Positions 1 through 64,000 of a stretch of 64,000 bases of DNA are shown here, piece by piece. Every line of letters starts with the position of its first letter. Position 1 is the first letter of the stretch. Source of the stretch: an uncultured Ignavibacteria bacterium (lineage in GTDB: Bacteria; Bacteroidota; Ignavibacteria; Tepidaquicellales; OLB5); contig CALMYL010000023.1 of NCBI GenBank assembly GCA_937873695.1, positions 124,001 to 188,000 of the forward strand, read 5' to 3'. The notes under the pieces were generated by a model. The model did no database searches. It worked only from the letters and a program-made list of their open reading frames with translations, and had not been told where the DNA came from. A program made the translations under genes and the position numbers.

Positions 1-1573
1 AAAACCAGCCCAGGTCATCATCTGTAACATCTTCAAATGTGAAAAAGAAATCATAAGGAGTTGGGTGCTTGCCGTTCCAGCGTTTCATGTATTCCTGCAG
101 AGCCTTTTTAAAAGCGGTTTCGCCGATAAAATCTCGCATTATGTTATAAGCATTTGCAGGGCGAAAGTAAGCGTGATTGCCGTACATTTCACCGCGTATC
201 ATATAACTTGGGTACATCATCGGGAACTCATCAAACTGTCCCGCGTAATCAAGGTAGCGTTTCACATTCCTTGCCCTGAAGTCAATTGTTTTATCAAGCT
301 CATACTGGATATATTCAGAAAGCATTTGTGTCCAGCCTTCATCCATCCACGCATATTTGCGTTCATTTATTCCCATATAGAAAGGGAAATAAGCGTGCAT
401 TACTTCGTGAACAACTGTGTGCACGGTCCATATGCGCTGTTCGCCGGTGTTCATGTTAACCATCATGGGTGATTCCATCCCGCCCCTGCCGTCAAACACT
501 GTGATCCTGGGATACGGGAATGCAATACCCGGAAGATCTTTTGAAGCAAGCTCAACTGTTTTTGCGGCAATATCACACACTTCGTAAAACGATAGCGAGG
601 AGGGCTTGTAAGCTGAGCCTACAAAAACTTTTTTTCCTCCGGCATCTGCAAGTCTTCCATCCCAAAGATAGTTTGCTGCTGTACCAAATGTAAAATCAGG
701 AATTCCTTTTGCTGTGAAATGCCATGTGTTTGTATCTGCGGCGTTGCTGAAAATAATTATGCCGGGTTCATAGTCCTGAGCTGTAATTATATTTATTGTA
801 TTAAATGAAGTATTTGCTTCAGCATATTTTGAAAGTATCTGCGGTGCAAAAAGTTCTTCAGGATTCTGCAGCTCACCCGTGCCCCAAACACAGTAGTTAT
901 TTGGTACCGTAATTTTTACATCATAATTATTAAAATCATTATAAAACTCAGTGTTGCCCGTATATTCGGTCATATCCCATCCGTCAATATCATCATATAC
1001 TGCTATTTGCGGATACCAGTAAGCAATAAAAAATACAGCGGAGTCGTACCGGCCCATTCTGAGCCCGTTCTCGCGGGGAATTTTAAATTCCCAGCTTAAA
1101 TTTATGGTGGTCTGTTTTCGGGGATTAATTGTAATATCCTTAATTACAAGGTTAGTGCCCGTATTTTCAAGTGAAGTATCTGTTTTGGGGTCGATGAACT
1201 TTTTACCCACTGAAATTGTCTGAAGCACCATTCCCGCCTGGTCATCATCTGTCTTTAAGGGAAAGTCACGCATTGCATCACGTTTAAAAATATTGGGATA
1301 TAGTCTGAGCACCAGTTTATCCAGAGTATCCGGACTTGAGTTGTAATAAATTATATTAGCGGAACCTTTCAAAATTCCTGTAAGAGGATCAAGCCTTGCC
1401 GATATTTTATAATCAGAGTGATTCTGCCAGTATTCTGTCCCGGGTTTTCCGTCAAGTGAGCGGGTACCTTCTTCATATGCAGCCTGGAATTCCAATGGAA
1501 CATATATAGATTGGGAATAAACCCCTGCATTAAGTAAGAAAAGAAGAAAAAGTATGTTTTTTTTGCTGAACAT
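1..1573 (-). CDS. M1 family metallopeptidase, C-terminus outside window
   Basis: The frame opens with ATG at 1573 and runs off the left edge without a stop, giving 524 residues. Residues 1-21 form a signal peptide ending in VYSQ, so the enzyme is exported. The gluzincin zinc site HEVMH is at 389-393, with the third ligand Glu412 exactly 18 residues later, as in M1 aminopeptidases. The substrate-recognition motif, usually GAMEN, reads GGMES at 364-368. The N-terminal part resembles the beta-sandwich domain of the family. It probably trims peptides in the periplasm or at the cell surface. Substrate preference cannot be judged, and the C-terminal helical domain lies outside the window. Confidence 0.9.
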   Translation of the reverse strand, partial: MFSKKNILFLLFLLNAGVYSQSIYVPLEFQAAYEEGTRSLDGKPGTEYWQNHSDYKISARLDPLTGILKGSANIIYYNSSPDTLDKLVLRLYPNIFKRDAMRDFPLKTDDDQAGMVLQTISVGKKFIDPKTDTSLENTGTNLVIKDITINPRKQTTINLSWEFKIPRENGLRMGRYDSAVFFIAYWYPQIAVYDDIDGWDMTEYTGNTEFYNDFNNYDVKITVPNNYCVWGTGELQNPEELFAPQILSKYAEANTSFNTINIITAQDYEPGIIIFSNAADTNTWHFTAKGIPDFTFGTAANYLWDGRLADAGGKKVFVGSAYKPSSLSFYEVCDIAAKTVELASKDLPGIAFPYPRITVFDGRGGMESPMMVNMNTGEQRIWTVHTVVHEVMHAYFPFYMGINERKYAWMDEGWTQMLSEYIQYELDKTIDFRARNVKRYLDYAGQFDEFPMMYPSYMIRGEMYGNHAYFRPANAYNIMRDFIGETAFKKALQEYMKRWNGKHPTPYDFFFTFEDVTDDDLGWF

Positions 1574-1653
1574 TATTATAAGATATTTAATAACAAAATC
1601 ATATAAAAGGTTCTTTTTAAGCTAAAGTCTAAATTGTTCAAATCTGATCTGAA

Positions 1654-2220
1654 TTATCTTGTATAAAAGCCAAACCCTACACCTAAAGAAATTTCAAAAG
1701 CTCCAGAGAAGTCATCTTTGATAACAATTTTGCGAAATTTTATGTTCGGGTGAATGGAAATATTATCACTGAAGCCTGTTGAAGCCCACAAACCTATTGC
1801 CACCTGTGCAAATAGACCTTTGTGTGTGAAGTCTGTGTAATACCCGCCGCCGGGTGATATCATGAATAGTGAGGGCTGAGAGAAATTTCCGTTCATAGGG
1901 ATATCTAAATTATATGAAATATGCAGAGCGCTGGTGCGCTCACTGCGGAAAATATATGTGTAATCAAGTTCTGCTCTGCCGTATGGAAATTTGCCTATGG
2001 AAAGTTCTTTTGATAAGCCGAAATAAGCTTTTTTATCTTCAAGCACCAGGGTTGGACTTATTACCAATATTGAGCCCCAAATAAATGAGTTTGTGAAGTC
2101 ACTTTTGGATGAACGCTTCATTTTTGAAGCCTCAATTTCATGGAAACCGTTACTGCTTTGGGAATATGAAGATTGAAATATAGCGAAAAGAGAAATTATG
2201 ACAATTAATATTACTTTCAT
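1654..2220 (-). CDS. secreted or outer-membrane protein of unknown function
   Basis: I do not recognise the family. The protein (188 residues) starts with a clear signal peptide (MKVILIVIISLFAIFQSSYSQ, cleavage after about residue 21). The mature part has alternating hydrophobic and polar residues, many glycines and aromatic residues, and ends in GVGFGFYTR, which would fit a small beta-barrel or a periplasmic beta-sandwich. An ATG six codons upstream is open, but a TATATTTG element lies between the two ATGs, so I place the start at 2220. It faces away from the GH5-like gene; both promoters sit in the short divergent gap. Confidence 0.6.
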   Translation of the reverse strand: MKVILIVIISLFAIFQSSYSQSSNGFHEIEASKMKRSSKSDFTNSFIWGSILVISPTLVLEDKKAYFGLSKELSIGKFPYGRAELDYTYIFRSERTSALHISYNLDIPMNGNFSQPSLFMISPGGGYYTDFTHKGLFAQVAIGLWASTGFSDNISIHPNIKFRKIVIKDDFSGAFEISLGVGFGFYTR

Positions 2221-2225
2221 TGTAA

Positions 2226-2261
2226 CAAATATAATCATTTTGAAATACTTAAAATCTCCAA
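2226..2261 (-). promoter_or_regulatory. Bacteroidota-type promoter, leftward
   Basis: On the minus strand TTG (2261-2259) is followed after 25 bp by TATATTTG (2233-2226), a match to TAnnTTTG. The spacing is longer than usual. A transcript starting about 7 bp downstream would begin at or next to the ATG at 2220, so the message may be leaderless. Confidence 0.4.
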
Positions 2262-2280
2262 CTAAACGGTAATAAATTTT

Positions 2281-2310
2281 TTGTAATATTGATTGTAATC
2301 GCTATTTTTG
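2281..2310 (+). promoter_or_regulatory. Bacteroidota-type promoter for the GH5-like gene
   Basis: TTG at 2281-2283, then 19 bp, then TATTTTTG at 2303-2310. This matches the -33/-7 pattern and covers an upstream in-frame TTG, which is therefore not the start codon. Confidence 0.55.
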
Positions 2311-2322
2311 AGTATAAAATTG

Positions 2323-3387
2323 ATGGATTTTGTTAAAAATACTAATGGCGGCTTTGCGCTGGGCGGTAAACCTTTCAGGTTTGTTGGTGCCAATGTTTAT
2401 GAACTGGCGAATCTTGAAAGCGGCATAACAAAAAAGATCATTGAAGATTCCGCAGAAGCCGGCTTTACAGTGCTCAGATTCTGGCTGTTTGAAAATAAAC
2501 CCTTGCAGGAACAGATCAAAAAACTTAATGAAATTTGCGGCGCTGTATATCCGCACGGCATAAAGCTGATAATATCACTTGCCGATAAGTGGGGTTACCT
2601 GCAGAATTATAAAATAGATGAAGCCTGGTACAAAGGCGGCTACAGGAACGAATACCTGAAATATGTAACTACAATAACCGGTGAATTCAAACACCGCCCC
2701 GAAATAATGATATGGGAGCTTATCAATGAACCTGAAACCGATGATTTTAATGTGTTCTATGATTTTGCAAAAGCCGCGTCTGAAGAAATAAAGAATGTAA
2801 ACGAGAACCATTTACTTTCCGTTGGTACGGTTGGGGGAGTGGGCGATAAGTTTGGTTCATACTTCTCGGTATTCAATAAAAAGAATTTCAGGAAATTGTA
2901 TTCCCTTAAGTCACTTGATGCAGTTTCACTGCATGATTACAGTTATGATTCAGGTGTGTTTGAAAGGCTTGATATTTTGTACAGATTTAAAGGAGAGTTG
3001 AAAAAAGCGGAGCGGTATTCCAAACTGGGCAGTTCAATTGAAAAGCCTTTTGCGGGACTGGATGGTTATTTTTTGAAGAAAGAAAAATTACTCCGTTTCC
3101 CCTTAACCCTTCGGTGGCTTTGGAACATCTATAATAATAGGGATGTAAGCTTCGCAAGGAGTATTAATAAGCCGGTTTACATTGGTGAAATAGGATTTAA
3201 GAACATTCCGGGCAGGGATAGAGTTAAAATTATAGATCTGGATATTGCTTCAAAATTCAGAAGTGGAGTTGGCGGAATAATGCTTTGGTCATTTGAATCG
3301 CAGGGGTGGAATAAAGACGGGCATGATTACGGGTTTGGACCAGGTGAAGGATTTGAGGAAGTTGTGAAGAAGTGGAATAAGATCTGA
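2323..3387 (+). CDS. glycoside hydrolase family 5-like protein (cellulase/mannanase type)
   Basis: The 354-residue protein looks like a TIM-barrel glycosidase of clan GH-A. It has the family motif WELINEPE, giving acid/base Glu136, and YIGEIGF, giving nucleophile Glu289. The opening GGKPFRFVGANVY matches the N-terminal strand of GH5 mannanases and related enzymes. No signal peptide is visible, so it may act in the cytoplasm on imported oligosaccharides. An in-frame TTG at 2308 would add five residues but overlaps the promoter -7 element, so ATG 2323 is preferred. The likely substrate is a beta-1,4-mannan or glucan fragment, but subfamily cannot be assigned by eye. Confidence 0.82.
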   Translation: MDFVKNTNGGFALGGKPFRFVGANVYELANLESGITKKIIEDSAEAGFTVLRFWLFENKPLQEQIKKLNEICGAVYPHGIKLIISLADKWGYLQNYKIDEAWYKGGYRNEYLKYVTTITGEFKHRPEIMIWELINEPETDDFNVFYDFAKAASEEIKNVNENHLLSVGTVGGVGDKFGSYFSVFNKKNFRKLYSLKSLDAVSLHDYSYDSGVFERLDILYRFKGELKKAERYSKLGSSIEKPFAGLDGYFLKKEKLLRFPLTLRWLWNIYNNRDVSFARSINKPVYIGEIGFKNIPGRDRVKIIDLDIASKFRSGVGGIMLWSFESQGWNKDGHDYGFGPGEGFEEVVKKWNKI

Positions 3388-3449
3388 GGTCACAAAAAGA
3401 AACGAAGAATGTAATTCAACAAAACGAAATTTACGCGGTTTGAGCCGGA

Positions 3450-3508
3450 GTTTCCCTTCTACGGAGTCCCCTTGGGACAAACAGATCTGCCCAGGCGGAT
3501 CGGGAAAC
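3450..3508. repeat. palindromic repeat, GTTTCCC/GGGAAAC family
   Basis: Ends are GTTTCCC (3450-3456) and GGGAAAC (3502-3508). The right part contains GGCGGATCGGGAAAC, shared in kind with the palindromes at 44422-44458 and 18777-18814. The middle is longer and more diverged than in those copies. Confidence 0.6.
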
Positions 3509-3521
3509 AGGTTAAAATGAA

Positions 3522-3578
3522 ACCACCCCTCGTCCCGCTTGCAGCGGGACTCTTCCCCTCCTAAAATAGGAGGGGAGC
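3522..3578. repeat. composite ACCACCCC...GGAGGGGAGC repeat with inner hairpin
   Basis: The outer part starts ACCACCCCTC and ends with CCCCTCC/GGAGGGG arms followed by AGC. A separate perfect hairpin (arms GTCCCGCT/AGCGGGAC, 3-nt loop, 3532-3550) sits inside. The same outer frame with other fillings occurs at 15661-15788 and 19006-19073. Confidence 0.7.
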
Positions 3579-3588
3579 AAAAAAATCT

Positions 3589-4095
3589 ATGAATATGAAA
3601 ATACTAGAAACTGAAAGGTTATTGTTAAGGAATCAGCAGCCTGAAGATGCTGAGATTATTGGTAAAATGTTCAGCGATGCTGAAGTTATGCGGTTTATTG
3701 GTGAGGGCAAAACTTTCCCGCGTTCTATTGCGGAGCAATCCATAACAAAATGGAATGATTACGAAAGAGAGCATGGCTTTACAAGCTGGGCGATAATCCG
3801 CAAGGAAGATAACGCTTTCATTGGTAAATGCGGATTCAACTACCTGCCCGATAACAGCGACATAGAACTATCATACATGCTGGATGAACCATACTGGGGC
3901 AGCGGCTACGCTACAGAGATCGCAAAGGCAACACTTGAATATGGATTGAACAAACTTGGTATGAAACGCGTTGTTGCTATAGTGTACCCGCAGAATTCAC
4001 CAAGCATACGTGTAATAGAAAAATCAGGGATGAAGTATGAAAAGGAATATGATTACATGGGAATTAAGATGCTGATGTATGCTGTAGAAGTATAG
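3589..4095 (+). CDS. GNAT family N-acetyltransferase (RimJ/RimL-like)
   Basis: This 168-residue protein begins LETERLLLRNQQPEDAE, the usual first strand of RimJ/RimL-type acetyltransferases. The acetyl-CoA region around residues 104-116 reads YWGSGYATEIAKA, a variant of the R/Q-x-x-G-x-G/A loop, followed by the helix and the strand VVAIVYPQNSPSIRVIEKSGM typical of the family. It should transfer an acetyl group from acetyl-CoA to an amine, possibly a protein N-terminus or a small molecule; the acceptor is unknown. It stands alone between a repeat-rich gap and the serine hydrolase gene. A second ATG two codons later is an equally possible start. Confidence 0.85.
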   Translation: MNMKILETERLLLRNQQPEDAEIIGKMFSDAEVMRFIGEGKTFPRSIAEQSITKWNDYEREHGFTSWAIIRKEDNAFIGKCGFNYLPDNSDIELSYMLDEPYWGSGYATEIAKATLEYGLNKLGMKRVVAIVYPQNSPSIRVIEKSGMKYEKEYDYMGIKMLMYAVEV

Positions 4096-4225
4096 AGTGT
4101 GTGGAGTGTTGATAGAGTTTATAGAGTGAAACCCCACAGCTTTTTTTACCGTCATAACCCATATATGTCACTACAGGCTCGTGCAGTCTGTTCAGGTAAT
4201 AATTAATCTAAAAATCACCGGAAAA

Positions 4226-5674
4226 ATGCCCAAATTAGTAAAAATTTCGTTTTATTTATACGCAGCTTTGCTGCTGTTTGTTTTTACGCATCACATTCAT
4301 TCACAGGATAAAGTTCAGAAAATTGATGAGCTTATTCAGAAATATAACGCGCTTAACCAGTTCAATGGCGCCGTTCTGGTCGCCGAAGACGGTAAGATAA
4401 TCCTGAGCAAGGGTTATGGTATGCAGGATTTTGAGAACAAAGTGCCCAACAACAACGAAACAAAGTTTCGGCTTGCCTCGGTTACAAAACAATTTACCGC
4501 AATGCTTATAATGCAGCTTGTTGAAAAAGGTAAAATTAAACTTGATGGCAAGCTTACCGATTACCTGCCTTATTACAGGAAAGATGTTGGCGATAAGATA
4601 ACTATAAGCCAGATCCTGAGTCATACCTCAGGACTTGCAAACTATACAGATGATCGCAAATTCATGACGGAAGAATCAGGGAACAAAGTGACTCCCAAAG
4701 AGTTCGTTCTTAAATACTGCAGTGAAGACCTGATATTTGAACCCGGGACAAAATGGGCGTACAGCAATACCGGTTATTTTATCCTTGGGTTGATCATAGA
4801 AGAGATCACAGGAAGATCATACGAAGAGAATCTTCAGGAAAATATTCTCACACCCGTAGGAATGGTAAATTCAGGTTATGAACACAGTGATAAATCATAT
4901 GAGAATATGGCCAAAGGCTATGTAACTGCATTTGGAGAATATAAACCTGCGAAATTCCTTGAAATGTCAATTCCATATTCTGCAGGTTCAATGTACTCGA
5001 CAGTAGAGGATATGTTCAAGTGGGACCAGGCATTGTATACAGATAAACTATTGGGTAAAGAACTAAAAGAAAAAATGTTTACACCTGTATTAAACAGATA
5101 CGGGTACGGCTGGCAGATAATAGAGCATGCCGTTGGTGAAAAAAAACTTAAAGTAATTACTCACAGCGGCGGAATCTTTGGGTTCAATTCCCTTGAGACC
5201 AGGCTGGTTGAAGAAAATAAATTTATTATGGTGCTTAATAATTTCGAAGGCGGGAACCTTAACCAGCTTACAATTGGAATTGTAGATATTCTGTACGGCA
5301 TTGAGCCTGCAAACCCCAAAAAAAGCGCGGCTGAAGAACTGTATAAATTGATAACAGAAAAGGGAATTGATGCCGCTATTATTGAATTTGAGAAGTTTAA
5401 GGATAATAAAGAAGAATACGTAACCCGTGAGCGCGAAATAAACCAGTTGGGTTATAACCTGTTGACCGATAAAAAAATACAGGAATCGGTCAGGGTTTTC
5501 AGGCTTAATACAGAACTGTACCCTGAATCATGGAATGTATACGATAGTTATGGCGAGGCCCTGGCTGAGGCCGGGGATAAAGAAAATGCGATATTGAATT
5601 ACAAGAAGTCAATAGAGCTTAATCCGGATAACGAGGGCGGAAAAGTGATGCTGAAAAAACTGGAAGGGAAATAG
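4226..5674 (+). CDS. serine hydrolase (beta-lactamase/DD-peptidase fold) with C-terminal TPR
   Basis: The 482-residue protein has a signal anchor (KISFYLYAALLLFVF) and then a class C beta-lactamase-like domain. The nucleophile motif SVTK gives Ser85 and Lys88, YSN gives Tyr179, and HSGG supplies the third conserved triad. The C-terminal 90 residues contain a TPR unit (SYGEALAEAGDKENAILNYK). Such proteins are usually periplasmic esterases or peptidases rather than true beta-lactamases. I start it at ATG 4226, because an upstream GTG-initiated extension would bury the signal peptide. A strong terminator follows. Confidence 0.85.
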   Translation: MPKLVKISFYLYAALLLFVFTHHIHSQDKVQKIDELIQKYNALNQFNGAVLVAEDGKIILSKGYGMQDFENKVPNNNETKFRLASVTKQFTAMLIMQLVEKGKIKLDGKLTDYLPYYRKDVGDKITISQILSHTSGLANYTDDRKFMTEESGNKVTPKEFVLKYCSEDLIFEPGTKWAYSNTGYFILGLIIEEITGRSYEENLQENILTPVGMVNSGYEHSDKSYENMAKGYVTAFGEYKPAKFLEMSIPYSAGSMYSTVEDMFKWDQALYTDKLLGKELKEKMFTPVLNRYGYGWQIIEHAVGEKKLKVITHSGGIFGFNSLETRLVEENKFIMVLNNFEGGNLNQLTIGIVDILYGIEPANPKKSAAEELYKLITEKGIDAAIIEFEKFKDNKEEYVTREREINQLGYNLLTDKKIQESVRVFRLNTELYPESWNVYDSYGEALAEAGDKENAILNYKKSIELNPDNEGGKVMLKKLEGK

Positions 5675-5745
5675 TTGCAGTAAGCAGTGACCCGCATTAG
5701 CAGCAGATTTGGAATCATAAAATATATCGACGTCAGCGGATAATA

Positions 5746-5779
5746 TGCGGAGCAGTATGAATGCTCCGCATTTTTTATT
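5746..5779 (+). terminator. rho-independent terminator
   Basis: Nine-bp stem TGCGGAGCA/TGCTCCGCA (5746-5754 with 5762-5770), 7-nt loop, followed directly by TTTTTTATT. It ends the serine hydrolase transcript. Confidence 0.85.
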
Positions 5780-5796
5780 CAAGAGAATAAAAAATG

Positions 5797-5804
5797 TATT
5801 TTTG
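5797..5804 (+). promoter_or_regulatory. possible -7 element for the RidA gene
   Basis: TATTTTTG matches TAnnTTTG and lies 46 bp before the RidA start. No clear TTG is seen at the -33 position. Confidence 0.35.
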
Positions 5805-5849
5805 TTATGAAAATTTTATTTGAAATTTGATTTAATTAGATAGGAAAAA

Positions 5850-6236
5850 TTGGAAATCAAAAAAATATCAAGCGGCGCGAAGTGGGAGAGCATTGTGGGA
5901 TACTCACGTGCTATAAGAGCCGGTAACCGTGTAATGGTGACAGGTACTACATCAGTTGATGAAAATGGCGGTATAGTGGGAGTTGGTAACGCATACGAGC
6001 AGACGAAATATATTTTTCAGAAGATAGAAAAGTATCTCAAAGAAACAGGAAGCTCGCTTGAAAATGTTGTGTGGAACAGGATGTACGTTACCGATATCAG
6101 CAAATGGGAAGATATCGGCAGGGCTCATGCTGAGTTTTTTAAAGATATCAAACCATGTGCAACAATGGTTGAAGTAAAGGGTTTCATTCACCCTGATATG
6201 ATGGTTGAAATTGAAACAGAAGCAGTTTGCGATTAA
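5850..6236 (+). CDS. RidA family protein (YjgF/YER057c/UK114)
   Basis: The 128-residue protein matches the length and layout of RidA-like enamine/imine deaminases: N-terminal KISSGAKWE, central GNAYEQTKYIFQKIEKYL, and the C-terminal half with NVVWNRMYVTDISKWEDIGRAH and FIHPDMMVEIETEAVCD. RidA members hydrolyse reactive 2-aminoacrylate and related enamines released by PLP enzymes. The initiation codon appears to be TTG at 5850, since the first in-frame ATG would remove the first strand and the alignment with the family starts here. The Arg that binds the substrate carboxylate in true RidA (usually in a C-terminal xRxx segment) is not obvious, so this may be an Rid subfamily member of different specificity. 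Confidence 0.85.
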   Translation: MEIKKISSGAKWESIVGYSRAIRAGNRVMVTGTTSVDENGGIVGVGNAYEQTKYIFQKIEKYLKETGSSLENVVWNRMYVTDISKWEDIGRAHAEFFKDIKPCATMVEVKGFIHPDMMVEIETEAVCD

Positions 6237-6322
6237 ATATCCCGAAAAAGATAGACCGGCAATTTCTCGCCGGTCGGATATCTAAAACGGGGGATACTGC
6301 AATATTTTACACTAAAATTTTA

Positions 6323-6330
6323 TAAATTTG
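6323..6330 (+). promoter_or_regulatory. possible -7 element for the VOC gene
   Basis: TAAATTTG fits TAnnTTTG and lies 18 bp before the start codon. The -33 box is not clear. Confidence 0.35.
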
Positions 6331-6348
6331 GTTTCATTAATTTAAAGT

Positions 6349-6720
6349 ATGCCTGTTAAAATTAATAAAATAGATCATATTCAGCTCGCAATTCCAAAGG
6401 AGTCGGAATCAATTGCCAGGAAATTCTACACCGGGATACTGGGGCTAACGGAAATTGAAAAGCCGGAACCGCTTAAGCCAAGCGGGGGACTCTGGTACCG
6501 GGCGGGCGATATAGAGCTGCATTTGGGGGTTGAAGAAAATTTTACACACGGAAAGAAAAAAGCGCATCCCGCATTTGTTGTTGAAGGTTTGAACAGAATT
6601 AAAGTTCAGCTTATACAGAATGATATTGAAATTAAAGAAGAGATACAGATCCCGGGAAGGAAACGTTTCTCTTTCTATGACCCGTTTGGCAACAGGATCG
6701 AGTTTATGGAATTTGAATAG
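6349..6720 (+). CDS. VOC superfamily protein (glyoxalase/bleomycin resistance fold)
   Basis: A single 123-residue VOC domain. The first strand carries IDHIQLAIP with a metal-ligand-type His, the middle has GLWYRAGDIELHLGVEE, and the end is FYDPFGNRIEFMEFE, where the final Glu is the usual last metal ligand. The fold supports dioxygenases, isomerases and antibiotic-binding proteins, so no reaction can be named. It faces the lipoprotein gene at 6767 across a shared bidirectional hairpin. Confidence 0.85.
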   Translation: MPVKINKIDHIQLAIPKESESIARKFYTGILGLTEIEKPEPLKPSGGLWYRAGDIELHLGVEENFTHGKKKAHPAFVVEGLNRIKVQLIQNDIEIKEEIQIPGRKRFSFYDPFGNRIEFMEFE

Positions 6721-6728
6721 CGAGTCTT

Positions 6729-6761
6729 AGTAATCCGATGACTCAAAGTTATCGGATTACT
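6729..6761. terminator. hairpin between convergent genes, probable bidirectional terminator
   Basis: Eleven-bp perfect stem AGTAATCCGAT/ATCGGATTACT with an 11-nt loop, placed between the stop of the VOC gene and the stop of the convergent gene. T runs are weak on both sides. Confidence 0.55.
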
Positions 6762-6766
6762 ATTTA

Positions 6767-7291
6767 TCATGCCATACCGTTTACCATTAATCCGTAATAT
6801 TCTTTATTCTTCAGGTTAATTTTTACATTAAAAAAGCAATTACCGCCATCTGCAACCATAACAATTTCAGTCTTCCATTTTTTGAGTATTTCTGATTCCG
6901 CCATGCAGAAACAATTTACCCAAATAATTTTATCGCCTCCTTCAAGCTCACCGCCTACAAACTGCATATTGTAATCTTCATATTTTCTTCCAAAAAACGG
7001 ATTTGCAGTACCCGAGGCTTCTTTAGTGAAGCATGCCTTTAAAACTTCTTCGGCTGTTTGGATATCTTCCATTGAAGGGCTGTATTGTTTATAATTCCTG
7101 CCGAATGCCCACTCCATTTTTTCCGCCGCGGGAATTATGGTTTGATTAGGCTTCAGGTCAAAGTTTGTTTGTTTAGTATCGGTGTTCCCGGGTTTATTGT
7201 CTTTCTTCGGATCAGTAACCACAGTTTTGTTATCGCCGGTTGAACAAACGAAAGAAAACAGAAAAAGTGATATCAGAATTATATTATGCAT
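6767..7291 (-). CDS. probable lipoprotein of unknown function
   Basis: The family is not recognised. The 174-residue protein starts with a hydrophobic signal (MHNIILISLFLFSFVCS) whose Cys16 could be lipidated, followed by a charged, Thr/Lys-rich linker to about residue 55. The globular remainder contains FGRKYEDYNMQFVGG and two cysteines in VNCFCMAES. No enzyme motif is visible. It is transcribed away from ndk and converges on the VOC gene. A periplasmic or outer-membrane-anchored location is inferred from the signal only. Confidence 0.6.
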   Translation of the reverse strand: MHNIILISLFLFSFVCSTGDNKTVVTDPKKDNKPGNTDTKQTNFDLKPNQTIIPAAEKMEWAFGRNYKQYSPSMEDIQTAEEVLKACFTKEASGTANPFFGRKYEDYNMQFVGGELEGGDKIIWVNCFCMAESEILKKWKTEIVMVADGGNCFFNVKINLKNKEYYGLMVNGMA

Positions 7292-7436
7292 TGTTGATCT
7301 TGTTTAGTTATCTTTTTAACAACTGTCTTGAACTATTGTTTCAGGAAAAGAATGCAGTCATGTTTCCAAAAATAAAGGAAAACTACTGCATTAGTTGGGT
7401 AAATTTTAATGAGTTTAATAATTCAATTTTTAGATT

Positions 7437-7444
7437 TAAATTTG
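7437..7444 (+). promoter_or_regulatory. possible -7 element for ndk
   Basis: TAAATTTG, a match to TAnnTTTG, 50 bp before the ndk start. A weak TTT lies at about -33. Confidence 0.35.
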
Positions 7445-7494
7445 TATAATGAACTTATAATAACTTATTAATAAATCAATATTTACAGATATAA

Positions 7495-7911
7495 ATGAAA
7501 GAAAGATCACTGGCGATTTTAAAGCCTGACTGCCTTGAAAAAAAGGTGCAGGGAAAAGTTATTCAGCATATTTTGGATGCGGGATTTGAAATAAAAGGCA
7601 TGAAGCTGATGCAGCTTACGGAAGACTCAGCGAAGAAATTTTACGAAGTGCATAAAGAGAGACCGTTCTACGGTGAGCTTGTTGCATATATGACCTCGGG
7701 TCCGGTAATACCTATATGCATGGAAAAAGATAATGCTGTTGCTGATTTCCGCAAGCTTATAGGTGCTACAAATCCGGCTAACGCCGAAGAGGGTACGATC
7801 CGCAAAATGTACGCTGATTCAATTGAGCGCAATATAGTTCACGGGTCTGATTCGCCCGAAAATGCGAAGAACGAAATAGCGCATTTTTTTAGTGAAAAAG
7901 ATCTAATATAA
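7495..7911 (+). CDS. ndk: nucleoside diphosphate kinase
   Basis: At 138 residues this has the normal length of a bacterial Ndk. Lys10 in LAILKPD and the phosphate-accepting His116 in NIVHGSDS are both present, along with the signature ERPFYGELVAYMTSGP. The enzyme moves the gamma phosphate between nucleoside triphosphates and diphosphates by a phosphohistidine intermediate, balancing the NTP pools in the cytoplasm. The gene stands alone with a possible promoter element at 7437, and an imperfect inverted repeat follows its stop codon. Confidence 0.97.
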   Translation: MKERSLAILKPDCLEKKVQGKVIQHILDAGFEIKGMKLMQLTEDSAKKFYEVHKERPFYGELVAYMTSGPVIPICMEKDNAVADFRKLIGATNPANAEEGTIRKMYADSIERNIVHGSDSPENAKNEIAHFFSEKDLI

Positions 7912-7914
7912 CTT

Positions 7915-7974
7915 GCGAGGAACGTAGTGACGAAGCAATCTCATGAATTTATAAGATTGCTTCGCTTCGCTCGC
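7915..7974. repeat. imperfect inverted repeat, GCGAGGAACG...GCAATCT family
   Basis: The left arm GCGAGGAACGTAGTGACGAAGCAATCT largely mirrors the right arm AAGATTGCTTCGCTTCGCTCGC (given here as two short-arm descriptions: outer GCGAG/CTCGC and inner GAAGCAATCT/AGATTGCTTC). A related, diverged copy precedes sufE at 29664-29730. Confidence 0.6.
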
Positions 7975-8053
7975 AAATGAACTTTGCTTCACCCATCCCC
8001 AAAAAGAGCATTCCCTATATAAATAATTACCCAAAATTTTGTAAATATTACTA

Positions 8054-8084
8054 TTGACTAATTAAAAACATTGCTTTATATTTG
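8054..8084 (+). promoter_or_regulatory. Bacteroidota-type promoter of the lrp-glnA operon
   Basis: TTG at 8054-8056, 20 bp spacer, TATATTTG at 8077-8084: a complete match to the -33/-7 consensus. Start of transcription should fall near 8091. Confidence 0.75.
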
Positions 8085-8098
8085 CAGGTAAATGATGC

Positions 8099-8156
8099 TA
8101 ATTGCCTAATAAAATAAAGCAAAATCTTAATATTACCTTAATAATTAAGGCAATTA
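8099..8156. promoter_or_regulatory. operator-like inverted repeats between promoter and Lrp gene
   Basis: TAATTGCCT (8099-8107) is mirrored by AGGCAATTA (8148-8156), and a second palindrome CCTTAA-TAA-TTAAGG lies at 8136-8150. Both are downstream of the likely transcription start and upstream of the Lrp ATG at 8167, where an autoregulator would bind. Confidence 0.5.
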
Positions 8157-8166
8157 AACCAACCAT

Positions 8167-8634
8167 ATGCATAATATAGACGAAATAGACCTGAAGATTC
8201 TCGAATTCCTGCAGGATAATGCAAGAATGAAACGGAACGAAATTGCCGAAAAAATAGGGCTTTCGCTTCCATCAGTAACTGACAGAATGAACAAGCTCGA
8301 AGAGCTTGAAGTCATTGAAACCTACAAAACAAAGCTCAACCACAAAAAGCTTGGCAAAGATATTACTGCATTCATTTTTGTGACAAGCGAATCATCTACC
8401 CATTACAAAGATTTCATTCATCACACTGTTTCATCTCCTGAAATTCTTGAGTGCCACTCAATAACCGGTGACGGCTCACACGTACTTAAGATACGCACCG
8501 AAAATACATCATCACTCGAGAAACTTTTGGCTAAGATACAATCATGGAAGGGCGTACGCTCAACGCGTACATCAATTGTACTTTCATCACTCAAAGAAAC
8601 TTTCACCATAGATCTAAAAAATTACCTGAAATGA
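8167..8634 (+). CDS. Lrp/AsnC family transcriptional regulator
   Basis: The 155-residue protein has the standard two parts: an N-terminal helix-turn-helix (residues 3-60, IDLKILEFLQDNARMKRNEI then LSLPSVTDRMNKLEELEVI) and a C-terminal RAM/AsnC ligand-binding domain (about 70-150). Lrp-type octamers sense amino acids. The stop codon overlaps the ATG of the following glutamine synthetase gene (ATGA at 8631-8634), so the two are co-translated and the regulator very likely controls nitrogen assimilation, and itself, through the palindromes at 8099-8156. The effector, possibly glutamine or another amino acid, is not visible from sequence. Confidence 0.92.
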   Translation: MHNIDEIDLKILEFLQDNARMKRNEIAEKIGLSLPSVTDRMNKLEELEVIETYKTKLNHKKLGKDITAFIFVTSESSTHYKDFIHHTVSSPEILECHSITGDGSHVLKIRTENTSSLEKLLAKIQSWKGVRSTRTSIVLSSLKETFTIDLKNYLK

Positions 8635-10031
8635 AAAATAACAACAAAGCGCTGCCCGCTGAAATACAGAGGATAAACAAACTTATAAAGGAACAAAGTG
8701 TTGAGGTGGTTGATATCAAGTGTATCGATCTGACCGGAAGGCTTCACCACATTTCACTCCCGGTATACCCCGAAATTATTAACACTCTCATAAACGAAGG
8801 CGTCGGATTCGATGGCTCAAGTTACGGTTTCCGCAAAGTGGAATCGAGCGATATGATACTTGTGCCTGACCTTGCAACAGCGGTTATTGACCCCTTCCGC
8901 GAAGCTAAAACACTAAGCTTCTACGCAAATATTTTCCTTACCGATGAAGAACGCACACCTTTCGGGCAGGATGGCAGGCATATTGCAAGGCTTGCCGAGG
9001 AGCTTGTGAAGAAATACACCGGCGGAGATGTATCGTGGTGGGGACCCGAGTTTGAGTTCTACATTTTCAGCAAGGTTAAATATGATACAAGGACCTCTGC
9101 TTCATTCTACGAAGTTGAACATGCCGAAGAATTTTTTACAAACGCGTACCATGCCGCTAACCCGTTTGATGTATATGATGACTTCCGCGATAAAGCTTGC
9201 AAAATGTTAAAGGATTTCGGCATCAAAGTGAAATACCATCACCACGAAACAGGTGAACGGGGTCAGCAGGAAATTGAAACATATTTTGAAACACTTCTTA
9301 AGACCGCAGATAATGTTGTTACAGTAAAATATGCGCTATTCAATTTGGCCAGGCAGAATAATATTCACATTACATTCATGCCAAAGCCTATGTTTAAACA
9401 GCCGGGCAGCGGAATGCATGTACATACCTTCCTTACCAAAAACGGAAAGAACGCATTTTATAAAAAAGGTGAGTATGGCAACGTTAACGAGCTTGGCAGG
9501 TATTTCATTGGCGGTCTGCTGAAAAACGGAAGGGTGCTTTCAGCATTCACAAATCCAAGTACAAATTCATACAAACGCCTGGTACCCGGATTTGAAGCTC
9601 CTGTTGCTTTAACATACAGCAAGGGCAACCGTTCATCGGCTATAAGGATACCTTCGTATGTATCGAATCCTGAAATGACAAGATTTGAATACAGACCGCC
9701 GGATTCAACAGCGAATCCGTACCTGTGTTTTTCAGCAATTTTAATGGCGGGAATTGACGGTATTATAAATAAGATAGATCCCGTAAAGGAAGGATATGGA
9801 CCTTTTGAGAAAAATATCATGGATCATGCAGAGCATGAAAAAGTAGATTTCCTCCCGCGCAATCTTGAAGAATCACTGGACGCGCTTGAGCAGGACAGTG
9901 AATTTTTGAGGCGCGATAATGTATTCAGCGATGAACTTATAAAGCAATGGATAGAAAATAAACACAGGGAGATTAATTCTATTAACACCATGCCGCACCC
10001 GTTTGAGTATAAAATGTATTTTACATTATAG
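8631..10031 (+). CDS. glutamine synthetase, type I family (first copy)
   Basis: The 466-residue protein carries the GS hallmarks: EGVGFDGSSYGFRKVESSDM, GPEFEFYIFSK with metal-binding glutamates, GSGMHVH, the ATP-grasping [17 protein letters not shown] and NRSSAIRIP. GS joins ammonia to glutamate using ATP in the cytoplasm. The Tyr-containing adenylylation loop of GSI-beta enzymes is not recognisable here (the corresponding part reads EGYGPFEKNIMDHAEHEKVD). The start at 8631 overlaps the Lrp stop codon; a longer frame would run into the lrp gene. It is clearly diverged from the copy at 11111, so one of the two may act on a different amine acceptor. Confidence 0.92.
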   Translation: MKNNNKALPAEIQRINKLIKEQSVEVVDIKCIDLTGRLHHISLPVYPEIINTLINEGVGFDGSSYGFRKVESSDMILVPDLATAVIDPFREAKTLSFYANIFLTDEERTPFGQDGRHIARLAEELVKKYTGGDVSWWGPEFEFYIFSKVKYDTRTSASFYEVEHAEEFFTNAYHAANPFDVYDDFRDKACKMLKDFGIKVKYHHHETGERGQQEIETYFETLLKTADNVVTVKYALFNLARQNNIHITFMPKPMFKQPGSGMHVHTFLTKNGKNAFYKKGEYGNVNELGRYFIGGLLKNGRVLSAFTNPSTNSYKRLVPGFEAPVALTYSKGNRSSAIRIPSYVSNPEMTRFEYRPPDSTANPYLCFSAILMAGIDGIINKIDPVKEGYGPFEKNIMDHAEHEKVDFLPRNLEESLDALEQDSEFLRRDNVFSDELIKQWIENKHREINSINTMPHPFEYKMYFTL

Positions 10032-10224
10032 TTTTTATAAATGTTGCTTTGATTTTGCAGTTTTTAGCTCACGGCTTCAGCTGCGGGCTAACGACTAAAC
10101 AACACAGAGTAACGATTCAAAACCGCGAGCTATATGAAAAAACTTTGGAAAGTGGAATAATATGAGCTATACGGTAGGACTTCAAAGTTAAAGTATTACT
10201 ATCATGATGTTTTGATAAACATAT

Positions 10225-10287
10225 TAGCCCACGGATTTATCCGTGGGAATATAAATTACTAATAATCAAATAACCACTTCAGTGGTT
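10225..10287. repeat. paired hairpins upstream of IS200-like transposase
   Basis: First hairpin CCCACGGA-TTTA-TCCGTGGG (10228-10247); second AACCACT-TC-AGTGGTT (10272-10287), ending 8 nt before the transposase ATG. The same pair in the same order recurs at 10977-11040 on the far side of the gene. Confidence 0.8.
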
Positions 10288-10295
10288 TAGTAAAA

Positions 10296-10739
10296 ATGTC
10301 ACATTCATTCACCAAGATCTGGCTTCACTCAATTTTTTCAACAAAAGAAAGAAGTCCACTAATAAAGAAAAATTTCGAAAACGAACTTCATCAACACATT
10401 AAAGCTGATCTAATTAAGAAATTTGAGGTGGAAGTCAGGGCAATTAACGGTATGTCAGAACATATTCATATTGTTTTCCGATATAATCCAAATTTTTCTT
10501 TAAAAGATATAATGCAGCATATTAAGGGTGAATCTTCGCATTGGGTTAATTCAAGTGATCTTACAAACTTCAAATTCGCATGGCAAACCGGTTATAGCGC
10601 TTTTTCTGTCAGCGAATCAATGCTGGACGCTGTAATCAAGTATGTAAATAATCAAAAAGAACATCATAAAAAAGTGAGCTTTAAAGAAGAATACGACCTA
10701 TTTATGAAGAAATACGGAAATGATATTGTAAACCGTTAG
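10296..10739 (+). mobile_element. IS200/IS605-like Y1 transposase (TnpA) gene
   Basis: The 147-residue protein is a compact Y1 HUH transposase. The HUH motif is His56-Ile-His58 in EHIHIVF, the W-Q-x-G-Y-x-A-F segment is FAWQTGYSAFSVS (94-106), and the nucleophile is Tyr116 in VIKYVNNQ, with the conserved Gln120. Enzymes of this type cut and rejoin single-stranded DNA beside hairpins. No accessory TnpB is present. Short hairpins lie directly before the ATG and over the stop codon (AACCGTT/AACGGTT, 10731-10746), and the whole gene sits between two copies of the same hairpin pair, so the mobile unit is probably about 10225-11040. Confidence 0.9.
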
Positions 10740-10746
10740 AACGGTT
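10731..10746. repeat. hairpin spanning the transposase stop codon
   Basis: AACCGTT-AG-AACGGTT, 7-bp arms and 2-nt loop; the TAG stop codon is in the hairpin. Geometry equals that of the AACCACT/AGTGGTT hairpins at 10272 and 11025. Confidence 0.7.
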
Positions 10747-10769
10747 TAAGTTTTATTGCAACTATTTTT

Positions 10770-10840
10770 CCCACGGCTGAAGCCGTGGGCTAACGACTGA
10801 AGCCGTGGGCTAACGACTGAAGCTGTGGGCTAACGACGGA
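10770..10840. repeat. hairpin plus tandem 20-bp units downstream of transposase
   Basis: CCCACGGC-TGAA-GCCGTGGG (10770-10789) is followed by tandem copies of AGCCGTGGGCTAACGACTGA at 10781 and 10801 and a third, diverged copy at 10821. A degenerate relative (CTCACGGCTTCAGCTGCGGG) is found upstream of the gene near 10067. Confidence 0.8.
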
Positions 10841-10976
10841 ATCGTTGAATAATGAGAGAAGCTCAGGTTAATGACTAAATTATTGAGCTGGCAAAAAAGC
10901 AGATAATGTTATCCTACTTTTCGGCGTTGATTGAAAACGGGAGTTATCTTTATTGAAAATCAAGAAATAAAAAGTA

Positions 10977-11040
10977 TAGCCCACGGATTTATCCGTGGGA
11001 ATAAAAGAAATTATGAATTGTGGTAACCACTTCAGTGGTT
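10977..11040. repeat. second copy of the paired hairpins
   Basis: CCCACGGA-TTTA-TCCGTGGG at 10980-10999 and AACCACT-TC-AGTGGTT at 11025-11040, matching 10225-10287 in sequence and order. It lies 70 bp before the second glutamine synthetase, within its likely leader. Confidence 0.8.
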
Positions 11041-11110
11041 TTGAGAAACTAAATTTTGATTAAAATAATATTCCCAAATCTTTTTTTGGGATAAAGGAGA
11101 AAATAAATAA

Positions 11111-12538
11111 ATGGCAGCAAACCAGCAGGCTATTAAAAACGTTTTTGCTATGATAAAAAAGCATGACGTTAAGATGATTGATTTCCGTTTTACCGATATG
11201 CCGGGACAGTGGCAGCACTTCAGCATACCGGCAAGGAACCTTGATGAAAAAGTATTCACAGAAGGTTTAGGATTCGACGGTTCTTCTATCAGGGGATGGC
11301 AGTCAATAAATGAATCTGACATGCTTATCTTCCCTGATCCTGAAACTGCGAATATCGATCCGTTCATAGTTGCGAAGAATCTTTCAATGATCTGCGATAT
11401 ATATTCACCCGCTACTAAAGAGCGTTACAGCCGTGACCCGCGTTATGTTGCAATGAAGGCTGAGGAATACCTGAAGTCCACTAAAATTGCCGATACAATT
11501 TACTGCGGACCCGAAGCGGAGTTCTTTATCTTAGATCACGTGGCATATAATGTAAATGAATACAGCAGCTGGTATAAGGTCGACTCCCGTGAAGGTTTCT
11601 GGAACACAGGCACAGAGCTTGAAGCGAACCTTGGCCATAAGATCAGAATGAAAGAGGGTTACTTTCCCGTTCCGCCTGCTGACAGTACCAATGATATCCG
11701 CAACGCAATGGTTGAGCATTTGCTGAATGCGGGAATTGAAATTGAAACCCAGCATCATGAAGTAGCAACCGGCGGTCAGGCTGAAATTGATTACAGGTTC
11801 TGCCCGATGCTTGAATGCGCTGATAAATTGATGATGTTTAAATACATTGTAAAAAATACCGCAAGGCAGCACGGTAAAACAGCAACATTTATGCCAAAAC
11901 CAATTTTTGGCGATAACGGAAGCGGAATGCATACTCACCAGAGTCTGTGGAAAAACGGCAAGCCGCTTTTTGCAGGTGATGAATACGCAGGCTTAAGCCA
12001 GATGGCATTGTATTATATCGGCGGACTTCTGAAACATGCGCCATCATTACTGGCTTTAACAAACCCCACAACAAATTCATATAAACGCCTTGTACCGGGA
12101 TATGAAGCGCCTGTTAATCTTGCTTACTCAAAAGGTAACCGCAGCGCAGCTATAAGGATACCGATGTATTCAAACAGCCCGAAAGCAAAACGCGTTGAGT
12201 TCCGCTGCCCCGATGGTACAGCGAATCCGTACCTTGCGTTTTCGGCTATGCTAATGGCGGGACTTGATGGTATTCAGAACAAGATCGATCCGGGTGAAGC
12301 GATGGAAATGGATATTTATCATTTAAGCAGCAAGGAGCTGAAAAATATTCCGCAGGCACCTGATAATCTTGAATCAGCTTTGGAGAGTCTTGAAAATGAT
12401 AATGAGTATCTGAAAAAGGGCGGTGTCTTCACCGATGACCTTATTGAGACATGGATAAATTACAAGATGGAAAATGAAGTAAAACCTATGGCTTTAAGAC
12501 CGCATCCGTATGAATTCCATTTATATTATGAAGTGTAG
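11111..12538 (+). CDS. glnA: glutamine synthetase, type I (second copy)
   Basis: This 475-residue enzyme shows all GSI motifs: [53 protein letters not shown] and NRSAAIRIP. The loop [12 protein letters not shown] has a Tyr at the place that is adenylylated in GSI-beta enzymes (NLYDLPPEE in enterobacteria), but the flanking residues differ, so covalent control is unproven. A good ribosome binding site (AAAGGAGA) precedes the ATG. It is the more standard of the two GS genes and the likely housekeeping glutamine synthetase. A terminator follows at 12666. Confidence 0.95.
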
Positions 12539-12620
12539 AATGTGAATCGTGAAATGTCAAACGTGAAACCTTCTTTCACTTCGTTTAGTATGGCATGCGT
12601 GAAATGAGTAATGTTAAATA

Positions 12621-12640
12621 AGTCCCGCTAAGGCGGGACT
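12621..12640. repeat. perfect 8-4-8 hairpin
   Basis: AGTCCCGC-TAAG-GCGGGACT. It is one of the small constant-geometry hairpins and lies just before the glnA terminator. Confidence 0.7.
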
Positions 12641-12665
12641 GCGAAATTGTTTCACAATTTCTTGT

Positions 12666-12688
12666 GCGGCCCGGAAGGGTCGCTTTTT
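12666..12688 (+). terminator. rho-independent terminator after glnA
   Basis: Stem GCGGCCC/GGGTCGC (one G-T pair), 4-nt loop, then TTTTTATTTT. Confidence 0.7.
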
Positions 12689-12760
12689 ATTTTGGGTATA
12701 TAATCATTCGATGACTTGAGTTCATCGGATGGTTAGTGGTTTCATGTATGTACCTGACAC

Positions 12761-12782
12761 GCGTCGGGTGAATACCCGACGC
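12761..12782. repeat. perfect 9-4-9 hairpin
   Basis: GCGTCGGGT-GAAT-ACCCGACGC. A degenerate partial copy (TTCGGGTGAATACCCGGCGC) lies at 12841-12860. Confidence 0.75.
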
Positions 12783-12929
12783 CACAACGTTGATTATTCT
12801 CTATTCGTGGTACGAGTTACACAGAGAAAACCATATACAATTCGGGTGAATACCCGGCGCAATTAAGATGAATGTTCAAAAAGAATCATACAATTACAAA
12901 TCCAATTCTATTGAACGAGTTCATTATGT

Positions 12930-13105
12930 TCTTTTTGTCTTGACACAAAAAGAACCAAAAAAGTCAAGGCTGTTTAAAAATTGGCTAAAATTATTCTCAC
13001 TTCGCTGCAAGAAAATAACTCGTCACGCTTTCAGCGTGACTCAAACAGATTTTCTTGCCACGCTTGTTCGAATAATTTCTTAACGCCATTTTTAAAAGGC
13101 CGTTT
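12930..13105. repeat. dispersed modular repeat, copy 1
   Basis: The left part contains CTTGAC...GTCAAG inverted ends around an A-rich core (12939-12968). The right part (13017-13105) matches 56718-56805 almost base for base, except that a different hairpin fills the same slot: GTCACGCT-TTC-AGCGTGAC here (13022-13040). A 71-codon open frame across this region (12868-13083) is not a gene. Together with the hairpins before it, this is all I see in the gap between glnA and 13194. Confidence 0.8.
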
Positions 13106-13193
13106 CAAAATCAAAAGCAGTATTAGAGGGATTTTTATTTGTGGTTGATATGTTTCATAAATTGTAATATTTTAAGGAACAATTATAGTGCAA

Positions 13194-13796
13194 ATGAAGA
13201 TAATTCATACAATTTTAGCGGTCTTAATTTCTGTTTCCGGGCTGTACACTCAGGAATTGAAGAAGATACCGATTCCGACACTATATAACACCGGAGTTGA
13301 TAATAATAAAATGCCACTAGCTGATGGTGAAACTGACCCGCATTATGTACTGAGCATAAGCGCTGACCCGATGTTCACCGGACCTGATACTAAAGTCGTG
13401 CATTCTGATGTTTTTCCGCTGGGTACGTGGGTGTATAACGATAATCTATCCAAGTGGATATCACCCCGCGCCGATGCGGGCGAGTGGAACGCACCCGGTA
13501 TGTATGTCTATACGCTGTCATTTTCACTGCATGGATTTAAAGCTGAGACTGCTGAGATAAAGGGATTCTGGACAACCGATAATAATGGGGCTGATATATT
13601 GATAAACGGCAAAAGTACGGGTTACTTTACGCAGTATAATGCATTCCAAAACGGCTTTTATCCATTTGAAATTAAAGAAGGATTCATTAAAGGCATCAAT
13701 TCAATTTCATTTGTTGTGAATAACGGTGAGGCTCCCACGGGCTTAAGAGTTATGATACAGGGTGAAGCCGTGCCGATAGAGTTTACAGAAAAATAG
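13194..13796 (+). CDS. secreted protein of unknown function, possible carbohydrate-binding beta-sandwich
   Basis: The protein (200 residues from ATG 13194) has a signal peptide (MKIIHTILAVLISVSGLYTQ). The mature part is rich in Trp, Gly and Asp: it begins with a segment around ADGETDPHY, has WVYNDNLSKWISP and GMYVYTLSFSL, and continues with FWTTDNNGADILINGK, which resembles the jelly-roll fold of galactose-binding-like domains. No catalytic motif is visible, so binding of a polysaccharide or cell-surface structure is only a guess. A GTG at 13188 is an alternative start two codons upstream. AAGGAA about 15 bases upstream is a weak ribosome site. Confidence 0.6.
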   Translation: MKIIHTILAVLISVSGLYTQELKKIPIPTLYNTGVDNNKMPLADGETDPHYVLSISADPMFTGPDTKVVHSDVFPLGTWVYNDNLSKWISPRADAGEWNAPGMYVYTLSFSLHGFKAETAEIKGFWTTDNNGADILINGKSTGYFTQYNAFQNGFYPFEIKEGFIKGINSISFVVNNGEAPTGLRVMIQGEAVPIEFTEK

Positions 13797-13801
13797 CGTG
13801 A

Positions 13802-13843
13802 AACCTCACCCCCAGCCCCTCTCCTAAGAGGAGAGGGGAGCAG
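13802..13843. repeat. CCTCACCCCC...AGGAGAGGGGAG palindromic repeat
   Basis: Inner arms CCCCTCTCCT/AGGAGAGGGG with a 2-nt spacer, preceded by ACCTCACCCCCAG. Related to 18892-18993 and 17816-17851. Confidence 0.7.
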
Positions 13844-13901
13844 TTGCCTGAAAATAATCTTTCCTATATAATTAATTCTATGGGTTATCTTTTTTTAGTA
13901 A

Positions 13902-14399
13902 TTACTTTCCAGGTGCTGGGGCAGCTATTGTTTTGCTGCGCTCAATTGACTGCAGCGCAAGATAGCTTGTGCCGAACTTTGCGATGTTATCAAGCTCTGT
14001 ATCATACTGCGCATAGTGGCGCTCTTCATCAGCTACCAATGATTCGAACAATTGCTTCGATATCGCATCTGAATTCACAGAACATTCATTAGCCCATACA
14101 TTATATTCTTTCGCGCTGTTTTCTTCCATTTTCCTGGCAAGCTCAAGCATTCCTTTAACATCTTTCACCTGCTGAACTTTATCTTTGGCTGTCATATCAA
14201 CATCACCCTTTAAGAACAAAATTCTCTCGGCAAGTCTTTCTACGTGTATCATTTCTTCGATGGCGGTTTTTTTGAAGAGTCCGGCAAGAAGATCAAATCC
14301 CTGGTCATCGCAATGGAAATGGAAATACATGTACTGGTGTATTGCGCTCAGCTCATCTGATGCGGCTTTATTGAGTGATTCTATGCTTTTTTCGTGCAT
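13902..14399 (-). CDS. bfr: bacterioferritin-like ferritin
   Basis: The 165-residue protein forms a four-helix ferritin bundle. Ferroxidase ligands fit the expected places: Glu16, Glu49 and His52 (EEMIHVER), Glu92, Glu125 and His128 (DEERHYA). Met50 sits where the haem-ligating Met of bacterioferritins is found. It oxidises Fe(II) and stores it as ferric mineral in a 24-subunit shell, and protects DNA from iron-driven damage. The start is ATG 14399 with AAAGGA upstream; a longer frame to 14456 would overlap a -7 element (14454-14461). The product may supply iron to the SUF machinery encoded 10 kb away. Confidence 0.9.
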   Translation of the reverse strand: MHEKSIESLNKAASDELSAIHQYMYFHFHCDDQGFDLLAGLFKKTAIEEMIHVERLAERILFLKGDVDMTAKDKVQQVKDVKGMLELARKMEENSAKEYNVWANECSVNSDAISKQLFESLVADEERHYAQYDTELDNIAKFGTSYLALQSIERSKTIAAPAPGK

Positions 14400-14453
14400 T
14401 GTATTAATTCCTTTCAAATGAATAAATACATAAAAATGAGTAATTATACTTAA

Positions 14454-14461
14454 CAAAAATA
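14454..14461 (-). promoter_or_regulatory. possible -7 element of bfr
   Basis: CAAAAATA on the plus strand, i.e. TATTTTTG leftward, 55 bp upstream of the bfr ATG. The -33 box is not clear. Confidence 0.35.
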
Positions 14462-14582
14462 CTAATAACTACCCGCTTAAAATATGAGATAGGTTAGGTT
14501 TTGTGATGAGCTAAGTAAATTAATACGGAACAATATGTCTGCCAAATAAGTAAACTAATTAACATCAAAAAAAGGTGATATT

Positions 14583-15281
14583 ATGGCACACGAAAATCTG
14601 TTTAAAATTCACATTCCCGAACCCTGTTTTGAGGATTGGGATAAAATGACACCAAATGAACAGGGTTCTTTCTGCAAAGTTTGTTCCAAAACGGTGGTGG
14701 ATTTTTCAAAGAAATCCGAAGATGAAATACAGCTATACATTGCGGCTAATCTGGATAAAAAGATATGCGGCAGGTTTAATGTGAGTCAGCTTGAGCAGGA
14801 AACAGAAGAAGTGCCAAGGTTAAAAATAAATATCGAAGAACCCAAATTCATATTTCCTTCATACCTGCTGCCTGTTATGACTCCCTTCAGGGTAAGCGCG
14901 CTTGCATTGATGCTGTGCGCATCGGCGATGCTTAGCTCCTGCGGCAATTCGGAAGGGAATTCCGGAGGAGATGATAAACCGCTTACTGGAGCAATCGCGC
15001 TCGTGGACTCAAACTATTACGGAAATAACAATAATTCAGATTCGCTTGATATTAATAATACAAATATCCAGGGCGGTATCAGCATTAAAGATGTACAAAG
15101 GCTGAATGGACTGCAGGATAGCAGCGAAACCTGTGACCCGGTGGAGACAAAGACTGTTGGAAAGATCAGGGTCGTGCAGGATACTATTAAAACAGATACC
15201 TCAGAAGTGCAGGTCAAAGGTGAAATAGAGCCCAGAAGGAAAATGGGTATAATAAAGAAATTACCGGATGATAATAAGTAA
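14583..15281 (+). CDS. membrane protein with N-terminal cysteine-rich domain, unknown function
   Basis: The first 70 residues have the pattern IPEPC-x-x-x-WDKM then FCKVCSKTVVDFS then ICGRF, a small Cys-containing module that I recall from many Bacteroidota proteins of unknown function; the four cysteines could bind a metal or form disulfides. A hydrophobic segment (VSALALMLCASAMLSSCG) follows near residues 102-119, then a low-complexity Asn/Asp/Ser-rich tail to residue 232. Since the Cys module precedes the membrane segment, it would be cytoplasmic and the tail periplasmic. AGGTGAT upstream of the ATG serves as a ribosome site. It is divergent from bfr. Confidence 0.65.
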   Translation: MAHENLFKIHIPEPCFEDWDKMTPNEQGSFCKVCSKTVVDFSKKSEDEIQLYIAANLDKKICGRFNVSQLEQETEEVPRLKINIEEPKFIFPSYLLPVMTPFRVSALALMLCASAMLSSCGNSEGNSGGDDKPLTGAIALVDSNYYGNNNNSDSLDINNTNIQGGISIKDVQRLNGLQDSSETCDPVETKTVGKIRVVQDTIKTDTSEVQVKGEIEPRRKMGIIKKLPDDNK

Positions 15282-15301
15282 ATTGAAGCTATTTTGAAAA
15301 G

Positions 15302-15328
15302 AGGCGGGATAATATCCCGCCTTTTTTT
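15302..15328 (+). terminator. rho-independent terminator
   Basis: Stem AGGCGGGA/TCCCGCCT (15302-15309 with 15315-15322), 5-nt loop, then a T run. Ends the transcript of the Cys-domain gene. Confidence 0.85.
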
Positions 15329-15392
15329 ATTGGCGGCGTGATGCTAAGTTTCTTTCCAAATGTTATACATCACTGTAAATTCACTTTTGTTG

Positions 15393-15412
15393 CCACGACC
15401 TTTAGGTCGTGG
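15393..15412. repeat. perfect 8-4-8 hairpin
   Basis: CCACGACC-TTTA-GGTCGTGG. A diverged cousin, CCACGGTC-TAAA-GACCCTGG, occurs at about 15532-15551. Confidence 0.75.
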
Positions 15413-15579
15413 ATAAATGATTTTAATATTTCACGGCTTTAGCCGCTAATGCTTTTTCAGGGCTTGCCGAAGGCACTCTCCCACGGAGTCTTTCGGACCT
15501 CGGGAGAAAGCCCTTATTTTCTGGTTACTTTTCCACGGTCTAAAGACCCTGGCTGTTAAGGTTTATTATTAATATTTCT

Positions 15580-15605
15580 CATTCCCAAACTCCAGTTTGG
15601 GAATG
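15580..15605. repeat. perfect 11-4-11 hairpin
   Basis: Arms CATTCCCAAAC/GTTTGGGAATG, loop TCCA. A degraded relative (CCATCCCAAACTGGAGTTTG) is found after aspA near 44353. Confidence 0.75.
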
Positions 15606-15660
15606 TATACCGGATTAAATTCTGATAAAAACCTTCTTATATTAAAGGGATTTTTATGAT

Positions 15661-15788
15661 ACCACCCCGCCAAAACTCAACTGCGTTTCGTTTTGTCTGC
15701 CCCTCCTTAGATCCCGCTTTCAGCCCCCTAAGGGGTAAACAGGGACTGCGAATCTGCAGAGCAGATTCTTGAAAAAGGAGGGGAGCTG
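15661..15788. repeat. long copy of the ACCACCCC...GGAGGGGAGCTG repeat
   Basis: Same outer frame as 3522-3578 and 19006-19073, but filled with several smaller palindromes (CCCCCTAAGGGG near 15733; GAATCTGCAGAGCAGATTC near 15758). The gap 15329-15808 holds only such palindromes; I see no gene. Confidence 0.65.
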
Positions 15789-15808
15789 TTCTAATCCAGA
15801 ATTATTAA

Positions 15809-18800
15809 TTAATGAACTCTTAAAGGGACCTTTGACTGCAGTTCATTCAATTGATTCTGGTACCATACATCAATACCTTTATCACCGGAGCTTTCAATTC
15901 TGTATTTCAGCAGTTCAATCAGATTATAGATAACAGCCTCGTTATTGTGAACAGGGGATATATTGAGGAAAGTATATACCAGCTTAAGATCATTGCTGTT
16001 AAGCGCGGTTAAAGAATGAATAAACGCTATTAAAGAGAGTTCATCAGTCAGGAAATACGGAATATCGCTATCAGTAAATGTAATGAGTGAAAGGTCGGGA
16101 TACTTCCTCAAATTCTCAGCTGCAACAAATCTTGCGCCATAGTATGAATTATTTAGTAATCCCAATAGCGTTTGCATTCCGTTTGGTGAAATATAATTTC
16201 CCAATGCGAAAGCGATATCCTTGTTGTAAAGTTTCTTCGGTGAATTTTCTGCCGCAAGCTCGTTTAATCTAAATGTAACTTTTTCAATAAATTCTTTATC
16301 ACTTCTATCATAATTTATCTTGCCCAATGCGTTGATAGCCGATGAACGCAGGCGGAAATTATCATCATAAGTCAATTGTAATAAATAATCTTTTGCAGAT
16401 GGATCTTTTGTTTCCCCGAAGATATAACACATCATGCTGAGCTCCGCCTGTGTGAATACTCCCGCTCCCGTTGTATAGAGCCTGAATTTTTCGAGAATCT
16501 CCTGCGCTATTGACCACTGGATTTTCTGCGAAAGCACACGGAAAACCTGCACATCGCGGTGATCGGTCGTGCCGAATTTTGTGAGAATATATCTTGCAGT
16601 ATATGTACTGTCTTCGATGAGCTTTTTGAAACCATACTCCTGCCATAACGAAAAACGCGGCTCAATGGTTTTTGCCATTATGAAATATTCTTCAAGTGAA
16701 TATACATCAAACTTTGGGAAAGGATTTCTTGTTTGGAGTGAATCCAACAGGGAAGTTGTATCAACCGGGACTTTAAAATTATCGCCGCTTACCTGTTCGG
16801 GAAGATCAGTATAATCATAATCAGTGAACACTCCCCAGTTTGATGAATTTATAAAAGTGCTGTCATACCCGGGGTGGGAGTAATAATCAGTCCCCGAGGC
16901 ATCGAGGAACACTCCAATACTTCCGTATTCCCGCCGTGGATTGCCATAACCGCGCGTGTTAGCCGGATATTTGTTCAGGTAACCATCCGTGCCGCTTTCA
17001 TCTATCAGAATGCCTATACCATCGGCGTTGCCCGCGCCCTGGGAGAGTGAGTAAGCGGAGTAATTATCGTTACCCTTAACATCCCACAGCATGCCGTAGC
17101 CAAAATCGTGGCCGCAGCCCTGCGATACACCGTTTGACTGGTAGAAATCCCAGCCGTCATAATCTTTAAGCAGCCCAACAGCTAAATGAATACCTGCACC
17201 TTGAGAGTACTGGTAGCCGTTGTACTTATCGTGGCCGGCTTTATCAACAATTGCGCCAAGTGAATACCAATAAGCACCGCCCTGTCCGAAAATATCAGTG
17301 TTATAAATATCGTTGCCTTCGCCTTCAATAATGAGTCCGATACCGCCTGCGTAGAACGGACGCAAACCAAGTCCATAACCCTGACACATTGAAACGTAAT
17401 GGTCATTATATCTGCCGATATCAAGCGAACGGGAATCAACCAGGTATGAATCATTTCCCTTGTTATCAATTATCGCACCAACACCCTGGGTCATACCAAA
17501 CCCTTGTGAATATGAATTAGCGATGTAAAAATCATTGCCTTCTCTATCAACCAGTAAGCCAACCCCAAAACATCCTGCGCCTATCGAGAATGATATTCCT
17601 TTGTAAGTATCGTTGCCTTTTTCATCGTAGAGCAGTCCAAGTCCGCCGATTGCAGCACCTAAGTTACCTGAGCCTTTTGATTCATAAAAATCATCGCCTT
17701 CTTTATCGAAGATAAAGGATGATGAGAATAAGCCTCCTGCCAATGCGAAGTCGCTTGTGGTGGTGTAGTAATCATTACCGGTGAGATCAATGATACAGCT
17801 TAAGCCGCCGTCTAAGACCCCCCCTTGCCCCCTCTTGGTAAGGGGGGGATGATCTATGTTGTAGATATCATCGCCGCCGAGATCGATGATAAAATCAAAT
17901 TTACCGGTGTAGATGTTCTTTCCGGGGCCGCCTATTGCGATACGTATGCCGTCTTCATCGGAGTAGTAGTAGAAATCGCCCTGGACGAATTTGTTGTTAT
18001 GCCTTGATAAATCGCTTAAACTGTTTTGTTTTAGAGAATCTTTAACATAATTATATAGAGTGTTACACATTTTGAACGAATTGAAACTGCTGAAATCCAT
18101 CATAGTAAGATCAAGTTTACTTAAAATATCCATGGTCTTTTTTGAAGTCAGGATTGAAGAATCTCTTGCGGCATTATATTTCAAAATATCAAAATTACTA
18201 TTGTCATCACTTTCAGATTCTTCTAGAATTGAAAATATGTTTTTATTTAAGAATTCTTTATCGGAGTTTGAGAAAATTGCAGTTAAGGAATCCTGAGAAT
18301 GTTTTGCTTCTTTAATCATAGAAAACAATTTATCGGTTAATTCTAACTTGGGGTTATTAAGTCCATCATAAAGTCGAACGGCACGGGGAAGCCAAAGATC
18401 AAATAAATTGAAAATATGCTCCTGGTTAACAAATCTAAGCTGCATAATTTTGCTTACAGCCTCATAGATTTCCAAATCTGTCATACTTGCAAGGTTATCC
18501 ATTAGATCCATTCGTGCATTATTCGGACGCCCATGACTTATTGAGCCTAAAGGATTTGTCATCATATCCTTAACAAGCGGCAGGGTGAGTTTTACATCAT
18601 TGGTCGGATTTTTTTCAGCGGTTGAGAAGAACTCAATAGGAATGGTAATATCTTCGCGGGTTAACCCTCGGTTGCGGAGAGTCTGGTCGAGCAGTGAGTT
18701 AATATCTCGCTGTTGAGAGAATGAAAATGTTGTAATTGTAAAACAGCAAATGAATATAATTAGATTGAATATTTTCCGTTCCCAAACCGGTCCGCCACAG

Positions 18801-18844
18801 GCGGATTGGGAACGAGGGTTAATGTTGTTTATTAACTTTTTCAT
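15809..18844 (-). CDS. large exported repeat protein (G-N/D-D-x-Y repeats) with C-terminal HEAT-like region
   Basis: The family is not known to me. This 1011-residue protein has a signal-type hydrophobic stretch at about residues 26-43. Residues about 310-660 hold a dozen units of roughly 27 residues, each with a G-N/D-D-x-Y turn (GNDTY, GNDFY, GNDSY, GHDKY) and Gly-rich stretches (GAGCFGVGLLVD), suggesting a beta-solenoid. Residues about 750-980 look helical and HEAT-like (RSSAINALGK, GARFVAAENLRKY). Two palindromic DNA repeats are translated in frame: residues 11-23 (PRSQSACGGPVWE region, just ahead of the hydrophobic core of the signal) and 332-343 (HPPLTKRGQGGV). It is probably an envelope or surface protein, not placed in an operon. 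Confidence 0.8.
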   Translation of the reverse strand: MKKLINNINPRSQSACGGPVWERKIFNLIIFICCFTITTFSFSQQRDINSLLDQTLRNRGLTREDITIPIEFFSTAEKNPTNDVKLTLPLVKDMMTNPLGSISHGRPNNARMDLMDNLASMTDLEIYEAVSKIMQLRFVNQEHIFNLFDLWLPRAVRLYDGLNNPKLELTDKLFSMIKEAKHSQDSLTAIFSNSDKEFLNKNIFSILEESESDDNSNFDILKYNAARDSSILTSKKTMDILSKLDLTMMDFSSFNSFKMCNTLYNYVKDSLKQNSLSDLSRHNNKFVQGDFYYYSDEDGIRIAIGGPGKNIYTGKFDFIIDLGGDDIYNIDHPPLTKRGQGGVLDGGLSCIIDLTGNDYYTTTSDFALAGGLFSSSFIFDKEGDDFYESKGSGNLGAAIGGLGLLYDEKGNDTYKGISFSIGAGCFGVGLLVDREGNDFYIANSYSQGFGMTQGVGAIIDNKGNDSYLVDSRSLDIGRYNDHYVSMCQGYGLGLRPFYAGGIGLIIEGEGNDIYNTDIFGQGGAYWYSLGAIVDKAGHDKYNGYQYSQGAGIHLAVGLLKDYDGWDFYQSNGVSQGCGHDFGYGMLWDVKGNDNYSAYSLSQGAGNADGIGILIDESGTDGYLNKYPANTRGYGNPRREYGSIGVFLDASGTDYYSHPGYDSTFINSSNWGVFTDYDYTDLPEQVSGDNFKVPVDTTSLLDSLQTRNPFPKFDVYSLEEYFIMAKTIEPRFSLWQEYGFKKLIEDSTYTARYILTKFGTTDHRDVQVFRVLSQKIQWSIAQEILEKFRLYTTGAGVFTQAELSMMCYIFGETKDPSAKDYLLQLTYDDNFRLRSSAINALGKINYDRSDKEFIEKVTFRLNELAAENSPKKLYNKDIAFALGNYISPNGMQTLLGLLNNSYYGARFVAAENLRKYPDLSLITFTDSDIPYFLTDELSLIAFIHSLTALNSNDLKLVYTFLNISPVHNNEAVIYNLIELLKYRIESSGDKGIDVWYQNQLNELQSKVPLRVH
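17816..17851. repeat. in-frame palindromic repeat inside the 1011-residue protein gene
   Basis: Arms of about nine bases made of C runs and G runs (ACCCCCCCTTGCC... and ...AGGGGGGGATG) resemble the intergenic CCCCCTCTCCT/AGGAGAGGGGG repeats at 13802 and 18892. It adds about 12 codons, in frame, within the first solenoid repeat. Confidence 0.65.
18777..18814. repeat. in-frame palindromic repeat in the signal-peptide region
   Basis: Outer arms CGTTCCCAA/TTGGGAACG and inner arms CCGCC/GGCGG with an asymmetric ACCGGT bulge. The intergenic palindrome at 44422-44458 has the same structure in the other orientation. Deleting it would leave a normal signal peptide (MKKLINNI joined to FNLIIFICC). Confidence 0.75.
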
Positions 18845-18891
18845 TAAATAAATATAAATGATAGAGTGGATTAAAAGAATGAAGAATTGAC

Positions 18892-18993
18892 CACCTCACC
18901 CCCTGACCCCCTCTCCTAAAAGGAGAGGGGGGAATGAATTTTGGAATTATGGCTCTCCCTCTCCTTTCAAGAGAGGGAGCCGGAGGGTGAGGT
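18892..18993. repeat. two CCTCACCCC repeats in inverted orientation
   Basis: Outer arms ACCTCACC (18893-18900) and GGTGAGGT (18986-18993). Inner palindromes are CCCCCTCTCCT/AGGAGAGGGGG on the left and CTCCCTCTC/GAGAGGGAG on the right. The whole can fold as one cruciform of about 100 bp. Confidence 0.75.
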
Positions 18994-19005
18994 TTAGATA
19001 TTCAA

Positions 19006-19073
19006 ACCACCCCTCAATCTATTTCCTTCGGGAATAGATTTCTCCCCCCCTTTTTAAAAAAGGAGGGGAGCTG
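19006..19073. repeat. third copy of the ACCACCCC...GGAGGGGAGCTG repeat
   Basis: ACCACCCCTC followed by an inner hairpin with AATCTATT/AATAGATT arms, then CTCCCCCCC and AAAAAAGGAGGGGAGCTG. With 18892-18993 it fills the gap before the DUF4349 gene. Confidence 0.65.
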
Positions 19074-19200
19074 ATAACTTGTGCATTTTGTCATTTGGGC
19101 TTTGTCATTTGACATTTTGTTTTGAGTACTCCTACTTATGAAACAAAAATCAATTTAAACGAGTATATAACTTAACATTACCAAGAAGAGGTTTTAGACC

Positions 19201-20136
19201 ATGAAACTCACAAAAACGTTAATTTTGGCTTTTATTCTGCCTTTTGTTGTGGCATTGAATGCCTGCCAGGAGCAGAGCGATAAGAATACAACAAGCCAGG
19301 AACAGTCCTTTTATAACAGTAAAACCGATGCGCCAACAGGTACAGATGACCTGGAATCCGCCCCAAAAAACAAAGATTTTAAAAGCGGTGAAAATAAACC
19401 GGACGGATTACTAAAGCAGGTAAGCTACCAGCAGCCCACAGAAAATACCAATCCAACCGATAAGCGGATGATTATCCGCACCGGCACTATGAGCATTGAA
19501 AACGACAGCTTTGATGAAACCGAGCTTAAGGCTAAGGAGATCGCGAAAAATCTTGGTGGATTTATTACCAACTCCACCGCGCAGGTAAACCAGAGCGGAA
19601 AGAAACAGGGGACACTTACAATTCGCGTACAGGCTGATAAGTATGATGCATTGCTTGCAGAGCTTGCAAAGACCGGTAAAGTAATGAACCAGAACATCAC
19701 CGGGCGTGATGTAACCGAAGAGTATGTTGATGCAGAAGCCAGACTTAAAACTCAGCGTGAGCTTGAAACAAGGCTGCTGCAATTGCTTGCCGAAAAAACC
19801 GCGAACTTAACAGCAGTAGTTGAAGTTGAGCAGAAGCTTGCAAACGTAAGGGAAAATATCGAAAGGACCGAAGGCAGAATGAGAATGCTTAAAGACCAGG
19901 CATCGTTTTCAACAATAACATTAAGCATATATGAGCCGGCAATTTTAAATACATCATCAGGCGGATTCTTCTATGAGCTTGAGCGCGGATTCGAAAAGGG
20001 TCTGACCGGATTTACAAAAGTGTTAGCCGGGATTATAACATTTGTTATAGCAATGGCTCCGATACTGGCTATACTTGGATTTATAGTGTATATAGTTATC
20101 AGAGTAGTTAAGAAAAGGAAAGTTGTGAAGGCATAA
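19201..20136 (+). CDS. DUF4349 family lipoprotein with C-terminal membrane segment
   Basis: The 311-residue protein has a lipoprotein signal ending LNAC (Cys22). After a polar linker, residues about 95-265 match DUF4349: MIIRTGTMSIENDSF, LTIRVQADKYDALLAEL, the turn GRDVTEEYVDAEARLKTQ, then a coiled coil (VVEVEQKLANVRENIERTEG) and FSTITLSIYEP. A transmembrane helix follows near residue 285 (FVIAMAPILAILGFIVYIVI) and a basic tail. The function of DUF4349 proteins is not settled; they are envelope proteins with a coiled coil exposed to the periplasm. AAGAGG lies about 15 bases upstream of the ATG. Confidence 0.85.
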   Translation: MKLTKTLILAFILPFVVALNACQEQSDKNTTSQEQSFYNSKTDAPTGTDDLESAPKNKDFKSGENKPDGLLKQVSYQQPTENTNPTDKRMIIRTGTMSIENDSFDETELKAKEIAKNLGGFITNSTAQVNQSGKKQGTLTIRVQADKYDALLAELAKTGKVMNQNITGRDVTEEYVDAEARLKTQRELETRLLQLLAEKTANLTAVVEVEQKLANVRENIERTEGRMRMLKDQASFSTITLSIYEPAILNTSSGGFFYELERGFEKGLTGFTKVLAGIITFVIAMAPILAILGFIVYIVIRVVKKRKVVKA

Positions 20137-20149
20137 GTATTGTATACCT

Positions 20150-20182
20150 AGACCTGCCAGGTTTTCAAAACCCGGCAGGTCT
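20150..20182. repeat. AGACCTGCC/GGCAGGTCT palindrome
   Basis: Near-perfect inverted repeat AGACCTGCC(A)GGTTTT-C-AAAACCCGGCAGGTCT, given as arms AGACCTGCC/GGCAGGTCT and GGTTTT/AAAACC. It could also serve as terminator for the DUF4349 gene. A degenerate relative lies at 56008-56042. Confidence 0.65.
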
Positions 20183-20274
20183 GATAAACACAGATATTGT
20201 TTCTAGCAACATCCCCAAAAAACAATATAGAACGCTAAGGGATCTTTATGAGAGATCCCTGTTCTATTTAAATT

Positions 20275-20301
20275 AGCATTGACACAGTCAATGCACTCCA
20301 A
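20275..20301. repeat. 27-bp hairpin repeat, copy 1
   Basis: GCATTGAC-ACA-GTCAATGC followed by ACTCCAA. The identical 27 bp occur at 28368-28394, at the start of sufS. Confidence 0.85.
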
Positions 20302-20364
20302 GAAAAGCAAAAAATTTAATATTTAATTATTATAAACAGATAGGCGCAATCTTTTTTTTGGATT

Positions 20365-20383
20365 GCATCAACTGTGTTGATGC
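20365..20383. repeat. 8-3-8 hairpin, inverted relative of 20275
   Basis: GCATCAAC-TGT-GTTGATGC. On the minus strand the loop reads ACA as in the 20275 copy, so the two frame a 60-bp AT-rich segment in inverted orientation. Confidence 0.7.
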
Positions 20384-20410
20384 ATACTTTGGGGACTCTC
20401 TATCATTTCC

Positions 20411-21160
20411 TTATGATGGCAGATCTTTCACAACTATTGTTTTTGCCCAGTTATCGCCCATGCGGCGGCGGTCTCTGTTTGAGCTTATCAATATGAGTTC
20501 AACAAGTATTAACGGAGCGAAGTGGATAATTATCTCACGCTTGAATGAGCGCCAGCCGCCGATCGGTTTACCGGTCGATATATCAACTACTTTCTGCTTC
20601 AGCAGCCTTCGGGCTATGCTTTTGCCGCCAAACATATCACGCGCATACGAATAAACAGCGCCGATCAGAATAAACCCAATCATAAACACCAAAAGTATAT
20701 AATATATCGCCCCTGTTCTGCCGGTTTGCTCCATAACAGCGGTGAATACTGCTGCGGGAACAGCGATAAAAATTATTACAATGACTCTATCTATTATAAA
20801 TGCCAGGCATCTTGAAAGAACTGAAGGAAGCTCACCGTAAACGGATGTATCAACGACTGATTTGAATTTGGTTGTAAACGGACCCATATCGGTCATCTGG
20901 CTTTTGAATGAGGGGACATTGGAAAAGGGTCTTAGTACCAATGCGACCACCAGGCATGGCATCAACAGAAGCAGAAGAGTCAGCAGTGCAGCTAGTACTA
21001 CGAGGTATGTTCCTGAATCATCAGTAAGAAGCTCTGCGAAGAATTCAAACGGACCCGAAAAAGTTACAATGAAATAAAACGAAACCAGCAGGCATACAGT
21101 CAGCATGGAAATGCCTATAGTGCGAAAAAGCCATAATGGGATGATCTTTGGGAAATTCAT
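20411..21160 (-). CDS. RDD family integral membrane protein
   Basis: The 249-residue protein has two N-terminal membrane helices (WLFRTIGISMLTVCLLVSFY and VVLAALLTLLLLLMPCLVVA), then the RDD signature near residue 130 (SRCLAFIIDRVIVIIFIAVP) and a further pair of helices, ending with the family's C-terminal GDNWAKTIVV. In RDD proteins the Arg and two Asp lie within the first helices of the domain. Function varies; some act as ion exchangers or support lipoprotein processes. A GTAGGAG ribosome site lies before the ATG. Its neighbour at 21272 is in the same direction and may be co-transcribed. Confidence 0.85.
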   Translation of the reverse strand: MNFPKIIPLWLFRTIGISMLTVCLLVSFYFIVTFSGPFEFFAELLTDDSGTYLVVLAALLTLLLLLMPCLVVALVLRPFSNVPSFKSQMTDMGPFTTKFKSVVDTSVYGELPSVLSRCLAFIIDRVIVIIFIAVPAAVFTAVMEQTGRTGAIYYILLVFMIGFILIGAVYSYARDMFGGKSIARRLLKQKVVDISTGKPIGGWRSFKREIIIHFAPLILVELILISSNRDRRRMGDNWAKTIVVKDLPS

Positions 21161-21271
21161 AAACTCCTACCTGGAAAATTAATATTTAGAGTTTTAACGT
21201 CCAAAAAGGGAAAATGTTTCATTGCCTGAACTAAAAAATACGCGGGGCTAAATTCAGGAATAACGGAGGTT

Positions 21272-21850
21272 TTATTTATTATACTTTTTAAGATACTTGA
21301 TGCTTTCCAGCAATTGCTGCGCTTCTTTGTAACGTTTATCTTCCTTTTTGATTTGTTTAAGATGCCACGCTGCCTTATCGTACTTCTTTTCGGCTATATA
21401 TTTTGCTCCGATGATATAGTTATCTTCAGCAGAAAGCACTTCAGGGTTCTCTTCGGTGACCGGGGATTCTTCGGTTACCCCCGACTCTTCACGGGTTATT
21501 TTCTTTTCTTTTGTGGTTTTTTGTTCAGAAACATTTTTATCAGAGGTAATTTCCTCAACTTTTTCTATAACTGTTTCAGAACTTCCCAAAATAAAAAACA
21601 GCCCCGCAGAAAGCGCTCCTATGAGCACCAGAAGGAAGACTGCAATAACCATAACTTTGCCGCCACCGCCGCCGGTTCTGCCCGTATTGCCGGAACCGGC
21701 AGATCTGAACGGATTATTGTAGAATGGTTTAATAAATTCCCTGTAATACTCAGGGTCAGCTGTCTGGTAGTGCCTGGCAAGTTCATCAAAGTACTGCCTG
21801 CTGTTCTGCCAATACATTTCAAGTTCCTGTTTTGAAGGTCCGCCTGCCAT
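21272..21850 (-). CDS. single-pass membrane protein with C-terminal TPR-like helices
   Basis: I do not recognise the gene. Residues 1-60 are cytoplasmic and aromatic-rich (YWQNSRQYFDELARHYQTAD), a glycine run precedes one transmembrane helix at about 67-88 (VMVIAVFLLVLIGALSAGLF), then comes an acidic Lys/Glu/Thr/Ser/Val stalk and a C-terminal helical pair (NYIIGAKYIAEKKYDKAAWH and RYKEAQQLLESI) like a TPR. Such proteins often scaffold envelope complexes. It is upstream of the RDD gene on the same strand with an 111-bp gap. Confidence 0.65.
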   Translation of the reverse strand: MAGGPSKQELEMYWQNSRQYFDELARHYQTADPEYYREFIKPFYNNPFRSAGSGNTGRTGGGGGKVMVIAVFLLVLIGALSAGLFFILGSSETVIEKVEEITSDKNVSEQKTTKEKKITREESGVTEESPVTEENPEVLSAEDNYIIGAKYIAEKKYDKAAWHLKQIKKEDKRYKEAQQLLESIKYLKKYNK

Positions 21851-21992
21851 TTTGTGTATAATTGTTTGTGAATTTAGTGCAAGTTAAAAATTTTTTTTAA
21901 ATAATAATGTCCAAATTAGCGAATTATAGCATTTAAATAAGCACCCCGGGTACTGTAACGAAAATAATTAGTATGTACCCTTTTTTTTCCTA

Positions 21993-22022
21993 TTGACATA
22001 TAGAATGTATTTATTATATTTG
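21993..22022 (+). promoter_or_regulatory. Bacteroidota-type promoter of candidate small RNA
   Basis: TTG at 21993-21995 (in TTGACA), 19-bp spacer, TATATTTG at 22015-22022: a full consensus match with no protein gene downstream on this strand. Confidence 0.7.
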
Positions 22023-22027
22023 TAACA

Positions 22028-22151
22028 GATTAAGGAAGCAAGTTCTTTCAAAAGATCAAAAGTATGCAGCAGGAGTTAGCTAGGTAAGGGTGGCTAACGT
22101 TTTTAGTACGAACGCTCCCAGTGTTCCGAAAAAACCTGCTGCTTTTTTTTT
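22028..22151 (+). ncRNA. candidate structured small RNA with its own promoter and terminator
   Basis: A strong promoter is followed by about 125 nt that can fold into a three-way structure: closing stem GCAGCAGG/CCTGCTGC (22066-22073 with 22135-22142), hairpin GTTAGC/GCTAAC (22075-22080 with 22093-22098) and hairpin GAACGCT/AGTGTTC (22110-22116 with 22120-22126). The closing stem is followed by nine Ts (22143-22151), so it doubles as terminator. A G-rich loop (GGTAAGGGTG) and a C-rich loop could make a kissing contact. No Rfam family is recognised; it does not have the SRP, 6S, tmRNA or RNase P core. The opposite strand has a 60-codon open frame that looks non-coding. Role unknown. Confidence 0.6.
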
Positions 22152-22195
22152 GCCCAAATTTGTGAAAAACAACAAATTCAGGCAAAAAACGCACA

Positions 22196-22226
22196 TAAAA
22201 AAACCGGGATAACCCGGTTTTTTTGT
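22196..22226. terminator. bidirectional rho-independent terminator
   Basis: Stem AAACCGGG/CCCGGTTT (22201-22208 with 22213-22220), 4-nt loop, A run on the left and T run on the right. Ends the ACP-like gene on the minus strand and backs up the small RNA terminator. Confidence 0.8.
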
Positions 22227-22244
22227 CCAATGAAATTTCAATTC

Positions 22245-22496
22245 TTACGAAGCGTTTGAGCCAAGTTTCTTTTGGATCATTGCTGCAGCATTGCCTACAG
22301 TCACTATTCCGTCTGCATCACTGGGTTCAAAGATCAATTCAAAACTATCCTCAAGTTCAGTCAAATATTCATAAAGGTCCGGTTTAGTAACTATCCCCAG
22401 ACTATCCAAAGTGGTGGAGTTACTTATCTCACCCACTGATACTCCTGTGTAAGCTGCGGTGAATTCGATTACCTGCTGATCGACTGAATTAGACAT
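22245..22496 (-). CDS. acyl carrier protein-like protein
   Basis: An acidic 83-residue protein with the ACP four-helix pattern. The phosphopantetheine site reads TTLDSLGI, so Ser32 (DSL) would carry the prosthetic group; this is followed by the helix DLYEYLTELEDSFELIFEPSD, as in ACP helix II. It is not next to fatty-acid synthesis genes, and helix II is less acidic than in AcpP, so it is more likely a specialised carrier than the main ACP. AAAGGA precedes the ATG. The gene has its own promoter inside a large palindrome (22528-22582) and its own terminator. Confidence 0.75.
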   Translation of the reverse strand: MSNSVDQQVIEFTAAYTGVSVGEISNSTTLDSLGIVTKPDLYEYLTELEDSFELIFEPSDADGIVTVGNAAAMIQKKLGSNAS

Positions 22497-22527
22497 ATAT
22501 AAATCCTTTCTTTAGTATAATTAAAAA

Positions 22528-22582
22528 GGCGAAACGATTTCCGTAAATATACTAAAATATTACGAAAAGAATCAATTTCGCC
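22528..22582. promoter_or_regulatory. palindrome overlapping the ACP-like gene promoter
   Basis: Segmented inverted repeat with arms GGCGAAA/TTTCGCC, GATT/AATC and CGTAA/TTACG around a TAT-actaaa-ATA centre. On the minus strand it contains TTG (22575-22573), 21 bp, then TATATTTA (22551-22544), a near-consensus promoter. A regulator bound here would block it. Confidence 0.5.
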
Positions 22583-22621
22583 AAGTTAGATAGGATGGCT
22601 GCCAAATCATTATTGTACAGT

Positions 22622-22870
22622 TCAGGTATTGCTCAAATTTTCAAAGTCTATTATTTCTTCCAATAGCCCGTTGGAATCGCATATCCTCAACTCTGCCTTT
22701 TGGTTATTGAGCATATTTTCAGCAAAGTATAACAGCATCAGTTTATATTTGGCTTTCTTTAAGATGCAGTTAGAACCTTCTTTTCTCAGGACCCAGCCAT
22801 TAAGCCCAAATCCCGGTTCTAAAAAATATCTTTGCTTAATTGAAAAATCTGAACTCATATAGTGTGACAT
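22622..22870 (-). CDS. small protein, DUF2188-like
   Basis: The 82-residue protein has GWVLRKEG at residues 25-32, then a helix (KLMLLYFAENMLNNQ) and AELRICDSNGLLEEIIDFEN. This order resembles DUF2188 proteins (a Trp-Val strand, a helix and a strand with D/G-x-I-x-E). Function of that family is unknown. Codon use and residue composition look like a real gene and favour this strand over the overlapping open frame on the other strand. It lies upstream of the ACP-like gene in the same direction. Confidence 0.55.
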   Translation of the reverse strand: MSHYMSSDFSIKQRYFLEPGFGLNGWVLRKEGSNCILKKAKYKLMLLYFAENMLNNQKAELRICDSNGLLEEIIDFENLSNT

Positions 22871-23033
22871 TCTGTTACTTTACCTTTTTTTGCCGGTAAG
22901 CGCTATAAAGTTTCTGATATAAAAATTCATTATAAAATTCCCCCGTTTTAATTCATACTAATATAAATATCGTTTTTTTCAGTTGTCAAAGAAAAATATG
23001 CGGCAATGTCGATTTAAGCAGGGTAAATTATGG

Positions 23034-23062
23034 TTGTTTTTGTTTAAAAAATGCTTATTTTG
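23034..23062 (+). promoter_or_regulatory. Bacteroidota-type promoter
   Basis: TTG at 23034-23036, 18 bp, TTATTTTG at 23055-23062. It covers an upstream in-frame ATG (23051), so the coding start is placed at 23084. Confidence 0.5.
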
Positions 23063-23083
23063 AACAAATTGTGTCGAAACAAC

Positions 23084-24547
23084 ATGGATATTGTCGATTC
23101 TAAACTTGTAATACTTCTTAAAACATTCAGTAAACAGGAATTTGAGAGATTTGAGAAATTTGTGAACTCACCTTTTTTCAATTCAAGTGAGCAGCTTATT
23201 ACTCTTTTTTATATGCTGAAAAAAGATCACCCGTACTACAAAGATCTTTCGAAAGAACAGATATTTGCAGATTTTTATCCCGCTGAAGAATATAAAGATA
23301 AAAAGGTAAGGGATCTTTTGAGCAGAATGCTTGAGCTGGCGCAGATTTTTCTGTCTCAGCTGGAATTTGAAAAGAACAGGAATACGCCGTCAATTTTTGT
23401 AATGAATCAGCTGATCGAAAGAAATCTGGAAAGGCATTTTAGAACCCGTTACAAAGAATCAGAGAAGAAGCTGAGAGAAGAAAGTATAATTGATGAAAGT
23501 TATCTTTATTCAGAATACATGCTGATGAAGCTGAACCGTGAACATGTTGATCTGTTCAAGAACGTGATATATGAAGAAGAACTGACAAAAATCGTCAATT
23601 CGGAATACGAATTGTTCCTAAATTATGTTATACATAATGTTCTTAGTTATACACTGCTTTTTTCTATCAGAAAATACGCTGTAAACAATGAAGTAAACCT
23701 TGAGTTTTCCGATATGGTTATCCAGTTCCTGGATAAATTTCCCCGTAAAAAATACCCGATCATTTCAATATTCAGATCAGTACTTGAACTTCAGAGCAGG
23801 GAAAGTGAACCTGTTAATGATTCTGATACTTCTACATATAAAGAGTTAATGAGTTCACTCATAGAAAACGATTCGACAATAAGTCTGCATACAAAACGAA
23901 GTATTTATGTTTACCTGGTAAACTACACACGCCTTAAGTCTTTGGTATTTAATAAGTTTTTTAAAGATGAGCACTACAGGCTGCTGAAGTATTCTATTGA
24001 AAATGACCTGTATCCCAAAGTAGGGAATTACTTCAGTGAGGCGTCGTATGTAATTGTGGCATCAGAATCGCTGATAAACAAAGATTTTGAGTGGGCTGAA
24101 AAATTCATTGAAGAGTTTAAACATAAACTTAAGAGTGAAGTGAGAGAAAACGCGTATACTTTATGTATGGCCAATTTGAATTACAGAAAAGGCAGCTACG
24201 AAAATGCCCTGAGGTTCCTTGTGAAGGTATCTATAGAAGATATTTATTACCAGCTTAAAGTTAAGAATCTGCAGGTGAAGATACACTATGAACTTGGCGA
24301 TTATGAAATGTGCAAAAGTGTGATTGATTCATTCAGGCACTTTCTTGGTAGTGTAAGCCAGTTCCCTGAGTTTGTTAAAGTAAGATTTGTTAACTATGTA
24401 AACTTTACCAGCAGGATGGTGAATGTATGGCTTGGCGGCGACCCGCGAAATATGGTTGAAATTAACCGTGAACTTCAGGAAATGCCGCAGGAAAAGGTTG
24501 AAAGCAAATCATGGCTCCTTGCCCAGGCGGCAAAAATAAAGTACTAA
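23084..24547 (+). CDS. unknown alpha-helical protein, paralogue family copy 1
   Basis: A 487-residue protein of no known function. The N-terminus (LVILLKTFSKQEFERFEKFV then NSPFFNSSEQL) and the C-terminal 140 residues (YELGDYEMCKSVIDSFRHFL) are shared with the two genes at 38551 and 40046. It is rich in Leu, Glu, Lys, Tyr and Phe and is predicted to be all helix; the C-terminal part looks TPR-like (YRKGSYENALRFLVKV). No signal peptide or membrane segment is seen, so it is likely cytoplasmic. It has its own promoter and ends 110 bp before the suf promoter region. Related proteins occur, from memory, in multiple copies in some Bacteroidota. Confidence 0.75.
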   Translation: MDIVDSKLVILLKTFSKQEFERFEKFVNSPFFNSSEQLITLFYMLKKDHPYYKDLSKEQIFADFYPAEEYKDKKVRDLLSRMLELAQIFLSQLEFEKNRNTPSIFVMNQLIERNLERHFRTRYKESEKKLREESIIDESYLYSEYMLMKLNREHVDLFKNVIYEEELTKIVNSEYELFLNYVIHNVLSYTLLFSIRKYAVNNEVNLEFSDMVIQFLDKFPRKKYPIISIFRSVLELQSRESEPVNDSDTSTYKELMSSLIENDSTISLHTKRSIYVYLVNYTRLKSLVFNKFFKDEHYRLLKYSIENDLYPKVGNYFSEASYVIVASESLINKDFEWAEKFIEEFKHKLKSEVRENAYTLCMANLNYRKGSYENALRFLVKVSIEDIYYQLKVKNLQVKIHYELGDYEMCKSVIDSFRHFLGSVSQFPEFVKVRFVNYVNFTSRMVNVWLGGDPRNMVEINRELQEMPQEKVESKSWLLAQAAKIKY

Positions 24548-24585
24548 TTTTGCTGAAATCTACACAAAATCCCTTAATTATAATC

Positions 24586-24615
24586 TTGACTTTTTTGTAC
24601 AGATAGGTTATTTTG
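24586..24615 (+). promoter_or_regulatory. Bacteroidota-type promoter of the suf operon
   Basis: TTG at 24586-24588 (in TTGAC), 19-bp spacer, TTATTTTG at 24608-24615. It lies 42 bp before the sufB start. Confidence 0.65.
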
Positions 24616-24657
24616 CATTAATAAAAATAGAAATCTAATCAAATTTCCCATAATTGA

Positions 24658-26112
24658 ATGAGTACAGATCTCAGCAATGTAGAAGAACTTGCGATATCAG
24701 ATTATAAGTACGGCTTTGAAACTGATATTGAAATGGATGTGGTTCCCAAGGGTCTAAGTGAAGAGACAATAAGGATTATTTCATCCAAAAAGAATGAACC
24801 GGAATGGATGCTTGAGTGGAGACTGAAGGCGTACCGCCATTGGCTTACAATAAAACACGAAGACCAGCCGCATTGGGCGAATATTTCATACCCGGCCGTG
24901 GATTTTCAGGACATAATTTATTATGCGGCTCCAAAGAAAAAAATTGAATTAAAATCACTTGATGAAGTGGACCCTGAACTTCTGAAGACATTTGAGAAGC
25001 TGGGTATATCGCTTCAGGAACAGAAAAGACTTGCCGGCGTAGCCGTAGACGCAGTGTTTGACAGCGTTTCGGTTACAACTACTTTTAAAGAAGAGCTTTC
25101 AAAGCTTGGAATAATTTTCTGCTCAATGAGCGAAGCGATACAAAACCACCCGGAACTGGTAAAAAAATATATCGGATCAGTTGTTCCCTATACCGACAAT
25201 TTTTACGCTGCATTGAATTCCGCAGTTTTTTCAGATGGTTCTTTTTGTTATATACCAAAGGGAGTGAGGTGCCCGATGGAACTTTCAACTTACTTCCGCA
25301 TAAATACAAGCGGTACGGGTCAGTTTGAAAGAACCCTTCTGATTGCCGATGAAGGCGGATATGTAAGTTACCTTGAAGGCTGCACTGCACCAATGAGAGA
25401 TGAGAACCAGCTTCACGCCGCGGTAGTTGAGCTGATTGCAATGGATGACGCGACCATAAAATACTCCACAGTGCAGAACTGGTACCCCGGCGATAAAGAG
25501 GGTAACGGCGGAATATACAATTTTGTAACTAAACGCGGCGCATGCAGAGGCAATAATTCAAAAATTACATGGACCCAGGTAGAAACGGGTTCAGCAATTA
25601 CATGGAAATACCCCAGCTGTATATTGCAGGGTGATAATTCTATCGGTGAATTTTATTCAGTAGCCGTTACCAACAATCACCAGCAGGCTGATACAGGCAC
25701 GAAGATGATACACCTGGGAAAGAACACGAGAAGTACAATAGTAAGCAAAGGTATATCTGCCGGTAAAAGCAATAATTCCTACCGCGGTTTGGTAAGAGTT
25801 CACAAGAATGCGGATAATGCAAGGAATTTCACCCAATGCGACTCTTTGTTAATTGGCGACAGGTGCGGCGCTCATACTTTTCCTTACATAGAAGTAAGCA
25901 ATGAATCAGCTAAGGTTGAGCATGAAGCAACAACATCAAAAATAGGTGAAGACCAGCTGTTTTATTTAAGGCAGCGCGGTATTGCCCAGGAAGATGCCAT
26001 AAACCTGATAGTAAACGGGTACTGCAAAGATGTATTCCGTGAACTTCCGATGGAGTTTGCCGTTGAAGCTCAGAAGCTGTTAAGTATTTCTCTTGAAGGA
26101 AGCGTTGGGTAA
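24658..26112 (+). CDS. sufB: Fe-S cluster assembly protein SufB
   Basis: At 484 residues this is a full-length SufB. Recognisable blocks are [12 protein letters not shown], the basic core beta-helix ([20 protein letters not shown]), [14 protein letters not shown], and the C-terminal [20 protein letters not shown] typical of SufB/SufD. SufB is the scaffold of the SufBC2D complex, on which the cluster is built from cysteine sulfur and iron in the cytoplasm. It is the first gene of a rightward operon sufB-C-D-S-E, with SufT-like and bacilliredoxin genes after it. The start at ATG 24658 follows the promoter by a short leader. Confidence 0.97.
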
Positions 26113-26185
26113 GAAACAATCAGCAATGATCAATTAGCTAATAAAGAAAAATAAATAATATATAATCACAAAGGAATTTAAATTA

Positions 26186-26962
26186 ATGTTAACTGTAAAA
26201 GACCTTTTTGTAAAGGTAGATTCCGCAGACGGCGGAAAAGAAATATTGAAAGGCATTAATCTTGAGGTGAATGCCGGTGAAGTGCACGCAATTATGGGAC
26301 CTAACGGCTCAGGTAAAAGTACACTTGCTAATGTAATTGCAGGCAAGGATGGTTACGAAGTAACCGGCGGTTCAGTTACCATGGATGGCATGGACCTGCT
26401 TGATATGTCACCCGAAGAGCGCGCAAGAGAAGGCGTTTTTCTGGCATTCCAGTATCCTGTTGAAATACCCGGGGTCAGCAATGCTACTTTTCTTAAAACC
26501 GCGCTGAATGAAATAAGAAAGCATAAGGGACTTGAAGAGCTTGACGCAATGAATTTCCTGAAATTTATGCGTGAAAAAATGAAAGTTGTTGGCATAGACG
26601 AAAAACTCATAAACCGCCCGGTTAACCAGGGATTTTCAGGCGGTGAAAAGAAAAGAAACGAGATATTCCAGCTGCAGATGCTGCAGCCAAAGCTTGCAGT
26701 GCTTGATGAAACTGATTCAGGCCTTGATATTGACGCGTTAAAGATCGTTTCAAACGGTGTTAATCTTTTCCGTAATAAAGATAATGCCGTTGTAGTTGTT
26801 ACTCATTACCAGAGACTTCTGGATTACATTGTTCCTGATTTTGTTCACGTTCTGGTGAACGGCAGGATAGTTAAATCAGGCGGTAAAGAGCTTGCTCTTG
26901 AACTTGAAGAAAAAGGATATGACTGGGTTATTAACCCCGAAACCGAAGCGGCAGCTGTTTAA
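26186..26962 (+). CDS. sufC: Fe-S cluster assembly ATPase SufC
   Basis: A 258-residue ABC-type ATPase. The Walker A motif is GPNGSGKS (about residues 38-45), the ABC signature is FSGGEKKR, which is the SufC version of LSGGQ, and Walker B with the catalytic Glu is LAVLDETDSGLD. SufC drives conformational change in the SufB/SufD heterodimer with ATP. AAAGGAATTT before the ATG is a good ribosome site. The 73-bp gap from sufB is the longest in the core operon but has no terminator. Confidence 0.97.
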   Translation: MLTVKDLFVKVDSADGGKEILKGINLEVNAGEVHAIMGPNGSGKSTLANVIAGKDGYEVTGGSVTMDGMDLLDMSPEERAREGVFLAFQYPVEIPGVSNATFLKTALNEIRKHKGLEELDAMNFLKFMREKMKVVGIDEKLINRPVNQGFSGGEKKRNEIFQLQMLQPKLAVLDETDSGLDIDALKIVSNGVNLFRNKDNAVVVVTHYQRLLDYIVPDFVHVLVNGRIVKSGGKELALELEEKGYDWVINPETEAAAV

Positions 26963-26982
26963 ATTCAGAATCTTATATAAAA

Positions 26983-28287
26983 ATGGATAATACAGGAATA
27001 AAAGAATATTATATTTCAGAGTTCAGGAAATCTGAACAAAGCATGAACGGCGAAGCTGCTTCTGCTCTTCACCAGCTCAGAAGGCAGGCTATTGCGAGAT
27101 TTGATGAGATCGGGTTTCCGACGGTAAAGAACGAAGACTGGAAATACACGAATGTAAATAAGGTTTTTGATCTTGAATTTACAGCCGGGAGTTCAGCCGG
27201 CGTTACAAAAAAAGAAGCTGATGCACTGCACATAAAAGGACTTAATGAAAACATTATTGTACTGGTAAACGGTGTTTATTCAGAAAAGCTATCGTTCATT
27301 AAAAAGCAGAACAGCGGCATAATAATAGAAAATCTAAGCAGCGTACTTAAAACAAACCCTGAGCTTGTTTTGGAGCATATCGGCAAATACGCATCAACAG
27401 ATAACGGGTTCACTGCGCTTAATACAGCTTTCACTAAAGAAGGGGTGGTTATAATCATTCCCGATAATGCCGAAGTGAAGGGCCACATACATATTTTGAA
27501 TATCACAGGCGAAGCCGGAAAACATATTTTAACACAGCCAAGGAATCTTATTGTTACCGGTAAGAATACAAGGGTAAATATTATCGAAAGTTATCACAGC
27601 ACCGGCATTGAAGAAAATCTTGTTAACGCTGTAACCGAAGTTGTTGTTGGTGAAAATTCATTTGTAGAAATTTACAGGCTGCAGCAGGAAAACGAGGGTT
27701 CATTCCACATTAACCGCACACAGGCTGTACAGGCAAGGAATTCGGTGTTCACGCATTACAGTGTAACACTCGGCGGGGGACTGGTAAGGAATGATACCAA
27801 TGTACTTCTGAATGACGAGAATTGTACAGGAAATCTTTACGGTTTATATCTGACTGAAGGAAATCAGCATGTTGATAATCACACATTAATTGACCACGCG
27901 AAGCCGCATTGCCAGAGCAATGAAATGTATAAAGGTGTTTTAAATGATAATTCACGGGGGGTATTTAACGGTAAAGTATTTGTAAGAGAAGACGCCCAGA
28001 AAACGAACGCATACCAGTCAAATAAAGCAATATTGCTTGCAAGTACTGCTACTATTGATACAAAACCGCAGCTTGAAATTTACGCTGACGATGTGAAGTG
28101 CTCGCACGGCGCGGCAATAGGCCAATTGGATGATGAAGCGGTATTTTATCTCCGCTCGCGCGGTATCGGGGCTGATATGGCTAAGACTGTTTTAATAAGA
28201 GCGTTTGCCAATGATATTTTTGAGACTATTGAGAATGAAACATTTCATGAGCATTTGAATAATTTAGTATTTGAGAAGCTGGGGTAG
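26983..28287 (+). CDS. sufD: Fe-S cluster assembly protein SufD
   Basis: This 434-residue protein begins with the SufD-type helical segment (ARFDEIGFPTVKNEDWKYTN), then the right-handed beta-helix core and the C-terminal block CSHGAAIGQLDDEAVFYLRSRGI, which contains the Cys and His that line the SufB-SufD interface. It pairs with SufB and with SufC for cluster assembly. The gap from sufC is only 20 bp, so they are co-transcribed. About 85 bp of repeat-bearing sequence separates it from sufS. Confidence 0.96.
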   Translation: MDNTGIKEYYISEFRKSEQSMNGEAASALHQLRRQAIARFDEIGFPTVKNEDWKYTNVNKVFDLEFTAGSSAGVTKKEADALHIKGLNENIIVLVNGVYSEKLSFIKKQNSGIIIENLSSVLKTNPELVLEHIGKYASTDNGFTALNTAFTKEGVVIIIPDNAEVKGHIHILNITGEAGKHILTQPRNLIVTGKNTRVNIIESYHSTGIEENLVNAVTEVVVGENSFVEIYRLQQENEGSFHINRTQAVQARNSVFTHYSVTLGGGLVRNDTNVLLNDENCTGNLYGLYLTEGNQHVDNHTLIDHAKPHCQSNEMYKGVLNDNSRGVFNGKVFVREDAQKTNAYQSNKAILLASTATIDTKPQLEIYADDVKCSHGAAIGQLDDEAVFYLRSRGIGADMAKTVLIRAFANDIFETIENETFHEHLNNLVFEKLG

Positions 28288-28367
28288 GAAAGTAATCAGC
28301 AAATTTATTGTTGCTGGTGAACTTAAAAACAAGTCAGGCAACACAAACAACGGGGTAAAAGTTATTA

Positions 28368-28394
28368 AGCATTGACACAGTCAATGCACTCCAA
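28368..28394. repeat. 27-bp hairpin repeat, copy 2, at the sufS start
   Basis: GCATTGAC-ACA-GTCAATGC then ACTCCAA, identical to 20275-20301. It covers the upstream TTG (28372) and ATG (28384) that are in frame with sufS. Confidence 0.85.
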
Positions 28395-28407
28395 AGTAAA
28401 TCAATTG

Positions 28408-29655
28408 ATGCAGGATACACTGACAAAAAAAATATTTGATGTTGACGAAGTGAGGAAAGATTTCCCTATACTAAGCAGGGAAGTTGGAGGTAATCCTCTG
28501 GTCTATCTTGATAATGCCGCAACTTCACAAAAGCCTCAAAGCGTTATAAACGCAATAAACGATTATTACTCTTACTATAATGCTAATATTCACAGGGGTG
28601 TGTATTACATTAGTATCAAAGCATCAGAAGCATATGAAAACGCTAAGATAAAGGTGAAGGAGTTCATTAACGCATCAAGTGAACGTGAAGTTGTATTCAC
28701 TCGCGGAGCTACAGAGGCGATAAATCTGATTGCATATTCATACGGACTTGAAAACGTTAATGAAGGTGATGAGATCATAATTTCTGAAATGGAGCATCAT
28801 GCTAATATTGTTCCCTGGCAGGTATTGTGTGAAAAGAAGAAGGCAGTATTGAAGGTTATTCCGGTAAATGATAGCGGAGAGCTTTTGCTTGATGAGTATA
28901 AAAAGCTGCTTTCAGATAAAACAAAGATCGTTGCTGTTTGTCAGATATCAAATACACTGGGTACAATTAATCCCGTTAAAGAAATCATCCGCTTAGCGAA
29001 AGATAAGAATAAAGAAATTGCCGTTGTGATAGATGGCGCGCAGGCGATACACCATACTAAAGTAGATGTAAGGGATTTGGGTGCTGATTTTTACGTGTTC
29101 TCTTCACATAAAATGTACGGACCCATGGGAATAGGTGTTTTATACGGCAGAGCAGAATTACTTGAAGCCATGCCGCCATACCAGACCGGCGGTGATATGA
29201 TAAGTTCAGTGAGTTTTAAAGGGACAACATATAATGATATCCCGATGAAGTTTGAAGCGGGTACGCCGAATGTTGAAGGGGCAGTGGGTCTTGCTGCCGC
29301 AATAGATTATATTGGAGATATCGGGTTTGAAGCAATTCACAGACAGGAAACAGAACTGCTTGAATATGCCGCAGGACTGCTTGAAGAGATAAAGGGATTA
29401 AAAATAATCGGAACTGCAAAAGAAAAAACCGGAGTTATTTCATTTATAGTTGATGGTTTAAATGCGCTGGATATTGGAATTATGCTTGATACATACGGAG
29501 TTGCCGTCAGAACGGGTCAGCATTGTACTGAACCATTGATGGAGAGGTTCGGAATACCGGGAACGGTAAGAGTTTCGTTTGCATTCTATAATACAAAAGC
29601 TGAGATTGATATTTTTGTTAACGCATTAAAGAAGGCGATTAAGATATTGTCCTAG
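28408..29655 (+). CDS. sufS: cysteine desulfurase SufS
   Basis: A group II cysteine desulfurase of 416 residues from this start. The PLP lysine is Lys235 in SSHKMYG and the persulfide-forming Cys373 is in RTGQHCTEP. Other landmarks are YLDNAATSQKP, the EMEHHANIVPW segment and IDGAQAIHH. It takes sulfur from L-cysteine and passes it to SufE, whose gene follows. In-frame TTG 28372 and ATG 28384 lie inside a dispersed 27-bp hairpin repeat; ATG 28408 gives an N-terminus (IFDVDEVRKDFPIL) of normal SufS length. If the upstream codons are used, the repeat encodes the first residues. Confidence 0.95.
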   Translation: MQDTLTKKIFDVDEVRKDFPILSREVGGNPLVYLDNAATSQKPQSVINAINDYYSYYNANIHRGVYYISIKASEAYENAKIKVKEFINASSEREVVFTRGATEAINLIAYSYGLENVNEGDEIIISEMEHHANIVPWQVLCEKKKAVLKVIPVNDSGELLLDEYKKLLSDKTKIVAVCQISNTLGTINPVKEIIRLAKDKNKEIAVVIDGAQAIHHTKVDVRDLGADFYVFSSHKMYGPMGIGVLYGRAELLEAMPPYQTGGDMISSVSFKGTTYNDIPMKFEAGTPNVEGAVGLAAAIDYIGDIGFEAIHRQETELLEYAAGLLEEIKGLKIIGTAKEKTGVISFIVDGLNALDIGIMLDTYGVAVRTGQHCTEPLMERFGIPGTVRVSFAFYNTKAEIDIFVNALKKAIKILS

Positions 29656-29663
29656 TTACGATG

Positions 29664-29730
29664 AGATTGCTTCCTTCCTCCCGTTACACGGGTTTAAGGC
29701 ATGGCGTCGCTAACACTCCTCGCAAATGAG
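29664..29730. repeat. diverged GAGATTGCTTC...CTCCTCGCAAATGAG repeat
   Basis: TGAGATTGCTTCC at the left and ACTCCTCGCAAATGAG at the right are related to the arms of 7915-7974; CCCG-TTACA-CGGG lies between. It fills the sufS-sufE gap. Confidence 0.5.
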
Positions 29731-29746
29731 GATAGATGAATTTATA

Positions 29747-30178
29747 ATGGAAAAGACTATACAGGAAATAGAAGATGAGATCGTTGATGAGTTCGGATTT
29801 TTTGAGAGCTGGCAGGATAAGTATGAGTATATTATTGAGCTGGGAAAAAAACTAAATGGTTACCCCGAAGATAAACAAACCAATGATCATAAAGTAAAGG
29901 GATGCCAGTCAAGCGTTTGGCTTGTTACTGATGATGAAGACGGCAGAATAATATTTAAAGCTGATAGTGATTCAACGATTGTTAAAGGATTGATAGCCCT
30001 GCTTATAAGGGTACTTAACCGCAGAACGCCGGATGAAATCCTGGATGCGAAGCTTGATTTCATAGCTAAAACAGGACTTCAGCAGCATCTTGCGCAAACA
30101 AGGGCTAACGGACTTGCTGCAATGATCAAACAGATGAAAATGTATGCCCTGGCATACAAAGCAAAACAGTTAAATTAA
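29747..30178 (+). CDS. sufE: sulfur acceptor protein SufE
   Basis: A 143-residue SufE. The active cysteine is in the loop KVKGCQSSVWLV (about residue 52), preceded by the helix WQDKYEYIIELGKKL and followed by GLIALLIRVLNRRTPDEIL. SufE accepts the persulfide from SufS and hands it to SufB. An in-frame ATG at 29726 lies in a repeat and would add seven residues; ATG 29747 fits the family better. The next gene starts four bases after its stop codon. Confidence 0.95.
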   Translation: MEKTIQEIEDEIVDEFGFFESWQDKYEYIIELGKKLNGYPEDKQTNDHKVKGCQSSVWLVTDDEDGRIIFKADSDSTIVKGLIALLIRVLNRRTPDEILDAKLDFIAKTGLQQHLAQTRANGLAAMIKQMKMYALAYKAKQLN

Positions 30179-30181
30179 AAA

Positions 30182-30583
30182 ATGTCTGATAAAACAGAAG
30201 AAAAAATTACAGTACAGGAATCTGAACAGCTAACCGAACAGCCGAAGGAAGTAACAGAACCGGCTGAAAAAACTGATAAAACTGAGCTTAACAATGCTGT
30301 GGTTGAAGCGTTAAAGAGTGTATATGATCCGGAAATTCCCGTAAATATATATGAGCTTGGTCTGATATATTCAGTAAATATTGATGATGCAGGTAAGGTT
30401 GAAATTGAAATGACTCTGACATCGCCGGCTTGTCCCGTAGCGGGAACGCTGCCGCCCGAAGTTGAAGGTAAGGTACGCTCAATACCCGGGGTAAGTGAGT
30501 GCGTGGTAAAAGTCGTTTGGGATCCGCCTTGGGGAATGAACATGATGAGCGAAGAAGCGAAGCTTCAGCTGAATCTGTATTAG
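30182..30583 (+). CDS. DUF59/MIP18-family Fe-S assembly protein (SufT-like)
   Basis: Residues 1-35 are a charged, low-complexity extension. Residues 36-133 are a DUF59/MIP18 domain: VYDPEIPVNIYELGLIY, MTLTSPACPVAGTLPPEV with the conserved Cys, and VVWDPPWGMNMMSEEAK. Proteins of this family help transfer or mature Fe-S clusters; next to suf genes they are called SufT. Given its position directly after sufE it should serve the same system. A tandem 15-bp repeat begins at its stop codon. Confidence 0.93.
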   Translation: MSDKTEEKITVQESEQLTEQPKEVTEPAEKTDKTELNNAVVEALKSVYDPEIPVNIYELGLIYSVNIDDAGKVEIEMTLTSPACPVAGTLPPEVEGKVRSIPGVSECVVKVVWDPPWGMNMMSEEAKLQLNLY

Positions 30584-30612
30584 CTTAATCTGTATTAGCT
30601 TAGCCTGTATTA
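30572..30612 (+). repeat. 15-bp tandem repeat across the stop codon of the DUF59 gene
   Basis: AATCTGTATTAGCTT at 30572-30586 and 30587-30601, then a partial third copy (AGCCTGTATTA). The first unit supplies the last codons and the TAG stop. Confidence 0.75.
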
Positions 30613-30663
30613 AAAACAAAGAGTACAATTAATAAAATTTCTAAATAATAAAATTAATATAAT

Positions 30664-31200
30664 ATGTTCCAGATAAACACAAGAGGACCAATATACGATC
30701 CCGAAGCGGTTCAGCCGATGAGGGATGAATTAACCGCAGCGGGATTTGTTGAGTTGTTAACACCTGCTGATGTTGATACCTACGTAGGACAAAAAGATGG
30801 TACAACGCTTGTTATGATAAATTCAGTTTGCGGCTGTGCCGCAGGAAGCGCAAGACCCGGGGTAACGCTAGCATTGCAGAACAAACTGATTCCAAACAGG
30901 ATAGTTACAGTTTTCGCGGGTCAGGATAGAGATGCGGTTGATCATTTAAGAAATGCTTATCTGCCTGGTATTCCTCCATCATCGCCTTATATGGCGTTAT
31001 TTAAGGATGGTGAAGTGGTATTTTTGATGCAGAGAATGAACATTGAAGGCAAGACCGCCGATATGGTTGCAGAAGAACTTACTGCTGCTTTTAATGAGCA
31101 CTGCACATTTGAAGGACCTTCAGTACCCAAAGAACAGTACGATGCAATTTTACATGCTAAAGCATGCGGTTCTAAGATACCGAAATACAGCGGCAATTAA
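30664..31200 (+). CDS. BrxA/BrxB-type bacilliredoxin (thiol-disulfide isomerase)
   Basis: The 178-residue protein contains the CGC active site (Cys56-Gly-Cys58) in NSVCGCAAG and the following RPGVTLALQNKL, as in YphP/YqiW bacilliredoxins, on a thioredoxin-like fold. In Bacillus these remove bacillithiol from modified proteins; whether this organism makes bacillithiol cannot be told from the window. It lies between the suf genes and the Rrf2 regulator, with three bases between it and the regulator, so it likely repairs thiols in the same stress response. Confidence 0.92.
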   Translation: MFQINTRGPIYDPEAVQPMRDELTAAGFVELLTPADVDTYVGQKDGTTLVMINSVCGCAAGSARPGVTLALQNKLIPNRIVTVFAGQDRDAVDHLRNAYLPGIPPSSPYMALFKDGEVVFLMQRMNIEGKTADMVAEELTAAFNEHCTFEGPSVPKEQYDAILHAKACGSKIPKYSGN

Positions 31201-31203
31201 TAA

Positions 31204-31674
31204 ATGAAATTCAGTACACAGGAAGAATACGGATTGCGCTGTTTGCTTAGAGTAGCCGGCGAAAAATGCGAAAAGGGAATGACTATTCCCGAAATAAGCA
31301 AAGCTGAAGGGATCACTACTCACAACACCGCAAAGATACTGCGTGCCTTAAGGCTTGGGGGTTTTCTGGCAAGCTCGCGCGGACAGATCGGCGGCTATAC
31401 ACTTAGCCGTCCGGCGGATGAAATTCTGGTGAAAGATGTACTTGATTTCCTTGGCGGCAAATTATTTGACGCTGAGTTCTGCAATGATCACAGCGGTTCA
31501 GACAGTATTTGTACTCATTCAGTTGATTGTTCAATTCGCTCGTTATGGCAAATGCTGCAAAATGCCGTTGATGGAGTGCTGAAAAATATGACAATAAAGG
31601 ATCTTGTTACAGGTGAAGAAAATATTGTGTCACAGATATCAAATATCGGTAAAGAAGAGACCATAAGGTTATAG
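31204..31674 (+). CDS. Rrf2 family Fe-S-type transcriptional regulator
   Basis: A 156-residue Rrf2 protein: winged helix at residues 1-65 (QEEYGLRCLLRVA, then a recognition helix near HNTAKILRALRLGGFL), a wing (SRGQIGGYTLSRP), and three cysteines near the end of the dimerisation helix (EFCNDHS, SICTHSVDCSIRSLWQ) placed like the cluster ligands of IscR-type regulators. It is probably a sensor of Fe-S status that controls the suf operon, even though it is the last gene of that operon. It overlaps no other gene and is followed by a strong terminator. Confidence 0.93.
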   Translation: MKFSTQEEYGLRCLLRVAGEKCEKGMTIPEISKAEGITTHNTAKILRALRLGGFLASSRGQIGGYTLSRPADEILVKDVLDFLGGKLFDAEFCNDHSGSDSICTHSVDCSIRSLWQMLQNAVDGVLKNMTIKDLVTGEENIVSQISNIGKEETIRL

Positions 31675-31699
31675 TCCAAAATGTTGAAAATAGTATTTA

Positions 31700-31728
31700 A
31701 AACCCCGTTCTTGACGGGGTTTTTTTAT
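31700..31728 (+). terminator. rho-independent terminator of the suf operon
   Basis: Stem AAACCCCGT/ACGGGGTTT (31700-31708 with 31714-31722), 5-nt loop, T run. The 31729-31985 gap after it is AT-rich with CATTTGAAT direct repeats near 31790 and 31840, and holds no gene that I can see. Confidence 0.9.
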
Positions 31729-31985
31729 TGTGATTATTTGCAAACTTAATATTTACAGCTATTTTTAACACTTCATAGAGATAAATGTCATTTGAATGGT
31801 ATTCAATATATGATAATTATCTCATTTGAATTTTATCTTATAAATTCATAATTTAATCATTGTAAGAAGCTCCTGCTTCTTTCTTATTGCTTTTAAAATC
31901 CTGGATACTTCCCGTCGATATATTAGAGTTATGTACAGAGCACGAATCATTTAAAGTAAATCTGCTGCTAAATATTTAAATTCAT

Positions 31986-33458
31986 ATGAAACCTGAAATA
32001 GATTATGAGTATTACCTGAATGAGATAACAGATTACGCGGTTTTTACGCTTGATACCTTCGGCAACATTATATCATGGAATCTGGGTGCGGAAAGAATTA
32101 ATGGTTACAGCGAAGCTGAAGTTCTCCAGAAACATTTCAGTATTTTTTTCCCTGAAGAAAGTAAAAAGTCCGGTTTGCCTGAAGAACTTCTTGTATCAGC
32201 AGCTGCCTCCGGCAGAGCGGAGTACTCAGGGTGGCACATAAGAAAAGACGGAACAAAGTTCTATGGTAACGGCGTTATAAATGCAATTTATGATAAAGAA
32301 AGTAACCTTATCGGGTTCGCGAAGATCACCCGTGATCTTTCGATACTGGAAGAAAATTCCGAACAGATCAGCAAATCAGAGCGAAAGTTCAGGTACCTGA
32401 TAGAATCAGCCCCGGATGCTATGATATTTACTGATGCAAACGGAATTATCAACCTGGTAAACAAACAAACTATCAAACTTTTTGGTTATACTGAAGCAGA
32501 GTTATACGGCAGGAAGATAGAAATGCTTATGCCGGAAAGATTTTCAGCGCGTCACATTAAGCACCGTGATGAATACCAAAGGAACCCTAAGATACGAATG
32601 ATGGGTGAGGGGCGTGAACTGAAAGCAAAACGTAAAGACGGATCAGAGTTTGATGTGGAAATATCGCTCTCACCAATTAAAGCAGACCCTGATGATGAGA
32701 TGCAAATTGTAGCTGCAATAAGAGATACAACGCAAAGGACAAGGATTGAGAACGAAATAAGAGAACTTAACAGGACTCTTGAACAAAGGGTAAAAGAAAG
32801 AACCGAAGAACTGGAAAAATCGCTGGTTGAGAAAGTTACGATGCTTCAGGAGATACACCACAGGGTAAAAAACAATCTGCAAACGGTTTCAAGCCTGCTA
32901 AGGATACAGTCAAACAAGATACCGGGCAATCCTGCAGTAGGATATTTGAGGGCGAGTGAACAAAGAATACGCTCAATGGCCTTGATACACATGCAGCTGT
33001 ATAAAACAAAGGATTTCAGTAAGATAAATTTTTCTGAATATGTGGAGGAGCTTTGTGAGCAGCTTAAAATATCATTCGGGATCCCGGACGACAAAGTGAA
33101 AGTAAACGTCAGGATCAAAGATATTTACTTTTCAATTGATACTGCTTTGCCATGCGGACTTATGATAAACGAACTTATTACCAATTCGCTAAAGCATGCC
33201 TTTCCGGGTGAAAGGCAGGGCAGAATTCTGATTGAGATCAAAAAACTTGAAAACAGGTCATATGAACTGGTTTATAATGATAACGGTGTTGGAGCATCTG
33301 AAGACAAAATAGCAGAAAATCCATCAAAACTTGGAATTCTGCTTATTAATACCCTTGTGGAGCAGCTGGAAGGAGATGTTGAAACAAGATATGGTGATGG
33401 TGCTGAGTTCAAACTTACTTTCATGGATATTGAACATAAAACGCATTACAGAACTTAA
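31986..33458 (+). CDS. PAS sensor histidine kinase (HisKA_2/HWE type)
   Basis: The 490-residue protein has no membrane segment. Residues about 10-120 and 130-255 are two PAS domains (ITDYAVFTLDTFGNIISWN; APDAMIFTDANGIINLVN). A coiled coil of about 260-285 follows, then the dimerisation/phosphoacceptor box LQEIHHRVKNNLQT (phospho-His near residue 294) of HisKA_2 kinases. The ATPase part has NELITNSLKHAF and YNDNGVGASE. It should autophosphorylate in response to a signal bound by PAS, possibly a cofactor or small molecule, and pass the phosphate to the receiver gene 12 bp downstream. Confidence 0.93.
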   Translation: MKPEIDYEYYLNEITDYAVFTLDTFGNIISWNLGAERINGYSEAEVLQKHFSIFFPEESKKSGLPEELLVSAAASGRAEYSGWHIRKDGTKFYGNGVINAIYDKESNLIGFAKITRDLSILEENSEQISKSERKFRYLIESAPDAMIFTDANGIINLVNKQTIKLFGYTEAELYGRKIEMLMPERFSARHIKHRDEYQRNPKIRMMGEGRELKAKRKDGSEFDVEISLSPIKADPDDEMQIVAAIRDTTQRTRIENEIRELNRTLEQRVKERTEELEKSLVEKVTMLQEIHHRVKNNLQTVSSLLRIQSNKIPGNPAVGYLRASEQRIRSMALIHMQLYKTKDFSKINFSEYVEELCEQLKISFGIPDDKVKVNVRIKDIYFSIDTALPCGLMINELITNSLKHAFPGERQGRILIEIKKLENRSYELVYNDNGVGASEDKIAENPSKLGILLINTLVEQLEGDVETRYGDGAEFKLTFMDIEHKTHYRT

Positions 33459-33470
33459 ATATTAAAGCTT

Positions 33471-33881
33471 ATGAATTATTTATTTAAGAAAGCAAGGATA
33501 CTTGTTGTGGAAGACCAGAGAATTATTGCCTTAGACCTGGCAACAACAATAAATAAAGCTGGCCATGAAGCTGTAGGAATAGAGTCGAAGGGTGAAAAAG
33601 CAATAATGGCAGCAGAAGCACTGAAGCCTGACCTGGTATTTATGGATATTTCTTTATCGGGTGATATGGATGGTATTGAAACCGCTTCGGTTATCGGGAG
33701 AAGATTCGGGATACCTGTAATTTACATTTCGGGAAATTATGACCTTAACACAATTGAAAAATCAAAATGTGCAAATGCTTATGGTTACCTGGTAAAGCCG
33801 GTAGATGACTGCGGCATAAGGACTATGATAAATGCTGCTATATACAGGCGTGATTCAGAGAACTTTGTTTTGAATTCGTGA
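33471..33881 (+). CDS. single-domain response regulator
   Basis: The 136 residues form only a receiver domain. The acidic pair Glu14-Asp15, phosphoacceptor Asp59 (LVFMDIS) and Lys109 (YLVKPVDD) are present. There is no output domain, so it either relays phosphate to another protein or acts by direct contact, as CheY does. The gene follows the PAS kinase with a 12-bp gap and is its obvious partner. It converges on the porin gene. Confidence 0.93.
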   Translation: MNYLFKKARILVVEDQRIIALDLATTINKAGHEAVGIESKGEKAIMAAEALKPDLVFMDISLSGDMDGIETASVIGRRFGIPVIYISGNYDLNTIEKSKCANAYGYLVKPVDDCGIRTMINAAIYRRDSENFVLNS

Positions 33882-33928
33882 TGAGGAGCATTAAAAAACA
33901 AAGTTCCCTGAAATCATAAACCCGGGTA

Positions 33929-35041
33929 TCAGAATTCTATTCCGCCTGATAGAATAACTTCATATCTTGTGTTTTCTCCTTCATAAAACAATTTCTGGTC
34001 CTTATCTGCGGAGAGGTATCTTCCTTCGAGCCTGAAATATGAATTAGGAGTCAGGTTAAGTTCAGCTCCGCCTGTTACGCCAAAGGCTTTTAATCCGCTG
34101 AACGTACTATCTGACATCATGAAAGCAGGGCTCATTACAGCATCTTTATCCTGGAATATTTCACCCCTAAGCATCAGCGATACATTTTTTGATGCGCGGT
34201 ATTTCATCGATGCGAAAGCAGAGAACATTGAGCCGGATGCTTCCGGGTCATCTATCTTTGATTTTTCCTGCATACAGAAATCACCGCATAATATAACATC
34301 AAGTTTTTTTGAAGGGAATAATTTTACAACAAGATTGTTGTATATCCTTGTTTTGCCCGCGGTGCCTGTAGGCATTTCATTGCCTGTAATGTTGTTGAAC
34401 GTTATATCAGCTTTATCATTGGGTTTATAGCCTATCTGCAGACCAAATGATTTATTCTTATTGTTATCTGCAAGCACGTTGTAACCATTTAACAGCATCA
34501 AAGAAGAATAGAACTTTTTCCCTGAATAAGAATATTTAATTCCGCTCTGGTAAATAGGTTCATAGTAAGTAAGCAGTGATACAGATGTAAAAAAGTTATA
34601 TTTTGGAATAATACCTTCTGCCCCGATATGAGTAAGAAAATATCCTGCGTCGATCCAAGAATTTTTGTACGGTGATACTCCGATATTCGCTTCCTGGATG
34701 TACTGCAGGTATTCATTGGGTGCCTGCGGCCAGTTTAACCTGGGAACATCACCAAACTGAAGTGCGATGTTGCTCCTTATTTGTTTTGCTGAATACCTGA
34801 GCGCAAGTACTGCCAAATTTATTCTGAATTCATCTCTGTACGGAGCTACCACAGTGAACTGCCTGAGTGAATTACCTTTATCATTATCGTAAGCTATATA
34901 CGCATCTACATATCCGCTTAATGTCAGCTCTTCAGGGAATCCTGCAAACAAACCTCTTTTTTCTGTTTCCTGCGCCGAAGCGCTTATTAAACCAATCAAT
35001 AAAATGATAAGAACAACAATATAACTAACCTTATATCTCAT
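33929..35041 (-). CDS. outer-membrane beta-barrel porin (BBP2/DUF1597-like)
   Basis: A 370-residue protein with a signal peptide (about residues 1-23, ending ISASAQ). The mature part begins with LTLSGYVDAYIAYDND, a start seen in many outer-membrane barrels of this type, and continues with alternating strands such as RSNIALQFGDVPRLNWPQAP and EYLQYIQEANIGVSPYKN, ending in a short strand YEVILSGGIEF. It probably forms a diffusion channel. Lying between the PAS kinase pair and amtB, divergent from amtB, it may assist uptake of a nitrogen compound, but this is only inferred. Confidence 0.8.
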   Translation of the reverse strand: MRYKVSYIVVLIILLIGLISASAQETEKRGLFAGFPEELTLSGYVDAYIAYDNDKGNSLRQFTVVAPYRDEFRINLAVLALRYSAKQIRSNIALQFGDVPRLNWPQAPNEYLQYIQEANIGVSPYKNSWIDAGYFLTHIGAEGIIPKYNFFTSVSLLTYYEPIYQSGIKYSYSGKKFYSSLMLLNGYNVLADNNKNKSFGLQIGYKPNDKADITFNNITGNEMPTGTAGKTRIYNNLVVKLFPSKKLDVILCGDFCMQEKSKIDDPEASGSMFSAFASMKYRASKNVSLMLRGEIFQDKDAVMSPAFMMSDSTFSGLKAFGVTGGAELNLTPNSYFRLEGRYLSADKDQKLFYEGENTRYEVILSGGIEF

Positions 35042-35225
35042 TTTTTTATTATTTAGTTGCTGAATAATACAAAAATAATGTCCATAGGTTATCCCATAAA
35101 ATGATATATATCATAAGATTATATGATAGCACTCATATTTCAAATGCGAATTAAACATTAATTTTGAGATATTGTTTTCACAGGTTTTACACAGAATTTA
35201 ATAACTAAAGGAGGTAAGATCCATA
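35042..35225. promoter_or_regulatory. divergent porin-amtB control region
   Basis: The gap contains a 14-bp palindrome ATGATATATATCAT (35101-35114), a possible operator, and a strong ribosome site AAGGAGGT seven to eight bases before the amtB ATG. I do not see a full TAnnTTTG promoter. Confidence 0.4.
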
Positions 35226-36464
35226 ATGTTTGATACAGGCAATACAGGATTTATGCTTTTAGCTACCAGCCTTGTTATGCTTATGACCCCGGGTTTGGCG
35301 TTTTTTTACGGCGGTCTGGTTGGCAGGAAAAACGTTTTAGCAATTATGATGCAAAGTTTTGTTTCGATGGGAATAACTACGGTTTTATGGTTTGTTGTGG
35401 GATATTCAATGTGTTTCAGCGGAGATATGGCTTCAGGAACTGACATAGGAGGAATAATAGGTAATTTAAATATGGCGTTTTTAGCGGGTGTAAGTCCAAC
35501 AACGCCTTCACCGCTGAATCCTTCTATTCCGCTCTATGTTTTTATAGCATACCAGATGATGTTCGCAATAATTACACCTGCTCTGATAACCGGGGCATTT
35601 GCTAACCGCGTCAAATTCGGCGCTTATTTAATATTCCTGGTTTTATGGCTGCTGCTTGTTTACTTCCCATTTGTTCACATGATATGGGGCGGCGGAATCC
35701 TGGCTTCATGGGGTGTAAAGGATTTTGCAGGCGGTATAGTGGTTCACAATATTGCAGGTTTTGCGGCGCTTGCCAGTGTTCTATATATTGGCAGAAGGAA
35801 AGTTGTTGATTCCGGAATGCACAGCATTCCGTTAATTGCCCTGGGCACGGGCCTGTTATGGTTTGGTTGGTACGGCTTTAATGCCGGAAGTGAATTTGCT
35901 GTTGATGGCGTTACCGCTGCCGCATTCTTAAACACAGATGTTGCCGCTTCTTTTGCAGCTGTTACCTGGCTGTTAATTTCATGGTGGCTTGAAAAGAAAC
36001 CGAAATTTGTTGGACTTTTAACGGGCGCAGTTGCAGGACTTGCGACAATAACTCCCGCAGCAGGTTATGTTTCACTAAAAGCTTCGGTGTTTATTGGCAT
36101 TGCAGCAGGTATTGTATGCTATTTTGCGGTAGCAATGAAGAACAAACTGAAATGGGATGACGCGCTTGATGTATGGGGCGTTCACGGTGTTGGTGGTTTA
36201 ATTGGTATAGTAATGCTTGGTATTTTCGGCACGGTTACCATAAATGCAACAGGCTCAAACGGTTTACTTCATGGCGGCACTGAATTCTTTAAAGTTCAGC
36301 TTATTGCAATTCTAATAAGCAGTATATATGCATTCGGTTTTACATACGGCATGCTTTGGCTTATTAACCTGTTTACACCGGTAAGAGCCACCGAAAAAGA
36401 AGAAGCCGAAGGACTTGACGCAGTGCTGCATGGTGAAGATGCTTATGCTATGGACGGGAAGTAG
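35226..36464 (+). CDS. amtB: ammonium transporter
   Basis: The 412-residue protein has about eleven membrane helices. AmtB marks are the entrance DTGNTGFMLLATSLVMLMTP, GLAFFYGGLVGRKN, and the twin-histidine pore residues in VHNIAGFAALAS and GVHGVGGLIGI. It conducts ammonium or ammonia into the cell and works with glutamine synthetase when nitrogen is scarce. No glnK gene follows, unlike the usual pairing. The gene has a strong Shine-Dalgarno site and its own terminator. Confidence 0.96.
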   Translation: MFDTGNTGFMLLATSLVMLMTPGLAFFYGGLVGRKNVLAIMMQSFVSMGITTVLWFVVGYSMCFSGDMASGTDIGGIIGNLNMAFLAGVSPTTPSPLNPSIPLYVFIAYQMMFAIITPALITGAFANRVKFGAYLIFLVLWLLLVYFPFVHMIWGGGILASWGVKDFAGGIVVHNIAGFAALASVLYIGRRKVVDSGMHSIPLIALGTGLLWFGWYGFNAGSEFAVDGVTAAAFLNTDVAASFAAVTWLLISWWLEKKPKFVGLLTGAVAGLATITPAAGYVSLKASVFIGIAAGIVCYFAVAMKNKLKWDDALDVWGVHGVGGLIGIVMLGIFGTVTINATGSNGLLHGGTEFFKVQLIAILISSIYAFGFTYGMLWLINLFTPVRATEKEEAEGLDAVLHGEDAYAMDGK

Positions 36465-36493
36465 CAGAAAAAATTTTATAGTTAAGTTAAATA

Positions 36494-36523
36494 CCAAGGG
36501 GGCTTTTGCCCCCTTTGGTTTAT
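36494..36523 (+). terminator. rho-independent terminator after amtB
   Basis: Stem CCAAGGGGGC/GCCCCCTTTGG with a TTTT loop and a short T-rich tail. It also faces the end of the T9SS gene. Confidence 0.75.
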
Positions 36524-36543
36524 GAGGAAATGATGAGAAAAAG

Positions 36544-38124
36544 TTACTTTACCAGGATCATCTTTTTAACATCAGTATATCCACCCGAACTTAATTTGTA
36601 AAAATAAACTCCGCTTGGAAGATCTGACGCGTTAAACTCTGCTTCATAACTTCCCGGGTTTAATTGTTTGTTTACAAGCGTCGATATTTCTTTTCCGTTG
36701 ATGTCATAAATCAGCAATTTTGTGTGAGAGCCTTCCGGAATATCAAATTTAATTCTTGTTACAGGATTAAACGGATTGGGATAGTTATTATATAGCTTGT
36801 ACTGAACAGGTATTTCATTTCCTGTTTGATTCAAACCTACTAATCCCGTTCGGAAATTCCATACCGGTGACCATGGACCTTCACCGCCAATGTTCATAGC
36901 TCTCACTCTCCAAAAATACCTGATATTATGATTCAGAATGCCTGCAGGTACCTGATATTGAGTTAACGTAACTGTATCAGTATTAATTAGTGTGGTTGTG
37001 AACGTACTATCAGCGGATAATTGTACTCCGTACCATATACTGTCTTCTATTCCGGATAAAGCTAAACTGTAAGGGTCCCAATCCAGCAAAGGAGATGTAC
37101 TAATACCGTTTGACCCGTTAGCGGGCATACTCGGGGGAGGGTTGTTTCCCGGAGGGATCACTCCGCTGCCATTAGTAGTCTTTAGTATATGTCCGCTTTC
37201 TCCTGCAATCCAGCCTGTGTTCCAATTTATGAAGGATACTGAGTTAATGTCAATTCCGGTTACACCAATATTCTGATTTACCCATGTTATACATCCATCT
37301 ATAGTTTTGAGAAGACCATTCTGTTTACCAAGCCAACCGCGATCTGTACGGTGCATAAATAGAGCATAGGGGCCTCCGCCCTGTGTGTTTAATTGAGTCC
37401 AGTTATCACCATTATTTGTTGTTTTGTATGTCTTGTTTGAAATATGATACCCGATATTTCCAAAGAACTGGAAATCACCGCCGGAGTTATAGCCATCAGT
37501 ACCGCTGTTCATAACAGGTGTCCATGAAAATCCACGATTGGTTGTTTTAAGCAGAACATGATAATAAGTATAGGAAGAACCACCGTTCACGAAGCCTGTT
37601 TCTTCGTTTCTAAAATGCATAGTGCCCATTGTGTTCATGCTGCCATAACTTGCAGTATTAAAATACCAATTTAACCCTGTATTAGTTGTGTAGTATAATC
37701 TTGTACCACTATATCCTGAATTGATAAAATTTATATTAAGTAAATTATTTACCTCTGAAAACTGCATATAACCGGTATTACCGGGCAGCGTGATTACCTC
37801 CCAGTTATTACCGCCATTAGTAGTTTTTAGGCATGTATCACCCGCATAAGACCAGGCATAACCTTCATCTGCGTTATTCCATTGGAAACCGTTAAAACTG
37901 GTACCTAAACCGATTGGTGTAGTTATCTTAATTTCCCAGTTAAGTCCTCCATTAGTTGTCTTCAGGATCTGTGAAACAGTTAAAGCGTAAACAATCTGAT
38001 TGTTTATTGCGTGAATCTGCTTGATATCTCCTGCAGCCGGATTTGTCTGAACAACCCAAGTTTGACTGTAACCGGATGCAGTAAGCAGCATGATCATAAT
38101 TAAAAATGGTTTGATAAAATTCAT
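36544..38124 (-). CDS. secreted YCF48-like repeat protein with type IX sorting domain
   Basis: A 526-residue exported protein. After the signal peptide (residues 1-20) come about seven propeller-type repeats with K-T-T-N-G-G-x-N-W (ILKTTNGGLNWE, CLKTTNGGNNWE, TYKTTNNGDNWT), as in YCF48/BNR-like proteins. A fibronectin-like region with GPWSPVWNF follows, then the C-terminal domain NYPNPFNPVTRIKFDIPEG ... GVYFYKLSSGG ending DVKKMILVK. This domain directs export across the outer membrane by the type IX secretion system. AAAGGAGAG precedes the ATG. The small RHH-like gene is 30 bp upstream on the same strand and may control it. Confidence 0.9.
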   Translation of the reverse strand: MNFIKPFLIMIMLLTASGYSQTWVVQTNPAAGDIKQIHAINNQIVYALTVSQILKTTNGGLNWEIKITTPIGLGTSFNGFQWNNADEGYAWSYAGDTCLKTTNGGNNWEVITLPGNTGYMQFSEVNNLLNINFINSGYSGTRLYYTTNTGLNWYFNTASYGSMNTMGTMHFRNEETGFVNGGSSYTYYHVLLKTTNRGFSWTPVMNSGTDGYNSGGDFQFFGNIGYHISNKTYKTTNNGDNWTQLNTQGGGPYALFMHRTDRGWLGKQNGLLKTIDGCITWVNQNIGVTGIDINSVSFINWNTGWIAGESGHILKTTNGSGVIPPGNNPPPSMPANGSNGISTSPLLDWDPYSLALSGIEDSIWYGVQLSADSTFTTTLINTDTVTLTQYQVPAGILNHNIRYFWRVRAMNIGGEGPWSPVWNFRTGLVGLNQTGNEIPVQYKLYNNYPNPFNPVTRIKFDIPEGSHTKLLIYDINGKEISTLVNKQLNPGSYEAEFNASDLPSGVYFYKLSSGGYTDVKKMILVK

Positions 38125-38154
38125 GTTACTCTCCTTTATAAATATTAATTGAAT

Positions 38155-38319
38155 TTATTTTTGCTGATAATTTTTATTTTTGAGGTATTCCGTGCATAAT
38201 ACAGCAAGAGTTTGATCGTAATCTGATCTTATAATTTTTTGTATCTTATCAATTAGCCTGTGTGTTTCGGGTTTTAGCCTGTAACCCTTGGATATCTTTT
38301 TTGCTTTTTTAATTCTCAT
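38155..38319 (-). CDS. 54-residue ribbon-helix-helix-like DNA-binding protein
   Basis: Start ATG 38319, stop TAA 38157-38155. The lysine-rich N-terminus (MRIKKAKKISK) leads into GYRLKPETHRLIDKIQKII and then SDYDQTLAVLCTEYLKNKN, which fits a short strand followed by two helices as in CopG/omega/ParD-type regulators. The gene has a full consensus promoter (38394-38362) and, between promoter and ATG, two GTGCAC palindromes exactly 10 bp apart, the arrangement expected for an autorepressor of this fold. Its stop is 30 bp before the T9SS cargo gene on the same strand. No toxin gene is next to it. Too short for ordinary gene finders. Confidence 0.65.
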   Translation of the reverse strand: MRIKKAKKISKGYRLKPETHRLIDKIQKIIRSDYDQTLAVLCTEYLKNKNYQQK

Positions 38320-38326
38320 GTTTGTT

Positions 38327-38342
38327 GTGCACTAATTGTGCA
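38327..38342. promoter_or_regulatory. tandem GTGCAC operator-like sites
   Basis: GTGCAC at 38327-38332 and 38337-38342, one helical turn apart, each in the context TTGTGCACT. A degenerate site GTGCAA lies at 38359-38364. They are placed just downstream of the transcription start of the RHH-like gene. Confidence 0.55.
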
Positions 38343-38361
38343 CTGATTAATTTGTTATGTG

Positions 38362-38394
38362 CAAAGTTACGTTAACATTATGCTGCACTGCAAA
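38362..38394 (-). promoter_or_regulatory. Bacteroidota-type promoter of the RHH-like gene
   Basis: Leftward: TTTG at 38394-38391, then TAACTTTG at 38369-38362, spacing 21 bp. Both elements match the -33 TTTG and -7 TAnnTTTG consensus. Confidence 0.7.
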
Positions 38395-38550
38395 GAAATT
38401 ATTATTTAAAAATTACCTGATTTATGAAGGATTTATTCATACGTTTTTACCGTATAATTAAAATAAACAAGGATTTATAAGGGTTTTGCAACTCACATTT
38501 TTTTACCATATTTTTACACAATTTTTTCATCTGTTAATTGCGATCATAAA

Positions 38551-40041
38551 ATGAAAACACTGAAGCTGTTCACAATTTTAAAAACATTTTCATCAGAAGA
38601 GCTGAAACTTTTCGAAAAGTTTATAACATCACCTTATATCAATTCGGGAAGAAATGTGAAACCGGTATTTAATGTGATAAAAAAATATCACCCTTTATAT
38701 CCTGCTGAAAAACTCAATGAAGAGAAAATTTACAGATTGCTGTACAAATCAAACAAAACCAGCGAAAAAAAAGGTTACATCAAGGTATTGCTTTCACATC
38801 TTACCAACCTGGCAGTAGAATTTTTGAAAGATATTAATGATGAAAATGTATTTGAAAAAAGATTTCAGGAGGTGCGGTTCTTAAAAATGCTGAATTACAG
38901 GAAACTTGACAGTCTGTATTCAGCGCAATATAAAAAAATGAGCAGATCGTTACCCGGTGAATTTGATTCAGAGTCAAGCCCGTTTCTCCTTTATATGCTG
39001 CTGCAAAAAGAGAACTGCAATTTTTTGCTTGACAGAGAATACCAGCAAAAAACATCTGATGTACTTTTAAAACAAACCGAATATTTACTGCTATATTTTT
39101 TATCAGAGTTTTTTATGAACAGAGCCCATTATAAAACCAATGAATATGTTTATAATGCGCAGTACGAAGGAACAATTTTAAATATTGTAATGAACAATTT
39201 TGATTTTGAACCGGTTATGGAATTTTTCAGAAATAATTCTCCCGAATACTATCCTGTAATTGCCATATATTATAATTCAATGATGGCGCAGCTTGATATT
39301 GAAAATGATTTATATTTTAAAAATTTCAGGGAATTACTTGAAAACAATTCGGAATTATTTAACAGGGAAGAGCTTGGCAATCTATTTGTTGATCTGGAAG
39401 CCTGCTGCTGGAAAAGATTAAATAATAATATAACCGAATTAAAACGGGAATTTTACAGGAAAGAACTGTTTGATATTTATAAAAATGTTTTGAAGCTTGG
39501 TTTGCATAAATACGAACATGATTATATGAGAATTCACAGATTCAGGAATATAGTAATGGCTGCGTTAAATTTAAAAGAATATGACTGGCTGGAAAATTTT
39601 ACTAAAAAATACCATAAACAGCTGGCACCTGAAAACAGGGACAATATGTATAATTACACTCTTGCTGTATTAGATTTTAACCGCGGCAGATTTGAAGAAG
39701 CATTAAAATTGTTTTCAAAAATCAAATATGATTACTTTTATCTTAAAGTTGATGTAAAAAACTGGATGCTGCTCATTTATTATGAATTAAATTTATACGA
39801 ACAGGCAAATTCTTTGATAGATACATATAAACACTTTCTGGCTAAGAATAAGAATTTATCGGCTCTATTTAAAAAAAATAATCTTGATTTCCTGAATGTT
39901 TATATTAAGCTGATAAGTTTTAAAAACGGAAATGAAGCTGTAAGTTTAAAGAATATCACAAATGAAGTATCAGCACACGGTAAGTTCATACACAAAGGCT
40001 GGCTTTTGAAAAAAATAGAAGAATTTAAAAAAATATCTTAA
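38551..40041 (+). CDS. unknown alpha-helical protein, paralogue family copy 2
   Basis: 496 residues of unknown function. It shares with the copies at 23084 and 40046 the N-terminal block (FTILKTFSSEELKLFEKFI then SPYINSGRNVKPVF, HPLYP) and the C-terminal block (FEEALKLFSKIKYDYFYLKV, YYELNLYEQANSLIDTYKHF). Copies 2 and 3 are closer to one another than to copy 1. The sequence is rich in Phe, Tyr, Asn and Lys and predicted all-helical, with TPR-like repeats towards the end. No signal or membrane segment. The stop is four bases before the next paralogue, so the pair is co-translated. Confidence 0.75.
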   Translation: MKTLKLFTILKTFSSEELKLFEKFITSPYINSGRNVKPVFNVIKKYHPLYPAEKLNEEKIYRLLYKSNKTSEKKGYIKVLLSHLTNLAVEFLKDINDENVFEKRFQEVRFLKMLNYRKLDSLYSAQYKKMSRSLPGEFDSESSPFLLYMLLQKENCNFLLDREYQQKTSDVLLKQTEYLLLYFLSEFFMNRAHYKTNEYVYNAQYEGTILNIVMNNFDFEPVMEFFRNNSPEYYPVIAIYYNSMMAQLDIENDLYFKNFRELLENNSELFNREELGNLFVDLEACCWKRLNNNITELKREFYRKELFDIYKNVLKLGLHKYEHDYMRIHRFRNIVMAALNLKEYDWLENFTKKYHKQLAPENRDNMYNYTLAVLDFNRGRFEEALKLFSKIKYDYFYLKVDVKNWMLLIYYELNLYEQANSLIDTYKHFLAKNKNLSALFKKNNLDFLNVYIKLISFKNGNEAVSLKNITNEVSAHGKFIHKGWLLKKIEEFKKIS

Positions 40042-40045
40042 TCTG

Positions 40046-41488
40046 ATGAAAGCATCGAAGCTGATTACGATTCTTAAAACATTTTCCGGGGAGGATTTAA
40101 AGCGGTTTGAAAAATTTATTATATCTCCTTATCATAATTCCGGCAGAAACCTGAAACCGCTTTTTAAGGCTGTAACAAAATTTCACCCTGATTATCCTGA
40201 AGATAAACTTTCTGGGGAGAAAATCTTAAAAAGTCTCAGAATATCATCCGGTGGATATAATAAGAGCTCATCATCTCAGTTAGCTGTACGGTATTCAGAA
40301 CTAACAAGGCTGGCAAAAAACTTTTTGGTTGTTGAAAATTCTCTTAACAACAGTTTTGCTTATTCTAAAACTCTTGCAGAATATTATAATGATAAAAACC
40401 TGTACAATTATTGCAGAAGTGAAATTAAGGAATGTAACAGGATACTGGATGAGAGCGGGCTGGACGAAAATTACGCACTCGAAAGACTTTTGCTGCAGAG
40501 AATTATATCATTAAGTTACCATAGGGAAAATAAGAAAGACAAAGCATTAAAAGAAATACTGCACATACCGCTGTATGCGCTTTCATATTTTGTTACGAAT
40601 ATAAAGGTTCAGTTATACAGTAATCATTTGGAATATCCTGTCAATTATGCACTTTTAAAAAAAATAACTGATAGCCTGAATATTGAAGAGCTTGCCAAAT
40701 TATGTACTGACGATAATTCCGGTTTAAAAAATAAAATGATATATGATCACAAACGCAGTTTGTTTTACTTATATGAAAATACCGAGCTTTTTTGGGAATT
40801 AATTGAATTCTATAAAATGAATTTTGATCAACTATCTGATGTGCTTAAATGGCAGTATTTTTTGGGGCTGATGAAAAGCGGTACTAAGCTTATGAGTACA
40901 AGAGATTTTACGCTATTTGCCACTCAGCTAAGTTTATTGATAGATTTTGTATTTCAAAATGGAGTTTTTTCTTTCAGCCGTAAAGAACCGCTTGAAGATG
41001 TTTTGTTTAATTCTATTCTCAGGATAAAAATTTCGATTGAAAGTCCGGAAAAAGTACAGGAATTTATTGAAAAATATTTGCCAAAAGTAAAGCCGGGGTT
41101 TAGAGAAAGAACAAAAAATTATGCATTTGCATTTTTAAGTTTTAAAGAAGGTAATTTTACAAAATCTTTGGAATGTCTCAATAGGATCAATTCTTCTACA
41201 TTAAGCGAGAAAAACTACCTTTACAAACTTAAAATTGCTGTATTTTACGAACTGAAATATACCGAGGAATTGTACTATCTGCTGGATAGTTACAATCATT
41301 TTATTGCTAACAACACCCGGTTTTCTAAGCAGGAAGAGCATTTTGGATTTTCCGGTATTGTAAAAACCTTGCTTTCACACGAAGGAAAAAACAACAAGCT
41401 GTTAAAGAATGTAAAGAATAAAATGATGGATTCTATCAAAACATCAGATTTGGGATGGTGGGTTGAACAAAAAATTAACGAATTCTGA
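40046..41488 (+). CDS. unknown alpha-helical protein, paralogue family copy 3
   Basis: 480 residues, directly downstream of and paralogous to the previous gene. Its N-terminus reads KLITILKTFSGEDLKRFEKF then SPYHNSGRNLKPLF and HPDYPEDKL, and its C-terminus has the shared FKEGNFTKSLECLNRI and LLDSYNHFIANN. The middle third is little conserved among the copies, which points to a variable recognition part between fixed ends. No catalytic motif is visible. Possibly the two tandem genes form a hetero-oligomer. Confidence 0.75.
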   Translation: MKASKLITILKTFSGEDLKRFEKFIISPYHNSGRNLKPLFKAVTKFHPDYPEDKLSGEKILKSLRISSGGYNKSSSSQLAVRYSELTRLAKNFLVVENSLNNSFAYSKTLAEYYNDKNLYNYCRSEIKECNRILDESGLDENYALERLLLQRIISLSYHRENKKDKALKEILHIPLYALSYFVTNIKVQLYSNHLEYPVNYALLKKITDSLNIEELAKLCTDDNSGLKNKMIYDHKRSLFYLYENTELFWELIEFYKMNFDQLSDVLKWQYFLGLMKSGTKLMSTRDFTLFATQLSLLIDFVFQNGVFSFSRKEPLEDVLFNSILRIKISIESPEKVQEFIEKYLPKVKPGFRERTKNYAFAFLSFKEGNFTKSLECLNRINSSTLSEKNYLYKLKIAVFYELKYTEELYYLLDSYNHFIANNTRFSKQEEHFGFSGIVKTLLSHEGKNNKLLKNVKNKMMDSIKTSDLGWWVEQKINEF

Positions 41489-41532
41489 AATACATATCAA
41501 CAAAAATAAAGAATACTTCTCTGTAATATTAT

Positions 41533-41802
41533 CTAATACTCCTCTTCTTCAAAATCCTCGTCAATTTCATCAATATCGCCAATGGGGTCATCTTCAAGGG
41601 CTTTTTCAAGCTCGGCTATATCCACTTCCTCTTTATAGGCTTCATCTTCGTGGTCTTCGGGTTTATCAAGCAGCTCAGGACTGCAGACAGGACACTCGCT
41701 GCAATCTACGTAATCAGGGATATTTCCTTCAAAATACTTAGCATTTGCGCCTTCAAATTCATGCACTGCTCCGCATGCACACACAGTTTTAATTTTTGCC
41801 AT
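41533..41802 (-). CDS. small acidic zinc-ribbon-like protein
   Basis: The 89-residue protein starts with a cysteine pair (TVCACGAVHEF), has a second group (YVDCSECPVC) and ends in a strongly acidic tail (DIDEIDEDFEEEEY). The cysteines could form a zinc ribbon with a CxC and CxxC/CxxC set; the tail could mimic nucleic acid or bind basic proteins. I do not recognise the family. It lies between paralogue copy 3 (convergent) and the LolA-like gene, on the minus strand, and has no obvious partner. Confidence 0.65.
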   Translation of the reverse strand: MAKIKTVCACGAVHEFEGANAKYFEGNIPDYVDCSECPVCSPELLDKPEDHEDEAYKEEVDIAELEKALEDDPIGDIDEIDEDFEEEEY

Positions 41803-41904
41803 CTGTAAAAATACTAATTTGTCTCAAAAAAATAAATGAAGAGTTGAATACTGTTTGTTATAATTGTATTAATTGTTAGTTAATCGGTCTCGATAGTACG
41901 TATC

Positions 41905-41930
41905 AAAAAAAGGAGGCACGCCTCCTTTTT
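41905..41930. terminator. bidirectional rho-independent terminator
   Basis: Ten-bp stem AAAAAGGAGG/CCTCCTTTTT (41907-41916 with 41921-41930), loop CACG, A and T runs on both sides. Ends the LolA-like gene on the minus strand. Confidence 0.85.
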
Positions 41931-41952
41931 AGAAAATTGCCTCGGTAAATTG

Positions 41953-42792
41953 TTACTTCCAGTTCCTTACCTTCACATCACCGTAAGGATAATCAACCTT
42001 GAAATCAAGGTAACCCTGGTTAAGGTTTACGTTTTCCATTGTCAGCTTGAAGTATTCATTCTGCTTGGGTCTGCGGATCTCAACTTTACGGGCGTAAGTG
42101 CTTGTTCCGGAATATGAAAAATTTGAGAACTCAAACGAGATAAGCGTTTGCCCGGTTTTGCTGATATACATATACTTATACACAAAATAATTATCCTTAT
42201 CTACCCAGTACTTTCTGGTAATTGTGCCGCGTTTCAGTGAAAGTACGTATTGATTCCCTTCTTCAGTCATTGCCAGCTCATCTTTTTTCCCTTTGGAGAT
42301 CCTTACCGTACCTGAAAAGGAGTTCAGCATGTCATCAAACGTGCAGCGTATTTTTGTAAGTGTGCCTATGTTGAGTATTGTTGTTGAGCCGGTTGTTACC
42401 ACATCATTTAAATCATCAAAAAAAGTAAAGCGGTCGCGGTTGAAGTGGGCGACTGCGGCATCAATTCCAAGGGGACCTTCAATCTTAAACCACAGGTCAT
42501 TTTTTTTCTTAACGTGAATTTCTATATCGCCTGTTTCATCAATTTTTGGTGTTTTAATTTTTATCTCACCGCTCGAAATGATATTATCAATTTCTGCTGA
42601 ACGCGAATTTACTTCCTTCACTATTCTTGAAACTTCAATTTTTACAGGATCAGTTTCGGTAGTTTGGGTTGAATCTTCAGTAACAGTTGTGTTCTCTTCG
42701 GGTGTTAAAGTTGAATCCTGGTTTTCCTGCGCTCTGCTGTTAACAGAAAGTAAAAGCAACATAACTGCGAGAGTGTAAAAAAGTTTTTCCAT
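41953..42792 (-). CDS. LolA-like/DUF4292 exported protein
   Basis: 279 residues. The signal peptide ends near residue 21 (SVNSRAQ). A Thr/Glu-rich linker to residue 50 is followed by a curved antiparallel-sheet domain typical of LolA/LolB-like and DUF4292 proteins: IDNIISSGEIKIKTP, DLWFKIEGPLGIDAA, the hydrophobic YVLSLKRGTITRKYW, and C-terminal FKVDYPYGDVKVRNW. Such folds carry lipid-modified or hydrophobic ligands across the periplasm. It lies divergent from aspA. Confidence 0.75.
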   Translation of the reverse strand: MEKLFYTLAVMLLLLSVNSRAQENQDSTLTPEENTTVTEDSTQTTETDPVKIEVSRIVKEVNSRSAEIDNIISSGEIKIKTPKIDETGDIEIHVKKKNDLWFKIEGPLGIDAAVAHFNRDRFTFFDDLNDVVTTGSTTILNIGTLTKIRCTFDDMLNSFSGTVRISKGKKDELAMTEEGNQYVLSLKRGTITRKYWVDKDNYFVYKYMYISKTGQTLISFEFSNFSYSGTSTYARKVEIRRPKQNEYFKLTMENVNLNQGYLDFKVDYPYGDVKVRNWK

Positions 42793-42941
42793 AGGTATTT
42801 TTCTATATAACTAATGATAATTAATTGTTAAATTAGCTAATATTTTGCAGGAATTCATCACTTTAATCGAGTAGATTTTTGCGAAATTTTAACGGAATTA
42901 ACACTGAAACACAAATTATTACTGAAAGGCTGAAGTTTTTG

Positions 42942-44339
42942 ATGAAAACCACAAAATCCAGGATCGAAAAGGACTCACTCGGAGAAATTGAAATTCCCTA
43001 CAATGCATATTACGGCGTACAGACTCAAAGAGCGGTTCATAATTTTCCGGTAAGCGGATGGAAGGCGCATCCCGTTATGGTTGATGCGTATGTATATATC
43101 AAAAAAGCGGCTGCAATAACAAATGCTGAGCTTGGCCTGCTTAACAAAAAAATAGCCCGCGCGATCGTAAAGGCTGCCGATGAAGTATTAAGCGGCAAAC
43201 ACAGAGAGCACTTTGTTGTTGATGTTTACCAGGCGGGTGCGGGTACATCACATAATATGAACAGCAATGAAGTACTTGCAAACCGGGGAATTGAAATTTT
43301 AGGCGGCAAGCGCGGTGATTATAAAATAATTAATCCAAACGACCATGTTAATATGGCGCAGTCAACCAATGATACTTTCCCGACCGCAATGCGGCTTGCA
43401 TCGCTTATTATGGCGCAAAGACTCATGCCTGTAATTAAGCATTTCCAAAGGACACTTGAGAAGAAAGCAAAGCAGTTTTCAAAGGTAATAAAATCAGGGA
43501 GAACCCATCTGCAGGATGCAGCGCCAATTACCCTTGGGCAGGAATTTGAAGGATACGCGGAAATTGTTGCCAGGCACTATGACCTGATACTTGCTTCACA
43601 GAAACATCTTGCCGATCTTGGAATCGGCGGAACGGCTGTTGGCACCGGGCTTAACACCCACGCAAAATACCGCAGTCTGATGGCTAAGAATCTGTCTAAG
43701 GTTTCAGGGTTAAAGTTAAGGCCCACGAAGAATTATTTTGAATCCATGCAGAGCATGATGCCGTTCATGGAGCTATCAAGCGCGATAAATAATTTTGCAA
43801 TTGATATGACGAAAATAACCAATGACCTTCGTTTACTGGCATCGGGTCCCACAACAGGTTTTGCGGAAATTATCATGCCGGCAGTTCAGCCGGGCTCATC
43901 AATTATGCCGGGCAAAGTGAATCCTTCAATGGCTGAAATGATGAACCAGGTATTGTACCAGGTGATGGGAAATAATCATACTGTTATGATGTGCTCACAG
44001 GCGGGTCAGCTGGAGCTTAACGTAATGATGCCCGTAATGATCTTCAATATTGTATGGATGATAGAGATACTTAAAAATGCCCTGAAGGCATTTGATGATA
44101 AGTGCGTTGCCGGATTAATAGCCGATGAAAAGAAATGCCGTGACTATGCTGAAAAATCGATAAGTATTGTTACCGCGCTTAACCCTATAATAGGTTATGC
44201 ACGGGCTGCGGAAATTGCTAAGGAATCCGTGAAGACTCACCGCTCTATAATGGATGTGATAAGATCGAAGAACATTATGCCCGAAAAAGAATTGAACAAA
44301 GTGCTTGATCTGATGAAGTTGACTAAACCGGGATTGTAA
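42942..44339 (+). CDS. aspA: aspartate ammonia-lyase
   Basis: A 465-residue member of the aspartase/fumarase superfamily. It has RIEKDSLGEIEIP and NAYYGVQTQRAV at the N-terminus, GAGTSHNMNSNEVLANRG, NPNDHVNMAQSTND, and the catalytic mobile loop GSSIMPGKVNP. TLGQEFEGYAEI is aspartase-like rather than fumarase-like, and there is no fumarase-type TQ/EA after the SS loop. It makes fumarate and ammonium from aspartate or the reverse. An upstream TTG could extend it by 21 residues, but alignment supports ATG 42942. The gene begins the rightward run to 53534. Confidence 0.85.
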   Translation: MKTTKSRIEKDSLGEIEIPYNAYYGVQTQRAVHNFPVSGWKAHPVMVDAYVYIKKAAAITNAELGLLNKKIARAIVKAADEVLSGKHREHFVVDVYQAGAGTSHNMNSNEVLANRGIEILGGKRGDYKIINPNDHVNMAQSTNDTFPTAMRLASLIMAQRLMPVIKHFQRTLEKKAKQFSKVIKSGRTHLQDAAPITLGQEFEGYAEIVARHYDLILASQKHLADLGIGGTAVGTGLNTHAKYRSLMAKNLSKVSGLKLRPTKNYFESMQSMMPFMELSSAINNFAIDMTKITNDLRLLASGPTTGFAEIIMPAVQPGSSIMPGKVNPSMAEMMNQVLYQVMGNNHTVMMCSQAGQLELNVMMPVMIFNIVWMIEILKNALKAFDDKCVAGLIADEKKCRDYAEKSISIVTALNPIIGYARAAEIAKESVKTHRSIMDVIRSKNIMPEKELNKVLDLMKLTKPGL

Positions 44340-44421
44340 TACATATTCAATACCATCCCAAACTGGAGTTTGAGATGGAGATATATTGGTTTTATAGTAT
44401 ACTAAACTATGACTATAATCT

Positions 44422-44458
44422 GTTTCCCAATCCGCCGGGGCGGACCAGTTTGGGAAAC
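44422..44458. repeat. GTTTCCCAA/TTGGGAAAC palindrome
   Basis: Outer arms GTTTCCCAA (44422-44430) and TTGGGAAAC (44450-44458), inner CCGCC/GGCGG. Same structure as the in-frame copy at 18777-18814. Confidence 0.8.
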
Positions 44459-44485
44459 AAACCGCAGCAAGGTATCAAAAACAAG

Positions 44486-44505
44486 ACCCCTGCTTTCGCA
44501 GGGGT
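44486..44505. repeat. perfect 8-4-8 hairpin, CCTGCTTTCGCAGG family
   Basis: ACCCCTGC-TTTC-GCAGGGGT followed by GACAA. Related hairpins with the same core are at 56533 and 56669. Confidence 0.8.
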
Positions 44506-44528
44506 GACAATAATAATGACAGTGATTA

Positions 44529-45677
44529 TTGAACCCAACACGCGCTGAAATAGATTTTGCGAAGCTTGCATTCAACGTTGAGCAGATAAGACGCCACATT
44601 CACGGCGAGTATCCCAAACGGAAGATAAAAATATGCGGTGTGGTTAAGGCTAACGCTTATGGTCACGGGATAGAAGAGATAAGCAAAAAGCTTGTTGAAC
44701 TTGGAATTGATTTTCTTGGTGTTGCCAATTATGATGAAGCCATTCGGTTAAGGAAGTTTATCCCTAACACGCCGATACTCGTTTTCGGTACGCTCATACA
44801 CTCAAAGCTTGAACCGGCAAAATATGTTTCAATTCTGCACAAGCATAGCTTAACGGCAACAGTAGCATCATATGATACGGCAAAGTTCCTTAATGATTAC
44901 AGCAGGAAATTTAAAAGCAAATTCAAGATTCACATCAAGGTTGATACAGGCATGCGCCGTATAGGGCTTGATTACAAAGGCGCTTATAAAACCATTTTGC
45001 AGATAGCCGCGCTGAAGAATATTGAGCTTGAAGGAATATTTACGCATTTTGCATCATCTGAAGAAAAGAATAAAACGTTCTCTAAACTTCAGCTTAAGCG
45101 GTTTAACAGGCTGCTGGCTGAACTGAAAAAAGCGGGAATTGAGTTTCCCATAGTACACTCAGCCAACAGCGGCGCGGTGCTTGACCTTAAGGGCTCATAT
45201 TTTAATATGGTCAGACCCGGTTTGCTGCTATACGGCTACTATCCCGGCAATGGTGTGCGCAATAAGATCAAGCTTAAGCCTATAATGAACTTGAAATCAA
45301 AAGTAACGTTCATTAAAAAGATAGAAGCGCGCGAGAGTGTATCATACGGGAGAAAATATTTCGCCAGGCAAAATGAGTTTATAGGATCGATACCAATTGG
45401 ATACGGTGACGGGTACCAGAGATTGCTGACAAACAAAGCCAGGGTTCTGATAAACAAAAAACTCTACAGGCAGGTTGGCGCGGTTACAATGGACTGGATA
45501 ATGGTAGAGCTTGGAAAAAGATATAACATCAAAATTGGTGATGATGTGCTGCTTATGGGAGAAAAGAATGGAAACTATTTAGGAGCTGATAAACTGGCCA
45601 GAATGTGCGGCAAGATACCGTACGAAATGATCTGCGCGGTTGCTGACAGAGTTGAAAGAGTATATTTAAACGGCTAA
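44529..45677 (+). CDS. alr: alanine racemase
   Basis: 382 residues of the fold III PLP racemase. The PLP Lys40 sits in GVVKANAYGHG, and the catalytic Tyr is expected in the ESVSYGRKYFA segment (around residue 275). The C-terminal domain has IGYGDGYQRLL and VGAVTMDWIMVELG. It converts L- to D-alanine for peptidoglycan. The start codon seems to be TTG at 44529, giving NPTRAEIDFAKLAFN as the normal first residues; no ATG upstream fits. The gap to aspA is filled by palindromes. Confidence 0.93.
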   Translation: MNPTRAEIDFAKLAFNVEQIRRHIHGEYPKRKIKICGVVKANAYGHGIEEISKKLVELGIDFLGVANYDEAIRLRKFIPNTPILVFGTLIHSKLEPAKYVSILHKHSLTATVASYDTAKFLNDYSRKFKSKFKIHIKVDTGMRRIGLDYKGAYKTILQIAALKNIELEGIFTHFASSEEKNKTFSKLQLKRFNRLLAELKKAGIEFPIVHSANSGAVLDLKGSYFNMVRPGLLLYGYYPGNGVRNKIKLKPIMNLKSKVTFIKKIEARESVSYGRKYFARQNEFIGSIPIGYGDGYQRLLTNKARVLINKKLYRQVGAVTMDWIMVELGKRYNIKIGDDVLLMGEKNGNYLGADKLARMCGKIPYEMICAVADRVERVYLNG

Positions 45678-45694
45678 ATAATGATTTTTAAATA

Positions 45695-47545
45695 ATGACA
45701 TTTAAGAAAGATTATATAAATTACCTGCTGTATACGGTTGTTAATTCTCCCGGAAGTCAATTCAGGGAAAATTACAGGCTCAGCAAACTTGTTGACAGCA
45801 TTATCGCCATTGATGATGTCATGAAAGTGACTTATATAATCGGTAAAACCGCAGGACTTGAACTGCTGTTCAAGTACCTGCTTTATATATCAGATAAAAT
45901 TGATAAATCTCAGGTGACAATATTTAACCTGAAAGATAATTTTGAGTACGATAAGATAAATATCGCGAAAATATGCTCTAAGATAGACCTATATAAAAGT
46001 GAAAGCGTTCAGGAAGCTATAAAAGAAATTACGGTTGAAAGATCAGCAGAAGTTTCAAACGAAAATGGGATGATCTCTGACGGACTGAAAGATGCCATCA
46101 AAATAGATACTACCGATGAAGATAATATTGTAAATATCACTGAACTGGAAGAAGCTGAAATTGACGATAATGCGGATGACCCGGGGGATACAGGACTTAC
46201 TCTTATAGAAAACGCTGAAACATATACGGGAGAGGCAGAAGTATTTGAGCTGGAAAGCATCAGTGAGTCTGTGGAAAACTCTGATAAAGAAGATGAAAAT
46301 CTGTATCAGAGTGATAAAAATGACTTGGATATTACAGATCCCGAAAAGATTTCATCAGAAATTTCGGATGAAACATTACCGGGAGAAATTGAAGATACGG
46401 TTACAGGAGATGAGATAGTTAATGAACAGGAAACGGTTATCACAGAAACTGAAGCGCTAACAGGTGAAAACAGGCCGGATGAAACAACAGATGAAATAAC
46501 TGGTCTGGACCTGCCAGAGATAGAGATTGAAGTTCATAAGCCGCTTGGCACTTCCCAGGAAGATGACCATGTGAAAGAAGAAGCCATTACAAACGAGGCA
46601 TATTATACTTTTGAAACAAGGTTCTTTGAGGAGGTAAAGATACTGGAAAAGCTGCTTGCTACCGTTAGAAGGGATTGTATGAGCGTTGAAGGCAAGTTAA
46701 GTGAAAAGTGTCTTCAGTGTCTTACCGAGATAATGGGTATTACCAGCGAGCTTTCTAACCTTTCCAGGCAATTGTCATTCGACCTGATAGCCGATATTTT
46801 CCTTACAATGAATATTTATTTCACAAAATCCATCAGTCAGTCTGAGCTGCTGACGGATGAACGCATTAAGCTGTTTGATTCATCACTTGCGCTGGTTAAC
46901 AGCCTTATAAAGGGTGAAGATTATCTGAATTACGATACTATAGTAGACAGGATCGAGGAACTGAAATCTGAGATAACAGGTGACCGTGAAAAAGAAAGCA
47001 AACCGGAACCTGAACCGCAAACCGTGACACCCGAAGCGGAGATTATTACAGCCGATGAAAAACTGCCCGATACGAGGATCGAAGAATTAAGGACATCGCG
47101 CAGACAGATTACCGAAGAAACATATAAGCCCCTGGCCGAAAAACCTGCTTTGAAAAAATCACAGATGGAATCAGCTTTGTTCAGGCTTAAGTATCTTATA
47201 AAAGAATTTGAAAAGAGTTTTACAGGCATAGGTAATCTAAAAGGCGAGTACAGTAAAATTGAAGCCCTGGAAAAGATCAGTGAGCTGAACAATGCGCTGA
47301 GGCTTATTGCCAAAATAGCTGCTGTGATAAGGAATAATGATGTTCTGAAACTTGCTGAGGTAACATACGTGTTTTTAAAATATGTGAAAGACTACCGTAT
47401 GGATATGCAGGAACCGGAAGTACAGCAGATAATTAAATATATTATTTTCACATTCAAAATGCTGCTGACAGACAGAAAGCCGGAAGACTTTAATGTACTG
47501 GTACAGCATTTAAATAATCCCGTAAAGATCTTCGCGGATTCGTAA
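45695..47545 (+). CDS. acidic protein of unknown function with helical ends
   Basis: 616 residues without a known family. Residues 1-110 form a helical N-terminal region. Residues 110-320 are low in complexity and very acidic (DTTDEDNIVNITELEEAEID and many E/D/T runs), so probably unstructured. Residues about 305-430 and 490-610 are again helical (EVKILEKLLATVRRD; SALFRLKYLIKEFEKSF), with a helical-bundle look; phosphotransfer His is not visible. It lies 17 bp after alr and 18 bp before manC, so is in the same operon. A scaffolding role is possible. Confidence 0.65.
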   Translation: MTFKKDYINYLLYTVVNSPGSQFRENYRLSKLVDSIIAIDDVMKVTYIIGKTAGLELLFKYLLYISDKIDKSQVTIFNLKDNFEYDKINIAKICSKIDLYKSESVQEAIKEITVERSAEVSNENGMISDGLKDAIKIDTTDEDNIVNITELEEAEIDDNADDPGDTGLTLIENAETYTGEAEVFELESISESVENSDKEDENLYQSDKNDLDITDPEKISSEISDETLPGEIEDTVTGDEIVNEQETVITETEALTGENRPDETTDEITGLDLPEIEIEVHKPLGTSQEDDHVKEEAITNEAYYTFETRFFEEVKILEKLLATVRRDCMSVEGKLSEKCLQCLTEIMGITSELSNLSRQLSFDLIADIFLTMNIYFTKSISQSELLTDERIKLFDSSLALVNSLIKGEDYLNYDTIVDRIEELKSEITGDREKESKPEPEPQTVTPEAEIITADEKLPDTRIEELRTSRRQITEETYKPLAEKPALKKSQMESALFRLKYLIKEFEKSFTGIGNLKGEYSKIEALEKISELNNALRLIAKIAAVIRNNDVLKLAEVTYVFLKYVKDYRMDMQEPEVQQIIKYIIFTFKMLLTDRKPEDFNVLVQHLNNPVKIFADS

Positions 47546-47563
47546 ATATTAATAGTTGACCAT

Positions 47564-48652
47564 ATGAAATCATACGCAATAGTAATGGCAGGCGGAGTTG
47601 GCGCGAGGTTTTGGCCCTATGGCACATCTAAACTGCCAAAGCAGTTTTTACCCATAGCAAACTCCAGCGATACTATGCTTCAGCTGACAATAAAAAGGCT
47701 GAAGGATATTGTACCCATCGAGCAGGTATTCATTATCACAAACAAGCAGTATATTGATCTTGTCAAGAAGCAGCTTCCGCGGATACCCAAAGAGAATATT
47801 ATCGGTGAACCGGTTGGCAGAAATACCGCGCCCTGCATAGGCCTTGCTTCAACAATACTTAAACAATATGATGAGAGAGCTAAAATGTTCGTGGTTCCCG
47901 CCGATCATTTAATTGAAAATGTGGATGAATTCACGAAAGTAGTAAATACAGGATTGAAGTTTGTAGAAGAAAAAGACGCGATCGTTACTCTGGGAATTGT
48001 GCCGACTCACCCTGAAACCGGCTACGGCTATATACAGTTCATAGAAGACGCATTCTATAAAGCTGAAAAAAGCGACGTAAATATATACAGGGTTAAAACA
48101 TTCGCTGAAAAACCTACTATTGAAACGGCGAAAATATTTCTTGAATCAGGTGACTTTTTGTGGAACAGCGGAATGTTCATTTTCCGCGCTGATACAATGC
48201 TGAAGCAGATGAACGAACTCCTTCCTGACCTTCATCACGCTATGCAGAAAATTGAAAAAGCCATCCATACCCAGAAATACCAGCAGGTGCTTGAGCAGGT
48301 TTTTGCCGAGATAAAGGGCATTTCAATTGATTACGGCATTATGGAAAAAGCGAAGAATGTGTTTGTTATTAAAGCCGACCTGAAATGGAGCGACCTTGGA
48401 AGCTGGGATGAAGTTTACAGGCTTAAGAACAAAGATAAAAATAATAATGCCATCATTGGCGATAGCTTTATAAAAGATTCCCATAATAATCTGATTATGT
48501 CTCCAAAAGGATTTGTGGGTGTTATCGGGGCAGATGACCTGATAATAATTGATACAAAGGACGGACTGCTTATATGCAAAAAAGACAGAACGCAGGAAGT
48601 TAAGGAGATTGTTGACTATTTAAAAAGAAAGGGACTCAGCGATTACATATGA
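47564..48652 (+). CDS. manC: mannose-1-phosphate guanylyltransferase
   Basis: 362 residues, the nucleotidyltransferase domain only, without the C-terminal isomerase domain of bifunctional ManC. The signature is GGVGARFWPYGTSKLPKQFL; the sugar-nucleotide region has VVPADHLI and GIVPTHPETGYGYIQF, and LWNSGMFIFRAD and DLKWSDLGSWDEVY follow. It makes GDP-mannose from mannose-1-phosphate and GTP for glycans, in line with the glycosyltransferase and O-antigen ligase genes nearby. It overlaps the next gene by four bases. Confidence 0.94.
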   Translation: MKSYAIVMAGGVGARFWPYGTSKLPKQFLPIANSSDTMLQLTIKRLKDIVPIEQVFIITNKQYIDLVKKQLPRIPKENIIGEPVGRNTAPCIGLASTILKQYDERAKMFVVPADHLIENVDEFTKVVNTGLKFVEEKDAIVTLGIVPTHPETGYGYIQFIEDAFYKAEKSDVNIYRVKTFAEKPTIETAKIFLESGDFLWNSGMFIFRADTMLKQMNELLPDLHHAMQKIEKAIHTQKYQQVLEQVFAEIKGISIDYGIMEKAKNVFVIKADLKWSDLGSWDEVYRLKNKDKNNNAIIGDSFIKDSHNNLIMSPKGFVGVIGADDLIIIDTKDGLLICKKDRTQEVKEIVDYLKRKGLSDYI

Positions 48653-49047
48653 TAAACAAAATATCGCATCTTGGAATAGCGGTAAGGGACCTTAAAGCAG
48701 CATCAGAAACTTACAGAAAACTTTTACAATCAGAGCCTTCAGAACCGGAATTTGTGGCAGAGCAGAAAGTTAATGTTGTAAAGTTCACAATTGGTGAATC
48801 AACAATAGAGCTTTTGGAAGGAACATCACCTGACTCACCGATATCCAAATTCATAGAAAAACGCGGCGAGGGGATTCACCATATTGCATATGAATCTGAC
48901 GATGTAAGAAGTGACCTGAAGCGTTTAGGCGATGAAGGATTTGAGCTGATAAATAAAGAGCCCAGAGTAGGCTCAGATAACATGCTTATTGCTTTTGTTA
49001 ATCCCAAATCCATAGGCGGCGTTTTAACAGAAGTCTGCCAGCACTAA
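48649..49047 (+). CDS. mce: methylmalonyl-CoA epimerase
   Basis: A 132-residue VOC protein. Metal ligands expected are in ISHLGIAVRDL, GIHHIAYESDD and LTEVCQH, and the phrase VNVVKFTIGESTIELLEGT matches methylmalonyl-CoA epimerases. It interconverts the R and S forms of methylmalonyl-CoA in propionate and odd-chain metabolism. Its start overlaps the manC stop (ATGA). It is unusual to find it among envelope glycan genes, and no mutase is seen in the window. Confidence 0.88.
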   Translation: MINKISHLGIAVRDLKAASETYRKLLQSEPSEPEFVAEQKVNVVKFTIGESTIELLEGTSPDSPISKFIEKRGEGIHHIAYESDDVRSDLKRLGDEGFELINKEPRVGSDNMLIAFVNPKSIGGVLTEVCQH

Positions 49048-49064
49048 CACAGAATAATTTATAA

Positions 49065-50192
49065 TTGCGGGAGATAAGAAAAATACTTTTTCTGGCTGAA
49101 GGCCAGATGGGAGATTCTATTGTTTTAACTCCCGCGCTTAAAGCGGCAAAGGAATCTTTGCCGGGTGTTAACATTACCATCCTGCTTTTTCACCGCAGGA
49201 AATATATCAATAATAGTTCAACAGGCAATCCTTATATAGAACTCACAAATTTCAGCGGCACGGCGGAGGTCTTTAAGAATAACCCTGATGCAGATACAGT
49301 GCTTGAACTTGACCGCAAGGCAATGCGCAGTCTTAAAGGGTTTGCAAGGCTCAATGCGGAATGGAACTGTATAAAATATCTCAGGAAACAGAATTATGAC
49401 GCCGTGATTTCAACTTTTCCGCAGAACAGGTTTGTGATATGGTCATTTTTTGCGGGAATAAAAAAACGCATAGGCGAAAAAAGCCAGCAGTTTGGATTCC
49501 TGTTAACAGATAAGCCTGCGATAAAACGAAGTGATTCCGGAGTGCTTAATTATTTCTGTGACCTGCTGAAGCCCCTTGGGGTAACTGCAAAAAGTAAAGA
49601 AACATATTATCATATTCCGGATAATGAAATCATAAACGCAATAAATATTCTTGATGAATTAAAAATCAACCGGAACAAAAAGCTTCTTATCATTCACCCG
49701 GGTGCAAGTGATAAAGACAGGCAGCTTCCGCCTGAAATGATGGCTGAATTGGTTAATATGCTGCGGATCAAAAACGAATTGCAGATCCTGTTTACATATA
49801 GTGAGTATGATGAAGGCTATATGAACTCACTTCAGGAAATGTTTAAGGATAAATTATCCGCAGTAAAGACTGATACAATTGCCGGCCTTGCAGGCATTCT
49901 GAAAACAGCCGATGCTGTGCTGGTGCATAATTCCGGTCCGCGGCATCTGGCCGCCGCCATAGGCGTTAAAACCATAGGGCTGCTGGAAAAGCACGATGAT
50001 ATTATGTGGAAGATCTATGATGATGAAAATATCCACGCTATTGTTCAGTCAAATAAAAACTGTTCATTGTGTGGAAAAGGTAAATGCGGCGGATTTATAC
50101 CTGATAACGCAAAATTCGGCGCAAAATGCATGCATGATATTGATATAAATGAAATTAATTCATCAATAGTAAGAATCATCAATAATCCTTAA
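49065..50192 (+). CDS. glycosyltransferase family 9 (heptosyltransferase-like)
   Basis: 375 residues. The N-terminal Rossmann part starts ILFLAEGQMGDSIVLTPALK, as in ADP-heptose:LPS heptosyltransferases. The C-terminal part has IIHPGASDKDRQLPPEM and then TADAVLVHNSGPRHLAAAIG, the nucleotide-sugar site of GT9. A Cys-rich segment (NCSLCGKGKCGG) near residue 340 is a common late feature of the family. It should add a heptose or related sugar to LPS core in the cytoplasm. The start is TTG 49065, since no ATG fits the fold. Confidence 0.88.
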   Translation: MREIRKILFLAEGQMGDSIVLTPALKAAKESLPGVNITILLFHRRKYINNSSTGNPYIELTNFSGTAEVFKNNPDADTVLELDRKAMRSLKGFARLNAEWNCIKYLRKQNYDAVISTFPQNRFVIWSFFAGIKKRIGEKSQQFGFLLTDKPAIKRSDSGVLNYFCDLLKPLGVTAKSKETYYHIPDNEIINAINILDELKINRNKKLLIIHPGASDKDRQLPPEMMAELVNMLRIKNELQILFTYSEYDEGYMNSLQEMFKDKLSAVKTDTIAGLAGILKTADAVLVHNSGPRHLAAAIGVKTIGLLEKHDDIMWKIYDDENIHAIVQSNKNCSLCGKGKCGGFIPDNAKFGAKCMHDIDINEINSSIVRIINNP

Positions 50193-50201
50193 ATTTGCCT
50201 T

Positions 50202-50675
50202 ATGATGAAGCAGATAATTCAATACCTCATATTAATTCTATTTATTACGAATATGGCAGAATCACAGGAAAAAAGCCCGATGCAGAAACTTTTGTGGATT
50301 GTTGATAACTGGGTTTCAGCAGAAGGCGATGAAAGCAGAAGTTTTGAAGAGTGGAAAATTACAAATGAAAATTTATATGAAGGTTCTTCTAAAACAATCA
50401 AAAATGGTGAAGTAACTTTCAGCGAAGTGCTTAAGCTGGAAAATACCCCTGAAGGGATATATTACGTAGCCGATGTGCCTCATAATCCTGCCCCGGTCAG
50501 ATTTCTTTTAACAGCCGTAACTGATACAAGCGCCGTATTTGAAAATCAGGAACATGACTTTCCTAAAAGAATTACTTACCAGCAGGAAAATGGTAACCTT
50601 CATGCATTTATTGAAGGACCCGGTAAAGATGGTAATACAAAAAAGATAGATTTTTATTTTAACAAAATGAGGTAA
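50202..50675 (+). CDS. DUF6265-like exported protein
   Basis: 157 residues with a signal peptide (MMKQIIQYLILILFITNMAES). The mature part is a lipocalin-like single domain: LWIVDNWVSAEGDESRSFEEW, GVSS-like SKTIKNGEVTFSEVL, and the strand pattern FENQEHDFPKRITYQQ, typical of DUF6265 proteins. The function is not known; a hydrophobic-ligand barrel is plausible. It lies between the GT9 and MscS genes with gaps of only 9 and 13 bp. Confidence 0.75.
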   Translation: MMKQIIQYLILILFITNMAESQEKSPMQKLLWIVDNWVSAEGDESRSFEEWKITNENLYEGSSKTIKNGEVTFSEVLKLENTPEGIYYVADVPHNPAPVRFLLTAVTDTSAVFENQEHDFPKRITYQQENGNLHAFIEGPGKDGNTKKIDFYFNKMR

Positions 50676-50688
50676 CTGAAAAATACTG

Positions 50689-51504
50689 ATGCTAGATAAA
50701 CACTCCATAGAAGTACTCACAGAAAAGATAATTGAATACCTGCCAAAACTTGCACTGGCATTGATAACGCTTGTTATAGGGTTGTACCTGATAAAGCTGT
50801 TTATAAAATTCCTTGGTAAAGTAATGGAATCAAGGAAAGTTGATGAATCGCTGCGCCCGTTCTTCAAAACTATAGCTTCGATAATTTTAAAAGTACTACT
50901 GCTTATCAGCGTAATGGGAATGATAGGCATAGAAATGACATCATTCATTGCACTGCTTGGCGCAGTAGGAATATCGCTTGGCATGGCGCTATCAGGCTCA
51001 TTGCAGCATTTTGCAGGAGGCGTGTTACTGTTAATTTATAAGCCTTTCAGCAAAGGTGATTTCATAGAGGCACAGGGACACAAAGGAACTGTACGTGAGT
51101 TGAGAATATTTAATACTGTAATAAATACTCTGGAAAACAAAGTTGTGTTTATTCCTAACGGGCCTCTTTCTACAGGTACAATAGTAAATTATACCCTTGA
51201 ACCAACCCGCAGAATAGATACGGTTTTTTCTATCAGCTACACTGATGATATTAAAAAAGCAATCAACATTATTCAGAAAGTAACAGATTCAAATCCAAAG
51301 ATACTTAAAGACCCGGAGGTAGTTATCGGCGTTAAGCAGCTTTCAGCAAGCTCGGTTGATATTGAATCAAGAGTATGGGTGAATACAGTTGACCTTGTTG
51401 AACTTGGATTTTTTATGAACGAAGCTGTAAAAAATGAATTTGATAAAAACGGCATAACTATTCCTTTCCCGCAAATGGATGTTAATCTGAAGAAAACTGA
51501 TTAA
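50689..51504 (+). CDS. mscS: small-conductance mechanosensitive channel
   Basis: A 271-residue MscS-type protein: three membrane helices (LALALITLVIGLYLIKLF; IILKVLLLISVMGMIGIEM; the pore helix FIALLGAVGISLGMALSGSL with its Gly/Ala pattern) followed by the cytoplasmic beta domain (YKPFSKGDFIEAQGHKGTVR) and the cage region. It opens on hypo-osmotic shock to release solutes. It is in the envelope operon between DUF6265 and the O-antigen ligase. Confidence 0.95.
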   Translation: MLDKHSIEVLTEKIIEYLPKLALALITLVIGLYLIKLFIKFLGKVMESRKVDESLRPFFKTIASIILKVLLLISVMGMIGIEMTSFIALLGAVGISLGMALSGSLQHFAGGVLLLIYKPFSKGDFIEAQGHKGTVRELRIFNTVINTLENKVVFIPNGPLSTGTIVNYTLEPTRRIDTVFSISYTDDIKKAINIIQKVTDSNPKILKDPEVVIGVKQLSASSVDIESRVWVNTVDLVELGFFMNEAVKNEFDKNGITIPFPQMDVNLKKTD

Positions 51505-51509
51505 TTGAT

Positions 51510-53534
51510 ATGACAGGTAAATTTGAATGGTTATTCAGATCTGCCCGCTTCATTTACATGATCCTGCTGATTGCCGTACCGCTGATAATTACTACCTTTA
51601 CATACAACCAGTCCGCATTGCCAAAAAGCGCTTCACTGATATTTCTTTCGGCTTTGTTCCTGCTCGCAGTTCTCTCAGCGGTTTTGCTCACAGCTTTTTC
51701 TTCCCGCAAAAGAGAAAGCCAATTGGTATTTTTTGCTCTTCCGCGGATTGATATACCATTGTTTATCTTCTTAGCGGCAGCGGCAATTTCTTCATTTTTT
51801 TCAATTAACCCGTATATCAGTGTATTTGGGGAGTATCAGAGGCAGACAGGATTGATCATCTTTGTAATTTTTTTTCTTCTGTACCTTTTCAATTCATTTT
51901 TAATTTCAGATAAAAAGTACCTTTCTCTGATCATTAAGACGCTGGTTTTTACTTCATTGCCGGTTTCTGTTTATGCCGTATTGCAGCAATTGAATATTGA
52001 TCCCCTTGGCCTGCAGCCCGCAGGCGATACGCGTCCCGTATCCACTATAGGAAACGCGGTATTTACAGGCGGATATCTGGCCATGATTTTTCCGTTTGCT
52101 TTGCTGAATTTTACCGGAACAAAGAATAAGTTTTTTAAATACTCATTACCGGTAATAATTCTTTCAGGAATAGTAGTTACAAGGACAAGATCGGCTTACC
52201 TGGCTGTTACCGCAGAAGTAATTCTGATAGTTGTATTGTACCTTTGGGCCAAACGTAAAAACAGCAGACCCCAAAACCGGTTTGCGAAAAATCCCTTATT
52301 CATTATCCTTTTTTGCAGTATTTTATTAGCCGCATTCCTGGTAATCTTTCAGGAAAATATTTTTGTGCAGAGATTCTTCAGTATTTTCAGCGGCAACGGA
52401 AACCAGAGGTGGCTGATATGGCGGGATGCTTTCGGAATTCTTCCGAAGTATCCATTAACAGGTACCGGGATCGGTAATTTTGCAAATGCTTTTGCGGAAT
52501 TTTATTCAACAGAACTAAGATACGATGATGTAAACAGGTATATTGATAATGCCCATAACAATTATCTGCAAATACTCTTCACAATGGGTATCGCCGGGCT
52601 GGCTTCTTATCTTCTTCTGCTGGGTTCTGCGGCTTCAGAGTGTTTCAGAAATATGTTCAGATCGAAGGAAGTATCAGCTGATAAACGGGTGATCAGAAAT
52701 AAGATGATGTATACAGGATTATCGGCTTCGCTTGCAGGATACATGGTATATGGTTTTACTAATTTTGATGAGCTTACTATTTTAATGAATTTTTTTGTTC
52801 TGCTGCTTCTTGTTAAGGGATTTTCGGGATCTTTGAGACCTGTTAAGATCAGGCCGGGCGGACTTTCATTATCCATCATATCGATTTCGGTGCTTTGTAT
52901 TCTTTTGTTTGCAGGTTCATGCTGTGTAAAAAGCCTAGGTGACCTGAAGGCCGATATTCATTTTTTGAACGGCGAAAAACTTTTCGCCGTGAAAAAATTT
53001 AAAGAAGGGGTGAATGAAACTAATTCAGCGATAATTAAGCTGCCTGAAAATCCGCATTACAGATACAGACTTGCTTTAAATGTATACAATATGGTGCTTG
53101 AAAATAAAGCTATGCAGCAAAACTCAAAAATTGACCTGTTAACACAGGCGGCAAATGAAGTGACAAAGGCAAAGGTAAATTCCCAGAATATTAATGAATG
53201 TGACGCATTGCTTTGCCTTATATATTATTTATCCGGAAAGACAGAGGATGCCCGTCAACTTGAGAAAAAAGTTTTGGTACAGAACAATATTAATATTTTT
53301 TTCAGATTAAAGCTTGCTTATTTTTTCATAAATTCGGGTAACCTGAGCGAAGCCAGAGAGCAGCTTGATGTTGTTAAGAATTTTGGGTATAATTCTGTAC
53401 TCTATTGGTTAAGTGAGGCGCTTTATTATTATACTGCAGGAAACAGATCAGAAGTGATTTCTTACTGCAAAAAAATATTGGAAACAGATCCTCAAAATCC
53501 GGATGCATCGGAATTGATCAAAAGAGTACAGTAA
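51510..53534 (+). CDS. O-antigen ligase family membrane protein with TPR tail
   Basis: 674 residues. The first 460 contain about twelve membrane helices and the Wzy_C/O-antigen ligase hallmark around residues 330-360 (TGTGIGNFANAFAEF; YIDNAHNNYLQILF with the functional His). After a last helix (LSIISISVLCILLFAG) the C-terminal 190 residues are TPR-type repeats in the periplasm (KFKEGVNETNSAIIKLP; KKILETDPQNPDASELIK). It should join polymerised glycans to lipid A core or link glycan units. It completes the run that began at aspA. Confidence 0.88.
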   Translation: MTGKFEWLFRSARFIYMILLIAVPLIITTFTYNQSALPKSASLIFLSALFLLAVLSAVLLTAFSSRKRESQLVFFALPRIDIPLFIFLAAAAISSFFSINPYISVFGEYQRQTGLIIFVIFFLLYLFNSFLISDKKYLSLIIKTLVFTSLPVSVYAVLQQLNIDPLGLQPAGDTRPVSTIGNAVFTGGYLAMIFPFALLNFTGTKNKFFKYSLPVIILSGIVVTRTRSAYLAVTAEVILIVVLYLWAKRKNSRPQNRFAKNPLFIILFCSILLAAFLVIFQENIFVQRFFSIFSGNGNQRWLIWRDAFGILPKYPLTGTGIGNFANAFAEFYSTELRYDDVNRYIDNAHNNYLQILFTMGIAGLASYLLLLGSAASECFRNMFRSKEVSADKRVIRNKMMYTGLSASLAGYMVYGFTNFDELTILMNFFVLLLLVKGFSGSLRPVKIRPGGLSLSIISISVLCILLFAGSCCVKSLGDLKADIHFLNGEKLFAVKKFKEGVNETNSAIIKLPENPHYRYRLALNVYNMVLENKAMQQNSKIDLLTQAANEVTKAKVNSQNINECDALLCLIYYLSGKTEDARQLEKKVLVQNNINIFFRLKLAYFFINSGNLSEAREQLDVVKNFGYNSVLYWLSEALYYYTAGNRSEVISYCKKILETDPQNPDASELIKRVQ

Positions 53535-53553
53535 GCATAAAAATAATAAAACG

Positions 53554-53946
53554 GAAAGCTCATAAGCCGGATCCTGTACCGGCTCCTTAGAGGAGCCTGG
53601 GCAGCCATTTATCTGATGCAGCCTACCCTGTATCACACCGCAATTGACGGAAAAACCGTCATTGCAGATTCAGACGGGCAGCCCAAAAGTGATACTTTAC
53701 GCGGCCTTGCACTCCTGCGGGGTTTATCTTGCTGCAATTATTGCTAATTGCACGGTGGTCTCTTACACCGCCTTTTCACCTTTTCCTTACGGAGCGAACT
53801 CCGCGAGGTAGTTTGTTTTCTGTGACACTGATCCGTTACAGCAGGTTTACCCTGCTGCACCCATGCTTTCACATGGCGCATTGCCCTTGAGTGTCCGGAC
53901 TTTCCTCTCCCAACTGTTACATTGAAAGCGGCTGCCTGAGCTTTCC
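53554..53946 (-). ncRNA. rnpB: RNase P RNA
   Basis: On the minus strand the 5' part carries the universal AGGAAAGTCCGGAC (53904-53891) and the 3' part the AGGATCCGGCTTAT (about 53579-53566) with GGTAGGCTGCATCAGAT and GATAAATGGCTGCCC before it. The P1 helix closes the molecule: GGAAAGCTCA (53554-53563) with TGAGCTTTCC (53937-53946). This is a type A layout of about 393 nt. It cuts the 5' leader from tRNA precursors. It lies directly after the RNase HI gene. Confidence 0.97.
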
Positions 53947-53991
53947 TTTTATTACTCTGTTAAAGCGAAAATAACGATTAATAATTCCAGA

Positions 53992-54417
53992 TTACAGGCT
54001 ATGCCTGTTATCTATACCCATATTCGCCAGTTTATCGGCTTCTTTGTTGAGTTTTCGCTCGATGTGTTTAATTGTATGGGGGATTTTGAGTGAATTTAAT
54101 TCAGACTGTGCCTTTTTAAACAACGGCTGCAAGCCCGCATCCTTAACTTTGTATTCCAGATTTATCTGCCTTACCATTAACTGGCTATCGGCAAAAAATT
54201 CAATAAAGGTTATTTCGTGGTTCTGTTTTAATTCTTTTATTAATTCAAGGCTCTTTAATAGGGCGTTATACTCGGCTTGATTGTTGGTTGATTTGCCGGT
54301 GTATTCATTCCATGTTTTAATTATTGTACCTGTTGAATCATAAATAACAATACCGATACCGCTTTCACCCGGATTTCCGCGCGAAGCGCCATCGGTATAA
54401 ACTTTAATTTTGCTCAA
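53992..54417 (-). CDS. rnhA: ribonuclease HI-like protein
   Basis: 141 residues of the RNase H fold. The first catalytic Asp is in VYTDGASRGNPG (Asp9), the Glu in NNQAEYNALL (about residue 49), and the Asp in FFADSQLMVRQ (about residue 77); the last acidic residue lies in NKEADKLAN. It degrades RNA in RNA-DNA hybrids. Compared with E. coli RNase HI it lacks the basic handle, as do archaeal-type RNase HI proteins. It follows the zinc-ribbon gene by 15 bp and precedes rnpB. Confidence 0.93.
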   Translation of the reverse strand: MSKIKVYTDGASRGNPGESGIGIVIYDSTGTIIKTWNEYTGKSTNNQAEYNALLKSLELIKELKQNHEITFIEFFADSQLMVRQINLEYKVKDAGLQPLFKKAQSELNSLKIPHTIKHIERKLNKEADKLANMGIDNRHSL

Positions 54418-54432
54418 ATTACCGATACCCGA

Positions 54433-55164
54433 TCAAGCAGTAATGATTTCTTCAGCAATGAGTATCCTGCCGCATGATTCGCAGGTATAGAATTTATCAG
54501 CGGTGCGGATCTCAATGGTTTTTTGAGGAGGAATTGAACTGTAGCACCCCAGGCATGAACCCTTGCGCACAACTGCTACGGCTTCACCGTATTTTACGCT
54601 GCTTATCCTGTCATAATACACAAGGTCTTCTTCATCTATGGTCTTCAGAAGCTCATTGCGCTGCTCATTAAGTTCGGTTTCTTCTTCACCTGTCTGTTTT
54701 GAAAGTTCATCAAGCTCTTTCAGGTTCTGCTCAAGCTCAACGTTAACATCTTCCAATTGACCCGCAATCAGAACAAGCTCGTTTTCTATGGCTGATTTCC
54801 GCGCGGAGTTATCTTCCTTTGCGGCTTTTTCGTTCTCTTTTATTTTTGTTGTAGCGTCATCAATTTCCTTTGCAAGCGCATCGTACTCTTTGTTTGATTT
54901 TACCGCTCCCGAGCGCAGCAGCTCATCGTTCTTTTCAATCTTTTCAAGCAGGTGATTATTTTCGGTCTGCACATTGCTTTCGGAAGCCATAATTTCATCA
55001 AGCTCTGCGCGGAGTTCATTTGCGCGCCCATCCAACTGGTTTTTCTCAGAGCTCAGATCTTCTATCTTCGCGGGAATATCGCCCTTCAGGCTGATAAGCT
55101 CATGAAGTTCCCTGTCAATACGGTTCAGTTTGTAAAGCTGCAGAATTCTTTCTTTCATACTCAT
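54433..55164 (-). CDS. coiled-coil protein with C4-type zinc ribbon (zf-RING_7/CdsZ-like)
   Basis: 243 residues. Residues about 1-180 form a long helical coiled coil (ELHELISLKGDIPAKIEDL; KEIDDATTKIKENEK). The C-terminal 60 residues contain CLGCYSSIPPQ and FYTCESCGRIL, a C4 zinc ribbon. This arrangement, with an Nif3-related gene upstream and RNase HI downstream, recurs in many phyla as far as I recall. Its role is unclear; RNA or ribosome binding is suspected. Start overlaps the stop of the upstream gene (ATGA at 55161-55164). Confidence 0.88.
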   Translation of the reverse strand: MSMKERILQLYKLNRIDRELHELISLKGDIPAKIEDLSSEKNQLDGRANELRAELDEIMASESNVQTENNHLLEKIEKNDELLRSGAVKSNKEYDALAKEIDDATTKIKENEKAAKEDNSARKSAIENELVLIAGQLEDVNVELEQNLKELDELSKQTGEEETELNEQRNELLKTIDEEDLVYYDRISSVKYGEAVAVVRKGSCLGCYSSIPPQKTIEIRTADKFYTCESCGRILIAEEIITA

Positions 55165-55802
55165 ATTACTTCGAAATTAATTATGTTTTTATTTTTTCTA
55201 ATTACAATAGTTTTGGTTTTGGAAGGATTTATTTCGTACCGGGTTGTTCCGGTCAGATCTATCAGCGCGCGTTTTACGCCGGTATTCATCAGTTTTACAG
55301 GAAGCGCTGCAGCTGAGATCTTTGGGCCGGCTTTTTTTAAAATGTCTTTTATCTTTACGGCTCTTTTAAGATGAACAAGCGCTGTTTCTTTGTTTGGTCT
55401 TATATCCCTTACAATAACCGGGTATATCTCGCACGCGGGTTCTTCGTACGGGTGATTTTTGTAAACAGTATCAATTACTTTATCAAGCTCTTCCTGTTCG
55501 CAGATCATTTCCAGCCGGATCTCTTCCACCATTTCAAATCTGCCTTTTCTGCCGACCCTTGGTTTTGATGAAGCTGAACCCAGGAAAGTTCCAACTCCCT
55601 TTGTTCTGAATGAGCAAACTGAATATTTGCCAATGTTCCCCGCGCCGGCTGCCGCCATTTTGAAAGTAAGCTCATCTGCATTTTTTAAAGGAACAAATAC
55701 AATTATTTTGTATTTACGGGCGAATACCGGCGAGATGTACTTAATACTTTTAATTGCTGAAGATGGAAAATATTTTTTTGCCGTATTTGCCGCGTTATTC
55801 AT
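55161..55802 (-). CDS. stand-alone Nif3/YqfO-type PII-like insertion domain protein
   Basis: 213 residues. The central part (residues about 30-130) carries KIIVFVPLKNADELTFKMA, AGNIGKYSVCSFRTKGVGTF and VYKNHPYEEPACEIYPV, the signature of the PII/CutA-like domain inserted in bacterial Nif3 (YqfO). The metal-binding hydrolase halves that normally surround it are absent: there is no HxxxD metal motif. Residues 130-213 are a basic tail of unknown type. It is therefore a trimmed relative of Nif3 that still keeps the usual neighbour, the zinc-ribbon protein. Confidence 0.75.
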   Translation of the reverse strand: MNNAANTAKKYFPSSAIKSIKYISPVFARKYKIIVFVPLKNADELTFKMAAAGAGNIGKYSVCSFRTKGVGTFLGSASSKPRVGRKGRFEMVEEIRLEMICEQEELDKVIDTVYKNHPYEEPACEIYPVIVRDIRPNKETALVHLKRAVKIKDILKKAGPKISAAALPVKLMNTGVKRALIDLTGTTRYEINPSKTKTIVIRKNKNIINFEVI

Positions 55803-55828
55803 CTGAATTAATTATTTGAAGCTGTATA

Positions 55829-55864
55829 TAAAAAAAATGTCCCGCTTTTATATAGTCGGGACAT
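55829..55864 (-). terminator. leader terminator/attenuator before the Nif3-like gene
   Basis: Leftward: hairpin ATGTCCCG/CGGGACAT (arms 55857-55864 and 55837-55844), followed by an eight-T run, ending about 30 nt before the ATG at 55802. With the promoter upstream it would stop transcripts at about 105 nt. Confidence 0.65.
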
Positions 55865-55942
55865 CATATTCTGAATTCTAAAAAACCGGTTTTAAGCCTG
55901 AATAATATAAGAAATTTTGTTGAATTACTTATCATATTAGTA

Positions 55943-55973
55943 CAAAAATACTTTTAGTTACTTTTAAATTCAA
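55943..55973 (-). promoter_or_regulatory. Bacteroidota-type promoter, leftward
   Basis: TTG at 55973-55971, 20-bp spacer, TATTTTTG at 55950-55943. Full consensus; drives the Nif3-like, zinc-ribbon, RNase HI and perhaps rnpB transcript. Confidence 0.7.
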
Positions 55974-56007
55974 TGCAAAAGGGTATTAGGATACAGGTGT
56001 GTGGTGA

Positions 56008-56042
56008 CTAAACCTGCCAGTCTCAAAGACCTGCCAGGTTTA
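56008..56042. repeat. AAACCTGCCAG...CTGCCAGGTTT repeat
   Basis: Imperfect inverted repeat, related to 20150-20182 by the CCTGCCAGGTTT core. Lies 80 bp before the CoA-binding gene. Confidence 0.55.
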
Positions 56043-56120
56043 TGAGGAGTCTTAATCATTGTAATTTCAGAACAAAATCAGCAATTAATCTGTTTGTATC
56101 AGTAAATAAGGTAATATATT

Positions 56121-56525
56121 ATGACAATTATTGAAGAAATGCTTGAAAACACCAGAACTATTGCGGTTATTGGTGCCAAAAAAGATGAATGGGAATATGC
56201 GTACAAAGTACCTTTATATATGCAGCAGCATGATTACATGATATTTCCGGTAAACCCAAAACTTCAGGGTACTGAGCTCTTTGGGCAAAACGTTATAGAT
56301 AGAGTAAATCGTTTGATCGATCCCATTGATATGGTGCTTATCTTCCGACGACCGGAATTTATTGATGAACATGCCCTTGAGATACTGCAAATGGCACCTA
56401 AGCCAAAGTATGTATGGCTCCAGTTAGGGATATATAACGATAACGCAGCAAAGCTGCTTGAGGAGAACGGTATAAAAGTTGTGCAAAACAGGTGTATAAT
56501 GGTTGAGCATGCGGAGATGGAATAA
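56121..56525 (+). CDS. CoA-binding domain protein (YccU family)
   Basis: A 134-residue Rossmann-type CoA-binding protein: RTIAVIGAKKDEWEYAYKVP at the N-terminus, then YMIFPVNPKLQGTELFG and DMVLIFRRPEFI, ending VWLQLGIYNDNAAKLLEENG and VVQNRCIMVEHAE. Such proteins bind CoA or a related dinucleotide; the physiological role is not certain. Stands alone with AAGG upstream of the ATG. Followed by an CCTGC-type hairpin. Confidence 0.88.
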   Translation: MTIIEEMLENTRTIAVIGAKKDEWEYAYKVPLYMQQHDYMIFPVNPKLQGTELFGQNVIDRVNRLIDPIDMVLIFRRPEFIDEHALEILQMAPKPKYVWLQLGIYNDNAAKLLEENGIKVVQNRCIMVEHAEME

Positions 56526-56532
56526 AAATGTC

Positions 56533-56552
56533 ATACCTGCGAAAGCAGGTAT
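56533..56552. repeat. perfect 8-4-8 hairpin, CCTGC family
   Basis: ATACCTGC-GAAA-GCAGGTAT, seven bases after the CoA-binding gene stop. Same core, reversed loop, as 56669-56688. Confidence 0.8.
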
Positions 56553-56668
56553 CCAGACCATAAGTTATTAGTAAGCGATGAAGTTGGAAATCCATTAAAT
56601 TCGGGAAAGAGCGTTAAGAGGTTATCTTAGATTCAATCTCTAGAGAATTTTCGCAATAATTTTTTAAG

Positions 56669-56688
56669 ATTCCTGCTTTCGCAGGAAT
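56669..56688. repeat. perfect 8-4-8 hairpin, CCTGC family
   Basis: ATTCCTGC-TTTC-GCAGGAAT followed by GACAAA. A TTTTTT run before it makes it a possible minus-strand terminator as well. Confidence 0.8.
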
Positions 56689-56717
56689 GACAAAAATCTT
56701 TTGGTCAAACTAAAAAA

Positions 56718-56805
56718 AACTCATCCGGCTGCCGCCGGATTCAAACAGTTTTTCTTGCGACGCTTACTCGAATAATTTCTTAACGACATTTTTAAAAGGC
56801 CGTTT
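56718..56805. repeat. dispersed modular repeat, copy 2
   Basis: Matches 13017-13105 through AACTC, TCAAACAG and TAATTTCTTAACG to AAAAGGCCGTTT. The hairpin in the slot differs: ATCCGGC-TGCC-GCCGGAT (56723-56740) in place of the GTCACGCT hairpin. Confidence 0.8.
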
Positions 56806-56856
56806 TAGAAGCAATAGAAGCTGAAAAGGGACAACACCATTTCATTAAAAACAGAT

Positions 56857-57297
56857 TTACTCACCAGCCTGAGTCTTCGGTTTCACGCGTGATATTACAT
56901 CGGTCAGATGCAATGTTGTTTCTTTGAATGAGAAATAATATTCGTTTGATTTGAAATCAACGTATTTCTGCAGCAAATAATTTTTTACCGCGCCGTCTTT
57001 TTCGAGTGATACAAGCCATGTGCTTGGCGTAATTTCAACCACCGTTGCCCCGTTATAATTCGCGCCCATTTTATATATTTTTGTTTCAAGGAAATCACCC
57101 AGGTCTTCATCATCACTATCGCCAAGGAAATCAACAAGTATAGCGGCTGAGAATTTTTCTTCAGGAGTCAGGTTTGTATCGGCGGGGTTATCATTTTCAT
57201 CCTGCGATACTTTCTGTTGATTCTGCTGAGTCTCTTCTTTGGAGCAGCCTATTAAAAAAGTCATAAGGACTAAGAAGAAAGAAATTTTAATTGCCAT
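56857..57297 (-). CDS. lipoprotein of unknown function
   Basis: 146 residues. A clear lipoprotein signal ends LIGC (Cys18), followed by a polar Gln/Glu/Asp linker (QQNQQKVSQDENDNP). The globular part has FSAAILVDFLGDSDDEDLGD and an aromatic, strand-like C-terminal half (GATVVEITPSTWLVSLEKDG). No match to a family that I know. The ATG overlaps the last codons of the DUF262 gene (11 bases), so translation is probably coupled, though base composition of the two differs. Confidence 0.75.
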   Translation of the reverse strand: MAIKISFFLVLMTFLIGCSKEETQQNQQKVSQDENDNPADTNLTPEEKFSAAILVDFLGDSDDEDLGDFLETKIYKMGANYNGATVVEITPSTWLVSLEKDGAVKNYLLQKYVDFKSNEYYFSFKETTLHLTDVISRVKPKTQAGE

Positions 57298-58921
57298 TTT
57301 GTATTAGATTTAATTCTTTTTTAAATAAAGTGTATCTATTTTTCAAAAAAGAGGAATAGTTAGATTTGAAATTTTTGTTAATACTATTGTATCTATTTAT
57401 GAATTTGTTTTCGAATTTTTCTAATTCCTTTATGTCTTTAAAGGGAAGCAATTGTGACTTAAAAAAATATTGTTCTGATTTGTAATTTTTAATAGATTTG
57501 CGTTTTTCCTTAAGCCAAACACTTGGTAGTTTATTACCTTTTGAGCCATTCAACGATTTTGATAAATAGACAACATTCAATAAACAATTTATATCTTTGT
57601 TCAAATATTTATTCTTTTTGTATAAATCAAACGGATAGAAATGGTCATCTTCTTTTTTTGATTTCTTCTGATCACTTTCATGTTTGTAAATTGTTTCATT
57701 ATTTATCCACTTTGGGCTTCTCAACCACATCATCAATTTAATTGAATTTTTAAGAGCAGATTTTCCCGTATGAATGTTTACATTAGATAATTCATTATAG
57801 GTAACTGTATGCTTTGGAAGATTTAAAGGGGTTCCCTTTGTAGCTAATAATTTCAATTTGTAAGGATCCCTGCTAATATTATAATTGTAGTCTTTACCGA
57901 TGTATCTGCTACCGACAGAAGATCGCCAAAATAATTTTTTTAATTCTTTTAATCTTTTGTCTAATGCTTTATTTTTTTGATAGTAGAAGAATACAGCTAA
58001 CATTGTTATAAGTGTTTGCGAAGGTAATTCGTTCAAATTTTTTATCTGAATTTCTTTCTTAAGGAAGGAAATTGAACTACATATCGAATCAATACAATTT
58101 TTCAGAATAGTTTCATATTTGTTCGTACTTTTTTCATTTCTAATTATTTCAGCAATCTTTTTTAAGTTCTTTACTGAAACATCTACATTATTTGATTTAA
58201 ACACCTTTTTGTTTTCTAGTTGAATTATTATGCCCATTAGGTGAATGTAGTTTATATTCGGGACTTTAGAACTTAATAGGTCTTTATTCTGTGTTCTCCA
58301 AATCCTTAATGTCTTACCAAGATTTGATTTCTTATTCCAAGTTTCTGAGAGAAAAATAAAATCAGTTGATATCTTTGTGCCCGATTGATTTATTTTTTCA
58401 AAAATATTCACTGCATTTTCATACTTATTCTCTTTTATTATGATTAATGGAAATTTATATCTACTTAGTTTTTGCTTAAATAGCTTGAAATTAAACTCAG
58501 AATTGTGCTCTTTGGAGTATTGCAGTTCTGGATTAATACTCTTCTTAAAATAAAATCTTTCAAATTCTATTGGCTTTATCGATTTACAAATTGATTCAAA
58601 TTCATTTTTAACCTTCAAGAAGTTTTGCTGAGAACACAAATAACTAATGGTTGATAGTCTTTGTTGTCCATCAATAATCAAATATTGCGATTTTCTTTTA
58701 GTCGAATAGAATATAGATCGTGCTTCTATATTCTGCCTATTTTTCCAAATTATAAAGCTACCGATTGGATAATAGTTTATCAAACTCTTAAATAAGTCTC
58801 GTATTTGTCGAATTTGCCAAACATAATCTCTTTGAAACTCAGGTACTGCGAGATTATTTCGTTCAATAAAACTTAAAAGTTGTTGAATATTTAAAGACTT
58901 AATAGTCAGTGTTTTATTCAT
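57287..58921 (-). CDS. DUF262 domain protein with DUF1524-like HNH C-terminus, probable defence nuclease
   Basis: 544 residues. The N-terminal DUF262 domain shows VPEFQRDYVW (26-35), PIGSFIIW (52-59), IIDGQQRLST (82-91) and FEKINQSGT (174-182). The C-terminal part has DDHFYPFDL (425-433), N449 and GNKLPSVWL (462-470), which resembles the HNH core of DUF1524, with a conserved N in between. This combination is that of GmrSD-type modification-dependent nucleases and related anti-phage proteins. The gene is visibly more AT-rich than its neighbours and Lys/Asn-rich, suggesting horizontal transfer. It stands alone, without methylase. Confidence 0.8.
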   Translation of the reverse strand: MNKTLTIKSLNIQQLLSFIERNNLAVPEFQRDYVWQIRQIRDLFKSLINYYPIGSFIIWKNRQNIEARSIFYSTKRKSQYLIIDGQQRLSTISYLCSQQNFLKVKNEFESICKSIKPIEFERFYFKKSINPELQYSKEHNSEFNFKLFKQKLSRYKFPLIIIKENKYENAVNIFEKINQSGTKISTDFIFLSETWNKKSNLGKTLRIWRTQNKDLLSSKVPNINYIHLMGIIIQLENKKVFKSNNVDVSVKNLKKIAEIIRNEKSTNKYETILKNCIDSICSSISFLKKEIQIKNLNELPSQTLITMLAVFFYYQKNKALDKRLKELKKLFWRSSVGSRYIGKDYNYNISRDPYKLKLLATKGTPLNLPKHTVTYNELSNVNIHTGKSALKNSIKLMMWLRSPKWINNETIYKHESDQKKSKKEDDHFYPFDLYKKNKYLNKDINCLLNVVYLSKSLNGSKGNKLPSVWLKEKRKSIKNYKSEQYFFKSQLLPFKDIKELEKFENKFINRYNSINKNFKSNYSSFLKNRYTLFKKELNLIQNGN

Positions 58922-58932
58922 TTATTAATCAT

Positions 58933-58960
58933 TAAAAACCCGCAGTTATTCACTGTGGGT
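58933..58960 (-). terminator. rho-independent terminator of the serine palmitoyltransferase-like gene
   Basis: Leftward: stem ACCCACAG/CTGCGGGT (one G-T pair), 7-nt loop, then TTTTT. It lies only 12 bp before the DUF262 start, so it may also limit that gene. Confidence 0.6.
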
Positions 58961-58993
58961 TAAATTAATTATTGTTCAGTTCTATTCAATAAA

Positions 58994-60190
58994 CTATTTT
59001 ATTAATTCAAGCTCTCTGCCAATTTCGCCAAACAGTTCCAGCATTCTGTCAAGATGTTCTTTTTCATGTGAAGCCATATATGATGTGCGCAGCATAGAAA
59101 GATTCGGCGGCACGCCCGGCGGCACAAATGCGTTGGTGAAAACTCCGGCATCGAATAGTTTTCTCCAGAATATCAGCGTCTTCTGGAAATCACCCAGTAT
59201 AACCGGAACAATGCCGGTCACACCTTCAATAATAGTATAACCCTGTGCCTTCAGCCCGGCGCGCATATAATCAGCGTTAGCGATAAGCCTGTTAATCCTT
59301 TCGGGTTCAGCTTCAAGGATCTCTAGGGCAGCCATAGCTGCAGCTACGCTTGCCGGTGTTGGTGAAGCGCTGAATATCAGCGCAGGCGCGTGATGCTTAA
59401 TGTAATTCAGTACTCGTTCTGAACCAGCAACAAATCCGCCCAGCGAAGCGAACGTTTTTGAAAATGTGCCCATTGTCATATCAACTTTGTCCATCAATCC
59501 GTAATGAGAGCCTGTGCCTCTTCCGCCAACTCCAATTACACCTACTGAATGCGCGTCATCTATTAAAAGCCTTGCGCCAAATTTTTGGGCAAGCTCTACC
59601 ATTCTTGGCAGGTGAACAATTTCTCCTGTGGTGGAAAATACTCCGTCTGAAACGATAAGTATGCCTCTGTCTTTCGGTATCTTGTTCAGTACCGCTTCGA
59701 GGTCATCCATATCGTTATGTTTGTAACGTTTGAACTCCGCAAAAGCGCCTTTTGCCATAAGGTCAGCGGCTACTATACAAGCATGGTTATCTTTATCTGA
59801 AACTACGTATTCACCTTTTTGCACAATTGTGGGGATTATACCCTGTGCCGTCTGGTAACCCGTTGAAAAAAGCAATACGGCTTCAGTTCCGAAGAATTTA
59901 GCCATTCTTTTTTCGAGTTCAATGTGCAGGTCTAAAGTACCTGTTAAATATCTGGAGCCGCTGCAGCCTGTGCCGTATTTTTCAACTGCTTTTATTGCAG
60001 CTTCTTTTACCTTTGGGTGAGCTGTTAAGCCAAGGTAATTATTTGAACCGGCCATGATCATCTTTTTGCCTTCTATCTGAACAACAGGACCCTCATTTTC
60101 TTCAATTGGTCTGAAATAGGGATATAGCCCTGATTTCTTAACCTCATCAGCTCTTGTAAAATCAAAACACTTTTGAAATAGATCAGCCAC
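58994..60190 (-). CDS. serine palmitoyltransferase-like alpha-oxoamine synthase
   Basis: 398 residues of PLP fold type I, alpha-oxoamine synthase family. The PLP lysine is Lys245 in [11 protein letters not shown], the stacking His136 in DKDNHACIV, and [10 protein letters not shown] (211-220) holds the Asp and His. [19 protein letters not shown] at the N-terminus and the C-terminal [15 protein letters not shown] fit bacterial serine palmitoyltransferase better than AONS or KBL. It would join serine and an acyl-CoA or acyl-ACP to give 3-ketosphinganine for sphingolipids. It may equally be a glycine C-acetyltransferase. Tandem 18-bp repeats lie just upstream of the start. Confidence 0.75.
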
Positions 60191-60224
60191 TTAAAAATGC
60201 TCCTTTTTTGGCATAGGAAATGCC

Positions 60225-60276
60225 TGATAAATTGAAATAACGTAATAAATTGAAATTACGTAATTAATTGAATATG
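60225..60276. repeat. three 18-bp tandem units upstream of the SPT-like gene
   Basis: TGATAAATTGAAATAACG at 60225, TAATAAATTGAAATTACG at 60243 and a diverged third unit at 60261. Lies 35-86 bp before the start on the minus strand, so could bind a regulator. Confidence 0.65.
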
Positions 60277-60336
60277 TTTGAATACTAATTTACTTTATTT
60301 ATGAAATTATAACAAGGAAAAACACTTTTTTGGTAA

Positions 60337-61020
60337 ATGACGCAATTGTATTATAAGCGAAATCTTCCTCATTACCAGCCGGATAATGCAATTTATTTCA
60401 TTACATTCAGACTGGCATTTTCATTGCCTAAAAGCGTAATTCTCAGCTTAAAAGAGGAATATGATCATTTCATAAAAAGTACAAAGTTAATTAAGAATAT
60501 TTCTGAAAGAAATAACCTCATATACAAAAGAAGAAAACAGTATTTTGGAAAATTTGACAAGCTTCTGGATGGTTCCGAAAGCGGAGTTTTATGGCTTAAA
60601 AATAATGATGTTGCAAAAATCGTTTATGACAGCATAATGTTCAGAGATAAAAAAGTGTATGACTTGCATTGTTTTTGTATAATGCCAAACCATGTTCATA
60701 TGGTATTTGAAATTGGAGATGAAAATGTAGGTCGAATCGCTGATTCGACACCCCGAAACGGCGTTTCGGGTTACAGGGTAACAAAAATACTGCAGGATCT
60801 GAAAAAGTATACTGCTAAAGAATCAAATAAAATATTGAACAGAAGCGGGCAATTTTGGCACAATGAAAGCTATGATCATGTAATAAGAAATAGTATTGAA
60901 TTCGGGAATATTGTGAATTATGTTATCCAAAATCCGGTCAAGGCGGGATTGGTTGACAACTACAAAAAATGGAAGTGGACTTACGTTGCGGATTCCGTAA
61001 AGGGATTAATTATAAATTAA
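60337..61020 (+). mobile_element. REP-associated tyrosine transposase (RAYT)
   Basis: 227 residues of the Y1 family. The HUH motif is His119-Val-His121 in MPNHVHMVFE, preceded by the characteristic FCIMPNH; the catalytic Tyr195 is in NIVNYVIQNPVKAGLV and FWHNESYDHVIR lies upstream. RAYTs act on REP hairpins with a GTAG foot. Residues 132-145 (GRIADSTPRNGVSG) are encoded by two adjacent 19-nt hairpins inside the gene. The ends of the gene carry no IS-like inverted repeats, consistent with RAYTs being non-mobile domesticated genes. It separates the SPT-like gene from the epimerase. Confidence 0.9.
60727..60770. repeat. GTAG plus two REP-like hairpins inside the RAYT reading frame
   Basis: GTAG (60727-60730) is followed by GTCGAATC-GCT-GATTCGAC (60731-60749), two bases, and CCCGAAAC-GGC-GTTTCGGG (60752-60770). 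Both hairpins have 8-bp perfect arms and 3-nt loops, and the reading frame continues through them. Confidence 0.85.
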
Positions 61021-61039
61021 AGATACTGGATAATTTTTT

Positions 61040-62026
61040 ATGGCTAAAGTTTTTGTAACAGGCGGTACGGGATTCATAGGCTCACATTTGATAGATGAGC
61101 TGATAAAGAAAAATTATGAAGTTAAGGCGCTTATCAGGAAGAACAGCAGTACAAAATGGCTGAAAGATAAACCCGTTGAGTACATTGAAGGCGATCTGTT
61201 TACCGATGAGGTGCTGAAAAAAGCGCTGAGTGATGTGGATTATGTTTATCATGTCGGGGGAGTTACGTTCGCCAAGAAAAAAGAAGAGTTCTACCGCGGA
61301 AATGTTGACGCCACAAAAAGTCTGCTGGAAGCGTGTTATAAATATAACCCCGGAATAAAAAAATTTGTGCATGTAAGCTCACAGGCGGCTGTAGGTCCCT
61401 CGTTTGACGGCAAGCCGATAGATGAAACCCGTGATTATTTTCCGTTAACAACCTACGGCAGGTCAAAGGTTGAAGCTGAAAAAGTTGTTATGGGGTTTTT
61501 TGATAAATTCAATTGTACAATTGTAAGGCCGCCTGCCGTTTACGGTCCCAGAGATTATGCCATTTATGAATATTTCAAATCAATGAGCCGCGGCCTGCAG
61601 CCTATGATAGGCTTTGATAACAAGCTTGTCAGTCTTATTCACGGTGTTGATCTTGTCAGGGGATTCATATTGGCGGGTGAAAATGACATATCTTCATCAA
61701 GTATTTATTTCATTTCATCTGAACTGTATTACAATTGGCGTGATGTTGGCGAGATTACCAAAAAGCTGCTCGGGCGAAAAACGGTGAAACTTACAATACC
61801 GCATTTTGCCGTGAAAACAACAGCGTTCTTTTCTCAGGTGTTTGGCTTTTTTTCGCCCAAGCCTGTTGTGCTGAATATAGAAAAATCACGTGAGCTTACA
61901 CAAAGGTACTGGATATGCTCGATAGAAAAAGCAAAGCGGGAGCTTGGCTTTAAGGAATCATTCACACTTGAAGAAGGATTTAAAGATACTATTGAGTGGT
62001 ACAGAAAAGAAGGCTGGCTAAAATAA
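61040..62026 (+). CDS. NAD(P)-dependent epimerase/dehydratase family protein
   Basis: 328 residues, extended SDR type. The Rossmann motif is TGGTGFIGSHL (8-18), the catalytic Tyr is in TTYGRSKVEAEK (Tyr-x-x-x-Lys, near residue 140), and the Ser lies in HVSSQAAVG. The C-terminal region is long and hydrophobic in part (AVKTTAFFSQVFGFFSP). Sequence style and the nearby SPT-like gene raise the possibility of a 3-ketosphinganine/ceramide reductase (CerR-like) role, although a nucleotide-sugar epimerase is equally allowed. It follows the RAYT gene with a 19-bp gap, so may be read through. Confidence 0.8.
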   Translation: MAKVFVTGGTGFIGSHLIDELIKKNYEVKALIRKNSSTKWLKDKPVEYIEGDLFTDEVLKKALSDVDYVYHVGGVTFAKKKEEFYRGNVDATKSLLEACYKYNPGIKKFVHVSSQAAVGPSFDGKPIDETRDYFPLTTYGRSKVEAEKVVMGFFDKFNCTIVRPPAVYGPRDYAIYEYFKSMSRGLQPMIGFDNKLVSLIHGVDLVRGFILAGENDISSSSIYFISSELYYNWRDVGEITKKLLGRKTVKLTIPHFAVKTTAFFSQVFGFFSPKPVVLNIEKSRELTQRYWICSIEKAKRELGFKESFTLEEGFKDTIEWYRKEGWLK

Positions 62027-62203
62027 ATTCGAATTAACTGTTCATAGACAATAAAGTGATTTATAGAGCGAATATCGCCAAAGAAGTTTACGCTCCTAAC
62101 GGTCGTTAGTCATTATTGCGGTATTGGTATAAAATATTATTATACATGCACTTAAGCCGTAAGATTATTTATTGAAATAACCCTACTATACAGCCTTTTC
62201 AAT

Positions 62204-62234
62204 TGACTAAAAAGCAATTTTTAGCTATTTTTGT
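62204..62234 (+). promoter_or_regulatory. Bacteroidota-type promoter of rplY
   Basis: TTG at 62204-62206 (TTGAC), 20-bp spacer, TATTTTTG at 62227-62234. Complete consensus, 46 bp before the L25 start. The rest of the 62027-62279 gap shows no gene. Confidence 0.75.
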
Positions 62235-62279
62235 GGTTTGTAACAATTCCGCTAAACAATTTAATAAAAAGGTTATACA

Positions 62280-62933
62280 ATGGCTATAGTGAATTTATCT
62301 GCTCAGAAAAGAGAAGATCTGGGTAACTCAACTACTAAAACAGCAAGGAAAAAAGGGTTCATACCCGGTGTATTTTATTACAAGAATTCACCTGCAGTTG
62401 CGATAAGCGTAAAAGATACCGCTCTAAATCCTTTCGTTTATACTTCAGAAGTAAGCATAATCAATCTTCAGATAGAAGGTATTGATAAAGCTGAAAACTG
62501 TATCTTAAAAGATATCCAGTTCGATCCCGTGAGCGATAAACCCATACATTTTGATCTATTGGGTATATCAGAGAACGAGACAATCAAAGTTGAAGTCCCG
62601 ATAAAGCTTGTTGGTGCGCCCATTGGTGTAAGAGATGGCGGAGTTATACAGCATGTGCTTCACTCACTTGAAGTTGAGTGTCTGCCTAAGTTCATTCCGG
62701 CTCACATTGATGTGGAAATTGCTTCGCTTGCAATAGGCGACGCTATCCATATCGGCGATCTTAAGATCGAAAATGTTGAAATTCACGGAACGCCTACGGC
62801 AACAATAGTTGCGGTAGTACCGCCGGCAGTTGAAAAAGTTGAAGGCACACCTGCAGAAGGTGAAACTGCTGCTGCTGAACCTGAAGTTATCGCTAAAGGC
62901 AAGAAAGACGAAGAAGAAGAAGACAAGAAGTAA
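62280..62933 (+). CDS. rplY: 50S ribosomal protein L25 (Ctc form)
   Basis: 217 residues. The N-terminal L25 domain (about 1-95) has KREDLGNSTTKTARKKGFIPGVFYY, and the C-terminal CTC extension (about 100-190) follows (VEVPIKLVGAPIGVRDGG; HSLEVECLPKFIPAHI). L25 binds 5S rRNA. The last 25 residues are highly acidic and Lys-rich (KGKKDEEEEDKK). It is followed by pth, the classic neighbour, here 101 bp away. Confidence 0.95.
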   Translation: MAIVNLSAQKREDLGNSTTKTARKKGFIPGVFYYKNSPAVAISVKDTALNPFVYTSEVSIINLQIEGIDKAENCILKDIQFDPVSDKPIHFDLLGISENETIKVEVPIKLVGAPIGVRDGGVIQHVLHSLEVECLPKFIPAHIDVEIASLAIGDAIHIGDLKIENVEIHGTPTATIVAVVPPAVEKVEGTPAEGETAAAEPEVIAKGKKDEEEEDKK

Positions 62934-63034
62934 TTCAGCAATGTGTAATGTGCAATTAGTAATGAATAATTATCTTGTTAAAGATATGTTTATATATAAT
63001 TGTTAATTGTTCATTGAAAATTGTTAATTGAAAA

Positions 63035-63727
63035 TTGTATTTAATAGTTGGATTAGGAAACCCGGGAGCAAAGTATCACAATACTAGGCACAATGCCGGG
63101 TTTTTTGTTATTGATAAGTTAGCGGAGTTCTTTAAAATAGAATCATTTGAGTTTGAAAACAATTACCTTTACGCTGTAACAGATCATAAAGATGCACAAG
63201 GAAATACTTACCAGGTGGTTTTGATGAAACCCCTCACATATATGAACCTGAGCGGTAAGGCCGTGAAAGAATTTTACGAAAAGTATGAAGTTTCGAAAGA
63301 AAATATCCTTATTATTTATGATGATGTTAATATTGAGCTTGGCGTATTAAGGATGCGGCCAGACGGCACTGATGGCGGGCAGAACGGAATAAGATCCGTG
63401 ATGTATGAAATGGAAACAGAAGCAATTCCCAGGCTTCGATTTGGTATAAAGTCTGGCAGTGAGTTTGATAAACGCAGAAGCGAAGAGGGATTTTCTCTGG
63501 CAGATTATGTGCTTTCTGAGTTTGAAGAAGAAGAATACGATCTGCTGGAACTATCGGTTGAGGCAGCAAAGGATGCAGCACTGAGTTTTATTGAAGCCGG
63601 AATTGCCGGCACAATGAACAGGTTTAACGGAAGCGTTAAAGAACTTAAGAGCAGAACATCAGGAAACAGGGATAATCCGCACCGGGAATACCCCGGCGCT
63701 GAAAACCCCGCTGCAGATATTGAATGA
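63035..63727 (+). CDS. pth: peptidyl-tRNA hydrolase
   Basis: 230 residues. Start TTG 63035 gives MYLIVGLGNPGAKYHNTRHN with Asn9 and catalytic His19 in place; MNLSGKAVKEFYEKY and the Asp in IYDDVNIELG (about residue 96) complete the active site. It removes peptides from stalled peptidyl-tRNA. The family normally ends near residue 190; here a charged tail (SRTSGNRDNPHREYPGAEN) of about 35 residues follows. The intergenic stretch before it is AT-rich with repeated GAAAATTGT words. Confidence 0.95.
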   Translation: MYLIVGLGNPGAKYHNTRHNAGFFVIDKLAEFFKIESFEFENNYLYAVTDHKDAQGNTYQVVLMKPLTYMNLSGKAVKEFYEKYEVSKENILIIYDDVNIELGVLRMRPDGTDGGQNGIRSVMYEMETEAIPRLRFGIKSGSEFDKRRSEEGFSLADYVLSEFEEEEYDLLELSVEAAKDAALSFIEAGIAGTMNRFNGSVKELKSRTSGNRDNPHREYPGAENPAADIE

Positions 63728-63753
63728 GTGAATAATACTAACTAAATAACTAT

Positions 63754-64000
63754 ATGAAGAAAAACATAATACTAAGTACTTTGTTATTTCTGTTAAGTTC
63801 GGTCACCGCTTTTGCAAGCGAAGCCGATCTTAAAATACCGGAACTAAGCGCAGACCAGAACAATATGCTGCTTATTGGTATTGCTGTATGTTTTATCGGA
63901 CTCCTGTTCGGAATAATGCAGTTCATGAAGGTAAAAAAATTAAAGGCGCACCAGAGCATGCTTGATGTTGCCCAGATAATTTACGAAACATGTAAAACAT
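63754..64000 (+). CDS. hppA: N-terminus of a probable membrane pyrophosphatase (HppA-like)
   Basis: Starts at ATG 63754 and runs off the right edge (82 residues seen). After a signal-like first helix (SEADLKIPELSADQ follows) there is a second helix (NMLLIGIAVCFIGLLFGIMQ) and the segment MKVKKLKAHQSMLDVAQIIYETCKT, which matches the start of sodium- or proton-translocating pyrophosphatases of this phylum. The pyrophosphate-binding part lies outside the window, so the call rests on the N-terminus only. Confidence 0.7.
   Translation, partial: MKKNIILSTLLFLLSSVTAFASEADLKIPELSADQNNMLLIGIAVCFIGLLFGIMQFMKVKKLKAHQSMLDVAQIIYETCKT

What the first reader, a model, noticed from the sequence alone, without database searches (positions are those of the whole stretch)
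60727..60770. A RAYT gene carries REP-like hairpins inside its own coding frame
RAYT proteins bind REP hairpins with a 5' GTAG foot. Here GTAG followed by two 8-3-8 hairpins lies within the RAYT gene and encodes residues 132-145 in frame, just after the HUH motif. The enzyme could act on its own gene or message, giving self-targeting or autoregulation, or the site may be a natural landing spot.
Basis: partly seen in the sequence, partly recalled or inferred. Interest (0 to 1): 0.65.

Follow-up and report, generated by a model that had tools for sequence, protein, structure and literature searches.

The report
Mobile repeat inside its own transposase
A gene for a REP-handling enzyme carries, in frame in its own coding sequence, a complete copy of the small two-hairpin DNA repeat it probably moves; this arrangement was already reported for this enzyme subclass, but the comparison made here shows the copy is old, keeps its hairpins and appears to be kept in step with a neighbouring copy.

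Summary
Window 60726-60775 is a complete 50-nt REPIN (TGTAG, hairpin 1, 2 nt, hairpin 2, TTACA), in frame inside a RAYT/TnpA-REP gene (60337-61020). It encodes residues 131-145, a low-confidence loop between the HUH strand and the next helix. The genome holds about ten further copies, the full-length ones outside genes. Congeneric species carry the same family beside orthologous or related RAYTs. Among 71 related RAYT genes, 17 footed hairpins lie inside 14 genes (0.5 expected from codon shuffles), each lineage with its own sequence, usually like its own flanking REPs. In-frame REP insertion between HuH and Y is already published for TnpA-REP subclass 2.4 (PMC6006769), so this is a new member of a known kind. 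Added here: three species share the element at one site, its stems covary, and in two species the in-gene and downstream copies resemble each other more than their orthologues (concerted evolution). Most likely the REPIN landed in a permissive loop, in the stop-free frame, and has been kept or homogenised since. Self-targeting or autoregulation is not excluded but has no direct support.

The parts
60337..61020 (+). RAYT / TnpA-REP gene, 227 aa, intact; HUH = H119, H121; putative catalytic Tyr = Y195
   Evidence: ORF; NF047646 REP_Tyr_transpos E 4.7e-18, below its cut-off; H119, H121, Y195 invariant in 49 homologues; AF2 model matches 4er8, Z 13.7, 146 residues, 2.9 A
60726..60775 (+). complete in-gene REPIN (two hairpins with inverted TGTAR/YTACA feet)
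60727..60730 (+). GTAG foot of REP 1
   Evidence: sequence
60731..60749 (+). hairpin 1, GTCGAATC-GCT-GATTCGAC
   Evidence: pairs kept across 17 copies, with compensatory changes at the base
60752..60770 (+). hairpin 2, CCCGAAAC-GGC-GTTTCGGG
60771..60775 (-). inverted foot (TGTAA on the minus strand)
60691..60699 (+). HUH motif codons (HVH, residues 119-121)

Best explanation
The feature is a copy of the REPIN family that this RAYT (or its recent ancestor) mobilises. It sits in a variable surface loop between the HUH strand and the following helix, in the only reading phase of hairpin 1 that has no stop codon. The insertion predates the split of at least three congeneric species. Since then its hairpins have been kept, probably by homogenisation with a neighbouring copy and/or selection on the DNA hairpin. 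It is mostly a tolerated passenger in a permissive site. Shown: REPIN identity, dispersed copies, shared site in three species, stem covariation, a recurrent in-gene loop site in other lineages. Inferred: that this RAYT mobilises it, that the loop is tolerant, that homogenisation works by gene conversion or RAYT-mediated recopying.
For: About ten further copies in the genome. G009 and G002 have a second copy just after the RAYT stop codon; the related G010 RAYT lacks an internal copy but lies between arrays of the family; the G053 RAYT is flanked by it and contains it. In 71 related genes: 17 footed in-gene hairpins versus 0.5 in codon shuffles, maximum 2; 0.38/kb in RAYT coding sequence versus 0.03/kb in neighbouring ORFs and 1.87/kb in intergenic DNA. 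In-gene stems resemble their own genome's flanking or dispersed REPs (0 of 20000 permutations as high). Stem covariation: 24 double-changed cells versus 7.6 in shuffles, 0/500. In-gene and downstream copies differ at 2 sites within G009 and at 2 within G002, against 4 between the orthologous in-gene copies and 6 between the downstream copies; three sites are shared within genomes, two of them a compensatory pair. The element's residues fall in a low-pLDDT loop. Third codon positions are more conserved inside the element (14/16 versus 104/203, p 0.007). Only one phase of hairpin 1 is stop-free, the one used.
Against: No empty-site allele of this exact gene was found, so the insertion event is inferred. 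No in-gene copy is identical to a dispersed one, so there is no sign of recent mobility. In this genome no REPIN directly flanks the gene. In G045 the in-gene hairpin has no other good copy in the genome, which fits a passenger from a REP population less well. The permutation includes related species and so is not fully independent.
Confidence: 0.75

Rival explanations
1. The in-gene REPIN is a functional cis-site: RAYT binds the hairpins in its own gene (single-stranded at the fork) or mRNA and limits its own expression or copying.
For: Recurrent in-gene REPs close to each lineage's own REP type; hairpins kept by paired changes even at amino-acid cost (GGC to AGC, Gly to Ser, in G002); the loop copy always uses the same phase; in G045 only the in-gene copy remains.
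Against: Most RAYTs of the same subfamily have no in-gene REP (57 of 71 genes). In G009 and G002 the genes are broken (early TAA; frameshift) while the hairpins stay intact. No expression or binding data.
Confidence: 0.15
2. One ancient in-gene REP in the subfamily ancestor has been inherited, lost many times, and evolves with the enzyme's specificity, rather than several separate insertions.
For: Same loop and same phase (GTA-Gxx) in all lineages with a loop copy whose foot is readable; same site in three congeners.
Against: At least 8 changes on the tree without the loop columns; a second, different site about 190 nt before HUH in L126 and L133; distances from HUH differ.
Confidence: 0.2
3. 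Chance palindromes, or hairpins that arise from coding constraint.
For: None beyond background hairpins.
Against: Codon shuffles give 0.5 footed hairpins versus 17; dispersed copies outside genes; residues differ between lineages while hairpins persist.
Confidence: 0.01

Closest known systems
TnpA-REP subclass 2.4 of Quentin et al. 2018 (PMC6006769), = RAYT group 4 of Bertels et al. 2017
   Same: REPs in frame inside the tnpA-REP gene, generally between HuH and Y, in a peripheral variable region; flanking REPs; double-foot REPs; Bacteroidetes and various phyla; motif NH[IFV]H.
   Different: Here a full two-hairpin REPIN rather than a single double-foot hairpin; FWH and YVIQNP instead of WQ and YIxNNP; conservation across species and homogenisation with a downstream copy are shown here and were not found in the parts of the paper read.
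REPINs / BIMEs with RAYTs (Bertels and Rainey 2011, PMC3116915; Nunvar 2010, PMC2817692)
   Same: Two inverted GTAR-footed hairpins, dispersed between genes, associated with a RAYT.
   Different: Only about ten copies per genome instead of the usual more than 100; one copy inside the RAYT gene.
Intragenic GTAG/CGTC REPs and Rickettsia palindromic elements (PMC3733652)
   Same: Palindromic repeats inserted in frame in genes.
   Different: There in unrelated host genes; here in the transposase gene itself.

Membership tests
RAYT / TnpA-REP (Y1 HUH) | HUH motif and a catalytic Tyr | tested here: met
   H119, H121, Y195 invariant in 49 homologues
RAYT / TnpA-REP (Y1 HUH) | Sequence/fold match to known TnpA-REP | tested here: met
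   4er8 by sequence E 1.5e-4 and by fold Z 13.7; NF047646 E 4.7e-18 but 65.5 bits, below its cut-off of 80
RAYT / TnpA-REP (Y1 HUH) | REPs of one type near the gene | tested here: met
   Not in the immediate flanks in this genome, but in the orthologues G009 and G002 and around the related G010 and G053 genes
RAYT / TnpA-REP (Y1 HUH) | Cleaves or joins REP single strands | not testable with these tools
   needs biochemistry
TnpA-REP subclass 2.4 | Variable insertion between beta3 and alphaC, with REPs inside the gene | tested here: met
TnpA-REP subclass 2.4 | Motifs NH[IFV]H, WQ, YIxNNP | tested here: inconclusive
   NHVH present; FWH and YVIQNP here, but FWQ and YVINNP in the orthologues G009 and G002
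TnpA-REP subclass 2.4 | Placement in the published subclass tree | not tested
   The published alignment was not available
REPIN | Two REPs in inverted orientation, each with a GTAG-like foot | tested here: met
   TGTAR ... YTACA in 17 aligned copies
REPIN | Dispersed copies between genes | tested here: met
   full-length copies in G000 lie outside ORFs of 100 aa or more, except the RAYT one
REPIN | High copy number (usually over 100 per genome) | tested here: not met
   about 10 places in this genome; similar order in congeners. This is a usual, not a strict, feature (PMC2817692 abstract), so I file it as a low-copy REPIN.

The most novel reading that the evidence does not exclude
RAYTs of this subclass keep their cognate REP inside their own coding sequence as a functional cis-site (autoregulation, or a master copy from which flanking REPs are renewed), so that protein specificity and repeat sequence evolve together.
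Probability: 0.15. Interest if true: 0.7.

Novelty: new member of a known kind. Interest (0 to 1): 0.4.

Why it matters
It is a clean case, in a group where REPs are little studied, of a transposase gene carrying the repeat it probably moves. The three-species comparison turns a known curiosity into a testable question: is the in-gene copy a passenger, a donor for neighbouring copies, or a regulatory site? Each lineage's in-gene copy also gives a quick way to guess which REP a given RAYT recognises.

Tried and rejected
Chance hairpins (rejected). RNA family in the region: no Rfam match. Spill-over from REP density near the gene: neighbouring ORFs are near background, though selection on those genes could explain that. 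The other three Y1-type genes of this genome carry no hairpin after HUH. G045's in-gene palindrome was sought in its genome and found only in the gene. The Thg1 matches in the fold search have a larger rmsd and 3-8% identity and were not pursued. A recent insertion into this gene is rejected because G009 and G002 share the site.

Full report
What is there. The ORF at 60337-61020 (227 aa) is a RAYT / TnpA-REP homologue: NCBIfam NF047646 at E 4.7e-18, though below its curated cut-off, a sequence match to the E. coli TnpA-REP structure 4er8, and a predicted structure (mean pLDDT 88) whose best solved match is 4er8, bound to a REP hairpin (Z 13.7, 146 residues, 2.9 A). H119, H121 and Y195 are invariant in 49 homologues. 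Inside it, at 60726-60775, lies TGTAG-GTCGAATC(GCT)GATTCGAC-AC-CCCGAAAC(GGC)GTTTCGGG-TTACA. This is two 8-3-8 hairpins with inverted feet, i.e. a REPIN, and not only a GTAG foot followed by two hairpins. As DNA it folds as two hairpins with an outer TGTA/TACA stem; as RNA the best fold is one long imperfect hairpin.

Copies elsewhere. Searching the window's own genome with the 71-nt stretch gave a 92% match over 50 nt and several weaker ones. Pattern searches and a covariance model built from 17 copies of three species place about ten further copies in the genome, four of them within 9 kb on one contig. The full-length copies other than the RAYT one lie outside ORFs of 100 aa or more. The in-gene copy has the highest model score of its genome, but it was part of the training set. 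At the base of the stems, pairs change on both sides (24 cells versus 7.6 in shuffles, 0 of 500), so the pairing is maintained in the family.

Relatives of the gene. In two species of the same genus (G009, 68% identical; G002) the orthologous gene, upstream of the same SDR gene, has the element at the same codon position, and a second complete element just after the stop codon. The downstream element is missing here. The G009 gene has a stop at codon 39 and the G002 gene a frameshift; the hairpins are intact in both. A more distant RAYT of the genus (G010) has no element inside but is bracketed by arrays of the same family, and a RAYT of another family (G053) is flanked by it and contains it. 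The association of this RAYT lineage with this REP family is therefore supported by position in four other genomes; recognition itself is not shown.

Concerted evolution. In-gene and downstream copies differ at 2 of 50 positions within G009 and at 2 within G002, while the orthologous in-gene copies differ at 4 and the downstream copies at 6. Three sites (5, 28, 44) are shared by both copies of one species and differ between species; 28 and 44 form a base pair, and the change at 44 replaces Gly by Ser. This is best read as homogenisation between the two copies; numbers are small. Between this gene and the G009 gene, third codon positions agree at 14 of 16 codons inside the element and 104 of 203 outside (p 0.007).

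The wider family. Among 71 distinct related genes, 45 have footed hairpins within 400 nt of their ends, each lineage with its own sequence. Seventeen footed hairpins lie inside 14 genes; codon shuffling gives 0.5 on average and at most 2. Density is 0.38/kb in RAYT coding sequence, 0.03/kb in neighbouring ORFs and 1.87/kb in intergenic DNA. Eleven of the 14 genes carry it in the loop after HUH, two about 190 nt before HUH, one near the end. In-gene stems resemble the REPs around the same gene or in the same genome (0 of 20000 permutations, not corrected for relatedness). On a tree without the loop columns the loop copy needs at least 8 changes. All loop copies with a readable foot use the phase GTA-Gxx although most had two stop-free phases; this is a post-hoc observation. 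Homologues without the element have a shorter loop and no such residues. In the model these residues have low confidence (mean pLDDT 56 for residues 131-140 and 72 for 141-150), between the HUH strand and the next helix.

Known or new. Quentin et al. 2018 (PMC6006769) report that in TnpA-REP subclass 2.4 REPs are inserted in the tnpA-REP genes themselves without disrupting the frame, generally between HuH and Y, and suggest little effect on the protein. Intragenic REPs in other genes are reported in PMC3733652. The finding is a new member of that kind. The three-species comparison is an addition; whether others have made it was checked only in the library held here.

Mechanism. The most likely account is insertion of a REPIN into a permissive loop in the stop-free phase, before the split of the three species, followed by homogenisation with a nearby copy and possibly selection on the hairpins. 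Self-targeting or autoregulation cannot be excluded and is worth one recoding experiment. The organism is probably a member of the class Ignavibacteria: a 'same class' genome (G145, contig of 513703 bases) has a contig of the same length as an Ignavibacteriae record (L079); this is an inference.

Noticed in passing
60225-60320: The stretch upstream of the RAYT start, with two 18-nt direct repeats (ATAAATTGAAATWACGTA) and a partial third, is strongly conserved in G009 and G002, more than the gene itself; possibly a promoter or operator of the RAYT or of the divergent upstream gene.
   Followed up: partly
L201 and L202 (own genome, contig C8, about 77-86 kb): Four REPIN copies lie within 9 kb; one (C8:77472) appears orthologous to an intergenic copy in G002 (C6:351571), so intergenic copies are also old.
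   Followed up: partly
L175 (G010:C143:25500-30500): RAYT bracketed on both sides by near-identical arrays, with about 139-nt spacing, of several hairpin types: a composite BIME-like repeat.
   Followed up: no
L126 and L133, about 190 nt before the HUH codons: A second site for in-frame REPs inside RAYT genes, in a different variable region and reading phase.
   Followed up: no
L173 and L174: RAYT orthologues in G009 and G002 are broken (early stop; frameshift) while their REPIN copies are intact.
   Followed up: partly
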